Source: an uncultured Clostridia bacterium
Lineage (GTDB): Bacteria > Bacillota > Clostridia > TANB77 > CAG-508
Assembly: GCA_944387445.1 (NCBI GenBank)
Contig: CALXEX010000015.1
Location: 1-46,006, forward strand
Direction of reading: 5' to 3'
Length of the DNA: 46,006 nucleotides
The notes below the pieces were generated by a model. It was not told the origin of the DNA. It worked only from the letters and a program-made list of their open reading frames with translations, and made no database searches. Of the stretch, positions 1-46,006 are shown piece after piece. The position numbers and the translations under genes were made by a program. Each line of letters begins with the position of its first letter. Within the stretch, counting starts at the first letter, position 1.

Positions 1-2
1 AT

Positions 3-947
3 CATGATTATATGGCATTAAAAAAGAAGTTATTACATTTAGAAAATATGCATATGTATGATATATATGTAAATCCATTTACAAAAAGTGAAGACAAAAT
101 ACCATATGAAGAAGCTAAAAAAATTGTAAAATCTGCATTAGCTATATTAGGAAAAGAATATGGAGATATGCTAGAACATGCTTTTGAAAATCATTGGATA
201 GATGTGTATGAAAAACCTAATAAACAAACAGGTGGATATAACATGGGAATTCATGCGCCACATCCATTTATTTTGATGAACTATGTTGGTGATGAATATG
301 ATGTTAGAACTATTGCTCATGAATTAGGACATAGTATGCATACATATTATGCAAATAAAAATCAAAATATTTTTGATGCAGATTATACCATTATGGTAGG
401 TGAAGTAGCATCAACGGTGAATGAAATTTTACTAACAGAATATCAACTTCAAAACGAAACAGACAAAACGAAAAAGGCAGAAATCATATATGAATTATTA
501 GAATTAATTAGAGGAACTTTCTATGCACAGGCTATGTTTGCTGAATTTGAAACAGAAGTCCATGAGAAAATAGAAAACGGAAAAATGGTATCTGCAGAAG
601 ATTTGAATATGATTTATTATGATTTAAATCAAAAATATATGGGAAAGGCTGTCACAATAGAAGATAATACTAAATATGGTTGGTCTAGAATTCCACATTT
701 TTATAGAGATTTTTATGTGTATAAATATGCAACGGGCATATCATCTGCTATTTGTATTGCTACAAAAATATTGAATAAAGAAGAGGGATATGTAGAAAAA
801 TATATAAATATGTTAAGTCAAGGATGCACAAGAAAATCTATTGATCTTTTAAAAATGGTGGATGTAGATTTAGAAGATATACACACATATGATAGCATTG
901 TTCAATTTTATAGAAATAAAATAGAAGAATTGGAGAGTTTAACATAA
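3..947 (+). CDS. pepF: Oligoendopeptidase F (M3 family), C-terminal part
   Basis: This is a zinc metallopeptidase of family M3B, a cytoplasmic enzyme that cuts short peptides. The frame is open to the window edge, so only the last ~315 of about 600 residues are present; the ATG at position 12 is an internal Met (the frame reads H-D-Y-M-A-L-K before it). The zinc site HELGH is encoded at 318-332, followed by the GEVAST segment whose Glu is the usual third zinc ligand. The C-terminal 'YKYATGISSA' segment is also typical of PepF. The next gene starts 14 bases after the stop. The identity is well supported; the N-terminal domain cannot be judged. Confidence 0.93.
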   Translation, partial: HDYMALKKKLLHLENMHMYDIYVNPFTKSEDKIPYEEAKKIVKSALAILGKEYGDMLEHAFENHWIDVYEKPNKQTGGYNMGIHAPHPFILMNYVGDEYDVRTIAHELGHSMHTYYANKNQNIFDADYTIMVGEVASTVNEILLTEYQLQNETDKTKKAEIIYELLELIRGTFYAQAMFAEFETEVHEKIENGKMVSAEDLNMIYYDLNQKYMGKAVTIEDNTKYGWSRIPHFYRDFYVYKYATGISSAICIATKILNKEEGYVEKYINMLSQGCTRKSIDLLKMVDVDLEDIHTYDSIVQFYRNKIEELESLT

Positions 948-961
948 GAAAGGACTAATAT

Positions 962-1915
962 ATGAAAGAAAAAAAGCTAAAAAAAGAAAAAATAATAGAA
1001 GAAAAAGGGATAGATAAAAAAGACAATAAAACAATTACAGAAGAAGGTAATATAGAAACAAACAAAGAAATAGAGCACAAAGAAAAGAAAAAAAGAACAA
1101 TCAATGGAATTAGTATATGGAGAATTTTAGCATATTTCATTATATATAGTGTTATTGGATATATTGTAGAAACTATATATGGAATCATTACAAAAGGTGT
1201 ATGGGAAAGTCGACAAAGCTTTTTATATGGCCCATTTTGTGGAATTTATGGATTAGGAGCGGTTGTGATGATTGTATGTTTACACAAGTTTCCTAAAAAG
1301 TTTAATACTCTATTTATTGGTGGTTTTATAGTAGGTTCAGTTATAGAATATGTGGTTAGCCTTGTAGGAGAAATGGTATTAGGCGTTAAATGGTGGGATT
1401 ATTCAGGAATGCCTCTAAATCTAAATGGAAGAATATGTGTATACTTTTCTGTTTTCTGGGGATTCTTAGGACTTTATTTAATTGCTTCTCTAAATCCGAA
1501 AGTAGATAGAATCATCAGCTGGATAAAGAGCAAATTTAAAACATATAAAGGACTAAAAACTTGTGTCATAACCGTATTTACACTATTAATGATAGATTGT
1601 ATAGCAACTGGGTTTGCAATTGAATTCTTTTTGGTAAGAATGATTGCAAAAAATGATATTCCTGTTGCTAATAACGAGGCTGTAGTTGAGCAATATGATA
1701 AGATATATGGGAATGAAAAACTATCAAAATTTATTTATGAATTTTGGGGAGATAAGAAAATGATAAGAACATTTCCTAATTTAAAGATAAATGATAAAGA
1801 TGGAAATATTGTTTATATGGATAGTTTGCTAGATATACAGCCATATTATGTAAAAGTACATGATAAAAATAATAAAAACAATGAAGAAGTAGAAGCAGAC
1901 ATAAAAGAAGAATAA
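962..1915 (+). CDS. CmpB-like putative ABC transporter membrane protein (PF06541 type)
   Basis: A 317-residue membrane protein. Residues 1-45 are a highly charged Lys/Glu-rich cytoplasmic tail. They are followed by about five hydrophobic segments carrying the family's signature stretches, such as IGYIVETIYG, SFLYGPFCGIYGLG and WWDYSG. These match the family annotated as putative ABC-transporter type IV (ABC_trans_CmpB), whose real function is poorly known. The C-terminal ~90 residues are hydrophilic. The start has an AAAGGA ribosome site and lies 14 bases after the pepF stop, so the two may be co-transcribed. No ATPase gene is nearby, so a transport role is only a family label. Confidence 0.8.
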   Translation: MKEKKLKKEKIIEEKGIDKKDNKTITEEGNIETNKEIEHKEKKKRTINGISIWRILAYFIIYSVIGYIVETIYGIITKGVWESRQSFLYGPFCGIYGLGAVVMIVCLHKFPKKFNTLFIGGFIVGSVIEYVVSLVGEMVLGVKWWDYSGMPLNLNGRICVYFSVFWGFLGLYLIASLNPKVDRIISWIKSKFKTYKGLKTCVITVFTLLMIDCIATGFAIEFFLVRMIAKNDIPVANNEAVVEQYDKIYGNEKLSKFIYEFWGDKKMIRTFPNLKINDKDGNIVYMDSLLDIQPYYVKVHDKNNKNNEEVEADIKEE

Positions 1916-1952
1916 ATAAAATTGTATTCTTTAATATTGTAATTTAGAAAAT

Positions 1953-1990
1953 TACCATTGCTAAAATCTTTTAGCAATGGTATAATATTT
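1953..1990 (+). terminator. Intrinsic terminator after the CmpB-like gene
   Basis: A perfect inverted repeat (ACCATTGCTAAAA against TTTTAGCAATGGT) forms a ~12-bp stem with a very short loop and is followed by a T-rich stretch. It separates the CmpB-like gene from the surface protein gene. Confidence 0.7.
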
Positions 1991-2062
1991 TTGTAGATGA
2001 TGAAAGAATTTATAAAATTCTGAAAATATATTTTGAAGTGTAAGTCTAAAGGAGGAGTCAAA

Positions 2063-5000
2063 ATGAATCGTAGAATAAAAAAATTATTAGTACTTTTACT
2101 AATTATAGTTATGCTTTTGCCGATTAGTTTACCAGTCGTATCTAAAGCAGTTGATACAGAAACATCATCAACTTCAGAAGAAGTGTATCCAATAAATGTA
2201 GAATTAAAAAGAGATGAAACAAATCCAAACTTAATTCATATAACAGCAACAAGTACAGAAAGTAACATTATAGCATTAAAATATGTACATCAATATATCG
2301 ATACAGATAATGCTTCTTATTTTGAAGAAGAGCATGAAGATATTTATACGTTTGACATCACACCAGCAAAAATGATTGAAGAAACGTTTGAACTAGAAGG
2401 TTATGGAAGTTATACAGTTTATGCAAAAGATGCAAATGGAAATGGATTTTTAGCGAGATTGACAGTTAATGATCCAAATGATATGCCACAAATTACACTA
2501 ACGAAAGATCAAGAAAATCCATTAATTTTAAATATTGATGTTACAAGTAATAAAAATACGATTACAAAATTAAAGATTGCGAAAAAAGAAAATATACATG
2601 ATATGATTGATTTTAGTACACAAGGAACAGATATAGAATTTATGGAAAGCAGTCATGTGTCTGTAAGATATACAGAGATTACAGAAGAAGGATTATATGT
2701 GGTTTATGCAGAAGATAACAAAGGAAACAAAACAACAAATCAAATTTATTTAGCAGAACAAGATACTCCAATTTCGGTAGAAATTACAGATGGAACAAAT
2801 CCAAGAGAGGTTAATTTACATATAACAAATCCTATTTGTAATATTGTATCTGTAAAAGTAGCTAAAAGCTCAGAAATAACAGATTTTAGTGATTTTGAAT
2901 CTATAGAAGGTTTACCAATTACAGAAGGACAAACCGTTGATGTAACTTATACAGCAGAAGAAGATGATTCTTATGTATTTTATATAGAAGATGAAGCTGG
3001 TAATAAAGTAATGACACACAAAAGGATTACAACAGAAGAAAATACAATGCAAATAATGATTGAACAAGATGAAAATGCTCCTGGCAATTTGACGATTACG
3101 GCTACAGATAAAATATGCAATATTGTTGAAATGAAAGTAGCCATAGGAGATAATATTGATTTAAAATATTTTGAAAATAATGGAGAAAATATTTCAATAG
3201 AGCCAGGTAAAGAAGTGGTTGCAAAGTATACAGTTCAAGAAAATTGTACAATTAATGTATTTATTAGAGATGAACAAGGATATACTTATATCTATTCAAG
3301 AAATCTAATAGGAATTAATAATCCTGAGCCTGAACCAAGTCAGGCACCAACCATTGTATTAACACAAAATACAGATAATCCAAAACAAATTGATGTTACT
3401 GTTCGAGGAGATCGTTCTAATATTGATGAAGTAAAATGGGCAACAGGAGAACAAGATGTAGCATATTTTGCAACAAATGGAACTCGAATTGGACAAGATA
3501 AAGTAGGAGTAGCAATACATACAGAATTTATGATTCAGGCTATTGGAACGTATACAGTATATGCAAAAGATGATGCTGGAAATGAAGCTGTAGAAACAAT
3601 AGAAATTACCAATATAGATGAAACACCACCAGCTGAAGAAGATACAATTCCACCAGAAGTAAGTCAAGTTGAAAATAATGGTATATATAATCATTCTGTT
3701 ACACCTGTTATTGTTGATGAACATCTATCAGAAATCTATCTAACCAAAGATGGATTAGATGTAGATAATTATCAAAATGGAGATACGATTGAAGATGAAG
3801 GTGAATATGTTTTAAATGCAGTAGATGAGGCTGGAAATGAAGTAGTGGTTAAATTTATAATTGATAAGACGGCACCTGAAATAGCAATTCAGCAAGAAAA
3901 TACAGATAATGAAAATGTAGAAGTATCTATGACATTTATCGATAATCTTACAAATATTAAAAAGGTAAAAGTTGCAAAAGGAGAACAAGCAATTGACTAT
4001 TTCGAAAATAGTGGGCAAGAATTGATTCTTGAAAAAGAAGATAATTCTGCAATAGCACTTATCAATGTTATGGAAAATGGAATATATACGGTATATGTTG
4101 AAGATGAAGCTGGAAATGCTAAAATCGAGACATTTGAAGTAACAACGATCACAGAAGAACCGGAAATTGATGATACAACACCTCCAACCATTCAAATTAC
4201 GAGAGAAAGTGTTAATGAAAATGAATCTATAAAAGTAACTATTCATGTAACAGACACAGAATCTCAAATTGCATCAATCAAAATAGCAAATGGAGAACAA
4301 TCTATTGATTATTTTGAAAATGGAGGAACTTCACTTACAATGCTAACAGATGATAAATCAGCAGAATCAGCAGTCATGATTACAGAAAATGGAACATATA
4401 CGATTTATGCTGAAGATGAACAAGGAAACAAAACAGTAGAAGTGGTTACTATCACAGAAATTGCTACACCAGAACCAACTCCAGAGCCAGATCCGGATCC
4501 AGAACCAACTCCTGAACCAGATCCAGAGCCAAACCCAGATCCAGAACCTGATGATACAACACCACCTATTATTACAGGTGTAAAAGATGGAGTAACATAT
4601 GGAAATGAAGTAACACCTAGAGTAGAAGATGAAAATCTAGCTAGTGTAACATTAACAAGAAATGGAAATGTGGTAGAAAATTATCAAAATGGAGATACAA
4701 TTTCTGAAAATGGTACATATGTATTAGTAGCAGTAGATGAAGCAGGAAATCAAACAACTGTAGAATTTGTGATAGATATCAAAGAAGATGATGATAACAA
4801 CAATAACACAAATACGAACACGAATACCAATACAAACACTAACACAAACACGAATACGAATACAAACACCAACACAAATACCAATACAAACACTAACACT
4901 AACACAAATACAAATGCTAATACGAATACAAACACAAATAATAACACAAACACAGATAGTGCAACCAATACAGACAATAGTGATCATACAAATTCAGATG

Positions 5001-5212
5001 ATAATAGCAATTCCGGAAACAATAACAATGTAGGCAATAATTCAGATAATACGCAAAGAAATACAATCAATTCTTCAGATAAAAATAATATATCAACCAG
5101 TAATTCAAAATTGCCTTACACAGGACTTGGAAATATATTAATCATTGGTATTATCATTACAAGTGGTGTTGCTATATTTACATATGTAAAATATAGAAAA
5201 TATAAAATATAA
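2063..5212 (+). CDS. LPXTG-anchored cell-surface protein with repeated Ig-like domains
   Basis: A 1049-residue secreted protein predicted to be attached to the cell wall by sortase. I start it at ATG 2063 because GGAGG lies at 2051-2055; an in-frame ATG at 2033 has no such site. A Lys/Arg-rich N-terminus and hydrophobic stretch form a signal peptide (residues 1-32). The body holds about seven or eight repeated beta-rich modules of ~90 residues, most ending in '(V/I)YAEDEAGN'-like strands, as in bacterial Ig-like surface repeats. A Pro-Glu/Asp-Pro linker (about 803-833) and an Asn-Thr repeat (about 912-963) act as wall-spanning spacers. LPYTG at about residue 1017, a hydrophobic helix and a Lys/Arg tail form the sorting signal. 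No sortase gene is in the window. The ligand is unknown. Confidence 0.9.
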   Translation: MNRRIKKLLVLLLIIVMLLPISLPVVSKAVDTETSSTSEEVYPINVELKRDETNPNLIHITATSTESNIIALKYVHQYIDTDNASYFEEEHEDIYTFDITPAKMIEETFELEGYGSYTVYAKDANGNGFLARLTVNDPNDMPQITLTKDQENPLILNIDVTSNKNTITKLKIAKKENIHDMIDFSTQGTDIEFMESSHVSVRYTEITEEGLYVVYAEDNKGNKTTNQIYLAEQDTPISVEITDGTNPREVNLHITNPICNIVSVKVAKSSEITDFSDFESIEGLPITEGQTVDVTYTAEEDDSYVFYIEDEAGNKVMTHKRITTEENTMQIMIEQDENAPGNLTITATDKICNIVEMKVAIGDNIDLKYFENNGENISIEPGKEVVAKYTVQENCTINVFIRDEQGYTYIYSRNLIGINNPEPEPSQAPTIVLTQNTDNPKQIDVTVRGDRSNIDEVKWATGEQDVAYFATNGTRIGQDKVGVAIHTEFMIQAIGTYTVYAKDDAGNEAVETIEITNIDETPPAEEDTIPPEVSQVENNGIYNHSVTPVIVDEHLSEIYLTKDGLDVDNYQNGDTIEDEGEYVLNAVDEAGNEVVVKFIIDKTAPEIAIQQENTDNENVEVSMTFIDNLTNIKKVKVAKGEQAIDYFENSGQELILEKEDNSAIALINVMENGIYTVYVEDEAGNAKIETFEVTTITEEPEIDDTTPPTIQITRESVNENESIKVTIHVTDTESQIASIKIANGEQSIDYFENGGTSLTMLTDDKSAESAVMITENGTYTIYAEDEQGNKTVEVVTITEIATPEPTPEPDPDPEPTPEPDPEPNPDPEPDDTTPPIITGVKDGVTYGNEVTPRVEDENLASVTLTRNGNVVENYQNGDTISENGTYVLVAVDEAGNQTTVEFVIDIKEDDDNNNNTNTNTNTNTNTNTNTNTNTNTNTNTNTNTNTNTNTNANTNTNTNNNTNTDSATNTDNSDHTNSDDNSNSGNNNNVGNNSDNTQRNTINSSDKNNISTSNSKLPYTGLGNILIIGIIITSGVAIFTYVKYRKYKI
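4796..4960 (+). repeat. Asn-Thr codon repeat inside the surface protein
   Basis: About 25 consecutive Asn-Thr dipeptide units. The codons are mixed (AAC/AAT for Asn; ACA/ACG/ACC/ACT for Thr), so the protein repeat is near perfect while the DNA repeat is interrupted. It probably forms an extended wall-spanning linker just before the LPYTG anchor. Confidence 0.85.
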
Positions 5213-5226
5213 GATATAAAGTACAG

Positions 5227-5282
5227 AGAAAAAGTTTGAATGAAAACAATATATGTTTTTCTATTCGAATTTTTTCTTTTTT
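5227..5282 (+). terminator. Intrinsic terminator after the surface protein gene
   Basis: A ~15-bp stem (AGAAAAAGTTTGAAT against ATTCGAATTTTTTCT, with two G-U pairs) has an inner GAAAAC/GTTTTT pairing and runs into a T tract. Confidence 0.75.
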
Positions 5283-5364
5283 ATATGAAAGGACATAACA
5301 TATAAGAAAACGGTGTATATTGTTTGTTACTTATATAATGGAATAATAACTAGGAGGAGATAAT

Positions 5365-5895
5365 ATGGGATTGTTTGGAAACAAAGAAAGTGTAAAAAGA
5401 AAGAAAAGTTTAGTGATTTATTTTTCAAGAGCAGATGAAAATTATGCAGTTGGAAATATCAAAAAAGGAAATACAGAGGTCATTGCAGAATATATACAAG
5501 AGTTAACAGGAGCAGATTTATTTAAGGTAGAACCAGTAAAGCCATATTCTAAAAATTATAAAGTATGTTGTGATGAAGCTCTAGAAGAAAAAAGACAAAA
5601 TGCAAGACCAGAGTTAAAAAGATATTTGGAAGATATATCTGAATATGAAGTCATCTATATAGGGTCACCAATTTATTGGGGGACTATGCCAATGAGTATG
5701 TTTACACAATTAGAAAAATTAGATTTCACAGGAAAAATTATAAAAATATTTACAACGCATGAAGGTTCAGGATTGGGAACAGTTGTAGCAGATGTCAAAA
5801 AGATATGTAAAGGTGCAACTATATTAGATAGTTTAGCAATTCAAGGAAGTATGGTATATGATGCAAAAGGTAGAGTGCAGGATTGGATAAAATAA
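5365..5895 (+). CDS. Flavodoxin family protein
   Basis: A 176-residue flavodoxin-fold protein, expected to bind FMN and act in cytoplasmic electron transfer or as an NAD(P)H-dependent oxidoreductase partner. The N-terminal strand 'VIYFSRADENYAVG' followed by 'GNTEVIAEYI' forms the phosphate-binding region with an insertion typical of the Flavodoxin_4-like group. 'IYIGSPIYWGTMPM' is the second FMN loop. The start has AGGAGGAG about 7 bases upstream. It is a single gene between two terminators, so its redox partner is not shown by context; a role near the hydrogenase 6 kb away would be speculation. Confidence 0.88.
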   Translation: MGLFGNKESVKRKKSLVIYFSRADENYAVGNIKKGNTEVIAEYIQELTGADLFKVEPVKPYSKNYKVCCDEALEEKRQNARPELKRYLEDISEYEVIYIGSPIYWGTMPMSMFTQLEKLDFTGKIIKIFTTHEGSGLGTVVADVKKICKGATILDSLAIQGSMVYDAKGRVQDWIK

Positions 5896-5916
5896 AGAAA
5901 TAGAGTAGTGTTTTTT

Positions 5917-5948
5917 AGTATGCATAAAAAATTATGCATACTTTTTTA
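5917..5948 (+). terminator. Intrinsic terminator after the flavodoxin gene
   Basis: A perfect 11-bp stem (AGTATGCATAA / TTATGCATACT) with an AAAA loop is followed by six T's. Confidence 0.88.
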
Positions 5949-5986
5949 ATTTTATAAAAATATATTTAAAAAATCTTTACAAAATG

Positions 5987-6015
5987 TTAACAAATGAATT
6001 CTTTTCTTATATAAT
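5987..6015 (+). promoter_or_regulatory. Sigma-A-type promoter for the pilin-like protein gene
   Basis: TTAACA (-35) and a perfect TATAAT (-10) are separated by 17 bases, ending 41 bases before the start codon. Confidence 0.75.
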
Positions 6016-6056
6016 CTAGATGTAAATATATATAAAGTAAGGGGGAAAATAAATAT

Positions 6057-7316
6057 ATGAAAAATCAAAAAAAGAAAAGTATAAAAGGAATTGCTTTGAT
6101 TGTGTGGATAATCACCATTATTATATTACTCATAGTTGTGGGAATAACAATAGTAGTATTGATTAAATCCAATAAAACCTTGAATAATGATATAGAAACA
6201 AGTGAAGAAAAAGAACTAAGAGGAACACGAACATTATTAGAAATGTATAAAAATGCGGAAAATTGTGAAACAGTGGATTGTACAGATGAAACGCATTTGC
6301 ATATAGGAGACTATGTGGAGGGATATTTACCGGATAATATGGATGCAGAGGTAGAAGTAGGAAAAGAAGAAACAGGATACGAGGAAGAAAATGGAGAAAA
6401 ACAAAAATATGAAGTAGAAGAAAATATGACATGGAGAGTACTCGGACTAAGTGAAGATGAAAATCATATTTTATTAACAAGTGAAAACCCAATGAGAAAA
6501 ACAGTAATAGAAGATGAAAATCCATACTTAATATTACAAGGTGCAGAAGCCTATATATATTGTGAGGATACATTAGATAAAATTTGTAGTATCTATGATA
6601 ATACAGAATTAGCGGATGAAGTAAGAAGTATAAAAATAGAAGATATTAATAGAGTATTAGGCGTAGAACTAGGAACAGATGAAGATGGAAATGAAATAGT
6701 ATATCAAAAAGATGAGTCAGAAAAAACAAATATAGATGAAAACGGAACATTGGGTGAAATATATGAATATAAAGAAGGAGATTATGCTCCAGAAAATTAT
6801 GTAATTGACATGGCAAAAAAAGAAGGAAAAACGATTGTAGGAATTACGGAAAAAAAGGTAGGAGATACAATTAAAGGAACAGCATATTATTATGATTATT
6901 ATACAAACAGTCAATTTAATATAAGTCAAAAAGCATATGACATGTTATTTCAAGGTACAACAGGAGAAGAAAATTGCTCAAAGGCATATTGGTTAGCTTC
7001 ACCTAGCACTACTGCTGATTCATATGTACAATATAGTGTAGGATTTGTTGGTGATAATGTTGTTGGAGATCCTTCTATTTATACTGGACTTGAAATGTTT
7101 AATTCATTTGGAGAGTGGAATGCATTTAGTTTGGCGGTTCGTCCTGTTATTTCTTTAAAATCTGATGTTACAGAAAAGGAGATAAGAAAAGCAGAAAATC
7201 AAAATCCAACAGTAGATGAATGGACATATATAAATACAGAAGATATGGCTGAAGGAACTATAGAAGGAGAAGAAGGTCAAATAAAAGTCCAACTACATGA
7301 CTTAATTATACCATAG
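6057..7316 (+). CDS. Pilin-like membrane-anchored protein with DUF6273-like C-terminal domain
   Basis: A 419-residue protein of unknown function. The N-terminus (residues 1-36) is a short Lys-rich segment, 'KGIALIVWII' and a long hydrophobic helix. This resembles the prepilin (N-methylation) signals of clostridial pseudopilins, with a possible cut after the Gly before 'IALI', but the usual Glu at position 5 of the mature protein is absent. The middle is very acidic (Glu-rich) and contains a CETVDC pair. The C-terminal third carries 'YWLASPSTT...AVRPVISL', which resembles the DUF6273 pattern found in clostridial surface proteins. No pilus assembly genes are nearby. Base use changes around 6990-7150, where thymine rises compared with the adenine-rich flanks. 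Confidence 0.6.
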   Translation: MKNQKKKSIKGIALIVWIITIIILLIVVGITIVVLIKSNKTLNNDIETSEEKELRGTRTLLEMYKNAENCETVDCTDETHLHIGDYVEGYLPDNMDAEVEVGKEETGYEEENGEKQKYEVEENMTWRVLGLSEDENHILLTSENPMRKTVIEDENPYLILQGAEAYIYCEDTLDKICSIYDNTELADEVRSIKIEDINRVLGVELGTDEDGNEIVYQKDESEKTNIDENGTLGEIYEYKEGDYAPENYVIDMAKKEGKTIVGITEKKVGDTIKGTAYYYDYYTNSQFNISQKAYDMLFQGTTGEENCSKAYWLASPSTTADSYVQYSVGFVGDNVVGDPSIYTGLEMFNSFGEWNAFSLAVRPVISLKSDVTEKEIRKAENQNPTVDEWTYINTEDMAEGTIEGEEGQIKVQLHDLIIP

Positions 7317-7335
7317 GATTATCAAATTTTAATTA

Positions 7336-7374
7336 ATAAAATCGAATCAACGTAGCAAATTTGATTGATTTTAT
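7336..7374 (+). terminator. Hairpin after the pilin-like gene
   Basis: ATAAAATCGAATCAA pairs with TTGATTGATTTTAT apart from one bulged base. There is no clear T tract after it, so terminator activity is uncertain. Confidence 0.4.
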
Positions 7375-7404
7375 AAACTTATTATGCGAGGAGGATAAAT
7401 AAGA

Positions 7405-7998
7405 ATGAAATATTTCATTTTTGATTTAGGAGGGGTACTCTCTGTACCAATGGATATAAAGGGATTATACAACCAAATAGAATGGAAGATAAATTATGAT
7501 GAGTTTGTGGAAAAATTTAATTTTAGTAAAGAAACAGAAAAAGCACATAAAGGAGAATTAAAAACTAAAGAATTTTTTGAATATTTAAAACAATATATGA
7601 ACGAAGATGTGACTTTATCCGAGTTTAAAGATATGTATATAAATAACAATATATTTTTTCAAGATACAATTCAAATAATAAAATATTTAAAAAAATTAGA
7701 ATATATGGTATGTTTGTTATCAAATTTAAAAGAAATTGATTATGAAAAATTTTTGCAAAATTTTGATACATCTATATTTGATGAAATGTTTTTATCTTAT
7801 AAGTTAGGTATGTTAAAACCAGATGATAATATTTATCAATATGTAATAGATAAACTTAAAGCAAGCCCAGAAGATATTTACTTTTTTGATGATAACAAAG
7901 AAAATGTTGATAGTGCTATTAGGAATGGTATACAAGCATATCAGGTAACCGGACTAAATATAAAAGAAAAGATATCTGAAATATTAGAAAGTTTCTAA
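7405..7998 (+). CDS. HAD-superfamily hydrolase (subfamily IA-like)
   Basis: A 197-residue cytoplasmic phosphatase-like protein. Motif I is FDLGGVL (nucleophile Asp7; the second motif-I Asp is replaced by Gly, as in YihX-type members). Motif II is 'LLSNLKE', motif III the Lys in 'KLGMLKPD', and motif IV 'FFDDNKENVDSA'. All four active-site motifs are present and the length is normal for the group, so the protein should be functional. Substrates of this group are usually sugar phosphates or nucleotides and cannot be told from sequence. The ribosome site is GAGGAGG, about 9 bases before the ATG. It is followed by a strong terminator, so it is probably a single-gene transcript. Confidence 0.85.
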   Translation: MKYFIFDLGGVLSVPMDIKGLYNQIEWKINYDEFVEKFNFSKETEKAHKGELKTKEFFEYLKQYMNEDVTLSEFKDMYINNNIFFQDTIQIIKYLKKLEYMVCLLSNLKEIDYEKFLQNFDTSIFDEMFLSYKLGMLKPDDNIYQYVIDKLKASPEDIYFFDDNKENVDSAIRNGIQAYQVTGLNIKEKISEILESF

Positions 7999-8012
7999 TT
8001 GTTAGTGAAATG

Positions 8013-8060
8013 AAAGAATTCAAATTATTATTTAAAATTGATAATTTGAATTCTTTTTTT
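8013..8060 (+). terminator. Intrinsic terminator after the HAD gene
   Basis: A perfect 16-bp stem (AAAGAATTCAAATTAT / ATAATTTGAATTCTTT) runs straight into a T tract. Confidence 0.92.
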
Positions 8061-8090
8061 GCTTGCCGTTATGTAATATCTACTTATTTA

Positions 8091-8119
8091 TTGTTTTTTA
8101 ACATAAAATATGATATAAA
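8091..8119 (+). promoter_or_regulatory. Promoter for rhuM-uvrB
   Basis: TTGTTT and TATAAA boxes have a 17-base spacer, about 60 bases before rhuM. No terminator lies between rhuM and uvrB, so this is probably the original uvrB promoter now serving both genes. Confidence 0.55.
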
Positions 8120-8166
8120 TAATATGTTAATTTGATTAGCAAAATAGAAGATATAAATAAAATTAC

Positions 8167-8226
8167 AAGGAGGAAAGCATGTTTAAATTGCATTCAGAAT
8201 ATAAGCCAACAGAAGACCAACCACAA
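8167..8226 (+). repeat. Upstream copy of the uvrB translation start region
   Basis: This segment contains AGGAGGAAAGC, the ATG and about 16 codons. It is nearly the same as 9205-9264 at the real uvrB start. Over the first 48 coding bases I count five differences, two of them silent third-position changes. The encoded peptide [16 protein letters not shown] differs from uvrB's [16 protein letters not shown] at two positions. Confidence 0.93.
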
Positions 8227-9207
8227 GTAGCTTTACAAAATAATATAATTATTTATACAACAGAAGATGGACAAGTTAAGATAGAAGTTAGGTTAGAAGA
8301 TGAAAATGTATGGTTAACTCAAAATACAATGGCTGAATTATTTGATACTACAAAGCAAAATATAAGTGGTCATATACAAAATATTTTCAAAGAAGGAGAA
8401 TTAGAAGAAAATTCAGTTGTAAAGGAATCCTTGACAACTGCAAAGGATGGAAAAAATTACAATACTAAATTTTACAATTTAGATTTAATAATATCAGTAG
8501 GATATAGAGTAAAATCAATTCGTGGTACACAATTTAGAATATGGGCAAATAAATTAATAAAAGAATATCTAATAAAAGGATATAATCTTGATAGTGATAG
8601 AATGAAAAATAATGGTGGTGGAATATATTTTGAAGAGTTACTTGAAAAAATTAGAGATATTCGTTCATCAGAAAAAGTATTTTGGAGAAAAATACTAGAT
8701 ATCTATGCTACAAGTGTAGATTATGATGCGAATAATGAATTAACAAAACAGTTTTTTAAAACAGTTCAGAATAAAATGCATTATGCAGTTCATGGGAATA
8801 CGGCAGCAGAGGTTATATATAATAGAGTAGATAGTAATAAGGAAAATATTGGATTAACAAATTTTAAAGGAGATATACCGACAAGAGCAGAAACAGAAGT
8901 TGCCAAGAATTATTTAACGGAACAAGAATTGCAAATATTAAATAGAATGGTGTCAGCATATTTAGATGTGGCTGAAATTAATGCTTTGAGTATGCATGCA
9001 ATGACAATGAAAGATTGGATAAATGAATTAGATAGTTTCCTTAAGATGACAAGAAAAGATATTTTAAATAATAAAGGCACAGTATCACATAAAAAAGCAT
9101 TAGAACAAGCACACCAAGAATATGATAAATATATGAAAAAACATTTGACAACGGCTGAAAAAGATTACTTAAAGATATTAGGAGAAGACATTAGAAAGTT
9201 AAAATAG
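8179..9207 (+). CDS. rhuM: RhuM-family protein with a UvrB-derived N-terminus
   Basis: A 342-residue protein of the RhuM family (COG3943), found patchily in bacteria near mobile or defence genes; its biochemical function is not established. The family part starts at about residue 22 with 'NNIIIYTTEDG'. It includes a winged-helix-like segment 'VWLTQNTMAELFDTTKQNISGH' (cited in parts: VWLTQNTMAELF then TTKQNISGH), 'YNLDLIISVGYRV', 'FRIWANKLIKEYLIKGY', and a C-terminal helical part with 'MHYAVHGNTAAEVI'. All are typical RhuM stretches, and the length is near normal. The first ~16 residues are instead a copy of the UvrB N-terminus, with its ribosome site. The TAG stop overlaps the uvrB ribosome site and ends 9 bases before the uvrB start. 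It therefore uses uvrB expression signals. Confidence 0.9.
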   Translation: MFKLHSEYKPTEDQPQVALQNNIIIYTTEDGQVKIEVRLEDENVWLTQNTMAELFDTTKQNISGHIQNIFKEGELEENSVVKESLTTAKDGKNYNTKFYNLDLIISVGYRVKSIRGTQFRIWANKLIKEYLIKGYNLDSDRMKNNGGGIYFEELLEKIRDIRSSEKVFWRKILDIYATSVDYDANNELTKQFFKTVQNKMHYAVHGNTAAEVIYNRVDSNKENIGLTNFKGDIPTRAETEVAKNYLTEQELQILNRMVSAYLDVAEINALSMHAMTMKDWINELDSFLKMTRKDILNNKGTVSHKKALEQAHQEYDKYMKKHLTTAEKDYLKILGEDIRKLK

Positions 9208-9264
9208 GAGGAAAACATGTTCAAATTACATTCAGAATATAAGCCAACAGGCGACCAACCAAAA
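9205..9264 (+). repeat. Downstream (native) copy of the uvrB start region
   Basis: Second member of the direct repeat described at 8167. The sequence after it continues as normal UvrB, so this copy is the functional uvrB start and the other is the extra one. Confidence 0.93.
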
Positions 9265-11181
9265 GCAATTGAATATTTAAGTAAAGGCATAGAAGAGGGA
9301 AAGAAATTCCAGACACTTCTTGGTGTTACAGGTTCTGGAAAAACATTCACAATGGCAAATATCATTCAAAAAGTACAAAAACCAACACTTGTCTTAGCAC
9401 ATAATAAGACATTAGCAGGACAACTTTATTCTGAATTTAAAGAGTTCTTCCCAGAAAACAATGTGGAATATTTTGTTTCATATTATGATTATTATCAACC
9501 AGAAAGCTATATTCCACAGTCAGATACTTATATAGAAAAAGATTCATCTGTAAATGACGAAATAGATAAGTTAAGACATTCAGCAACATTATCTTTATTT
9601 GAAACAAGAGATGTTATTATCGTAGCTTCTGTTTCTTGTATTTATGGTTTAGGAGACCCAGAAGATTACCAAGAAATGATGCTATCTTTAAGACCAGGCA
9701 TGCAAAAGGGAAGAGATGAAGTCTTAAAAAAATTAGTTACTATGCAATATACGAGAAATGAAATTGACTTCCAAAGAGGAACTTTTAGAGCAAAAGGTGA
9801 TATTGTTGAAATTTATCCATCAGACCAATCAGAATCTGCTATTAGAGTAGAATTTTGGGGAGATGAAATCGAAAAATTAGTAGAGATTAATCCATTAACC
9901 GGAAAAACGATTGGAACGAGAAGACATGTTTTAATTTCTCCTGCATCACATTATGTAACAACAAAAAGCAAAATGGAAAGAGCAATTGTTACCATAGAAG
10001 AGGAGTTAGAAGAACGAATTAAGTATTTTAAAGATCATAATAAATTAATTGAAGCACAAAGAATAGAAGAAAGAACAAATTTTGATATTGAAATGATGAA
10101 AGAAACTGGATTTTGCTCTGGAATTGAAAACTATTCTAGACATATTAGTGGTAGAAAACCAGGAAGTCCACCATATACATTGTTTGATTATTTTCCAAAA
10201 GATTTCCTATTGTTAATAGATGAATCTCATGCGACAATTCCACAAGTAAGAGCCATGTATAATGGAGACCATTCAAGAAAAGAATCTTTAGTAAATTATG
10301 GATTTCGATTACCTTCTGCATTTGACAATAGACCATTAACATTTGAAGAATTTGAGAAAAAATTAAATCAAGTTATATTTGTAAGTGCTACACCAGGAGA
10401 TTATGAAAAAGAACATAGTAAAGAAAATATTGTAGAACAAATTATTAGACCAACTGGATTATTAGATCCTAAGATAGAGGTGAAACCAGTAACAAATCAA
10501 ATAGATGACTTATTAGAACAAATTCGTATACGAGTTGAAAGAAATGAAAGAGTTTTAGTAACAACATTAACAAAGAAAATGGCAGAAGATTTAACAGATT
10601 ATTTGAAAGGATTAGATATCAAAGTAAATTATATGCATTCAGACACCAAAACACTAGAAAGAATGGAAATTATTCGAAATTTAAGATTAGGAGAATTTGA
10701 TGTTTTAGTTGGTATCAACTTATTAAGAGAAGGGTTAGATATTCCAGAGGTATCTTTAGTAGCAATCCTAGATGCAGATAAAGAAGGATTTTTACGTTCA
10801 GAAAGGTCATTAATTCAAACGATTGGAAGGGCAGCAAGAAATACAGATGGTACAGTTATCATGTATGCAGATGAATTAACAGAAAGTATGGAAAAAGCCA
10901 TTTCTGAAACAAACAGAAGAAGAAGAATCCAGGAAGCATACAATAAGGAACATCATATAACGCCGAAAACGATTAGAAAATCAGTACGTGATTCTATTAA
11001 AGTAACTATTACAGATGATATAGGTGTAGAATACAAGTTAGAAAAAGAAGAAGACATCAAAGACACAATTACAAAATTAACAGATGAAATGTTAAAATAT
11101 GCAGCTGAAATGGAATTTGAGAAAGCTGCTGAATTACGTGATAAAATAAAAGAATTAGAAAAGTTAATTGAAAATAATTAA
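9217..11181 (+). CDS. uvrB: Excinuclease ABC subunit B
   Basis: The DNA damage recognition helicase of nucleotide excision repair. It is loaded by UvrA and recruits UvrC. The 654 residues match the normal length. Visible features are Walker A GVTGSGKT (residues 36-43), the beta-hairpin region '[18 protein letters not shown]' (~91-108) used to probe DNA, '[12 protein letters not shown]' (Walker B), helicase motifs '[14 protein letters not shown]' and 'QTIGRAARN', and a C-terminal UVR domain '[20 protein letters not shown]' that contacts UvrC. The ribosome site AGGAGG lies within the rhuM stop region, so the two genes are translated as a tight pair. uvrA and uvrC are not in the window. Confidence 0.98.
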
Positions 11182-11196
11182 GTAAAATAGGAAAAG

Positions 11197-11220
11197 CCCC
11201 TGGAAAATTCCATCCAGGGG
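11197..11220 (+). terminator. GC-rich hairpin after uvrB
   Basis: CCCCTGGA pairs with TCCAGGGG around an 8-base loop. No T tract follows directly; it may assist the terminator 50 bases further on. Confidence 0.45.
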
Positions 11221-11270
11221 AAATCTATATAATTCTTAAACTTAGTTATATTACTAAATAACGAAATATA

Positions 11271-11299
11271 AAAAAATAGAGGCCACACCTCTATTTTTT
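11271..11299. terminator. Bidirectional terminator between uvrB and the DUF5684 gene
   Basis: A 12-bp perfect stem (AAAAAATAGAGG / CCTCTATTTTTT) has a 5-base loop. It ends in U-tracts on both strands and sits exactly between two convergent genes. Confidence 0.9.
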
Positions 11300-11875
11300 T
11301 TATAAATTTGCATTATCTTCATCATTATTTATTGGTGGTTCATCTTGTGGCTTTTCAGAAATATTGACAATACCATCACCTTGATATGTACTTGTAGTTG
11401 AAACATTTCCTTTTCCGATATATTCAGCTTTACCAAATCCTAAAATTAGATAAAAGATGGTTGGAAGAAATAATAAACCAACTGTATATCCAACATCTTT
11501 TCCAAAAGCTTTAGCTAAAGAATTGCATTGATATATATTAATACCTAAACACACAATCCATCCAACAAAAGGGATAAATGTAGCTAAATATCCGAAGATA
11601 ATCCATGGTGAAAGTCCAGAAATTCTAAATAAAATTACTAAATTGTAAATTGGTATAATACATTTCCAACCCTTTTCACCAGCTTTTGAGAAAACTTTCC
11701 ACATACCAGCTAATTGTATAACAGTAACAATTAAACCAATAAAAACGAAAACACCCAAAAAAGCTCCTAAAATTGTTCCTCCGATTGTAGCGATAGATGA
11801 GTCTGAAGCAGAATATCCATAATCATAATAATCATAATAGCTTGGATAAGAAGAATAATAATCAGAATACCCCAT
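11300..11875 (-). CDS. DUF5684 domain membrane protein
   Basis: A 191-residue membrane protein of the DUF5684 group, function unknown. The N-terminus is unusual: about 25 residues rich in Tyr, Ser and Asp and lacking charged basic residues. Four to five hydrophobic helices follow, with the family-like phrases 'MWKVFSKAGEKGWKCIIPIYN' (split as MWKVFSKAGEKGWK, CIIPIYN) and 'LILGFGKAEYIG'. The C-terminal tail (~30 residues) is hydrophilic. The start codon has AAAGGAGG about 8 bases upstream. It converges on uvrB and diverges from the hydrogenase operon, so it is a single-gene unit. Confidence 0.8.
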   Translation of the reverse strand: MGYSDYYSSYPSYYDYYDYGYSASDSSIATIGGTILGAFLGVFVFIGLIVTVIQLAGMWKVFSKAGEKGWKCIIPIYNLVILFRISGLSPWIIFGYLATFIPFVGWIVCLGINIYQCNSLAKAFGKDVGYTVGLLFLPTIFYLILGFGKAEYIGKGNVSTTSTYQGDGIVNISEKPQDEPPINNDEDNANL

Positions 11876-11957
11876 AAATACATCCTCCTTTCATAAACTT
11901 CATAATTAAATTTTCCCATTTTTCGACAAAAAAGTCAATACAAAAACAGAAAAAAAC

Positions 11958-11986
11958 TTGTATAAAAAAAGTTAGTCTGATATAAT
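11958..11986 (+). promoter_or_regulatory. Promoter of the hydrogenase operon
   Basis: TTGTAT and a perfect TATAAT are spaced by 17 bases, 40 bases before hndA. No redox-regulator operator was recognised. Confidence 0.7.
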
Positions 11987-12026
11987 CTATGTAGTTACGC
12001 AATAATATATACGAGGAGGTATTGAA

Positions 12027-12527
12027 ATGAGCGAAAACAAATGTCAATGTGGCAGTCCTAAAAGGGACGAATTTATGCAAAAATTGTTTGACGAATATTT
12101 ACCAATTAAAGATAATTTAATTCAAATGTTAAATGAGGTACAAGAGCATTATGGATATATTCCAAAAAATGCACAAATAGAACTTTCAGAATTTTTAAAT
12201 ATTCCAATGGCAGAAATTTATGGAGTCATAACTTTTTATTCGAGATTTACCCTAAAACCTAAAGGAAAATACAATGTTGCAGTATGCTTGGGAACGGCAT
12301 GTTATGTAAAAGGTTCTCAAAAAATTATGGATAGATTAAAAGAAAGATTACAAATTGAATCAGGAGAAACAACAAAAGATGGATTGTTTTCTATCGAAGA
12401 AACTAGATGTGTTGGCGCATGTGGTCTAGCACCAGTATTTACTGTAAATGGTGAAGTGTATGGAAAAGCAACTGTTAAGAAATTAGATGAAGTGTTAGAT
12501 GAAATTATGAACAGCAAGGAGAAATAA
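12027..12527 (+). CDS. hndA: NADP-reducing hydrogenase subunit HndA (NuoE-like, [2Fe-2S])
   Basis: A 166-residue thioredoxin-fold ferredoxin, the NuoE-like small subunit of multi-subunit, often electron-bifurcating [FeFe] hydrogenases. The [2Fe-2S] ligands are visible as CLGTAC (Cx4C) and CVGAC (Cx3C). The N-terminal helical part 'LIQMLNEVQEHYGYIP' is typical of the family. Its N-terminus has extra cysteines (KCQCGSP) of unknown role. The ribosome site is GAGGAGG. It begins the operon with hndC and hndD and is followed immediately by the next gene (the stop and next ATG abut). Confidence 0.93.
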   Translation: MSENKCQCGSPKRDEFMQKLFDEYLPIKDNLIQMLNEVQEHYGYIPKNAQIELSEFLNIPMAEIYGVITFYSRFTLKPKGKYNVAVCLGTACYVKGSQKIMDRLKERLQIESGETTKDGLFSIEETRCVGACGLAPVFTVNGEVYGKATVKKLDEVLDEIMNSKEK

Positions 12528-12938
12528 ATGAAAAAGAATTTATTAAAAACAAATTGTTTTGATGTTGATAGAAAAATGATAATTATAGGTAGTTGTCTAG
12601 AAAATATGTTTCCAAATATATATCAAAAATTAGAACAAGAATCAACAAATATTTATGAAGTATGTTTAGAAGAAACACATCTAAATATGCTTATTACAAA
12701 AATAGCAGGAATGTTAGCAAGAAATGATATCGAAGAAATAAAATTTGTTACAATAGATAAATTTCCTCATTGTGTTCAATTACACTATGTTGTGAAAGAA
12801 TTGGAAAATATAATGGATTAAAAAAAGATACATATAGAAAATTATGTAGCAACAAGTGAAGGATTAATAGAAGTTCCATTAAAAGTTATAGGGTTATCTA
12901 AAAATCTAGCAAAATTATCAGAAATGATAAAAGAAAAA
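12528..12938 (+). pseudogene. Small hydrogenase-operon protein split by an in-frame TAA
   Basis: I do not recognise the family. The open part (12528-12821) encodes 97 residues with 'IIIGSCLENMFPNIY' and 'FPHCVQLHYVVKEL'. After the TAA at 12819 the same frame stays open for another 39 codons to a TAG at 12936. That stretch reads as ordinary protein ('IHIENYVATSEGLIEVPLKV', then 'LSKNLAKLSEMIKEK') but has no start codon of its own. The simplest reading is a single gene of ~137 codons interrupted by one nonsense change at an A-rich run. Stop readthrough, or a truncated but functional protein, are the alternatives. Its position between hndA and hndC suggests a role with the hydrogenase. Confidence 0.6.
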
Positions 12939-12940
12939 TA

Positions 12941-12990
12941 GAGGTCTGTCCCTTTTGGATAAAAAATGTCCAATTTGGCACGTCCCCAAA
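12941..12990 (+). repeat. Short dispersed-repeat-like sequence before hndC
   Basis: A stretch with GTCTGTCCC...CACGTCCCC and imperfect internal symmetry (TTGGA...TCCAA). It is far more GC-rich than its surroundings. It resembles the 'GGGACGGAC...GTCCC' type of short scattered repeats in clostridial genomes; a weaker relative (GGAGACGGACTC...) lies at 14872-14900, flanking the same gene on the other side. The family is not confirmed. Confidence 0.4.
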
Positions 12991-13000
12991 GGAGGAAGGT

Positions 13001-14860
13001 ATGAAAAGTCTAGAAGAAATTCACAAAATAAGAGAAGAAAAAAGAAAAGAATTGGATTTAAGAGTTAATACAAAAGCAGATACGAGAGAAAAACATATTT
13101 TGGTTTGTCATGGTACAGGTTGTACTTCTTCAAAATCACCTGAAATTTTAGAAAATTTTAGAAAAATTTTGAAAGAAAAACATATAGACAATGTAAGAGT
13201 TATTAAAACAGGTTGTTTTGGTCTTTGTGCAAAAGGTCCTATTGTTATCATTAGACCAGAAGATACTTTCTATGCTTTGGTTACACCAGAAGATTGTGAA
13301 GAAATTATTGAAACACATATTGTAAAAGGTGAAAGAGTAGAAAGATTACTTTGCAAAGATATAGATGGAACGGTTGTAAATAGTTTGGATGAATTAAACT
13401 TTTATAAAAAGCAAAAGAGAATTGCTCTTAAAAATTGTGGTGTTGTCAATCCAGAAGAGATTGATGAATACATAGCATTTGATGGATATAAAGCATTAGA
13501 GAAAGTGTTAAAAGAAATGACACAAGATGAAGTAATTGATGTCATAAAAGATTCAGGTCTAAGAGGTAGAGGTGGAGCTGGTTTCCCTACAGGAAAGAAG
13601 TGGGAACTTACGAAAGCATCTGTGGGAGATCAAAAATATGTGGTTTGTAATGCCGATGAAGGTGATCCAGGAGCCTTTATGGATAGAAGTATCTTAGAAG
13701 GTGATCCACATTCTGTATTAGAGGCTATGACAATTGCAGGATATGCGATTGGAGCAAATAAAGGGTATATTTATGTTAGAGCAGAATATCCAATTGCTGT
13801 TCAAAGATTAAAAATTGCCATAGATCAAGCAAGAGAGTATGGATTATTAGGAAAAAACATTTTTGACACAGACTTTAGTTTTGATATTGAGATTCGATTA
13901 GGAGCAGGAGCTTTTGTCTGTGGTGAAGAAACAGCATTACTAGAATCTATTGAAGGAAAAAGAGGGCAACCAAGAGTAAAACCACCATATCCAGCACAAT
14001 CAGGATTATGGGGAAAACCAACACTAATTAACAATGTAGAAACTTATGCCAATATTGCTCAAATTATCTTAAAAGGAGCAAAATGGTATTCTTCAATTGG
14101 AACAGAAACCTCAAAAGGAACAAAAGTATTTGCTTTAGGTGGAAATGTAAACAATATTGGATTAGTAGAAGTACCAATGGGAACAACCTTAAGAGAAATC
14201 ATTTATGATATTGGTGGGGGTATTCCAAATGGAAGAGACTTTAAAGCAGCCCAAACAGGTGGACCTTCAGGAGGATGTATTCCAAAAGAACATTTAGATA
14301 CACCAATTGATTATGAATCTTTAAAAGAGATTGGATCAATGATGGGTTCAGGTGGATTAATTGTTATGGATGATACAAAATGTATGGTAGCCTTAGCAAA
14401 ATTCTATCTAGACTTTACTGTAAGCGAGAGTTGCGGAAAATGTACACCTTGTAGAATTGGAACAAAAAGAATGCTAGAGATTCTAGAAAGACTATGTGAT
14501 GGAGAAGGAGACGAATTAGATATCTATAAACTAGAAAAGTTAGCAGCCAATATTCAAAAAGCAAGTATATGTGGATTAGGGCAAACAGCACCAAACCCAG
14601 TTGTAAGTACCTTAAAATATTTTAGAGAAGAATTTAGACAACATGCTATCCAAAAAGAATGTAGAACACTAGAATGTAAAGCAATGGCAAAAATCACAGT
14701 TAATGAAGAAAAATGCAAAGGTTGTGGCTTATGTCAAAAACATTGTCCAGTCAATGCAATAGACGGTTCAGGAAGAGACAAAAGAATTATCAACCAAGAA
14801 AAATGTATCAAATGTGGTACTTGCATTACAAGTTGTCCATTCCACGCAATTGGTAATTAA
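13001..14860 (+). CDS. hndC: NADP-reducing hydrogenase subunit HndC (NuoF-like flavoprotein)
   Basis: A 619-residue diaphorase subunit that moves electrons between NAD(P)H and the hydrogenase iron-sulfur chain. The N-terminal ~115 residues are a thioredoxin-like [2Fe-2S] domain (CHGTGC, then CFGLC), which explains the absence of a separate hndB. The NuoF core has 'GLRGRGGAGFPTGKKW' (NADH/FMN), 'GAGAFVCGEETALLES' (FMN) and 'SCGKCTPCRIG' ([4Fe-4S]). The C-terminus carries two ferredoxin-type [4Fe-4S] motifs (CKGCGLCQKHCP and CIKCGTCITSCP). Length and domain order match HndC/HydB proteins. The ribosome site is AAAGGAGG. The two PepC-like genes follow, before hndD. Confidence 0.96.
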   Translation: MKSLEEIHKIREEKRKELDLRVNTKADTREKHILVCHGTGCTSSKSPEILENFRKILKEKHIDNVRVIKTGCFGLCAKGPIVIIRPEDTFYALVTPEDCEEIIETHIVKGERVERLLCKDIDGTVVNSLDELNFYKKQKRIALKNCGVVNPEEIDEYIAFDGYKALEKVLKEMTQDEVIDVIKDSGLRGRGGAGFPTGKKWELTKASVGDQKYVVCNADEGDPGAFMDRSILEGDPHSVLEAMTIAGYAIGANKGYIYVRAEYPIAVQRLKIAIDQAREYGLLGKNIFDTDFSFDIEIRLGAGAFVCGEETALLESIEGKRGQPRVKPPYPAQSGLWGKPTLINNVETYANIAQIILKGAKWYSSIGTETSKGTKVFALGGNVNNIGLVEVPMGTTLREIIYDIGGGIPNGRDFKAAQTGGPSGGCIPKEHLDTPIDYESLKEIGSMMGSGGLIVMDDTKCMVALAKFYLDFTVSESCGKCTPCRIGTKRMLEILERLCDGEGDELDIYKLEKLAANIQKASICGLGQTAPNPVVSTLKYFREEFRQHAIQKECRTLECKAMAKITVNEEKCKGCGLCQKHCPVNAIDGSGRDKRIINQEKCIKCGTCITSCPFHAIGN

Positions 14861-14950
14861 AAAGGAATTTTGGAGACGGACTCAAAAATCCCAATTTAAG
14901 AAAATTAACAGGGATTACAATAAATAAAAAATAACCAAGTGGAGGAAAAA

Positions 14951-16255
14951 ATGAATATTACATTAAAGGACATACAAGACTTTTCTAAAAAATATAATGA
15001 CAATCCAATCAATAAAGTGATTGAAAATGCAATTACAAATAATGGATTGGAAAATACGATGTTAGACGAAAAGATTATTGCTGAAAACCAGCCAGTCTTT
15101 AATATAGAATTACCTGTTCGTGTCAATAAATATGACCAAAAAAATAGTGCATTATGCTGGATATATGCAGGTATCAATATGATACAATTTGATGTAGCAG
15201 AAAATTTAAACATGGATGTAGAAAACTTAACATTATCACCTGTCTATATTTCATTTTTTGATAGGTTAGAAAAAGCAAGTGCAATATATGAAAAGATAAT
15301 TCGATTAGAAGATGCATCTTATGAATATATTAATGAAAATCGAATTATCGTCAATGCGCCATATACTTTAGGATTTTTTGAATTTTTTAGAGGGTTAATC
15401 AATAAATATGGATTTGTTCCTGATAGTGTTATGCCTGAAACTAAAGAAAGTATAAATAGCAACAGAGCAAATACTATTTATTGTGAAAAAATGATGGGTG
15501 ATGTTGTCAAACTGATAAAACTAAAAGAAGAAAATGCAAACATGGAAACATTAGAAAAGCAAATAAAAATATTTCTTGAAGAAAATTATATGTTATTATC
15601 AAAAATGTTAGGAGAACCTGTTCAAAAATTTACTTATGAATATATAGATAAAGACGGGAATTTCCAGCGATTAGAGAATATAACACCATTAGAATTTAAG
15701 GAACGATTTTTAAAAATAGATTTAAATGAATTTATATCGATTGCCAATATGCCTCGTCATAACAAAGAATATGGAAAAGTATATAAATATACAGGAAACC
15801 CAAGCGTAGAAGAATATACTTTTTTAAATCTACCAATTAATGAATTAAAAACATTAGCCATTAAACAATTAAAAGATTCTATGCCTGTTTATGTAAATTT
15901 ATACAGAAGACAGTTTCGTGATACACCATCAGGTGTACTAGATACAAGATTATATGATTATAAAAACGTATTAGGAGTAACACCTTTAACGAAAGAGGAA
16001 GGGCAAAATACAAATTCAATCCATTTTCATCATTGTATGGATATTTGTGGTGTGCATATAGTAGATGATAAACCAGTTAGATGGAAAGTAGAAGATAGTT
16101 TTGGAAATGCACTTAAAAATAAAGGATATAGTATTATGAATGACAATTTTTTTGATAAATACGTATTTGCTGTTATTATTCATAAAAAATATCTTTCTCA
16201 AGAACAATTAGAAGCTTGGAATCAACAGCCAATAGAATTTTCAATCTATACATAG
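14951..16255 (+). CDS. PepC/bleomycin hydrolase-like cysteine peptidase, copy 1 (Asn to Asp)
   Basis: A 434-residue papain-fold protein of the C1B aminopeptidase C/bleomycin hydrolase family, which normally forms cytoplasmic hexamers that trim peptides. I start at ATG 14951 (GGAGG at 14941-14945) rather than the in-frame GTG at 14939. The oxyanion Gln and nucleophile are in 'YDQKNSALCW' (Cys69), and the His is in 'HHCMDICG' (His361). The residue expected to be the catalytic Asn is Asp382 in 'RWKVEDSFGN' (family norm VENSWG). The normal C-terminal phrase is kept ('YVFAVIIHKKYL'). It sits between hndC and hndD and is followed 37 bases later by a paralogue. Activity is uncertain because of the Asp. 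Confidence 0.88.
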   Translation: MNITLKDIQDFSKKYNDNPINKVIENAITNNGLENTMLDEKIIAENQPVFNIELPVRVNKYDQKNSALCWIYAGINMIQFDVAENLNMDVENLTLSPVYISFFDRLEKASAIYEKIIRLEDASYEYINENRIIVNAPYTLGFFEFFRGLINKYGFVPDSVMPETKESINSNRANTIYCEKMMGDVVKLIKLKEENANMETLEKQIKIFLEENYMLLSKMLGEPVQKFTYEYIDKDGNFQRLENITPLEFKERFLKIDLNEFISIANMPRHNKEYGKVYKYTGNPSVEEYTFLNLPINELKTLAIKQLKDSMPVYVNLYRRQFRDTPSGVLDTRLYDYKNVLGVTPLTKEEGQNTNSIHFHHCMDICGVHIVDDKPVRWKVEDSFGNALKNKGYSIMNDNFFDKYVFAVIIHKKYLSQEQLEAWNQQPIEFSIYT

Positions 16256-16292
16256 GAAACCATCAATGCATCACATAATAAAAGGAGGAATT

Positions 16293-17633
16293 ATGGTAGA
16301 GATAACATTAGAAGATGTAAAAGCATTTTCCAAAGAATACAACGACAATCCAATCAATAAAGTGATTGAAAATGCCATTACAACAAATGGACTAGAAAAT
16401 GCTTGCTTAGATAGAGACATTATTAGAGAAAATCAACCTGTTTTCAATATTGAACTTCCAGATACCAAACGATATGATCAAAAAGAAAGCTGGAAATGTT
16501 GGATATATGCAGGATTTAATATGATTCAATATAATATGGCAAAAAATTTAAATATGGACTTAATGAACTTTGAATTATCAAGTAATTACATTGCTTTCTT
16601 TGATAAATTAGAAAAAGCAAATACAGTCTATGAAAATATTATCCGTTTACCTATTGAAAATGCAACTTTAAAATATATAAAAAAAGAACAATTATTAAAA
16701 AATTGTGTCACAGAAGCAGGATTTTATGAGTGGTTTGCAAGTATTATTAAAAAATATGGAATTGTACCATATTCTTATATGCCAAACCCAAAAGAAGGAG
16801 AAGATGGTGAGAAAATTTCTCTTATATTCAGAGAAAAAGTAAAAAAAGATGTTATACATATACTAAAAGAAAAACAACAAGGAAAAAGCGAAGAAGAACT
16901 AAGAAATCTGACAAAAACATATGCAAAACAAAATTACATATTTTTATCAAAAATCTTAGGTGAACCACCAATGACATTTGATTTGGAATATAAGGATAAA
17001 AATGGAACATACATATCGCAAAAACGCATAACACCAATGGATTTTAAAAATCAATACTTAACATTAAACTTGGATGATTTTGTATCAATTACCAATATGC
17101 CAATGTATAATAAAGAATATAATAAAATATATCGATTAAAACACTTTGGGAATGTGTATAAAAATAGTTATAGACAATTTTTAAATTTACCAATAGAAGA
17201 TTTAAAAAGATGTGCTATAGAACAACTAAAAGATGGTATTCCTGTATGTGTTACACTCGAAATTGAAAGCAAATCTGTATATGAAAAACAAGGCATTTTG
17301 GATACAAGAGTATATAATTATAAAAATACATTAAATATGCAATCACTTAATAAGAGAGAAGGCCTAGATTTTTCAGAAATTCATTTATCACATTGTATGA
17401 CAATTACAGGTGCCAATGTAATAAGTAACCATATTCAAAGATGGAAAGTAGAAGATAGTTATGGTGCAGGTCCAGATGAAAAACCAAATGGATATTATAC
17501 AATGAATGACAATTATTTTGATAAATTTGTTATGGATGTTATTATTAACAAAAGATATTTAACAGAAGAACAAAGAGAATTACTAAACCAAAAGCCAATT
17601 GAGTATGATATAGATATAGAAGACGAAATTTAA
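16293..17633 (+). CDS. PepC/bleomycin hydrolase-like cysteine peptidase, copy 2 (Asn to Asp)
   Basis: A 446-residue tandem paralogue of the preceding gene; the two share the N-terminal phrase 'NDNPINKVIENAIT' and the overall fold. The start is ATG 16293, with AAAGGAGG 4 bases upstream of the intervening TT; the earlier in-frame ATG at 16266 lacks a site. The nucleophile Cys69 is in 'DQKESWKCWIYAG' and the His367 in 'SHCMTITG'. As in copy 1, the triad Asn position is Asp (Asp388, 'RWKVEDSYG'). The C-terminal tail ends in an acidic 'IDIEDEI' rather than the usual PepC arm that reaches into the active site. The pair diverged by duplication and the Asp came first. A hydrogenase maturation role is possible but unproven. 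Confidence 0.88.
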   Translation: MVEITLEDVKAFSKEYNDNPINKVIENAITTNGLENACLDRDIIRENQPVFNIELPDTKRYDQKESWKCWIYAGFNMIQYNMAKNLNMDLMNFELSSNYIAFFDKLEKANTVYENIIRLPIENATLKYIKKEQLLKNCVTEAGFYEWFASIIKKYGIVPYSYMPNPKEGEDGEKISLIFREKVKKDVIHILKEKQQGKSEEELRNLTKTYAKQNYIFLSKILGEPPMTFDLEYKDKNGTYISQKRITPMDFKNQYLTLNLDDFVSITNMPMYNKEYNKIYRLKHFGNVYKNSYRQFLNLPIEDLKRCAIEQLKDGIPVCVTLEIESKSVYEKQGILDTRVYNYKNTLNMQSLNKREGLDFSEIHLSHCMTITGANVISNHIQRWKVEDSYGAGPDEKPNGYYTMNDNYFDKFVMDVIINKRYLTEEQRELLNQKPIEYDIDIEDEI

Positions 17634-17662
17634 AATAGTTAAAAAGAAAGAGAGATGTGGAT

Positions 17663-19414
17663 ATGGAAAAAGAAATGGTTAATTTAACAATTGATAATCA
17701 AAAAATAACAGTACCAAAAGGAACAACGATTTTAACAGCTGCAAAAAAGGCAGGAATTGACATCCCAACATTATGCTTTTTAAAAGACATCAATGAAGTG
17801 GGAGATTGCAGAATGTGTATTGTAGAAGTAGAAGGGAGAAGAGGATTTGCAACCTCTTGTATCCAGACTGTAGAAGAAGGAATGGTTGTACATACACATA
17901 CACCAAATGTATTAGAAGCAAGACATGTAATTTTAGATTTAATAATTTCAAATCATGCAAAAGATTGCTTAACCTGCACACGTTCAGGAAATTGCGAATT
18001 GCAAGCATTAGCAACAAAATTCAATGTTTTAAATATTGAATTTGAAGGAGAAAGAACAGAACACAAAATTGATGACTTATCTCCATCTATTGTAAGAGAT
18101 TTCAATAAATGTATTTTATGCAGAAGATGTGTTGCAGCATGTAAAAATGTACAAAAAATCGGTGCGATTGATTGTATCAATAGAGGATTTGAATCTTGTA
18201 TATCAACAGTTGGAGATCACAGTTTAAACGATGTTAACTGTACATTTTGTGGTCAATGTATAGAAGCTTGCCCAACAGGCGCTTTACATGAGAAAGAAAC
18301 CATTAATGATGTATGGGTAAAATTAAAAGATCCAGACACAACCGTTATAGTACAAACAGCTCCAGCTGTTAGAGTTGCTCTTGGTGAAGAATTTGGTATG
18401 CCAATTGGTACAAATGTAGTAGGAAAAATGGTTACAGCATTGAAACGTTTAGGATTTGACAAAGTATTTGATACAAATACAGGTGCAGACCTAACCATTA
18501 TGGAAGAAGCAAATGAATTTATAGAAAGATTTACGAAAAATGACAATTTACCAATGATTACATCTTGTAGTCCAGGATGGGTAAAATATATAGAAATGAA
18601 TTATCCGGAATTATTACCACATCTATCTAGCTGTAAATCACCTCACGAAATGTTTGGCGCTATTTTAAAAACATATTATGCCAATAGAGAAGGACTAGAC
18701 CCAGAAAAAATTTATGTGGTTTCTGTTATGCCATGTATTGCAAAAAAATTTGAAAGACAAAGACCAGAAATGAAGGAAGATAACTTATATGATGTAGATA
18801 ATGTTATTACCACTAGAGAATTAGCAAGAATGATAAAACAAGCTAACATTGAGTTTGAAAAGCTAGAAGATAGCAATTTTGATAGTCCTATTGGAGAAGC
18901 AAGTGGTGCAGGTGCTATCTTTGGAACAACAGGTGGTGTTATGGAAGCAGCATTAAGAACAGCACAAGATACCTTAACAGGAAAAGATTTGCCTAAAATT
19001 GACTTTGAACAAGTAAGAGGAGGAGAAGGTATCAAAAGAGCAACCATCAACATCGCAGGAAAAGATATTAATGTTGTTGCAGCAAGTGGATTAGCAAATG
19101 CAAAAACGATATTAGAAGAAATTAAATCTGGTAAAGCAAATTATCAATTTGTTGAAATTATGGCTTGCCCAGGTGGTTGTATCATGGGTGGTGGTCAACC
19201 AATTAAGAGTTCTAAGGTAAGAGCAGAAGTAGATGTTAGAAAATTGAGAGCAGATGCCTTATATACAATTGATGAAAGAAGTATTGTTAGAAAATCACAT
19301 GAAAATCCATTTATGAAAAAATTATATAAGGATTTCTTAGAAAAACCAGGTAGTGAAATTGCAGAAAAATTATTACATACAACTTATACAAAAAGAGAAA
19401 AATATAATATATAA
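17663..19414 (+). CDS. hndD: [FeFe] hydrogenase catalytic subunit HndD
   Basis: The H2-forming or H2-consuming subunit of an NAD(P)-linked hydrogenase, 583 residues. The domains in order are an N-terminal [2Fe-2S] (CFLKDINEVGDCRMC...C), a His-ligated [4Fe-4S] (NHAKDCLTCTRSGNC), two ferredoxin-type clusters (CILCRRCVAAC, CTFCGQCIEACP) and the H-cluster domain. The latter has L1 'TSCSPGW', L2 'MPCIAKKFE' and L3 'MACPGGCIMGGGQP'. L1 has Ser at the second position of the usual Cys-Cys pair. The C-terminus is complete. I use ATG 17663 with an AAGAGAG site; an in-frame GTG at 17657 is possible. Maturases HydE/F/G are not in the window. Confidence 0.96.
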   Translation: MEKEMVNLTIDNQKITVPKGTTILTAAKKAGIDIPTLCFLKDINEVGDCRMCIVEVEGRRGFATSCIQTVEEGMVVHTHTPNVLEARHVILDLIISNHAKDCLTCTRSGNCELQALATKFNVLNIEFEGERTEHKIDDLSPSIVRDFNKCILCRRCVAACKNVQKIGAIDCINRGFESCISTVGDHSLNDVNCTFCGQCIEACPTGALHEKETINDVWVKLKDPDTTVIVQTAPAVRVALGEEFGMPIGTNVVGKMVTALKRLGFDKVFDTNTGADLTIMEEANEFIERFTKNDNLPMITSCSPGWVKYIEMNYPELLPHLSSCKSPHEMFGAILKTYYANREGLDPEKIYVVSVMPCIAKKFERQRPEMKEDNLYDVDNVITTRELARMIKQANIEFEKLEDSNFDSPIGEASGAGAIFGTTGGVMEAALRTAQDTLTGKDLPKIDFEQVRGGEGIKRATINIAGKDINVVAASGLANAKTILEEIKSGKANYQFVEIMACPGGCIMGGGQPIKSSKVRAEVDVRKLRADALYTIDERSIVRKSHENPFMKKLYKDFLEKPGSEIAEKLLHTTYTKREKYNI

Positions 19415-19428
19415 AGGAGAAGAAACAT

Positions 19429-20268
19429 ATGAAAAAATTTACTTTAAAATCAAAATTTAAATTATTAACATTGACTTTTTTAATAATGATATTTATAGCA
19501 AATCCTATTATAAGTTTTGGAGCAGATAATTTACCAGAATATTTACAAGTAAGTACCGATAAAACAGAAGTGAATATGGGAGATGTTGTAAGATTAAAAT
19601 TAAGTAATCTTAGTACGGAACAAATTGATGGCTTTGGAGATGACAGAGGAGTTAGATATTTGTCAGCTAAAATTAATTATAATAAAGATGTATTTGAGTT
19701 AAACGAAGATGGAATAGAAGAAGCACTTTTAGATTTCATCCCAGAAGAAGGAAGAGATGAATATGGCTGGAAACTACATGGATTTTCTCCAGAAACAGGA
19801 GAGCTTTATTTTGCATATATGTATCCTTTATACGGAATGCTAATGGGAAGTTGTGATATAGCTACAATTACTTTAAAAGTAAAAGATAATATACCTACAA
19901 CACAAGAAAAAATAACTTTTACTGATGTAACAATTGGTACGGATGATTATAATGAAGCAAAAGTTGCAGACATTTCATTAGATGTTTTAGTAAATGGGAA
20001 TACCATAGAAGATGATAAACAAGAAGAAAATAATAATTCGGAACAAAATAATACAAACAATAATAATTCAGAAAATAATAATATAAATACCAATAATATT
20101 ATTAAGGCAAATACTATAAATACTGAAAAAGATGATGCAACAGTAGCAAATAAAGTATTGCCAAAAGCTGGAAATACTTTTCTTACTATAATAATGAGTA
20201 TATGTATTGCACTTATTATATTTTTAATAATAAACTATAAAAAATATCAAAAATTTAAAAAGGTTTAA
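19429..20268 (+). CDS. Cohesin-like surface protein with LPKAG sorting signal
   Basis: A 279-residue secreted protein. A Lys-rich start and hydrophobic segment (residues 1-31, cleavage near 'SFGA') form a signal peptide. Residues ~40-190 look like a cohesin-type beta-sandwich ('VSTDKTEVNMGDVVRLKLS', 'ISLDVLVNG'). An Asn-rich low-complexity linker (~195-225) follows, then LPKAG, a hydrophobic helix and a Lys-rich tail, which is a sorting signal with Ala in place of the Thr of LPXTG. The ribosome site is AAAGGAG and the start lies 14 bases after hndD, with no terminator between, so it may be expressed with the hydrogenase operon. If the fold is right it binds a dockerin or is a structural adhesin domain. 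Confidence 0.75.
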   Translation: MKKFTLKSKFKLLTLTFLIMIFIANPIISFGADNLPEYLQVSTDKTEVNMGDVVRLKLSNLSTEQIDGFGDDRGVRYLSAKINYNKDVFELNEDGIEEALLDFIPEEGRDEYGWKLHGFSPETGELYFAYMYPLYGMLMGSCDIATITLKVKDNIPTTQEKITFTDVTIGTDDYNEAKVADISLDVLVNGNTIEDDKQEENNNSEQNNTNNNNSENNNINTNNIIKANTINTEKDDATVANKVLPKAGNTFLTIIMSICIALIIFLIINYKKYQKFKKV

Positions 20269-20275
20269 AGGATAA

Positions 20276-20315
20276 ATAGTAGATTATTTTATGAAAATAG
20301 TCTACTATATTTTTT
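20276..20315 (+). terminator. Intrinsic terminator ending the hydrogenase operon
   Basis: A 15-bp stem (ATAGTAGATTATTTT / AAAATAGTCTACTAT, one G-U pair) is followed by a T tract. Confidence 0.85.
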
Positions 20316-20323
20316 AAAAAATA

Positions 20324-20352
20324 TTGATTTTTCTTATGGATTAGTATATAGT
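20324..20352 (+). promoter_or_regulatory. Promoter upstream of the uraA-upp leader
   Basis: TTGATT and TATAGT have a 17-base spacer. It lies before a 32-codon ORF and the hairpin-rich leader. Confidence 0.5.
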
Positions 20353-20371
20353 AAGAAAGGGTGTAAGAAAA

Positions 20372-20470
20372 ATGACAAAATTTGTAGAAAATATTACAAG
20401 ATTAAAAGCAAGTAATATCAATAGAAATATTGTTTATTTAGCATTCCCAATTTTTAAATTAATAAGGTAA
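20372..20470 (+). CDS. Possible 32-residue ORF in the leader region
   Basis: ATG 20372 with an AGAAAGGG-type site begins 'MTKFVENITRLKASNINRN' and ends in a hydrophobic/basic tail. It is preceded by a good promoter and followed directly by an intrinsic terminator, so it is placed like a small independent transcript. No family is recognised; it could equally be a decayed gene start or chance. Confidence 0.3.
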   Translation: MTKFVENITRLKASNINRNIVYLAFPIFKLIR

Positions 20471-20476
20471 GTGTTT

Positions 20477-20506
20477 ATATCAATTCAAAAGGAATTGATA
20501 TTTTTT
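20477..20506 (+). terminator. Intrinsic terminator after the 32-codon ORF
   Basis: ATATCAATTC pairs perfectly with GAATTGATAT around a 5-base loop, then a T tract. Two more short perfect hairpins follow at 20512-20532 (ATAGAACAT/ATGTTCTAT) and 20556-20578 (GAAAAATTGC/GCAATTTTTC). Confidence 0.75.
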
Positions 20507-20583
20507 ATTACATAGAACATTTTATGTTCTATATAATAAAAAATAATATTGCACAGAAAAATTGCATAGCAATTTTTCGCGTC

Positions 20584-20670
20584 GACAAATCTTTACGCTT
20601 TTTCGAGAACTTATATTTATATGGTTAAATGAGAAAAACAGAAAAAAGTTCTCTCAAAGCGAGATTTGTC
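20584..20670 (+). promoter_or_regulatory. Long interrupted hairpin in the uraA-upp leader
   Basis: Two arms pair in blocks: GACAAATC...CGCTTT...GAGAACTT on the left with AAGTTCTC...AAGCG...GATTTGTC on the right, enclosing a ~33-base loop, 40 bases before the start codon. The order of paired blocks separated by small internal loops is RNA-like. I looked for the PyrR-binding consensus and did not find it, and no T tract follows, so this is not a plain terminator. Confidence 0.5.
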
Positions 20671-20710
20671 CCATTAAACACTTACTAAGAAAATAGAAGG
20701 AGGCGTTCTA

Positions 20711-22747
20711 ATGGAACAAACAAAAAAACTACTATTAGATGTTAACGAAAAACCAACCATTGCCAAATGGATAATCCTTGCGTTACAACATGTTTTTGCT
20801 ATGTTTGGAGCAACCATTTTGGTTCCTATCATGGTTAACACATCAGCAGGGGAGACAGTTCTTACCATTCCAGTTGCATTGGTAACATCAGGAATTGGTA
20901 CATTAATCTATATTTTATGTACAAAAGGAAGATCACCTGTATATTTAGGAAGCTCTTTTGCATTTATTGCACCACTAGCAGCAGCTTATGTAAAAGGTGG
21001 AATTTCAGGTGCCATGATTGGTGTTATGGCAGTAGGTCTTGTCTATGTTATTTTTGCAATCATTATTCATTTTATAGGTAAAAAATGGATAGACAAATTA
21101 TTACCACCAGTTGTTATAGGACCAATGATTATGATTATAGGTTTAAGTTTAGCACCAAATGCAATTTCTCAAATAGGATTAGGAACTGGAACACAAATTG
21201 ATTGGAGATGTATTGCAGTTGCTTTAATTACCTTTCTAACAACAGCAATTGTTATGGTTAGAGGAAAAGGATTCTTGAAAATTATTCCATTTTTAGTTGG
21301 AATTGTTGTAGGATATATTTCAGCAATCTGTTTTGGATTGGTTGATTTTGCACCAGTATTAGAAGCTAGCTTTTTCAGTATGCCAAACTTTGTAATACCA
21401 TTCTTAAATTATGCACCTAACTTTTCAGCATTATTAACCATTGTACCAATTTCTTTGGTAACCATTGCAGAGCATATTGGTGATCATACAGCATTAAGTA
21501 CGATTATTGGAAAAAATTTATTAAAAGATCCTGGATTAGACAGAACCTTATTAGGTGACGGTTTAGCAACATTTGTAGCAGGATTTTTAGGAGGACCAGC
21601 AAATACTACTTATGGTGAAAATACATCTGTAGTAGGAATGACAAAAGTAGCATCTGTATGGGTTATTGGACTAGCAGCAGTTATTGCTATTTGCTTAGGA
21701 TTTTTAGGAAAATTTACTGCATTGGTATCAACCATTCCTGATGCCGTTTTAGGAGGTGTATCTTTATTACTATATGGATTTATTTCTGTAAATGGTTTAA
21801 AAGTATTAATCGAAAATAAAATTGATTTCGGAAAATCTAAAAATATTGTTGTTGCATCTACTATGTTGGTATTAGGATTAGGAGGGGCAGCAATCTCAAT
21901 TGTAAATGGAGATTTATCTGTAACGATTTCAGGAATGAGTTTAGCAGCGATTATTGGTATTTTATTAAATTTATTATTACCAGATGAAAAAGAAGATGAT
22001 TCCAATAAACCAGAAAATGAAGGGACAAAAGAAACTACCAATGAAACAAAAGAAGATAAAAAAGAAGTAAAATATGAAAGTGGGGCAAATACAATGGAAG
22101 AAATCAAAAAGGAAACATACAACAATGTAACTGTATTAAATAATCCTTTAGTAGAACATAAGTTATCAATTATAAGAAACAAACATACAGGAACAAAGGA
22201 ATTTAGAGAAATTATTGGAGAAATAGCAACCTTATTATGCTATCATGCATTAGAAGATGCTAAATTAAAAGAAACAGAAATTGAAACACCAATTTGCAAA
22301 ATGAAAGCCAGAGTATTAGATGAAGATAATTATGCATTTGTACCAATTTTAAGAGCTGGAACTGGTATGTTAGATGGATTATTAAAAATTGTACCAAATG
22401 CAAAAATTGGACATATTGGATTATACAGAAATGAAGAAACTCTAGAGCCAGTACAATATTATTATAAAATGCCAAAAGATATTGCTAAAAGAGAAGCCAT
22501 TATCTTAGACCCAATGCTTGCAACAGGTGGTTCTGCAGATGACACAATTAAAATGTTAAAAAAAGACGGTGTTAAAAAAATAAAATTCTTATCTATAATA
22601 TCTGCACCAGAAGGTATTGAAAGATTAAAGAAAGAACATCCAGATGTAAAAATTTATACAGCATGTATTGATGAAAAATTAAATGACAAAGGATATATTG
22701 TACCAGGACTAGGTGATGCTGGAGATAGAATATTTGGAACAAAATAA
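20711..22747 (+). CDS. Fused uracil permease (NCS2/UraA) - uracil phosphoribosyltransferase (Upp)
   Basis: One open frame of 678 residues joins two enzymes that are normally separate. Residues 1-423 are a complete NCS2 uracil/xanthine permease: 'AEHIGDHTALSTIIG' and 'NTTYGENTSVVGMTKV' are the substrate-site segments, with about 14 membrane segments. Residues 424-461 are a charged Lys/Glu/Asn linker. Residues 462-678 are a full uracil phosphoribosyltransferase, with 'HKLSIIRNKHTGTKEFRE', 'PILRAGTGM', the PRPP loop 'ILDPMLATGGSADDT' and the uracil-site end 'GLGDAGDRIFGTK'. The reaction is uracil + PRPP to UMP + PPi. If the permease has the known NCS2 topology, the transferase faces the cytoplasm. 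An internal ATG at 22094 has only a weak site (GTGGGG), so separate Upp is possible. The main ribosome site is AGGAGG. Confidence 0.95.
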   Translation: MEQTKKLLLDVNEKPTIAKWIILALQHVFAMFGATILVPIMVNTSAGETVLTIPVALVTSGIGTLIYILCTKGRSPVYLGSSFAFIAPLAAAYVKGGISGAMIGVMAVGLVYVIFAIIIHFIGKKWIDKLLPPVVIGPMIMIIGLSLAPNAISQIGLGTGTQIDWRCIAVALITFLTTAIVMVRGKGFLKIIPFLVGIVVGYISAICFGLVDFAPVLEASFFSMPNFVIPFLNYAPNFSALLTIVPISLVTIAEHIGDHTALSTIIGKNLLKDPGLDRTLLGDGLATFVAGFLGGPANTTYGENTSVVGMTKVASVWVIGLAAVIAICLGFLGKFTALVSTIPDAVLGGVSLLLYGFISVNGLKVLIENKIDFGKSKNIVVASTMLVLGLGGAAISIVNGDLSVTISGMSLAAIIGILLNLLLPDEKEDDSNKPENEGTKETTNETKEDKKEVKYESGANTMEEIKKETYNNVTVLNNPLVEHKLSIIRNKHTGTKEFREIIGEIATLLCYHALEDAKLKETEIETPICKMKARVLDEDNYAFVPILRAGTGMLDGLLKIVPNAKIGHIGLYRNEETLEPVQYYYKMPKDIAKREAIILDPMLATGGSADDTIKMLKKDGVKKIKFLSIISAPEGIERLKKEHPDVKIYTACIDEKLNDKGYIVPGLGDAGDRIFGTK

Positions 22748-22797
22748 CACAAACCCTTCTATTTTAACTATATATATTTAAGTTCGCGAAGAAACGC

Positions 22798-22834
22798 AAA
22801 GAGACAATTAGAACATAACTCTAATTGTCTCTTT
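22798..22834 (+). terminator. Intrinsic terminator after uraA-upp
   Basis: A perfect 15-bp stem (AAAGAGACAATTAGA / TCTAATTGTCTCTTT) with a 7-base loop. It also faces the 3' end of the small minus-strand ORF. Confidence 0.85.
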
Positions 22835-22840
22835 CTCATG

Positions 22841-22933
22841 CTATTTGTTGTTATTAGTTTGTTTTTCATTATTTTTGTTTTGATTATTTGAATTGTTATT
22901 ATTGTTTTTATTTTCTTTATTTTTCTTACTCAT
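22841..22933 (-). CDS. 30-residue Asn/Lys-rich small protein
   Basis: A short ORF beginning MSKKNKENKNNNNN and ending NNNK, made almost only of Asn, Lys, Gln, Glu and Ser. A strong GAGGAGG ribosome site lies about 10 bases upstream of the ATG, and a terminator follows its stop on the same strand. The good translation signals argue that it is real. The composition suggests a disordered, very hydrophilic peptide; similarity to small spore-type proteins is only a thought. It lies in the 423-base gap between uraA-upp and murD. Confidence 0.5.
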   Translation of the reverse strand: MSKKNKENKNNNNNSNNQNKNNEKQTNNNK

Positions 22934-22999
22934 ATATAAAGCACCTCCTCAAGTACTAATCCTATTTTGTACCATAAACCAAAAAATATTCACAATTAT

Positions 23000-23028
23000 T
23001 TGTTTTTTTTATATAATTGATATATAAT
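23000..23028 (+). promoter_or_regulatory. Promoter of murD
   Basis: TTGTTT and a perfect TATAAT are spaced by 17 bases. It lies ~140 bases before murD, leaving a long leader. Confidence 0.65.
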
Positions 23029-23054
23029 AGCAAATGAAAGAAAGGCATAGATAA

Positions 23055-23159
23055 GTGAAATCAAAAATCTTAATGTGCAAATGTATAAAATGGCTTTGTT
23101 TAATGTTGCACAAATACAGAAAAAAACGTAAAAAACAAATTAGTATATTAAAAATTTAG
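23055..23159 (+). CDS. Possible 34-codon leader ORF upstream of murD
   Basis: A GTG-started frame with a GAAAGG-type site, encoding a basic peptide with three Cys near its start ('CKCIKWLC') and a Lys/Arg-rich end. Its TAG lies inside the murD ribosome-site region (AGGGGG), so translation could be coupled. It could also be chance in an AT-rich leader. Confidence 0.25.
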   Translation: MKSKILMCKCIKWLCLMLHKYRKKRKKQISILKI

Positions 23160-23170
23160 GGGGCTTAACA

Positions 23171-24583
23171 ATGGGGTATAATAATGAAAAATTAAATGAA
23201 TTTAATGATTACATAAGATATAGAAAAGTGGCTATTATAGGATTAGGTGTTAGTAATTTACCACTTTTAGATTATTTATATGATAAAAAAGCAAATGTAA
23301 CAATTTTTGATGAAAGAGAATATGATCAAATTCCTAAAGAAAATATCGAAAAAATTACTAATTATGGATTTATGATGCATTTTGGTAAAGATTGTTTGCA
23401 GAACTTAAAAAATTTTAATGTTATCTTTCGTTCTCCAAGTTGTTTGCCAACAAAACCGGAAATAGTAGAAGAAGCTAATAGAGGTGCCTTGGTTACATCA
23501 GAAATAGAATTATTAATGCAAATGTGTCCAGCAAAAATAATTGGTATTACTGGAAGTGATGGAAAAACAACAACAACCAGTTTAATTAATTGTATTTTAC
23601 AAAAAGCAGGATATAGAACATTTTTAGGGGGGAATATTGGAACACCATTATTTACAAAATTACCAGAAATGACACCAGAAGATATGGTTGTTTTAGAACT
23701 AAGTAGTTTTCAATTAATGGGAATGGAAGTAAGTCCACAAATTGCTGTTATTACTAATATAACACCAAACCATTTAAATATTCATAAAGATTTTCAAGAA
23801 TATATTGATGCAAAGAAAAACATCTTCAAATATCAAGATGAAAACGGCATTTTGGTTTTAAATTATGATAATGAAATCACAAGAGAATGTGCGAAAGAAG
23901 CAAAGGGAAAAGTTATTTTCTTTAGTAGTCAAACAAAATTAGACAATGGGTATATTGTTGATGATGATGTGATAAAAGAATGTGATGATAAAGTTAGAAA
24001 ACATATTCTAAATACAGAAGATGTCATTTTAAGAGGAAATCATAATTACCAAAATATTGCAACAGCCCTTTCTGCAACTGCAAGTTTAGTAGATACAGAA
24101 ACAGCTGTGAAAGCAATAGAAGAATTTAAACCTGTAGAACACCGAATTGAGTTTGTAGAAGAGATTGATGGAGTGAAATGGTATAATGATTCTGCTAGTT
24201 CTTCACCATCTAGAACATTATCAGGATTAAATGCTTTTAAAGAAAAGATTGTTTTGATTGCTGGAGGATATGATAAAAATTTAGATTATGAACCTCTTGC
24301 CAAACCAATTATTGATAAAGTAAGAACATTGATTTTGATTGGGCAAACAGCAGGAAAAATTTATGATGTTGTCAAAGAAGAATTGGAAAAAGAACATAAA
24401 AATCTTGATATTTATATGTGTGAAACATTAGAAGAGACCATTCCAATCGCAAGAAAAAATGCAAAAAGCGGAGATATTGTTCTATTTTCTCCTGCTAGTG
24501 CAAGTTTTGATATGTTTAAAAATTTTGCAGATAGAGGAAATCAATTTAAGGAGTTAGTTAGAAATTTAAAAAAGAGAGGTTAA
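23171..24583 (+). CDS. murD: UDP-N-acetylmuramoyl-L-alanine--D-glutamate ligase
   Basis: A Mur ligase adding D-Glu to UDP-MurNAc-L-Ala in the cytoplasmic phase of peptidoglycan synthesis. The 470 residues match the family (~450). It has an N-terminal Rossmann-like domain 'VAIIGLGVSN', the ATP loop 'GITGSDGKTTTTSL' (~126-139), 'GNIGTPLF', the central-domain phrase 'ELSSFQL', 'ITPNHLNIH', and a C-terminal domain with 'HRIEFV...WYNDSASSSP' and 'LFSPASASFDMF'. The start is ATG 23171 with AGGGGG upstream. It stands alone, not in a dcw-type cluster. Confidence 0.96.
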   Translation: MGYNNEKLNEFNDYIRYRKVAIIGLGVSNLPLLDYLYDKKANVTIFDEREYDQIPKENIEKITNYGFMMHFGKDCLQNLKNFNVIFRSPSCLPTKPEIVEEANRGALVTSEIELLMQMCPAKIIGITGSDGKTTTTSLINCILQKAGYRTFLGGNIGTPLFTKLPEMTPEDMVVLELSSFQLMGMEVSPQIAVITNITPNHLNIHKDFQEYIDAKKNIFKYQDENGILVLNYDNEITRECAKEAKGKVIFFSSQTKLDNGYIVDDDVIKECDDKVRKHILNTEDVILRGNHNYQNIATALSATASLVDTETAVKAIEEFKPVEHRIEFVEEIDGVKWYNDSASSSPSRTLSGLNAFKEKIVLIAGGYDKNLDYEPLAKPIIDKVRTLILIGQTAGKIYDVVKEELEKEHKNLDIYMCETLEETIPIARKNAKSGDIVLFSPASASFDMFKNFADRGNQFKELVRNLKKRG

Positions 24584-24591
24584 AAATATTA

Positions 24592-24654
24592 ATGATATAT
24601 GATTTTGATGTGACACTAACACCATTATTGATAAATATATTCAAAGACAACTAG
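24592..24654 (+). pseudogene. Remnant of a HAD phosphatase start
   Basis: Twenty codons reading 'MIYDFDVTLTPLLINIF' then a stop. The first eleven resemble the motif-I start of HAD phosphatases (IYDFDGTLTP) with Gly changed to Val. Nothing downstream continues the family in any frame I could read before the terminator at 24705. It looks like the leftover 5' end of a deleted gene behind murD. Confidence 0.45.
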
Positions 24655-24704
24655 TAAAGTAAAAAGATCTTAAACATTAGAATACATATTTATACAAAGG
24701 AATC

Positions 24705-24730
24705 AAGCGACCTAAGAACTAGGTCGCTTT
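24705..24730. terminator. Bidirectional terminator
   Basis: AAGCGACCTA pairs perfectly with TAGGTCGCTT around a 5-base loop. It sits between the murD unit and the convergent 56-residue ORF. Confidence 0.85.
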
Positions 24731-24740
24731 CTTCTACAGG

Positions 24741-24911
24741 CTAATCATCACGTTGTAGAAGAAACTTCTCAGCCTCTTTTACAATCTTCTTCTCTTCAGG
24801 AGTTAATTTATTATTACTTCCTGAAATAAGCAGAAGTTGTTCAGCAACCTGAACTTTCCTCTTGGGAGGAAGCTCATCGTTCCATTGCTTGAAAATATCT
24901 TTGTATGTCAT
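24741..24911 (-). CDS. Small hypothetical protein (56 residues)
   Basis: I start it at the ATG at 24911 because AAGGAGG lies just upstream; the longer frame upstream to 25019 has no site. The protein is helical and charged: 'MTYKDIFKQWNDELPPKRK' then 'LTPEEKKIVKEAEKFLLQRD'. It has no membrane segment or known motif. It has its own promoter (24960-24987 region) and a strong terminator, so it is probably real. Function unknown. Confidence 0.65.
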   Translation of the reverse strand: MTYKDIFKQWNDELPPKRKVQVAEQLLLISGSNNKLTPEEKKIVKEAEKFLLQRDD

Positions 24912-24959
24912 ATCGTGCCTCCTTTTTGTAAGAACTAGCCTTTTTTGTGTATCAATATT

Positions 24960-24988
24960 ATTATACCACAAAATTACAAAAAAGTTAA
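24960..24988 (-). promoter_or_regulatory. Promoter of the 56-residue ORF
   Basis: On the minus strand, TTAACT and a perfect TATAAT are separated by 17 bases, about 50 bases before the ATG. Confidence 0.55.
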
Positions 24989-25052
24989 ATTTCATGCACC
25001 TTTTCGAGGTTATCAACATATCTTGTATAAAATAAATAAGGAGGAATTAGAA

Positions 25053-25658
25053 ATGTATGATAACCAATATGAAGCGTACATAAGAAGTATCTTGGGATAT
25101 CCAAGTACAACAAATATGAATCAAAATCAAATGTACCAAAATGACTACCCAGATTCAATGCAATCAAACATGAGAAACGATTTAGAAGAGTTTTATCCTG
25201 AGATATATAAAATTATATATCCAATGGTAAAAAAAGCTTGTGATGAGAATATGATGGCAAATAGCAGGGAAGAGATTGAACAAATGACAGACGAAATTTA
25301 CTCAGCTATAGAAGATAGTAATCAGATTAATGTCAATATCAATTTGGGAAATACAGTTTCTACAACAAATGTGAATAGAACACAAAATAGAAATGAAATA
25401 TACAAGGAAGAAATTCAAAAGAAAAGTTTTGAAAAACAAGAAGTAGAAAACAGAAATGCAGAAATAGAAAATAAAAGAAGTCCCAGAAATAATAATTTGA
25501 GAGATTTAATTAAAATATTATTAATCAGAGAATTACTAAGAAGGCGTCATAACAATTTTCCACAAAGACCACCACATAATCGTCCACCACGTCCACCTAT
25601 GAGACCGCCAATCATGCCTAGAGATTATCAACCTTTGTATGATATCTATGAATATTAG
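25053..25658 (+). CDS. Hypothetical protein with Arg/Pro-rich C-terminus
   Basis: A 201-residue protein I cannot assign. The start is ATG 25053 (AAGGAGGAA upstream); the upstream extension of the frame is not needed. Residues 1-45 are Tyr/Asn/Gln-rich, 50-95 a helical acidic part ('EFYPEIYKIIYPMVKKACDE'), 95-150 polar and charged, and 155-175 'LIKILLIRELLRRRHN'. A Pro/Arg tail with repeated 'RPP' triplets follows ('PPHNRPPRPPMRPP'), ending 'YDIYEY'. There is no signal peptide. The Pro/Arg tail and Tyr ends suggest a protein- or nucleic-acid-binding surface, perhaps spore related, but that is a guess. It is transcribed divergently from the 56-residue ORF. Confidence 0.7.
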   Translation: MYDNQYEAYIRSILGYPSTTNMNQNQMYQNDYPDSMQSNMRNDLEEFYPEIYKIIYPMVKKACDENMMANSREEIEQMTDEIYSAIEDSNQINVNINLGNTVSTTNVNRTQNRNEIYKEEIQKKSFEKQEVENRNAEIENKRSPRNNNLRDLIKILLIRELLRRRHNNFPQRPPHNRPPRPPMRPPIMPRDYQPLYDIYEY

Positions 25659-25894
25659 ACGAACTGATTTTGTAAAATAGCAAAAAAATTGTAAAAAATG
25701 ACAAAGAAATCAAAATTTGCCATCCTTTCAAATAAAATAAAAAATAAAGATGCATTTATAGAAAAATTGCATAAGTTATAACAAAATTGTACCATTCATA
25801 ACAAAATTTAATGATTTATATATAATAAGAATTGAATAAAAATTAAAAAAATGCAAAAAATAATCATGAGAAATTTTGAAAGGTGGTAAAGAAA

Positions 25895-26341
25895 ATGAAG
25901 GTTAAAGATTGTATGTGTACAGACGTTTGTTGTGTAAAACCAGAAACAACCGTACATGATGTTGCAAAATTAATGTGTCAAAATCATATTGGCTCAATAC
26001 CTGTTTGTGATACAAATAATTGCTTATGTGGGATTGTAACAGATAGAGATATTATCTTAAGAAGTATTGCTTGTGATAAAGATGTTAAAACAACACCTGT
26101 TAGTGATATCATGTCAACAAATGTATGTACTTGTGAAGAAAATGAAGACATGGCAAATGCAGAAAATAAAATGGGAACAAACAAAGTCAGAAGACTACCA
26201 GTTTGTGACAACAATAAAAAAGTAGTAGGAATATTAACTTTAGGAGATATTGCACAAAATAGATCAAAATTAGATGATAGGGAAATTTGTATTACGTTTG
26301 AAGATATTTGTGATTGTGATACAAATAAACATGCAGAATAA
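25895..26341 (+). CDS. Cysteine-rich CBS-domain pair protein
   Basis: A 148-residue protein made of two CBS domains ('HIGSIPVCD...GIVTDRDI' and 'KVRRLPVCD...GILTLGDIA'), a module that usually binds adenosine nucleotides as a sensor. It has about 15 Cys, roughly 10% of residues, grouped as DCMC, VCC, NCLC, VCTC and DICDC. That is far above what is normal for such small stand-alone CBS proteins and suggests metal or Fe-S binding or redox sensing. I choose ATG 25895 with AAAGGTGG upstream over the in-frame GTG at 25883. It has its own terminator. The 236-base gap before it holds only AT-rich sequence with a TATAAT at 25821-25826. Confidence 0.88.
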   Translation: MKVKDCMCTDVCCVKPETTVHDVAKLMCQNHIGSIPVCDTNNCLCGIVTDRDIILRSIACDKDVKTTPVSDIMSTNVCTCEENEDMANAENKMGTNKVRRLPVCDNNKKVVGILTLGDIAQNRSKLDDREICITFEDICDCDTNKHAE

Positions 26342-26377
26342 AATATATAATGTTTTTTTATAAATAATATTCGTTTT

Positions 26378-26420
26378 AAGACAGATACTATATAAAAATA
26401 TAATATAGTATCTGTCTTTT
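26378..26420 (+). terminator. Intrinsic terminator after the CBS gene
   Basis: A perfect 16-bp stem (AAGACAGATACTATAT / ATATAGTATCTGTCTT) is followed by T's. Confidence 0.9.
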
Positions 26421-26548
26421 ATTAAGTATATAAAATATTAAGATACATATAATAATAAAGTAATCAAGAGAAAATTGGTTAATAGTAGGATAGCTGATAT
26501 TTGGGGGGCGAAATATCCTATTTTTCTAAAGCATGAAGGAGGGGAGAG

Positions 26549-27646
26549 ATGATTATCAATATACCATATTGGACAAGAGTATTAAAAAATATTGGATATG
26601 TAGTTTTATTGATTATTGGCTTATATATAGCATTAAAACTATCTATTTTTTATATGCCTTTTTTAGTTGCATTTATCATTTCTCTTATAATAGAACCTCT
26701 CATAAAATGTATTATGAAGAAGACAGGGTTAACTCGAAGGACTAGTTCTATCATAATTTTTATCCTTGTATCTGTCATTATTTTAGGAATATTGGCATGG
26801 ATTATTGTTACACTATTTTCAGAATCTTCTAGCTTGTTACAAGGGTTAAATGATTATGTGGATAAAGCATCCACTCAAATACAAGGATTTGTAGAACAAT
26901 TTCATTTTGATAAAATCAAATTATCAGATGAAATATTAACCATTGTTCAAGAATCGAGTGGAGACTTTTTACAAACCATATCCAATTGGTTAAGAAATGC
27001 TTTAAATGGTTTGATTAATGTTGTTACCAAAATACCCGAAATAGCAATATGTGTCGGAATTACGATATTAGCTTTATATTTTATTTGTGTGGACAAAATT
27101 TATATTTTAGATCAAATCGAATACCATCTGCCAAAAACATGGGTAAAAAAATTAAGTACACATTTAAAAGATTTAATCCAGACATTAGGAGGTTATCTTA
27201 AGGCAGAAGTTACATTGATTTTAGTATCTTTTGTAATTTCTCTTGTTGGGTTATATATCTTATCTTTTTTAAAATTTAATATACAATACCCATTACTAAT
27301 GGCATTATTTATTGGTTTTGTAGATGCACTTCCTATTTTAGGCTCTGGTACAGTTATGATACCATGGGCGGTTATTTCTGGACTAAATGGTGACTTGTCA
27401 CTAGGGATTGCTATTGTCACGTTATTTATTATCATGTCAGTTGTGAGACAATTTTTAGAACCAAAATTGGTTAGCAAAAATATTGGTGTTCATCCGATTT
27501 TTACATTAATTGCTATGTATACTGGTTTTAAAATAACTGGAGTTATTGGCTTATTGCTAGGACCAATTGCTTTAATTATTATAAAAAATATATTTGCTAA
27601 TTTGATTGATAAGGGTGTATTTAAAACGATTTTTGATAAAAAATAG
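26549..27646 (+). CDS. AI-2E family transporter, YtvI-like sporulation membrane protein
   Basis: A 365-residue polytopic membrane protein of the AI-2E/PerM superfamily, most like the clostridial sporulation integral membrane protein YtvI group. About eight hydrophobic segments occur with the family pattern: two N-terminal helices, a third with 'SVIILGILAWIIV', a soluble ~100-residue loop ('LLQGLNDYVDKASTQIQGF'), then the conserved C-terminal block 'DALPILGSGTVMIPWA', 'FLEPKLVSKNIGVHP' and 'GLLLGPIAL'. The ribosome site AGGAGGGG is 5 bases upstream. Transport substrates of this family are unsettled. The leader at 26480-26520 can fold (GGATA...TATCC with a G6 run in the loop) but I assign it no function. 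Confidence 0.85.
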   Translation: MIINIPYWTRVLKNIGYVVLLIIGLYIALKLSIFYMPFLVAFIISLIIEPLIKCIMKKTGLTRRTSSIIIFILVSVIILGILAWIIVTLFSESSSLLQGLNDYVDKASTQIQGFVEQFHFDKIKLSDEILTIVQESSGDFLQTISNWLRNALNGLINVVTKIPEIAICVGITILALYFICVDKIYILDQIEYHLPKTWVKKLSTHLKDLIQTLGGYLKAEVTLILVSFVISLVGLYILSFLKFNIQYPLLMALFIGFVDALPILGSGTVMIPWAVISGLNGDLSLGIAIVTLFIIMSVVRQFLEPKLVSKNIGVHPIFTLIAMYTGFKITGVIGLLLGPIALIIIKNIFANLIDKGVFKTIFDKK

Positions 27647-27731
27647 AGAAGATTTTTTAAATATTTTATTTTATATAAATCATATTGACCTTCCATTATT
27701 TTTATAGTATTTTATAGATGGAGGGAGATAT

Positions 27732-27998
27732 ATGAGAATAAAAGCCATTGGATTTGATATTGGAGGAACTTTAGTGGATTATCATAAAACATTAAATTGG
27801 AGTGCTTCTTATGAAAGCGCTTTGAAATTTATGTGTGATAAAAATGATATTAAATGGACTGAAGAAAAAGATATTATTGGAGCTAGTGCAATCGGCATGA
27901 AAACAATTTTAATTAATAGAGGTCAGCAAGAAAAGAATTTTCATCAAGATTATACGATTTCCAATTTAACAGAAATTATTAAACTTATTGAAAAATAA
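27732..27998 (+). pseudogene. HAD hydrolase with internal deletion
   Basis: Eighty-eight residues: a normal HAD start 'IGFDIGGTLVDYHKTLNWS' joined in frame, around residue 48, to a normal HAD end 'IIGASAIGMKTILINR'. Motif I is present. The segment holding motifs II and III and most of motif IV is missing, so ~140 residues have been lost without breaking the frame. A good GGAGGGAG ribosome site is kept. It is unlikely to be a working phosphatase, though a short folded product cannot be excluded. Confidence 0.75.
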
Positions 27999-28005
27999 AA
28001 TATTA

Positions 28006-28045
28006 AGGGCGTGTTATTGTTCAAATGAATCATTTAACACGCCCT
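28006..28045. terminator. Hairpin between convergent genes
   Basis: AGGGCGTGTTA pairs perfectly with TAACACGCCCT around an 18-base loop. T-rich sequence follows on the minus strand, so it probably ends the 161-residue ORF transcript and perhaps the HAD remnant. Confidence 0.6.
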
Positions 28046-28058
28046 AATAAAATCTAAT

Positions 28059-28544
28059 TTATAAAATTTCCTCTGAAAATGGCAACTCATTCAGTGTTAT
28101 TTCTCTTCCTTTATACTCGATTTCCCAATAATATTTGCCAATATTGAAATTGAATTTACTATTATCATTTAATTCTTCGCGTTCAATTTGTTCAGATTCC
28201 ATATCTGAAAGAGTTAATATTTGCTCAAGTTGTTCTTGTGTTAAATCTTTTTCGTTAACACCATAATGGCTATAATCTTCACCCATAGAGCCATTATAAT
28301 ATATAGAATATGATTTGCTATCTTCTAAATTTATTAATGTATATCTTACATCATATCCACCTGTCATAGAATATAGGTATGCTTTTTGTATCTTAACATC
28401 ATATGCGATATTTTGAATATAGTTCTTAAAGGTATTTCTTTCATAATTTTCTTTTATTACAGGTATATATATAATTCCTAAAATAATTAACAAAATCAAA
28501 ATCAAAATTATAATTGCAATTATAATGAAACATTTTTTCTTCAT
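28059..28544 (-). CDS. Membrane-anchored hypothetical protein
   Basis: A 161-residue protein with a Lys-rich N-terminus and one long hydrophobic helix (residues 5-31, almost all Ile/Leu), then an extracellular-type soluble domain with 'YLYSMTGGYDVRYTLINLED' and 'YYWEIEYKGREITLNELPF'. There is no lipobox; the single Cys is at residue 5, before the helix. AGAGGTG lies ~8 bases before the ATG. It resembles small exported proteins of unknown function in Bacillota. It is downstream of guaA on the same strand, but 78 bases separate them. Confidence 0.65.
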   Translation of the reverse strand: MKKKCFIIIAIIILILILLIILGIIYIPVIKENYERNTFKNYIQNIAYDVKIQKAYLYSMTGGYDVRYTLINLEDSKSYSIYYNGSMGEDYSHYGVNEKDLTQEQLEQILTLSDMESEQIEREELNDNSKFNFNIGKYYWEIEYKGREITLNELPFSEEIL

Positions 28545-28622
28545 TTCATAGCACCTCTCAGATTAATGAAAAGAGCCAAATCATCTAATATTAAATGTTT
28601 GGCATATCTTCTCAAATTTATT

Positions 28623-30161
28623 TTATTCCCATTCAATCGTTGCAGGTGGTTTTGAAGTAATATCATAAACAACTCTATTAACATGTTTTACCTCATTAAC
28701 AATTCTAGAAGAAACTTTTTCTAATATGTCATAAGGAATTTTGCTCCAAACACCTGTCATAAAATCAGTTGTTTCTACTGCACGTAGGGCAATGGTATAA
28801 TCATAAGTTCTTTCATCACCCATAACACCAACAGATTTTAAATTTGTTAATACAGCAAAATATTGATTAATAGATTTATGAAGGCCAGCATTTGCAATTT
28901 CTTCTCTAAAAATGCTATCTGCTTCTTTCAAGATATCTAATTTATCCTCAGTGATATCACCAATGACTCTGATAGCTAGTCCAGGTCCTGGGAATGGTTG
29001 TCTAAATACTAAGTTTTCTGGTATTCCTAATTCTAATCCTGTTTTTCTAACTTCATCTTTAAATAGATTTCTTAAAGGTTCTACAATTTCTTTAAAATCT
29101 ACATAGTCTGGAAGACCACCAACATTGTGATGACTTTTAATAACAGAACTTTTTCCTAAACCACTTTCGATAACATCAGGATAGATAGTACCTTGTACTA
29201 AGAAGTCTACAATTCCGATTTTTTTAGCTTCTTCTTCAAAAACTCTAATAAATTCTTCTCCGATAATTTTTCTTTTTCTTTCTGGATCTGTAACACCAGC
29301 AAGTTTTTCTAAAAATCTATCTTTTGCATTTACTCTAATTAAATTAATATCAAATTGTTTCTTAAAAACTTCTTCAACTTCGTCACCTTCGTTTTTACGA
29401 AGTAAACCATGGTCAACAAAGATACAAGTTAAATTTTTTCCAATAGCTTTATGTAATAATACAGCAGCAACAGATGAATCTACACCACCAGATAGGGCAC
29501 ATAAAGCTTTTTTATCTCCAATTTTTTCTTTTAAAGTTTTAATACTATCTTCTACAAAAGAAGAAATTTGCCAATCTCCAGAACAACCACAAATGTTAAA
29601 CAAGAAATTCTTAATTACTTGTGTTCCATTAACAGATAAATTTACTTCTGGATGGAATTGAATACCATATAGTTTTTTCTCTGCATTTTCCATTCCAGCA
29701 TTTGGGCAATGGTCTGTTGAAGCAATGTTTTTAAAGCCACTTGGTACTTCTGATACAAAATCTGTATGACTCATTAAGAAATCATTTGTTGTTTCAAATC
29801 CTTGGAATAGGGAAGAGGTATTATCAATAGTTACCTTTGTTGTCCCATATTCTCTTGTATTTGCTCTTGCTACTTTTCCACCTAAAGTATAAGTCATTAA
29901 TTGCATACCATAACAAATTCCTAAAACAGGAATTCCTAAATCAAAAATGCCTTCTGCACATTTAGGAGAATCTTCACCATAAACACTAGCAGGTCCTCCT
30001 GTAAAAATAATTCCTTTTGGATTTTTTTCTTTGATTTTTTCGATAGAAATATTGTATGGTACAACTTCAGAATATACATTACATTCTCTAACTCTTCTTG
30101 CGATTAATTGATTGTATTGTCCACCAAAGTCTAAGATTAAAATTAATTCATTTTCTTTCAT
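28623..30161 (-). CDS. guaA: GMP synthase (glutamine-hydrolysing)
   Basis: Converts XMP to GMP with ATP and glutamine, the last step of guanine nucleotide synthesis. It has 512 residues with the start at 30161 (GGAGGTAA upstream), dropping an eight-residue extension. The N-terminal class I glutamine amidotransferase has '[18 protein letters not shown]' and 'GICYGMQLM' (catalytic Cys), with His/Glu in 'GIQFHPEV'. The ATP-pyrophosphatase domain has the P-loop '[11 protein letters not shown]'. The C-terminal dimer domain has '[15 protein letters not shown]' and ends 'KPPATIEWE'. All are standard. No guanine riboswitch was recognised upstream (30162-30240). Confidence 0.98.
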
Positions 30162-30243
30162 ATTTACCTCCGAAATTAAAATCATATTTATATAATATCA
30201 TAATTTGTCGATAAAGTAAATAAAAACCTAAGATATATAAGAG

Positions 30244-30275
30244 AAAAATGGTCTAAAGATAACCTTAGACCATTT
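30244..30275 (-). terminator. Terminator of the radical SAM/membrane protein operon
   Basis: AAATGGTCTA pairs with TAGACCATTT and is followed, read on the minus strand, by TTTTTC. The stem overlaps the stop codon of the 143-residue gene. Confidence 0.8.
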
Positions 30276-30696
30276 CAAATAACGGATAAAGAATTCTAAT
30301 CGAGGTACTCAATATAAATAATAGGATGGAAATAATAAAAATTGCTTTTATCCATTTTTTTACTTTTTTAGTTTCGTTTTGCTTTTTAGCTTTTGATTTT
30401 GTTTTTAAGATAGCTATACTACTTATAATAAAAACAATAATAGATACTACTTGAACTGCAGGACAGATTTGTACATATAAAGGGGTATCTACAATAACAG
30501 TCATTCCTCCTGCAATGTCCATCATAGGATCACTAGTTGCCAAAACATTATTTTTCATTAACATTGCTATCATCAAGGAAGATAGACCAACTTTTAGCCA
30601 TTTGTTTGGAATAGTATCTCTTAATTTTTTTCCAGTTATTTGATTCATTTTAGGATATTCTTTTTTTGGTGTTTCTGTAACATTTCTTATTTCCAT
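30265..30696 (-). CDS. Small membrane protein paired with a radical SAM enzyme
   Basis: A 143-residue protein of unrecognised family. I start at the second ATG (30696), which is 8 bases from AAGGAG; the first ATG at 30705 abuts that site. The N-terminal ~35 residues are polar ('NVTETPKKEYPKMNQITGKK'). A hydrophobic stretch ('VGLSSLMIAMLMKNNVLA'), a short loop with 'AGGMTVIVDTPLYVQICPA', and two more hydrophobic helices follow, the last pair separated by a very Lys-rich loop. It overlaps or abuts the end of the radical SAM gene, so the two are translationally coupled. It may be the substrate, an exporter part, or an immunity-type partner; none is shown. Confidence 0.7.
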   Translation of the reverse strand: MEIRNVTETPKKEYPKMNQITGKKLRDTIPNKWLKVGLSSLMIAMLMKNNVLATSDPMMDIAGGMTVIVDTPLYVQICPAVQVVSIIVFIISSIAILKTKSKAKKQNETKKVKKWIKAIFIISILLFILSTSIRILYPLFEMV

Positions 30697-30701
30697 AACA
30701 A

Positions 30702-31823
30702 TCATCTCCTTTTTCCATATATGTTAGCAATTTGTTTCAAAATATTATAATTTTCATTATAATATTTCTGAATAAACATTTTTGAATTCTGTTTATACAA
30801 TTTCTCTGCCATTTTATCGGATACTTCTATAATTATTTTTTCTGTTTCACAAACAATAGGTGATAATTGATTTATATCATTTGTTAAAATATAATTTCTA
30901 CAAGCACATAGATGTTTACATCTTTTTTTAATAGCACAGTTTTTACAGATTTCGTTTTCCTTTTTAGAGTTCTTTATTAAATCTATTCTTGCTTTTGTAT
31001 CAATTCCATCTTTACAATTTCCTATTATAAATTTTTCATTGTACACAAGTTGCATACAAGGGTAAAAATTCCCATCTGTTCCTATATTAATCGTTTTCAT
31101 TCCTAATTTGCAATCTTCATTACAATCATATTCATTTTTTACGTATGTTTTTATTTTATCATCAATTAATGGAATTTCTACATCATATTCTTGAAGAATC
31201 TTATCTGCATAAATTTCTGTGATTTTGGTACATTGTTTTCGTATTTCATCTAAATCTTCATCTTGCCAATCTTGAAAATAATCAAACAATAAGTTTATGC
31301 ATTTAAATCCTATGTTTATTAAATATTCAACATTTTCGCTTAATTTGCTTAAATTATTTTTGGTTATCACAGACATAGCTACAACTGAATCGAAATTCTT
31401 CAATAATGTTTTAGCATTTTTTTCAACTATATCAAATGTTCCAGTTCCATCAATAGTTAGTCTGTTTAAATCGTGAGTTGATTTCATACCATCAATACTA
31501 TATGCAATATTTATAAATTTGTTTTCCTTCATATATTTTATAAAGTCATTATCCAATAACGTTCCATTTGTTGTTATACCATAATAAAAGTCTGTTTTAG
31601 CTTTTTTTGAATTTATATAAGCAATCGTGTCTTTAATTATGTTTTTTTGTAATAAAGGTTCTCCACCATAAAAAACAATTATTGAATATTTCTGCTTTTG
31701 ATTTATTTCATAATCAATTAGATTTTTTATATGTTCAAACGAAATATCTCTATTTCTTTTTTTTTCATAACAATAAGCACAATTTAAATTACACTTATCC
31801 GTCAAATGAATTATATATTCCAT
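30702..31823 (-). CDS. Radical SAM/SPASM-domain protein
   Basis: A 373-residue radical SAM enzyme. The [4Fe-4S]-SAM motif is 'CNLNCAYC' (residues ~11-18, CX3CX2C), with 'YGGEPLL' (the GGE motif) and 'SIDG' further on. The C-terminal SPASM-type region has 'CKLGM...GTDGNFYPCMQL' and 'CKNCAIKKRCKHLCAC', fitting auxiliary Fe-S clusters. This architecture is typical of peptide-modifying maturases and anaerobic sulfatase-maturase relatives. The neighbour starting at its stop is a small membrane protein, and no short Cys-rich precursor was found next to it, so the substrate is unknown. The ribosome site is GGGGAG. Confidence 0.88.
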   Translation of the reverse strand: MEYIIHLTDKCNLNCAYCYEKKRNRDISFEHIKNLIDYEINQKQKYSIIVFYGGEPLLQKNIIKDTIAYINSKKAKTDFYYGITTNGTLLDNDFIKYMKENKFINIAYSIDGMKSTHDLNRLTIDGTGTFDIVEKNAKTLLKNFDSVVAMSVITKNNLSKLSENVEYLINIGFKCINLLFDYFQDWQDEDLDEIRKQCTKITEIYADKILQEYDVEIPLIDDKIKTYVKNEYDCNEDCKLGMKTINIGTDGNFYPCMQLVYNEKFIIGNCKDGIDTKARIDLIKNSKKENEICKNCAIKKRCKHLCACRNYILTNDINQLSPIVCETEKIIIEVSDKMAEKLYKQNSKMFIQKYYNENYNILKQIANIYGKRR

Positions 31824-31885
31824 AATTTTCTCCCCTTGTATATATTATACAATTTTTTCTATTATTTTTCAAATTTTATAAACAG

Positions 31886-31917
31886 TAAAAACAGCATAGT
31901 ATAACCTATACTGTTTG
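31886..31917 (-). terminator. Terminator of the DUF1980-like gene
   Basis: On the minus strand, AAACAGTATAG pairs imperfectly with CTATGCTGTTT and is followed by a T tract. It lies 55 bases beyond the stop codon of the gene at 31973. Confidence 0.6.
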
Positions 31918-31972
31918 AAATTTTAGAGAATTATTTATATATACTCTCTCTACTAAAGAAAATTATAGAGTT

Positions 31973-32521
31973 TTATAATATACCACTTATAGGAATATAG
32001 GTATCATCTGGCGGATATACATATTCTTCATTTGGTTTATCTACTGTTTTCATCTCTGTTACTTTTACAATTGGCATATCACCATGATAATTACCTTTTG
32101 TTATTTCACCTGTTAATTCCACCCATGTTTCATTTGTAAAACTTTGTGCATTTTCATATTCGCAAAGAAATCCCACAATCACATATTGAAAATCAGAAGA
32201 AATAATCATATCTCTGGCTAATATAAATTGCGTATCTGTTAAATCTAATACTCGATATACATATCCTGTAAATTGGATTTTTACACCAACATAATCATCT
32301 ATATTTTCATGAACTGCTTTTAAAACATTGGTATAATTTTTTGCAGAAATAGTAGAAACATCACTTTGAGGCATACAGCTAGAAATATTTCTATCATTTT
32401 TCGCACCAACAAATAATTTGATACTAACAAAAACTAAAATACAAATAATTAATATCACAATCCCTGTAAAAAAATATTTAAAAATTTTACTACCATTTAC
32501 TTTAAAATTATATATAAACAT
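31973..32521 (-). CDS. Membrane-anchored DUF1980 (TIGR03943 C-terminal)-like protein
   Basis: A 182-residue protein with an N-terminal membrane helix (residues ~14-37) and an extracellular-type domain. The domain resembles the C-terminal part of TIGR03943/DUF1980 permease-associated proteins: 'GVKIQFTGYVYRVLD', 'FILARDMII', 'WVELTGEITKGNYHGDMPIVKV', ending 'EEYVYP' (quoted in parts under 20 residues in the family sense). These domains look OB-fold-like. The Cys-Cys pair usual after the 'ARF' strand is replaced by Ser-Ser. The usual partner permease is absent here. The function is unknown. Confidence 0.6.
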   Translation of the reverse strand: MFIYNFKVNGSKIFKYFFTGIVILIICILVFVSIKLFVGAKNDRNISSCMPQSDVSTISAKNYTNVLKAVHENIDDYVGVKIQFTGYVYRVLDLTDTQFILARDMIISSDFQYVIVGFLCEYENAQSFTNETWVELTGEITKGNYHGDMPIVKVTEMKTVDKPNEEYVYPPDDTYIPISGIL

Positions 32522-32633
32522 ATTTTATCATTCCTTTTTCTTATTTTGATATTAAATTGTATGTATAATAGTTAATGTTTAGACCTACATAAAATAACAG
32601 AATAGATAAATATGATAAATACTTTTAAAACAC

Positions 32634-32662
32634 TTGATAAAAACAGATTTTAGTGATATAGT
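32634..32662 (+). promoter_or_regulatory. Promoter of secA
   Basis: TTGATA and TATAGT have a 17-base spacer, 40 bases before the start codon. Confidence 0.6.
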
Positions 32663-32701
32663 AACTAAGTGAAAAAATAAACTTAGGAGGACCGATTAAC
32701 A

Positions 32702-35446
32702 ATGGGATTATTTAAAACATATAGTGAAAAAGAAGTAAAAAGAGTAAAGCCATTAGTTGCTAAAATTAATGCACTTGAAGAAGAAATGCAAAAATTAAGT
32801 GATAGTGAATTAAGAGGAAAAACAGACTATTTTAAAAAACAATTAGCAGATGGTAAAACATTAGATGATATATTGCCAGAAGCTTATGCAGTCGTTAGAG
32901 AAGCTTCTAAAAGAGTTTTAGGCATGAGACATTTTGATGTGCAATTAATTGGTGGTATTATATTACACCAAGGTAGAATTGCAGAAATGAAAACAGGTGA
33001 AGGAAAAACATTAGTTGCAACATTACCTGTATATTTAAATGCACTTGAAGGAAAAGGCGTACACGTTATCACTGTAAACGATTACTTAGCAAAAAGAGAT
33101 AGTGAATGGATGGGAAAATTATATAAATTCTTAGGGTTATCTGTTGGATTAGTTATTGCAGGTATGGAACCTAAAGCAAAACAAGAAGCATATAATGCAG
33201 ATGTAACTTATGGTACAAATAATGAATTCGGATTTGATTACTTAAGAGATAATATGGTTATTTATAAAGACCAATTAGTACAAAGAGGATTACATTATGC
33301 CATTGTCGATGAGATTGATAGTATTTTGATTGATGAAGCTAGAACACCACTTATTATTTCAGGTAGAGCAAACCAATCATCTGACTTATATAAAAAAGCA
33401 GATAACTTTGTTAGAAGATTAACACCAAAAGTGATTGTAGAAGAAGATGTCAAAGATTATGAACAAGCAGAAGATAATGAAAAATATGATTATATCGTAG
33501 ACTTAAAAGCAAAATCTGCATCATTGACACAAAAAGGTATCAAAAAAGCAGAAGAAGCATTTGGACTAGAAAACTTCAATGACTTAGAAAACTCAACATT
33601 GGTACATCATGTTAATCAAGCTTTAAGAGCACATGGTGTTATGAAAAAAGATATTGACTATATTGTAAAAGATGGGGAAGTATTAATTGTTGATGAATTC
33701 ACAGGTCGTATCATGTATGGAAGAAGATACAACAATGGATTACATCAAGCAATTGAAGCAAAAGAACATGTAAAAATAGCAGATGAGTCAAAAACATTGG
33801 CAACCATCACATTCCAAAACTATTTTAGAATGTATGACAAATTATCTGGTATGACAGGTACAGCTATGACAGAAGAAGCAGAATTCGAAGAAATTTACAA
33901 CTTAGATGTTGTTGAAATACCAACAAACAAACCAATGATTCGTAAAGATGAAAATGATGTTATTTACAAAAATGAAAATGCAAAATTTAGAGCCATTGTA
34001 AAAAGCATTAAAGAAAGTCATGAAAAAGGGCAACCAGTTTTAGTAGGTACAGTATCTATTGAAAAATCTGAAAAATTAAGCAAATTATTAAAACAAGAAG
34101 GAATCAAACATGAAGTATTAAATGCTAAATACCATGAAAAAGAAGCTGAAATTGTTGCACAAGCTGGTAAATTTGGAGCAGTAACAATTGCAACAAACAT
34201 GGCAGGACGTGGTACGGATATTATCTTAGGTGGAAACAGTGAATTCTTAGCAAAAGAAGAAATGAGAAGAAAAAAAGTCCCTCATGAATTAATAGAAGAA
34301 GCAAACACTTATTATGAAACAGATGATGCGGATATTTTAAATGCTAGAAAACAATTTAAAGAATTAGTAGACAAATATGAAGAACAAATTAAAGAAGAAA
34401 AACAAAAAGTAATCGAAGCTGGCGGATTAAAGATTATTGGAACAGAAAGACATGAATCAAGAAGAATTGATAACCAGTTAAGAGGACGTTCTGGGCGTCA
34501 AGGAGATATTGGTGAATCTAAATTCTATATTGCTTTAGATGATGATTTAATGAAAATCTTTGGTGGAGATACCATCACGAAAGTATATAATTCATTAGGT
34601 GCAGATGAAGATATGCCAATTACCGCTAAAATTATTTCTAAAGCAGTTGAAAATGCCCAAAAGAAAGTTGAAGGAAGAAACTTCACGATTCGTAAAAATG
34701 TATTAAAATATGATGATGTAATGAATGCACAAAGAGAAATTATTTATGCACAAAGACGTGAAGTATTAAATGGAGAAAATATACATGATAACATTATGGA
34801 TATGATACATGCTGTAGCAGAAGCTACTGTTCAAATGTATGTAGATCCAGAAAGTAATGAAGTAAATGTAGAAGCATTAAATCAAGATATCCTAAATACT
34901 TATGGAATAGATATGTTAGCATATATTAAAGACAACATTTCTGAACCTGAAAAAATTTCTGAAGAACTTATCAAGCAAGCAAATGCAAAATATGTAGAAA
35001 AAGAAACAGAAATTGGTTCTGAAGAAATGAGAGAACTTGAAAGAGTTGTTATGCTTAAAGTTGTAGACGAAAAATGGATGGATCATATTGACAGTATGGA
35101 TGAATTAAAAAATGGTATTGGACTTCGTGCATATGGCCAACAAGATCCTGTTGTAAAATATAGAATCGAAGGTATGGATATGTTTGACGAAATGATTTCA
35201 GACATAAAAGTAGATGTAACCAAAATTTTAATGAATATTCGTAGACAAGGAGAAGCAAGAAGACAAGAAACTGTAAAAATTACAGGAGCAGCATTAGAGG
35301 CTATTCATAGTGTTGATGGTGGATCTAAAATTGGAACAGATGTAGATAGAACTATTAGAAACGAAGGGCCAAAGGTAGGAAGAAATGATCCATGTCCATG
35401 TGGAAGTGGTAAGAAATATAAGAATTGTTGTGGAAAAAATGCATAA
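32702..35446 (+). CDS. secA: Preprotein translocase ATPase SecA
   Basis: The motor that pushes secretory proteins through SecYEG. The 914 residues are standard. Visible are '[11 protein letters not shown]', Walker A '[11 protein letters not shown]' (~99-109), 'VNDYLAKRD', the DEAD box '[20 protein letters not shown]', helicase domain 2 with '[13 protein letters not shown]' and '[10 protein letters not shown]', helical scaffold motifs near '[16 protein letters not shown]', and a C-terminal zinc-binding SecB/ribosome tail '[17 protein letters not shown]'. The ribosome site is AGGAGG. It would serve the export of the LPXTG proteins in this window among others. It is followed by its own terminator. 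Confidence 0.98.
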
Positions 35447-35476
35447 GAATGTGGTTTCAAAAACTATATTGGAAGT

Positions 35477-35498
35477 GGAGACTTGAAGTCTCCTTTTT
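35477..35498 (+). terminator. Intrinsic terminator after secA
   Basis: GGAGACT/AGTCTCC stem with a 3-base loop and a T5 tail. Confidence 0.85.
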
Positions 35499-35552
35499 CA
35501 TATATTGTTTTAAGACTATTAAAATATATTATTTAGGAGAATGAGATTATAT

Positions 35553-36974
35553 ATGAAAATAAAAAAAATCAAAAATAAACCGATTTCTTCAATTATAAAA
35601 AATAATTTATATTCCAATGGTATCATTGTATCTAGAAAATTATTTGAATTATTAAATTGTTCTCAATTTGAAGGTTATAGAACCACAGATGGCTTATTTA
35701 TGAAAATTGGGGCAACTTTATCAAGAGAAGAATTTTATGTTTATAAACTAAAAAACAGTAAAGGCACATTACTATCAGAATTGCCTAAGGATTTAACATA
35801 TGAAGAATATTTAAAAATGAGAGAATATACAACCGCTCGTTTAAAACCGCAAGATTGTATAAATGAAGAAGAGATTAAAGACGGAAATTACTTTATATTA
35901 GACGTTGATAGCCAAGGAAAATTATACATAATAGGACAGTATGTTGATGAATCCAAAAAATATCCTATCATGCTTCAAGATTGTGGGTTTTTTAAACAAG
36001 AAAATTTTGAAGATGAAGATGTCGTTTTGCAAGCTGGAGGAATTCGATTAAGCAATAGTATATGTGGAGAAATTTGTATAAGTGGTTGTACATTTTGTGA
36101 CTACAGTCAAAATTTTAAGGAATACACAGATAGCATTCTTGATAAAGAAAGAGAAGATCATATTCTTGATTCAATAAAACAATATACATCACATGCAGAT
36201 ATTCAAACATTATTTATTACAGGAGGAAATCCTAATTTATTAGATATAGAAAAATGGACAGATTTCCTTGAAAAAAGTATATCTACATTTAAAGAGAAAA
36301 TTCCAAACGGATCAGTTGATGTTATGCTAACACCGAGAGGATTTGATAAATATGTATATAGTGATGCAGTTAGATATGAAGAATATAAACGTTATTTAAT
36401 ATATTTGAAAAAAATAGGTGTAAGGACAATCTCGCCAAACATGGAATTATGGGAACAAAACGATTTAGAAAAATTCTGCAAAGTAAATAAAAAGGGAACA
36501 AACATAGGAATGACCAAGGCGGAAATTGGTCATAATGGATATTTGGACTTTATTCGTGCAGGAATTGAAGTATTCGGAAGATATAATGTTCGAACATCAT
36601 TAATTGTTGGACTAAATTCTGTTAGCAGTATAAAAGAAGCTATTAGAACCCTCATATCACTAGGCTGTTATGTCGTTCTTTCTCCTTTTAAATCACCAAA
36701 TGAAAACTTTAACAAATTTATACCTAAAGATTATGAATTAATAGAATTAAGTAATTATTTGAAAACAGAAATAAATAGTTTATTAAGTACATTTCCACCT
36801 ACAATTGCGGAAACTTATAAAAAAAGAATTTACAATTCCTTAAATGCTCATAACAGTCATAATACTGCTAATTTGTGTTGTGGTCAAGATTTAGATTTTA
36901 TAGAACAAAAAAATTTGAGATTAGGGAAAAATATTGATATCTCTACTACTATTGACATGGAAAAGGAAAGATAA
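35553..36974 (+). CDS. Radical SAM protein of unknown specificity
   Basis: A 473-residue radical SAM protein. The cluster motif 'CISGCTFCDYS' (CX3CX2C) lies unusually far in (about residue 175), after a ~170-residue N-terminal part with no recognised domain. 'LFITGGNPNLLD' takes the place of the GGE motif. Later phrases 'ISPNMELWEQNDLEKFC' and 'FGRYNVRTSLIVGL' resemble biotin-synthase-like or HmdB-like barrels. A 'LCCGQDLDF' Cys pair near the C-terminus may bind a second cluster. The start is uncertain: ATG 35541 lies 1 base from GGAG and ATG 35553 lies 13 bases from it; I use the latter. It is a single gene with no companion precursor. Confidence 0.8.
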   Translation: MKIKKIKNKPISSIIKNNLYSNGIIVSRKLFELLNCSQFEGYRTTDGLFMKIGATLSREEFYVYKLKNSKGTLLSELPKDLTYEEYLKMREYTTARLKPQDCINEEEIKDGNYFILDVDSQGKLYIIGQYVDESKKYPIMLQDCGFFKQENFEDEDVVLQAGGIRLSNSICGEICISGCTFCDYSQNFKEYTDSILDKEREDHILDSIKQYTSHADIQTLFITGGNPNLLDIEKWTDFLEKSISTFKEKIPNGSVDVMLTPRGFDKYVYSDAVRYEEYKRYLIYLKKIGVRTISPNMELWEQNDLEKFCKVNKKGTNIGMTKAEIGHNGYLDFIRAGIEVFGRYNVRTSLIVGLNSVSSIKEAIRTLISLGCYVVLSPFKSPNENFNKFIPKDYELIELSNYLKTEINSLLSTFPPTIAETYKKRIYNSLNAHNSHNTANLCCGQDLDFIEQKNLRLGKNIDISTTIDMEKER

Positions 36975-37058
36975 ATTGATTTTCATTTTTTAAATTTCTA
37001 AGAATAAACTTTAATTTATTATAATAGCAAGGAAGTAAACATTTGAAACAATAGAAGT

Positions 37059-37087
37059 TTGTAATAATAAGAAAAATATGCTATAAT
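37059..37087 (+). promoter_or_regulatory. Promoter of the TPM-lemA pair
   Basis: TTGTAA and a perfect TATAAT have a 17-base spacer, 100 bases before the gene. Confidence 0.65.
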
Positions 37088-37135
37088 ATTTTCCAGCATA
37101 CATTTTAAAAGTGTACCTTGCTAGTTAATCAAGTC

Positions 37136-37159
37136 TAGTGGAGGTACATGCCTCCACTA
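37136..37159 (+). promoter_or_regulatory. Leader hairpin containing a GGAGG before the TPM gene
   Basis: TAGTGGAGG pairs perfectly with CCTCCACTA around a 6-base loop, followed by A7T5 and then the real ribosome site AAAGGAGG. The CCTCC arm could also pair with the true ribosome site at 37171-37178, so alternative structures that hide or free it are possible. That is inference. Confidence 0.45.
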
Positions 37160-37186
37160 AAAAAATTTTTAAAGGAGGAAATGATT

Positions 37187-38650
37187 ATGGTAAGAACAAA
37201 AAAAGTATGTTGTATGTTATTGTCAATTTTGGTGGGGATATTTATATTCTCCACTATGGTTTTCGCAACAGAAAGCGATATACCAAATGCTACTTCTTAC
37301 GTTAATGATTTTGCAAATATCATTAATGATGAAGTTGAGAAGGAAATGCAAGAACGGGCAGAAACATTTGCAAAAGATAGTGATGGTATTCAAGTTGTCG
37401 TAACAACAGTACAGACCATTGGAGATGCTGATCCAGTTGAATATACAACAGATATGTATAACCAATATGAGATTGGCAAAAACAATATGGGAGTATTAAT
37501 CATGTTATCTGTAGAAACCAGAGATATTCAAATTAGAATTGGTTCAAATATGACCAAGTATTTGAGTGATCGAAAGTGTGGTGAGATAAGAGACGAGTAT
37601 GGCATTCCCTATTTTCAAAATGATGAATTTGAAAAAGGTCTTAATGCGATGCAAGAAGCCACAATAGAATACATAGGTAGCAAAGTTGAATCAGCAGATA
37701 ACGAAGTAGCTGTTAATCCTACTCAACTTGATGATATTAAAAGTAGTGGAACTTTTGTAAAAATTCTTTGTGTTGTAGGTATTATTGCTTGTGGCATTAT
37801 AATAATTGTCAGTCTGAGAAAGTATTTCTTGAAGCGAAAAAGAAATTTACAAGAAAAGGATAAAGCAATCGAAACATTAAAAAGTGATTTAAATACGGAA
37901 AGAAGTAGAAATGATAGCTTACGGTTTGATAACGCTTTTCTAAAACAGCATTTGTCTGAAACAAAAGTAGAATTGCAGAATTTAAAAGAAAGATACAAAA
38001 GGGCTGTTTTAGCATATCCTGATCTTGATGAAAAGGTTGATGAAATTTTCGCGAAAGAAAAGGAGGAGGCAGACAAGCGTTGTGCAAAGAAAGTAGAAGA
38101 CTCAATAAGAAATGTCGTCAATTTGGAATGTACTAGGCAAAATCTGTCATACTTCAGAAATGCTTATGAAGCATATGAAAATTTGTCAAAAGAGCAACAA
38201 AGTTATGTTCCCTCTGAACTAGTAAACAAAATCAAGAAACTTTACTCTGCTAGTCTGGAACTTCAGAGAGAATACGAAAAAGAACAAAAAATCTTACATG
38301 ATAAAAAGGTCGCTAAAGAAGTGCAGGAATCTATTCTTGGTATATTATCCATCAGTGTGACTAGGCATTCGTTAGATAAACTAAAGCGTGTATGTGATGC
38401 ATATGATAATTTAACTGCAGAACAAAAAAAATATGTAACAGCAGATATCAGGACAGTGCAAGATATGCGAAAAAGAGCAAAGAGAATGCAGGATGACTAT
38501 GAGGAAGAAGAACGTCTCCGTGAAGAGGAACGCCGTCGTCGTGATGAAAGTATATACAATCATTTCGGCGGAGGTAGTGACTTTGGCGGAAATGATTTCG
38601 TAGGATTTGGAGGACACAGCGATGGACATGGTGCCGGAGGTAAATTTTAA
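37187..38650 (+). CDS. TPM-domain membrane protein with coiled coil and Gly-rich tail
   Basis: A 487-residue protein. The signal peptide (residues 1-28, ending 'VFA') is followed by a TPM (TLP18.3/Psb32/MOLO-1) domain: 'YVNDFANIINDEVEKEMQER', 'GIQVVVTTVQTI', 'NMGVLIMLSVETRDIQIRIG'. TPM domains are extracytoplasmic and some have phosphatase activity. A membrane helix (~195-213) leads to a ~240-residue charged cytoplasmic coiled coil with two similar blocks ('YEAYENLSKEQQSYV' and 'CDAYDNLTAEQKKYV'). A Gly/His-rich tail ends it ('GGSDFGGNDFVGFGG'). The start is ATG 37187, 8 bases after AAAGGAGG. It is paired with lemA, a common TPM partner. CGN arginine codons and GAG are used much more than in neighbours, suggesting transfer. 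Confidence 0.85.
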   Translation: MVRTKKVCCMLLSILVGIFIFSTMVFATESDIPNATSYVNDFANIINDEVEKEMQERAETFAKDSDGIQVVVTTVQTIGDADPVEYTTDMYNQYEIGKNNMGVLIMLSVETRDIQIRIGSNMTKYLSDRKCGEIRDEYGIPYFQNDEFEKGLNAMQEATIEYIGSKVESADNEVAVNPTQLDDIKSSGTFVKILCVVGIIACGIIIIVSLRKYFLKRKRNLQEKDKAIETLKSDLNTERSRNDSLRFDNAFLKQHLSETKVELQNLKERYKRAVLAYPDLDEKVDEIFAKEKEEADKRCAKKVEDSIRNVVNLECTRQNLSYFRNAYEAYENLSKEQQSYVPSELVNKIKKLYSASLELQREYEKEQKILHDKKVAKEVQESILGILSISVTRHSLDKLKRVCDAYDNLTAEQKKYVTADIRTVQDMRKRAKRMQDDYEEEERLREEERRRRDESIYNHFGGGSDFGGNDFVGFGGHSDGHGAGGKF

Positions 38651-38684
38651 GAAGATTTCATGGAAGAAAATGGAGGAAAACAGT

Positions 38685-39257
38685 ATGAAAAAAGGGATAC
38701 TTATCAGTTTTGTTGCATTTTTATTTGCAATTGTGTTTGCAGGAATATACTTAATCAGTACTGCAAACGATTTGACAGATATGAAAAATTTGGCAAAAAG
38801 ATATGAGGCAGATATCCAAACGGAATTACAATCGCGGTTTGACAAAGTGCCAAATCTTGCAGAAATTGTAAAAAGTGCGGATGAACATGAAGAAAATATA
38901 ATAAATGCAATAGCAGATGCTCGCAAACAATACAATAATGCACTTTCATCAAAAGATACTGAAGGAATGCTTGAAGCGGATGAAGCTCTTAATATTGCAA
39001 TTCATGATATTGAGGAGAACTATCCGAAAATCGCTAGTTTAGATTTATACAAAAACTTCATGGACGAATATTCAGGAATTGAAGCTGCTGTAACAATAGC
39101 ACGGAAAAATTACAATGAAGTGGTAATGGAATACAATAGTATGATTGATCACATTCCTACAATATTTGTTGCAAAAATCATGGGGCTTGAACATATCCAA
39201 GAATTTAAGGCTTCTGAGGAAGCTAATAATTCCGTCGAAATTGACATGACAGACTAA
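38685..39257 (+). CDS. lemA: LemA family protein
   Basis: A 190-residue membrane-anchored protein of the LemA family. One N-terminal hydrophobic helix (residues ~4-23) is followed by the helical LemA domain with the signature 'IQTELQSRFDKVPNLAEIVK', then 'ARKQYNNA' and 'ARKNYNEVVMEYNSMIDHIP'. I start at ATG 38685, with TGGAGG 8 bases upstream, so it begins 34 bases after the TPM gene. LemA/TPM pairs are common and are linked to envelope maintenance, but their mechanism is not settled. CGC/CGG arginine codons occur here too, as in the partner gene. Confidence 0.88.
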   Translation: MKKGILISFVAFLFAIVFAGIYLISTANDLTDMKNLAKRYEADIQTELQSRFDKVPNLAEIVKSADEHEENIINAIADARKQYNNALSSKDTEGMLEADEALNIAIHDIEENYPKIASLDLYKNFMDEYSGIEAAVTIARKNYNEVVMEYNSMIDHIPTIFVAKIMGLEHIQEFKASEEANNSVEIDMTD

Positions 39258-39273
39258 CTTTTCGACCATAATC

Positions 39274-39305
39274 AAAAGGGCTATGAGTTTTCTCATAGCT
39301 CTTTT
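39274..39305 (+). terminator. Intrinsic terminator after lemA
   Basis: AAAAGGGCTATGAG pairs with CTCATAGCTCTTTT (one G-U) around a TTTT loop. Confidence 0.8.
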
Positions 39306-39375
39306 CAGATTACACTTTAGCACTATGAAACAATAACCGTCGCTTGGCGGTTGAGACTGAATAGTACAGACATTG

Positions 39376-39409
39376 CAAATAGGGTACCTTGAAATAGGTG
39401 CCCTATTTG
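39376..39409 (+). terminator. Second hairpin downstream of lemA
   Basis: CAAATAGGGTACC pairs with GGTGCCCTATTTG (one G-T) around an 8-base loop, with a T-containing tail. A smaller hairpin (AACCG/CGGTT) sits at about 39335-39353. These GC-richer hairpins may have come with the TPM-lemA segment. Confidence 0.5.
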
Positions 39410-39424
39410 TTATACTATTAACTC

Positions 39425-39510
39425 AAAATTAGATAATTATAAAAAAGAAAATTTATGTTAAAATAAATTTAGAAACGAAGTTATTTGCATTTCTGAATCT
39501 ATTTTTTTAA
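39425..39510 (+). promoter_or_regulatory. Promoter-plus-hairpin unit upstream of prfB (copy 1)
   Basis: TTAGAT..., an AT-rich spacer, the extended -10-like TATGTTAAAAT (TAAAAT at 39459-39464), then immediately a hairpin (AAATTTAGAAA against TTTCTGAATCT with one G-U and one mismatch, 39467-39499) and a T7 tract. It resembles 41945-42030 over its whole length. A transcript from this promoter would meet a terminator-like structure within ~45 bases, 55 bases before prfB. Confidence 0.55.
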
Positions 39511-39563
39511 CTTGATTTTTTTAATAAAATCATATAACATATAGGAGATAGGAGTGTGATAAC

Positions 39564-40665
39564 ATGTTAGAATTAGAAGAAAATTCAAAACTTCTAAAAA
39601 TATTAGAAGAAAAATTACAAGATTTGGGTGAGTCACTTTGACATTACTAAATTAGAAAATGAATTAAAAGATTTAGAAGCTGAAACTCTAAAAGAAGACT
39701 TCTGGCAAGATACCAAACATTCCAATAAAGTATTAGCAAAAGTTAAAAGTATCAAAAATAAAGTAACTGAATATAGAAAAATAGAAAATGAAATACAAAA
39801 TTTAAAAGAGTTAACCGAATTGACCAATATAGAACCAGATGAAGAAATTGCAAAAGACATCATAAAAAGTACAAAAACTTTAGAGCAAGAAGTAGAAAAA
39901 TTAGAAATTGCTACTTTATTATCTGGAAAATATGATGCTAATAATGCAATTGTAACCATTCATCCTGGAGCAGGGGGAACCGAGTCACAAGATTGGGCAG
40001 AAATGTTATATCGTATGTATACCAGATGGGCAGATAAAAACGGATATAAAGTAGTCGAATTAGACTATTTGGAAGGTGAAGAAGCAGGTATAAAAAGTGT
40101 TACCTTTGAAATTATTGGTGAATATGCTTATGGTTATATGAAAGGGGAGATGGGGGTACATAGATTAGTTAGAATTTCTCCATTTGATAGTGGGGGAAGG
40201 AGACATACCTCATTTGCTTCTGTTGAAGTTTTACCAGAAATTACAGATGATATTGAAATTGATATTAATCCAGACGATTTAAGAATTGATACTTATAGAG
40301 CCTCTGGCGCCGGGGGTCAACATATTAATAAAACATCTTCAGCAGTCAGAATTACACATATTCCAACAAATACGGTTGTTGCTTGTCAATCTGAACGTTC
40401 TCAAATACAAAACAGGGAGACCGCCATGAAGATGTTAAAATCAAAATTATTGGATTTGAAAGAAAAAGAACATAAGGAAAAAATAGAAGATTTAAAGGGC
40501 GAACAAAGAGAAATTGCTTGGGGAAGTCAAATTCGTTCTTATGTATTTTGTCCATATACCATGGTAAAAGACCATAGAACAAATTATGAAGTAGGAAATG
40601 TAGAAGCTGTTATGGATGGAAAAATTGATGATTTTATGGAAAGTTATTTGAAATTTTCTAAATAA
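39564..40665 (+). CDS. prfB: Peptide chain release factor 2 with programmed +1 frameshift
   Basis: RF2 ends translation at UAA and UGA codons. The gene is in two frames: 25 codons from ATG 39564 (GGAG upstream) run to CTT TGA at 39636-39641. The ribosome slips +1 on CTT-T, skips base 39639 and continues at GAC 39640, giving 366 residues, the normal length. The slip site CTTTGAC is the classic prfB one, and GGTGAG lies three bases before it as the stimulating Shine-Dalgarno-like element. Domain features are the 'SPFDSGGRRH' stop-codon recognition loop and 'GAGGQHINKT' (GGQ motif for hydrolysis). The frameshift makes RF2 control its own level. Confidence 0.97.
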
Positions 40666-40666
40666 T

Positions 40667-40696
40667 TTGACATATTTAAACATAATTGAATATAAT
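40667..40696 (+). promoter_or_regulatory. Promoter of the aspartate kinase gene
   Basis: Perfect TTGACA and TATAAT boxes with an 18-base spacer begin directly after the prfB stop. Confidence 0.8.
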
Positions 40697-40701
40697 GTAA
40701 T

Positions 40702-40731
40702 AAAGTTAAATTTAAATAAATTTAACTTTTT
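40702..40731 (+). terminator. Terminator after prfB, just downstream of the next promoter
   Basis: AAAGTTAAATTTA pairs perfectly with TAAATTTAACTTT, followed by T's. It lies within the first bases of transcripts from the promoter at 40667-40696, so it may also act on the aspartate kinase transcript. Confidence 0.75.
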
Positions 40732-40760
40732 ATTATGATGAAATAAAGAAGGTGCTCAAT

Positions 40761-41729
40761 ATGGAGGACGTAGTTGTTTTAAAGTTTGGAGGTAGTTCTG
40801 TTTCTGACAATGAACATTTAAAAATCGTTGCCAACAAAATTATTGATTTCAAAAATAACAACCAAAACATAGTTGTTATTTTATCAGCACAAGGAAAGAC
40901 AACAGATAAGCTAATTAGTGAAGCTTATGAATTAACAGAGGAGGTTGATAAAAGAGAACTAGATGCACTTATTAGCTGTGGAGAACAAATGTCATCAGCT
41001 AAATTAAGTATTCTATTAAATAGTTTAGGATTTCCTTCTGTATCTTTAACAGGATGGCAAGCTGGTATTTATACTAATAATACCAATCAAGATGCCTTAA
41101 TTGAAACCATTAATACAGATAGAATTTATTCCGAATTAGAAAATGGAAATATTGTTATCATAACAGGATTTCAAGGAATTAATGAAAATATGGACATAAC
41201 GACATTTGGTCGAGGTGGTTCTGACACAACAGCCGTTGCAGTTGCATCTGCTTTAAAGGCAAAAAACTGTTACATTTTCTCTGATGTAGATGGAATCTAT
41301 TCATCAGATCCAAATAAAGTTCAAAGGACAAAAAAATTAACGAAACTTTCTTATGACGAAATGTTAGAGTTAGCAAATGAAGGAGCAAAAGTATTGCATA
41401 ATCGATGTGTCGAAATTGGTGAAAAATATAACATACCGATTATTACAAAATCAACCTTTAACGATAACTATGGAACAGTGATATCAAATCAAAAAATCGA
41501 AAAAAATGAAATCAAAAGTATTATCAAAAAAGATGTATCAAGAATTTCTATTATAGGTAACGGAATTATTAGAAATACAGATGCTATCACAAAAACAATC
41601 AACTTTATTAAACAAAACAAATTAGAAATGTTAGAATTTAATGTATCTGAAAGTAAAATTTCAATCACATTTAAAAATTTTGTTAGTGATAAAATGCTGG
41701 AAAAATTGCACAATGAGATATTTATATAA
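40761..41729 (+). CDS. Aspartate kinase with shortened regulatory region
   Basis: Phosphorylates L-aspartate, the first step towards lysine, threonine, methionine and diaminopimelate. The kinase domain is complete: 'VLKFGGSSVSD', 'LISCGEQMSSAKLS', 'GFQGINENMDITTFGRGGSDTTAVA', 'YIFSDVDGIYSSDPN' (quoted as motif pieces). The whole protein is only 322 residues from ATG 40761 (the in-frame GTG at 40752 is less likely), against about 400 for usual monofunctional enzymes. The C-terminal ~75 residues seem to hold one ACT-like unit ('ISIIGNGIIRNTDAITKTI') rather than two. Feedback control by lysine or threonine may therefore be changed or absent. Other lysine or threonine genes are not nearby. Confidence 0.88.
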   Translation: MEDVVVLKFGGSSVSDNEHLKIVANKIIDFKNNNQNIVVILSAQGKTTDKLISEAYELTEEVDKRELDALISCGEQMSSAKLSILLNSLGFPSVSLTGWQAGIYTNNTNQDALIETINTDRIYSELENGNIVIITGFQGINENMDITTFGRGGSDTTAVAVASALKAKNCYIFSDVDGIYSSDPNKVQRTKKLTKLSYDEMLELANEGAKVLHNRCVEIGEKYNIPIITKSTFNDNYGTVISNQKIEKNEIKSIIKKDVSRISIIGNGIIRNTDAITKTINFIKQNKLEMLEFNVSESKISITFKNFVSDKMLEKLHNEIFI

Positions 41730-41937
41730 TGTTTATAAATATATTTTTTTCAACCAAGAATGAAATATATAAAATGAATGCTAAATATAATCCAGATAAT
41801 GTATTAAAAAAAGAACTAATCTGTCAAAGGATATAGGTGGAAATCATTTAGAAGAAAATAGTCAATTGATTCCATATAAAAAGGAAAGTTGAATTCAAAA
41901 ATTGTTTAAGAAAATTAAGGATGCTTTCAAAAAATAA
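41729..41937 (+). pseudogene. Decayed small gene after the aspartate kinase
   Basis: An ATG overlapping the aspartate kinase stop opens 'MFINIFFSTKNEIYKMNAKY' and continues to 'NPDNVLKK'. A one-base shift in an A7 run then breaks the frame. The shifted frame reads 'NLSKDIGGNHLEENSQLIP' then 'YKKES', a TGA, and 'IQKLFKKIKDAFKK' to the final TAA. The TGA sits where a Trp would fit. So at least one frameshift and one nonsense change have broken a ~69-codon gene with a basic amphipathic C-terminus. I do not recognise the family. Confidence 0.6.
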
Positions 41938-41944
41938 TAACAAG

Positions 41945-42030
41945 CCAATATTAGATTATCAACAAAAAACATTTATGTTAAAATAGATTCAGAAACAAAG
42001 TAATTATGTTTTTGAATCTTTTTCTATTTA
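41945..42030 (+). promoter_or_regulatory. Promoter-plus-hairpin unit upstream of yabP (copy 2)
   Basis: TTATCA (41956-41961) and extended -10-like TATGTTAAAAT (TAAAAT at 41979-41984, 17-base spacer) are followed directly by the hairpin AGATTCAGAAAC / GTTTTTGAATCT (one G-U) and a T tract. It matches the unit upstream of prfB in order, spacing and much of its sequence. Confidence 0.6.
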
Positions 42031-42128
42031 GAAGGAATTCTTTATGCTCATGAAATACCTTTTCTTAGTTCTAAAATAGACAACCTCTGAATATATATAA
42101 TTTAGATTAAAAATTTGGAGGTATGCAT

Positions 42129-42425
42129 ATGACAATAGATGAGAGAAAAACAATCAATACAGCCGTAGTTCAAAATATTATATTAGAGAATAGGGGAAAA
42201 TTAAGTATTTCAGGTGTTTTAGATGTTTTAAGTTTTGATGATCAGGTTATTATGGTAGAAACAGAATTAGGGCTACTTACTATAAAAGGTGAAAATCTTA
42301 GAATTACGAAATTGAGTATAGATACTTCGGAGGTTATTGTAGAAGGAAATATTTCTTATTTAGCATATAGCAATAAAGAGGTTGAAAAGAATAAAGGAAG
42401 TATTATTAGTAAAATATTTAAATAA
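42129..42425 (+). CDS. yabP: Sporulation protein YabP
   Basis: A 98-residue YabP/YqfC-family protein, needed for spore coat/cortex assembly in the mother cell of spore formers. Typical phrases are 'ENRGKLSISGVLDVLSFDD', 'ETELGLLTIKGENLRITKL' and 'TSEVIVEGNISYLAYS'. I use ATG 42129, 7 bases after GGAGG; the upstream ATG 42123 is too close to it. It leads yabP-yabQ-divIC, an order conserved in Clostridia. Expression is expected from a mother-cell sigma factor (sigma-E), but I could not identify such a promoter with confidence. Confidence 0.92.
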   Translation: MTIDERKTINTAVVQNIILENRGKLSISGVLDVLSFDDQVIMVETELGLLTIKGENLRITKLSIDTSEVIVEGNISYLAYSNKEVEKNKGSIISKIFK

Positions 42426-42453
42426 AATTTTGCAATACATTAGGGGGAAGATA

Positions 42454-42960
42454 ATGATTTATACGCAACTACAATTATTCTTCATATTTATTATTGATGG
42501 CTTATTGATTGGTTTATTATTTGATTTTTTCAGAATTTTAAGAAAATCTATGAAAACCTCTGATTTTATGACTTATGTAGAAGACATTTTATTTTGGATT
42601 TTAACGGGTTTTATTATCTTATATTCTATATTCGTATATAATAATGGTGAAATTCGATTATTTATGTTTTTTGCAATGATTATTGGTATTATGTTGTATT
42701 GGCTATTTATTAGCAAATTTATATTAAAGATTAGTTTAAATATCATCAATTTAATAAAAAAGGTTTTTAAAATTGTACTAAATGTCATTAAAGTTCCATT
42801 TATTTTTTTCATCAAGATAATAAAAAAAGTATTTTTAAGGCCCATATTGTTTGTTATAATCAATATTAGAAATTATTTTACAAAATACTTTAAAAATTTT
42901 TCTAATATATTAAAAAAACAAAAAATATCAAATAAAATTGTAAAAAATACAAAAAATTAG
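42454..42960 (+). CDS. yabQ: Spore cortex biosynthesis protein YabQ
   Basis: A 168-residue membrane protein of the YabQ family, needed for cortex formation. Four hydrophobic N-terminal helices occur in the familiar order ('GLLIGLLFDFFRILRKS', 'YVEDILFWILTGFIIL', 'NNGEIRLFMFFAMIIGIMLY' in pieces). They are followed by a long basic Ile/Lys/Phe-rich C-terminal region ending 'KIVKNTKN'. I start at ATG 42454 with AGGGGGAAG upstream; the longer frame would overlap yabP. The C-terminal tail is low in complexity and poorly conserved in the family. Confidence 0.9.
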   Translation: MIYTQLQLFFIFIIDGLLIGLLFDFFRILRKSMKTSDFMTYVEDILFWILTGFIILYSIFVYNNGEIRLFMFFAMIIGIMLYWLFISKFILKISLNIINLIKKVFKIVLNVIKVPFIFFIKIIKKVFLRPILFVIINIRNYFTKYFKNFSNILKKQKISNKIVKNTKN

Positions 42961-43025
42961 AAGGATTTCATTAAGAAATGTAGAATAATGTATATGTGAA
43001 ACTTTTATAAATTAGGAGATTACTT

Positions 43026-43301
43026 ATGAAAAAGAATAAAAAAATTCTAAGAAATGTGTTTATTGTAGCAATTATCATTTATATAGTATTTGTGATAATT
43101 AATCAACAAAAAACATTAAATGAATATAGTCAAGATACAGAGGATTTAACCCAACAAATTGCTTCAGAGGAAGAAAAAAATGATGATTTAAATCAACAAA
43201 AAGATAATGTTAATTCATTAGAATTTATAGAAGAAATGGCTAGAGAAAAATTAGATATGTATTACCCTAATGAAAGAGTATATATGGATCAAGGAATGTA
43301 A
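43026..43301 (+). CDS. divIC: Septum formation initiator DivIC/FtsB family
   Basis: A 91-residue cell-division protein. A basic N-terminus and one membrane helix (~9-26) lead to an extracytoplasmic coiled coil ('LTQQIASEEEKNDDLNQQKD') and the family end motif 'EEMAREKLDMYYPNE'. It works with FtsL/DivIB in the divisome to control septal wall synthesis. Its place after yabP-yabQ is the conserved clostridial order; the usual following genes (S1-domain protein, spoIIE) are replaced here by rho. The ribosome site is TAGGAG. Confidence 0.9.
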   Translation: MKKNKKILRNVFIVAIIIYIVFVIINQQKTLNEYSQDTEDLTQQIASEEEKNDDLNQQKDNVNSLEFIEEMAREKLDMYYPNERVYMDQGM

Positions 43302-43449
43302 TATTTAAGAATTATATTCCTTTTTTAGAAGTTTGGAAATTTTTGTTTATTTTTTTTATTTTATATGATATAATTAAATATGTATTAAGTTCGTTTTATT
43401 TTCCCATAACAATTAAATTTAAAAAAGATATATAAAATTAGGAGGTCTT

Positions 43450-44847
43450 ATGTTAGATTTAGAATCAATGAATTTAGCTGATTTAAAGCTATTAGCTAAA
43501 GAACATAATATTAAAAATATTTCAAAATTAAAAAAGGAAGAAATTATAGAAGTACTAAAACAAATTTTAAATACCACAACTTCTAATATTCATCAAGAAG
43601 ATGATAAATATTCAAACAATTATAATGAGGAAAGCAATGATGAACATGAAGAAGTAGAGAAAGAACCAGTTGAAAGACAATATGACGAAAATGGTGAACC
43701 AATTGTTGATTATAAATTAACCAATGAAGGTGATGAAATCGTTGAAGGCATATTAGATATTATGCCAGATGGTTATGGTTTCTTAAGAGGAGATAATTAT
43801 TTATCTAGCGAAAAAGACGTTTATATTTCTATGGTACAAATTAGAAGATTTCGATTAGATACTGGAGATATTATAAAAGGTATATCTAGATTTAGAGAAG
43901 GTGAAAAATTTCCTTCATTAATATTTGTTGGCGAAGTAAATGGAGAACACCCAGAAAAAGCATTAAAAAGAAAAAGATTTGATGAATTAATTCCTATTTA
44001 TCCAAATGAAAAATTAAAGTTAGAAACCGTTCAAAATGATTATGCTACTAGAATTATTGATTTAATGTGTCCTATTGGGAAAGGTCAAAGAGGAATGATT
44101 GTAGCTCCACCAAAAGTTGGAAAAACAACACTTCTAAAAAAAGTTGCAAATAGTATTAGCCAAAATAATCCAGAAGTAGAATTGATTGTACTTTTAATTG
44201 ATGAAAGACCAGAAGAAGTAACAGATATGAAACGTTCTATTAAAGGTCAAGTAATTCATTCAACATTTGATGAATTACCAGAACATCATGTAAAAGTTGC
44301 AGAAATGGTTTTAGCAAGAGCTAAAAGATTAATTGAGCAAGGTAAAGATGTCGTTATTTTATTAGACAGCATTACTAGATTAACAAGAGCATATAACCTT
44401 GTCATTCCTTCTTCAGGAAGAACTTTATCAGGTGGTATGGATCCAGCTGCATTACATAAACCTAAAAAATTCTTTGGAGCGGCCAGAAATATTGAAAATG
44501 GTGGAAGCTTAACAATCTTGGCTACAGCTTTGATTGATACAGGTAGTAGAATGGATGATGTTATATTTGAAGAATTTAAAGGTACAGGTAATATGGAAGT
44601 TCATCTAGATAGAAAACTATCTGAAAGAAGAATATTCCCTGCAATTGATATTAATAAGTCAGGTACAAGAAGAGATGATTTATTATTAACACCTACAGAA
44701 AGAGAAACCGTTTTTGCTTTAAGAAAGGCAATGAATACAATGCCTGTTGCTGAAGTTACCGAACAAGTTATTAGTGAAATGACTAAAACAAAAAATAATG
44801 AAGAGTTTATTGAGAAGATGGATGCTTATTTGAGAAGATTTAAATAA
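43450..44847 (+). CDS. rho: Transcription termination factor Rho
   Basis: A hexameric RNA-dependent ATPase that ends transcription. The 465 residues include an N-terminal Rho-N helix bundle ('[20 protein letters not shown]'), an acidic insertion (~45-85, '[20 protein letters not shown]') common in Gram-positive Rho, the cold-shock-like RNA-binding domain ('[19 protein letters not shown]'), Walker A '[12 protein letters not shown]' (~219-230), '[13 protein letters not shown]', '[16 protein letters not shown]' and the secondary RNA site '[19 protein letters not shown]'. The ribosome site is AGGAGG. A strong intrinsic terminator follows. Confidence 0.98.
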
Positions 44848-44875
44848 AATATTGTATCAAATTAGAAAAAATATT

Positions 44876-44924
44876 AAAAAAATATTGAACGAAAAGGGGA
44901 GATCCTTTAGTTTAATATTTTTTT
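44876..44924 (+). terminator. Intrinsic terminator after rho
   Basis: AAAAAAATATTGAAC pairs with GTTTAATATTTTTTT (one G-U), with an inner AAAGG/CCTTT, and ends in T's. Confidence 0.8.
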
Positions 44925-44968
44925 GTTATCAAATAAAAATTCAAGTAAAAAATAAGGAAGAACGTAAC

Positions 44969-44986
44969 TAGTTTATTTATAAACTA
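44969..44986. terminator. Weak hairpin downstream of the 73-residue ORF
   Basis: TAGTTTAT/ATAAACTA, perfect 8-bp symmetry with a 2-base centre. It is a possible end signal for the minus-strand gene but lacks a clean T tract. Confidence 0.3.
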
Positions 44987-45012
44987 ACTGAGCTTAAAAA
45001 TAAGCCCCCATG

Positions 45013-45234
45013 TTAGGAGGCAGTCAATGCAGTCAATAAGTGATAGATTATTATCATTAACAACAGGGAAGAACAAATGAAACCTAAAAAGACAAATATC
45101 TGCTCTTTAAAGATTTTTTTCTTCTCTTTGTCATCATCGACTATCACTATTTTTTCCAGAAGGTCAAAACCATGGAAATAAAAATATCCAGTGATATAAC
45201 CTATTATCAAAAACATAATGAACCGCGCTAACAT
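45013..45234 (-). CDS. Small two-helix membrane protein
   Basis: A 73-residue protein with two hydrophobic helices ('FIMFLIIGYITGYFYF' and 'FVFLGFICSSLLLMIIIYHLL') joined by a ~20-residue charged loop ('KIVIVDDDKEKKKIFKEQ'). AAGGAGG lies ~7 bases before the ATG and a near-consensus promoter is further up, so it is probably expressed. No family is recognised. Helical hairpin proteins of this size are often toxins, regulators or spore membrane proteins, but nothing here decides between these. Confidence 0.65.
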   Translation of the reverse strand: MLARFIMFLIIGYITGYFYFHGFDLLEKIVIVDDDKEKKKIFKEQIFVFLGFICSSLLLMIIIYHLLTALTAS

Positions 45235-45307
45235 AAAAATCCTCCTTATAAAAATGTGGGCTAAGGTCTAGAAAAACTAGGCCTAAATCAAAAAGTTGCA
45301 TACAAAT

Positions 45308-45335
45308 ATTATAACATAAATTAACAAAAAGTCAA
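45308..45335 (-). promoter_or_regulatory. Promoter of the 73-residue membrane protein
   Basis: On the minus strand, TTGACT and a perfect TATAAT have a 16-base spacer. The ~75-base leader contains GGCCTAG...CTAGACC-type symmetry (around 45267-45285). Confidence 0.65.
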
Positions 45336-45363
45336 AATTTAATTATTTTACATAGAATAAAAC

Positions 45364-45392
45364 TTGGATTAACCAATTCAATTTCTTATATA
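45364..45392 (+). promoter_or_regulatory. Promoter of a candidate non-coding RNA
   Basis: TTGGAT and TATATA boxes with a 17-base spacer. No ORF with a ribosome site follows; the predicted start (~45399) falls at the 5' arm of a structured element. Confidence 0.45.
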
Positions 45393-45398
45393 AATCTA

Positions 45399-45545
45399 AG
45401 AGGGAGAAGTAGATATCTAGTTAATAATTATAAATATCAAACATTGCACAAAATCAAAGTTTTGTGCAAAAAGAGATAGGGGCATAATATAAAACAGCCA
45501 TAAACCTCTACTTCTACTATTTCAAGGCTTTTAGCTGTTCTATAC
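45399..45545 (+). ncRNA. Candidate structured non-coding RNA
   Basis: Just after a promoter, AGAAGTAGA (45405-45413) pairs with TCTACTTCT (45507-45515). Inside lies a perfect 10-bp hairpin TTGCACAAAA / TTTTGTGCAA (45444-45469). Further on, AACAGC (45493-45498) can pair with GCTGTT (45534-45539), which competes with the outer stem and suggests two folds. No coding frame fits. The family is not recognised; a 6S-like RNA is one possibility by size. Confidence 0.4.
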
Positions 45546-45811
45546 ATACTAATATTCATTTATATATCTTTATTTTCTTATTATATTTATATTATATTCA
45601 TTATTATTATAATCTTTTGTATTATAGTTATATCAATATTCTTATGACTTATCAAAATCAATTTTAAGACATTTTTTTGTTTTACTTATATAATTTCATT
45701 ACTATAATTATTTTACTTATTATATTTTTAAATTTATATCTATAATTTTTTCTTATTATATATTTTTTATTTTTATATATTAAATTGTATGAAAATTTTT
45801 CAAAAATCTCC
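45541..45811. other. Very AT-rich gene-free stretch
   Basis: About 270 bases almost entirely of A and T, T-rich on the plus strand, with many TATTAT/TTATAT words. I see no ORF with a ribosome site, no clear repeat unit and no stable hairpin. It may be an upstream control region of a gene outside the window. Confidence 0.5.
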
Positions 45812-45920
45812 AAAGTGCCTATTTCTCTATATTTGCCTTATTTTACGGACAATAAACTATATGCCTAAAAAATAAAAACGGCTTAAAATCGATTCTCGTG
45901 CGTCGCTTTTTTGGCACTTT
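45812..45920. ncRNA. Candidate structured RNA element closed by AAAGTGCC/GGCACTTT
   Basis: A perfect 8-bp closing pair (45812-45819 with 45913-45920) encloses ~93 bases that hold an island of GC-richer sequence (CGGCTTAAAATCGATTCTCG then TGCGTCGC) in an otherwise AT-rich region. Repeated GCC/GGC triplets can form inner stems. The strand is unclear because the closing stem reads alike on both. There is no ORF. I sense similarity to a conserved clostridial intergenic motif but cannot name it. Confidence 0.4.
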
Positions 45921-46006
45921 TTGCATATCTATATATGATAGTAGTTTCTTCAAAAAAATCTACTTTTTAATGGTAATTTTCTAAAATCAATATTTAACCT
46001 TAAATT

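Follow-up and report, generated by a model that had tools for sequence, protein, structure and literature searches.

A uracil permease and a uracil phosphoribosyltransferase joined in one clostridial gene, with a conserved internal start from which free enzyme is probably also made

It has long been asked whether nucleobases are transported and captured at a single site during uptake. A gut-type bacterium, an uncultured member of the Clostridia, carries a uracil importer and the enzyme converting uracil into a nucleotide in a single gene. The window, that is, the whole stretch of DNA analysed, comprises 46,006 nucleotides (contig CALXEX010000015.1, assembly GCA_944387445.1). A fused uraA-upp gene occupies positions 20711 to 22747 of its forward strand as a stop-free open frame of 678 codons, beginning with the ATG at 20711 and closing with a stop codon whose last base is 22747, and its strong ribosome-binding site (AAGGAGG, 20697 to 20703, + strand) has a duplex energy of -12.2 kcal/mol. 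The computed mass of the full-length protein of 678 amino acids (72.8 kDa) agrees with the approximately 72 kDa expected in an earlier note on this DNA, which had also described a complete NCS2 permease and a complete uracil phosphoribosyltransferase (Upp) in the one frame. Pfam, NCBIfam and alignments to solved structures concur on this arrangement. The NCS2 permease domain (residues 1-425; 20711 to 21985, + strand) is matched by PF00860 (residues 19-394; 312 bits against a cut-off of 27) and by TIGR00801 (ncs2; residues 15-422; 391 bits against 292), while the Upp domain (residues 473-678; 22127 to 22744, + strand) is matched by PF14681 (residues 475-677), PRK00129 (286 against 114) and TIGR01091 (upp; residues 473-678; 287 against 208), the last two passing curated equivalog thresholds. 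The structures of UraA (3qe7) and Upp (1i5e) align with residues 8-423 and 473-678, respectively. The Upp half contains the stretches DPMLATGGSA, the presumed PRPP loop, and GYIVPGLGDAGDRIFGTK, with PGLGDAGDRIFGTK as the presumed C-terminal uracil site, so that both sites described earlier as intact are present. Most of the DPMLATGGSA and PGLGDAGDRIFGTK columns are invariant in the 23 fused sequences aligned. Between the two halves lies a linker (residues 423-472; 21977 to 22126, + strand), the length and sequence of which vary among relatives. Its charged character, as noted earlier, is borne out (25 charged residues of 50), but the length of 38 residues first given for it corresponds to the span separating the end of the permease from Met462, the gap between the TIGR00801 and TIGR01091 matches being 50 residues.

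The permease half resembles the Escherichia coli transporter UraA along its full length. The substrate-site glutamates Glu241 and Glu290 of UraA correspond to E254 and E303, and both are invariant in 23/23 aligned fused sequences. It differs from UraA in the replacement of His245 by an equally invariant aspartate (D258; 23/23) and in bearing the linker and Upp in addition. PRK10720, the NCBIfam equivalog for uracil permease, misses its cut-off (411 bits against 477), and the permease half, a full-length match to the NCS2/NAT family, is a putative uracil transporter. According to PMC5539350, UraA has both its N and C termini in the cytoplasm and has to be dimeric.

A perfect inverted repeat of 15 bp follows the gene (22798 to 22834) and is terminator-like, although it received a score in the scan for the minus strand alone. 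A promoter scan, with 16 sites against 19.3 expected, was uninformative. A riboswitch or attenuator upstream of the gene was considered and dropped, there being no Rfam match at the gathering score in the whole window and the hairpin-rich leader being absent from some relatives. A palindromic leader stretch (20574 to 20670), found in some close relatives and missing from others, is perhaps a small mobile repeat. Elsewhere in the window, positions 14939 to 17633 hold a tandem pair of C1-family peptidase genes (PF03051).

The fused frame recurs throughout the close relatives of the window. Among 210 genomes of its genus that were searched, 83 have a match, and 21 of these carry the window-type fusion, each as a distinct gene sequence holding both domains in one stop-free frame (21/21; the N terminus of L129 is lost at a contig end). 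Two further genomes of the genus (G305 and G356) carry another fusion type, the fusion of G393 is truncated by a contig end, and no split loci with more than 90 % permease identity were seen. The linkers of this window clade have eight lengths, each a multiple of three. The assembly error considered in the earlier note is rejected because many genomes share the in-frame join with differing linker lengths. The fusion is the sole match in 20/21 window-clade genomes, the second match in G332 being the absent N-terminal part of the fusion, which lies on a separate contig, and one match only is likewise present in the genome of the window, whose assembly is 80.6 % complete. The remaining 127 of the 210 genomes of the genus are without a match to either permease or Upp. 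Within the window clade, the permease and Upp have dN/dS values of 0.039 and 0.030, respectively, as compared to about 0.44 for linker residues 425-453; both domains are under purifying selection and the linker evolves freely.

A second product may arise from the same frame. The internal start at 22094, called weak in the earlier note, lies at the position given there, but the nucleotide-level conservation of its start codon and ribosome-binding bases makes it better supported than first thought, as judged from the comparison of sequences. The predicted product, free Upp, would span 22094 to 22747 (+ strand) and comprise 217 amino acids (24.4 kDa), and is preceded by the candidate ribosome-binding site GTGGGG (22080 to 22085, + strand), for which GTGAGG or GCGAGG is found in 19/21 sequences of relatives. 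All 21 window-clade sequences have ATG or GTG at this one position, preceded by a GAG or GGG codon that builds the ribosome-binding site, and the codons leading up to the core of Upp (residue 474) follow the pattern AGY, GAG/GGG, GCN, AAT/GAT, any codon and ATG/GTG. At residue 458, glutamate is encoded by GAG in 19/19 sequences, the remaining two having GGG, while GAG makes up 7.9 % of the glutamate codons in 36 other columns of the gene, none of which is all-GAG (0/36). Similarly, valine at residue 462 is GTG in 10/10 sequences, the remaining eleven having ATG, as compared to 4.5 % GTG among the valine codons of 55 other columns (all-GTG columns 0/55). Under a two-codon model on the clade tree, which ignores rate differences between columns and was applied post hoc to a pattern already seen, the likelihoods of these patterns are 3.8e-7 (residue 458) and 0.0026 (residue 462). 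At least four switches between ATG and GTG have occurred at residue 462 on the tree. Furthermore, dS over residues 454-463 is 0.21 as opposed to 0.42-0.67 in the other four segments; in a scan of synonymous change with a sliding window of nine codons, the internal start is absent from the twelve lowest windows. The amino acids of this stretch, YxSEANx(M/V)E, are conserved in the window clade as well.

In the predicted fold, the internal ribosome-binding stretch and the surrounding RNA are unpaired, and no RNA structure spans the internal start. By predicted ribosome pairing, the internal site ranks first in 20/21 sequences when ATG and GTG starts are compared, and in 18/21 when TTG is added. 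Since a first-ranked start is also found there in two sequences of the f5/g8 group (L036 and L039) and in L040, the pairing rank alone says little, and predicted pairing is only moderately discriminating. On the codon evidence, the gene of the window probably makes both a tethered and a free Upp.

The search for other proteins combining NCS2 and Upp domains, proposed in the earlier note, was productive, with clean fusions present in 31/287 genomes of the order; the fusion is therefore not unique to the window. These genomes fall into the window's genus (13), g21 (3), g28 (2) and g8, which belongs to another family (13). In samples of the class (291 genomes) and phylum (398 genomes), in which scoring covered the few top candidates of each genome, so that rare fusions may be missed, the clean fusions among the matches listed are those of the window and G037 (same genus) in the former, and in the latter the window's own gene alone spans both domains; outside the order no fusion occurs among the matches listed in either. 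In two class-sample genomes (G612 and G418), the two domains share a frame that is interrupted by a stop. The scan of genome contigs comprised the best 80 matches and leans toward close relatives. The best ten of 537 matching records in the plasmid collection all have two pieces (seven annotated as two genes, three unannotated), and none of 16 relatives on viral contigs extends beyond query residue 470.

The fused groups are not alike in their internal starts. An ATG with a fair ribosome-binding site, three codons ahead of the Upp core, is found as Upp's own start in 4/4 sequences of g21 and in 3/3 of the L020/L021/L134 group, whereas the free Upp predicted for the window clade starts twelve codons ahead of the core. 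The f5/g8 sequences are fused in 10/10 tree rows and share no internal start, three of the ten having none in the tested range, with a strong one in L036 and L039. Three of the five members of the L030/L035/L040/L041/L066 set are likewise without an internal start in the tested range, and L040 has a strong GTG. The pure-fusion genomes of f5/g8 have a single match in 13/13 cases. These patterns suggest that the fusions are of two kinds, one which keeps the free enzyme and one in which Upp is mainly or only tethered. In 12/13 f5/g8 fusion genomes, a protein of approximately 550 residues with a uridine-kinase-like domain is encoded shortly upstream on the same strand (L031:2336-3988 and equivalents), and in L031 an MgtC-family gene lies between this gene and the fusion.

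Altogether 113 loci with both domains were collected, of which 92 are different; these comprise 43 fused loci, 30 split in different frames and 19 whose single frame is interrupted by a stop. In a tree built from 88 loci (41 fused and 47 split), the fused or split label requires nine changes, of which at least six are forced by well-supported branches; this tree was built rapidly, leaves many forks open and does not distinguish gain from loss. Two split loci, L022 and L004, are nested in fused groups. In L004 the linker is interrupted by a stop, past which homologous linker can still be read and Upp is intact, and this locus looks like a former fusion that a single stop codon has divided again. 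In L066 the permease, and in L053 the Upp, lies in two frames, through either real decay or sequencing error.

The carriers differ in their capacity for pyrimidine synthesis. PyrB is present in 20/21 window-clade genomes and 14/14 control genomes, but in 0/3 genomes of g21 and 0/13 fused f5/g8 genomes, and dihydroorotate dehydrogenase is strongly matched in 11/11, 0/3 and 0/11 of the genomes tested from the window clade, g21 and f5/g8, respectively. PyrB, PyrC, PyrF, PyrK and PyrD are encoded close together on contig 7 of the window's own genome, and because they are kept the species is not obviously dependent on uracil. The PyrE profile gave mostly weak matches under the cut-off and was uninformative as a marker of de novo synthesis. 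Near the pyrimidine genes on the same contig (L168:12339-13262) there is a PyrE-like protein of 307 residues, far under the curated cut-offs, which may be a divergent orotate phosphoribosyltransferase (PyrE). The uridine kinase profile has some match in 26/26 genomes and exceeds its cut-off only in the seven window-clade genomes tested. Judging by gene content, de novo pyrimidine synthesis is probably available to the window's species and probably beyond the f5/g8 species. With a single match in 13/13 of the latter, PyrB in 0/13 and a strong dihydroorotate dehydrogenase match in 0/11, the fused protein is probably both required and functional as a fusion in f5/g8; nucleoside salvage may serve these species as well.

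The explanation which best accommodates these findings, and which we hold to be reasonably likely, is that one frame yields two proteins, an Upp tethered to the permease and a free Upp, with the trapping of uracil as the proposed advantage. Translation from 20711 would give a uracil permease, the cytoplasmic C terminus of which bears Upp on a flexible charged tether of approximately 50 residues, and translation from 22094 would give the free Upp of 217 residues. As the termini of UraA are cytoplasmic, tethered Upp would sit beneath the transporter exit, where it would convert incoming uracil to UMP and thereby maintain a steep inward gradient, while the free Upp would supply the remaining subunits of the oligomers and act in the cytosol. 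With no other upp seen in these genomes, the single gene would supply the entire uracil salvage step. That both products are made is suggested by the sequence comparisons, the tethered Upp is presumably active, and the proposed benefit of trapping is consistent with the UraA topology described in PMC5539350. A more elaborate form, which we put forward as a tentative possibility, is a fixed mixture of tethered and soluble Upp in which mixed oligomers under the permease dimer would pass uracil to PRPP at the transporter mouth, such that import and capture form one unit; auxotrophic relatives would then have dropped the free form, with salvage becoming wholly membrane-bound.

The main and serious rival, albeit a less likely one, is that the fusion is near-neutral, two translationally coupled neighbouring genes having lost the stop that separated them. 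The tether would then be tolerated with no gain from trapping, and the internal start would be retained because the free Upp does the work. The repeated switching between fused and split states (at least six changes on supported branches, with the split L004 and L022 within fused groups) also fits a near-neutral fusion, as do the short distance between permease stop and upp start in split relatives and a linker that is free to evolve. It accords poorly, however, with the f5/g8 group, in which all ten sequences are fused without a shared internal start, such that the tethered form is apparently the only Upp, and the genomes are without PyrB. Far less probable is a gene that makes the fusion only, with YxSEANx(M/V)E as a protein motif such as a binding site and no free Upp in the window clade. 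Conservation of the stretch as amino acids, and the existence of other fused groups without a shared internal start, would suit such a gene, but selection on amino acids leaves unexplained the use of GAG in 19/19 and GTG in 10/10 sequences and the alternation of ATG with GTG, and the changes from glutamate to glycine retain the third-position G. Finally, the source is a draft genome of 69 contigs, in which an assembly or sequencing error might have joined two genes, but this is very unlikely in view of the same join, with differing linker lengths, in 21 genomes of the genus and the additional fusions in g8, g21 and g28.

No report of a fusion of NCS2 permease and Upp was found in the open-access literature, and uraA and upp are treated as separate steps in a review (PMC13328217). 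Compared to neighbouring uraA and upp genes, the split relatives have the same gene order, many with the upp start soon after the permease stop, whereas the window gene has no intervening stop and encodes one polypeptide. In group translocation by the phosphotransferase system (PTS), import is spatially coupled to the chemical capture of the substrate. The likeness of the fused protein to the PTS would lie in this coupling of import and capture in space, but it has no PTS domain, and it instead combines a permease of a proton-symporter family with a separate capture reaction on a tether, and is thus at most PTS-like. With its several gains or losses within a single order, this naturally occurring importer-enzyme fusion would provide a direct test of the coupling of transport and capture. 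With genes that have in-frame internal starts, such as that reported for the archaeal CRISPR protein Cas11b (PMC11899642), the window gene would share nested products from one frame; it would differ from them in that its shorter product corresponds to the complete enzyme moiety of a fused transporter and enzyme. The kept internal start would make this gene a clean case of an operon condensed to one frame with both products retained.
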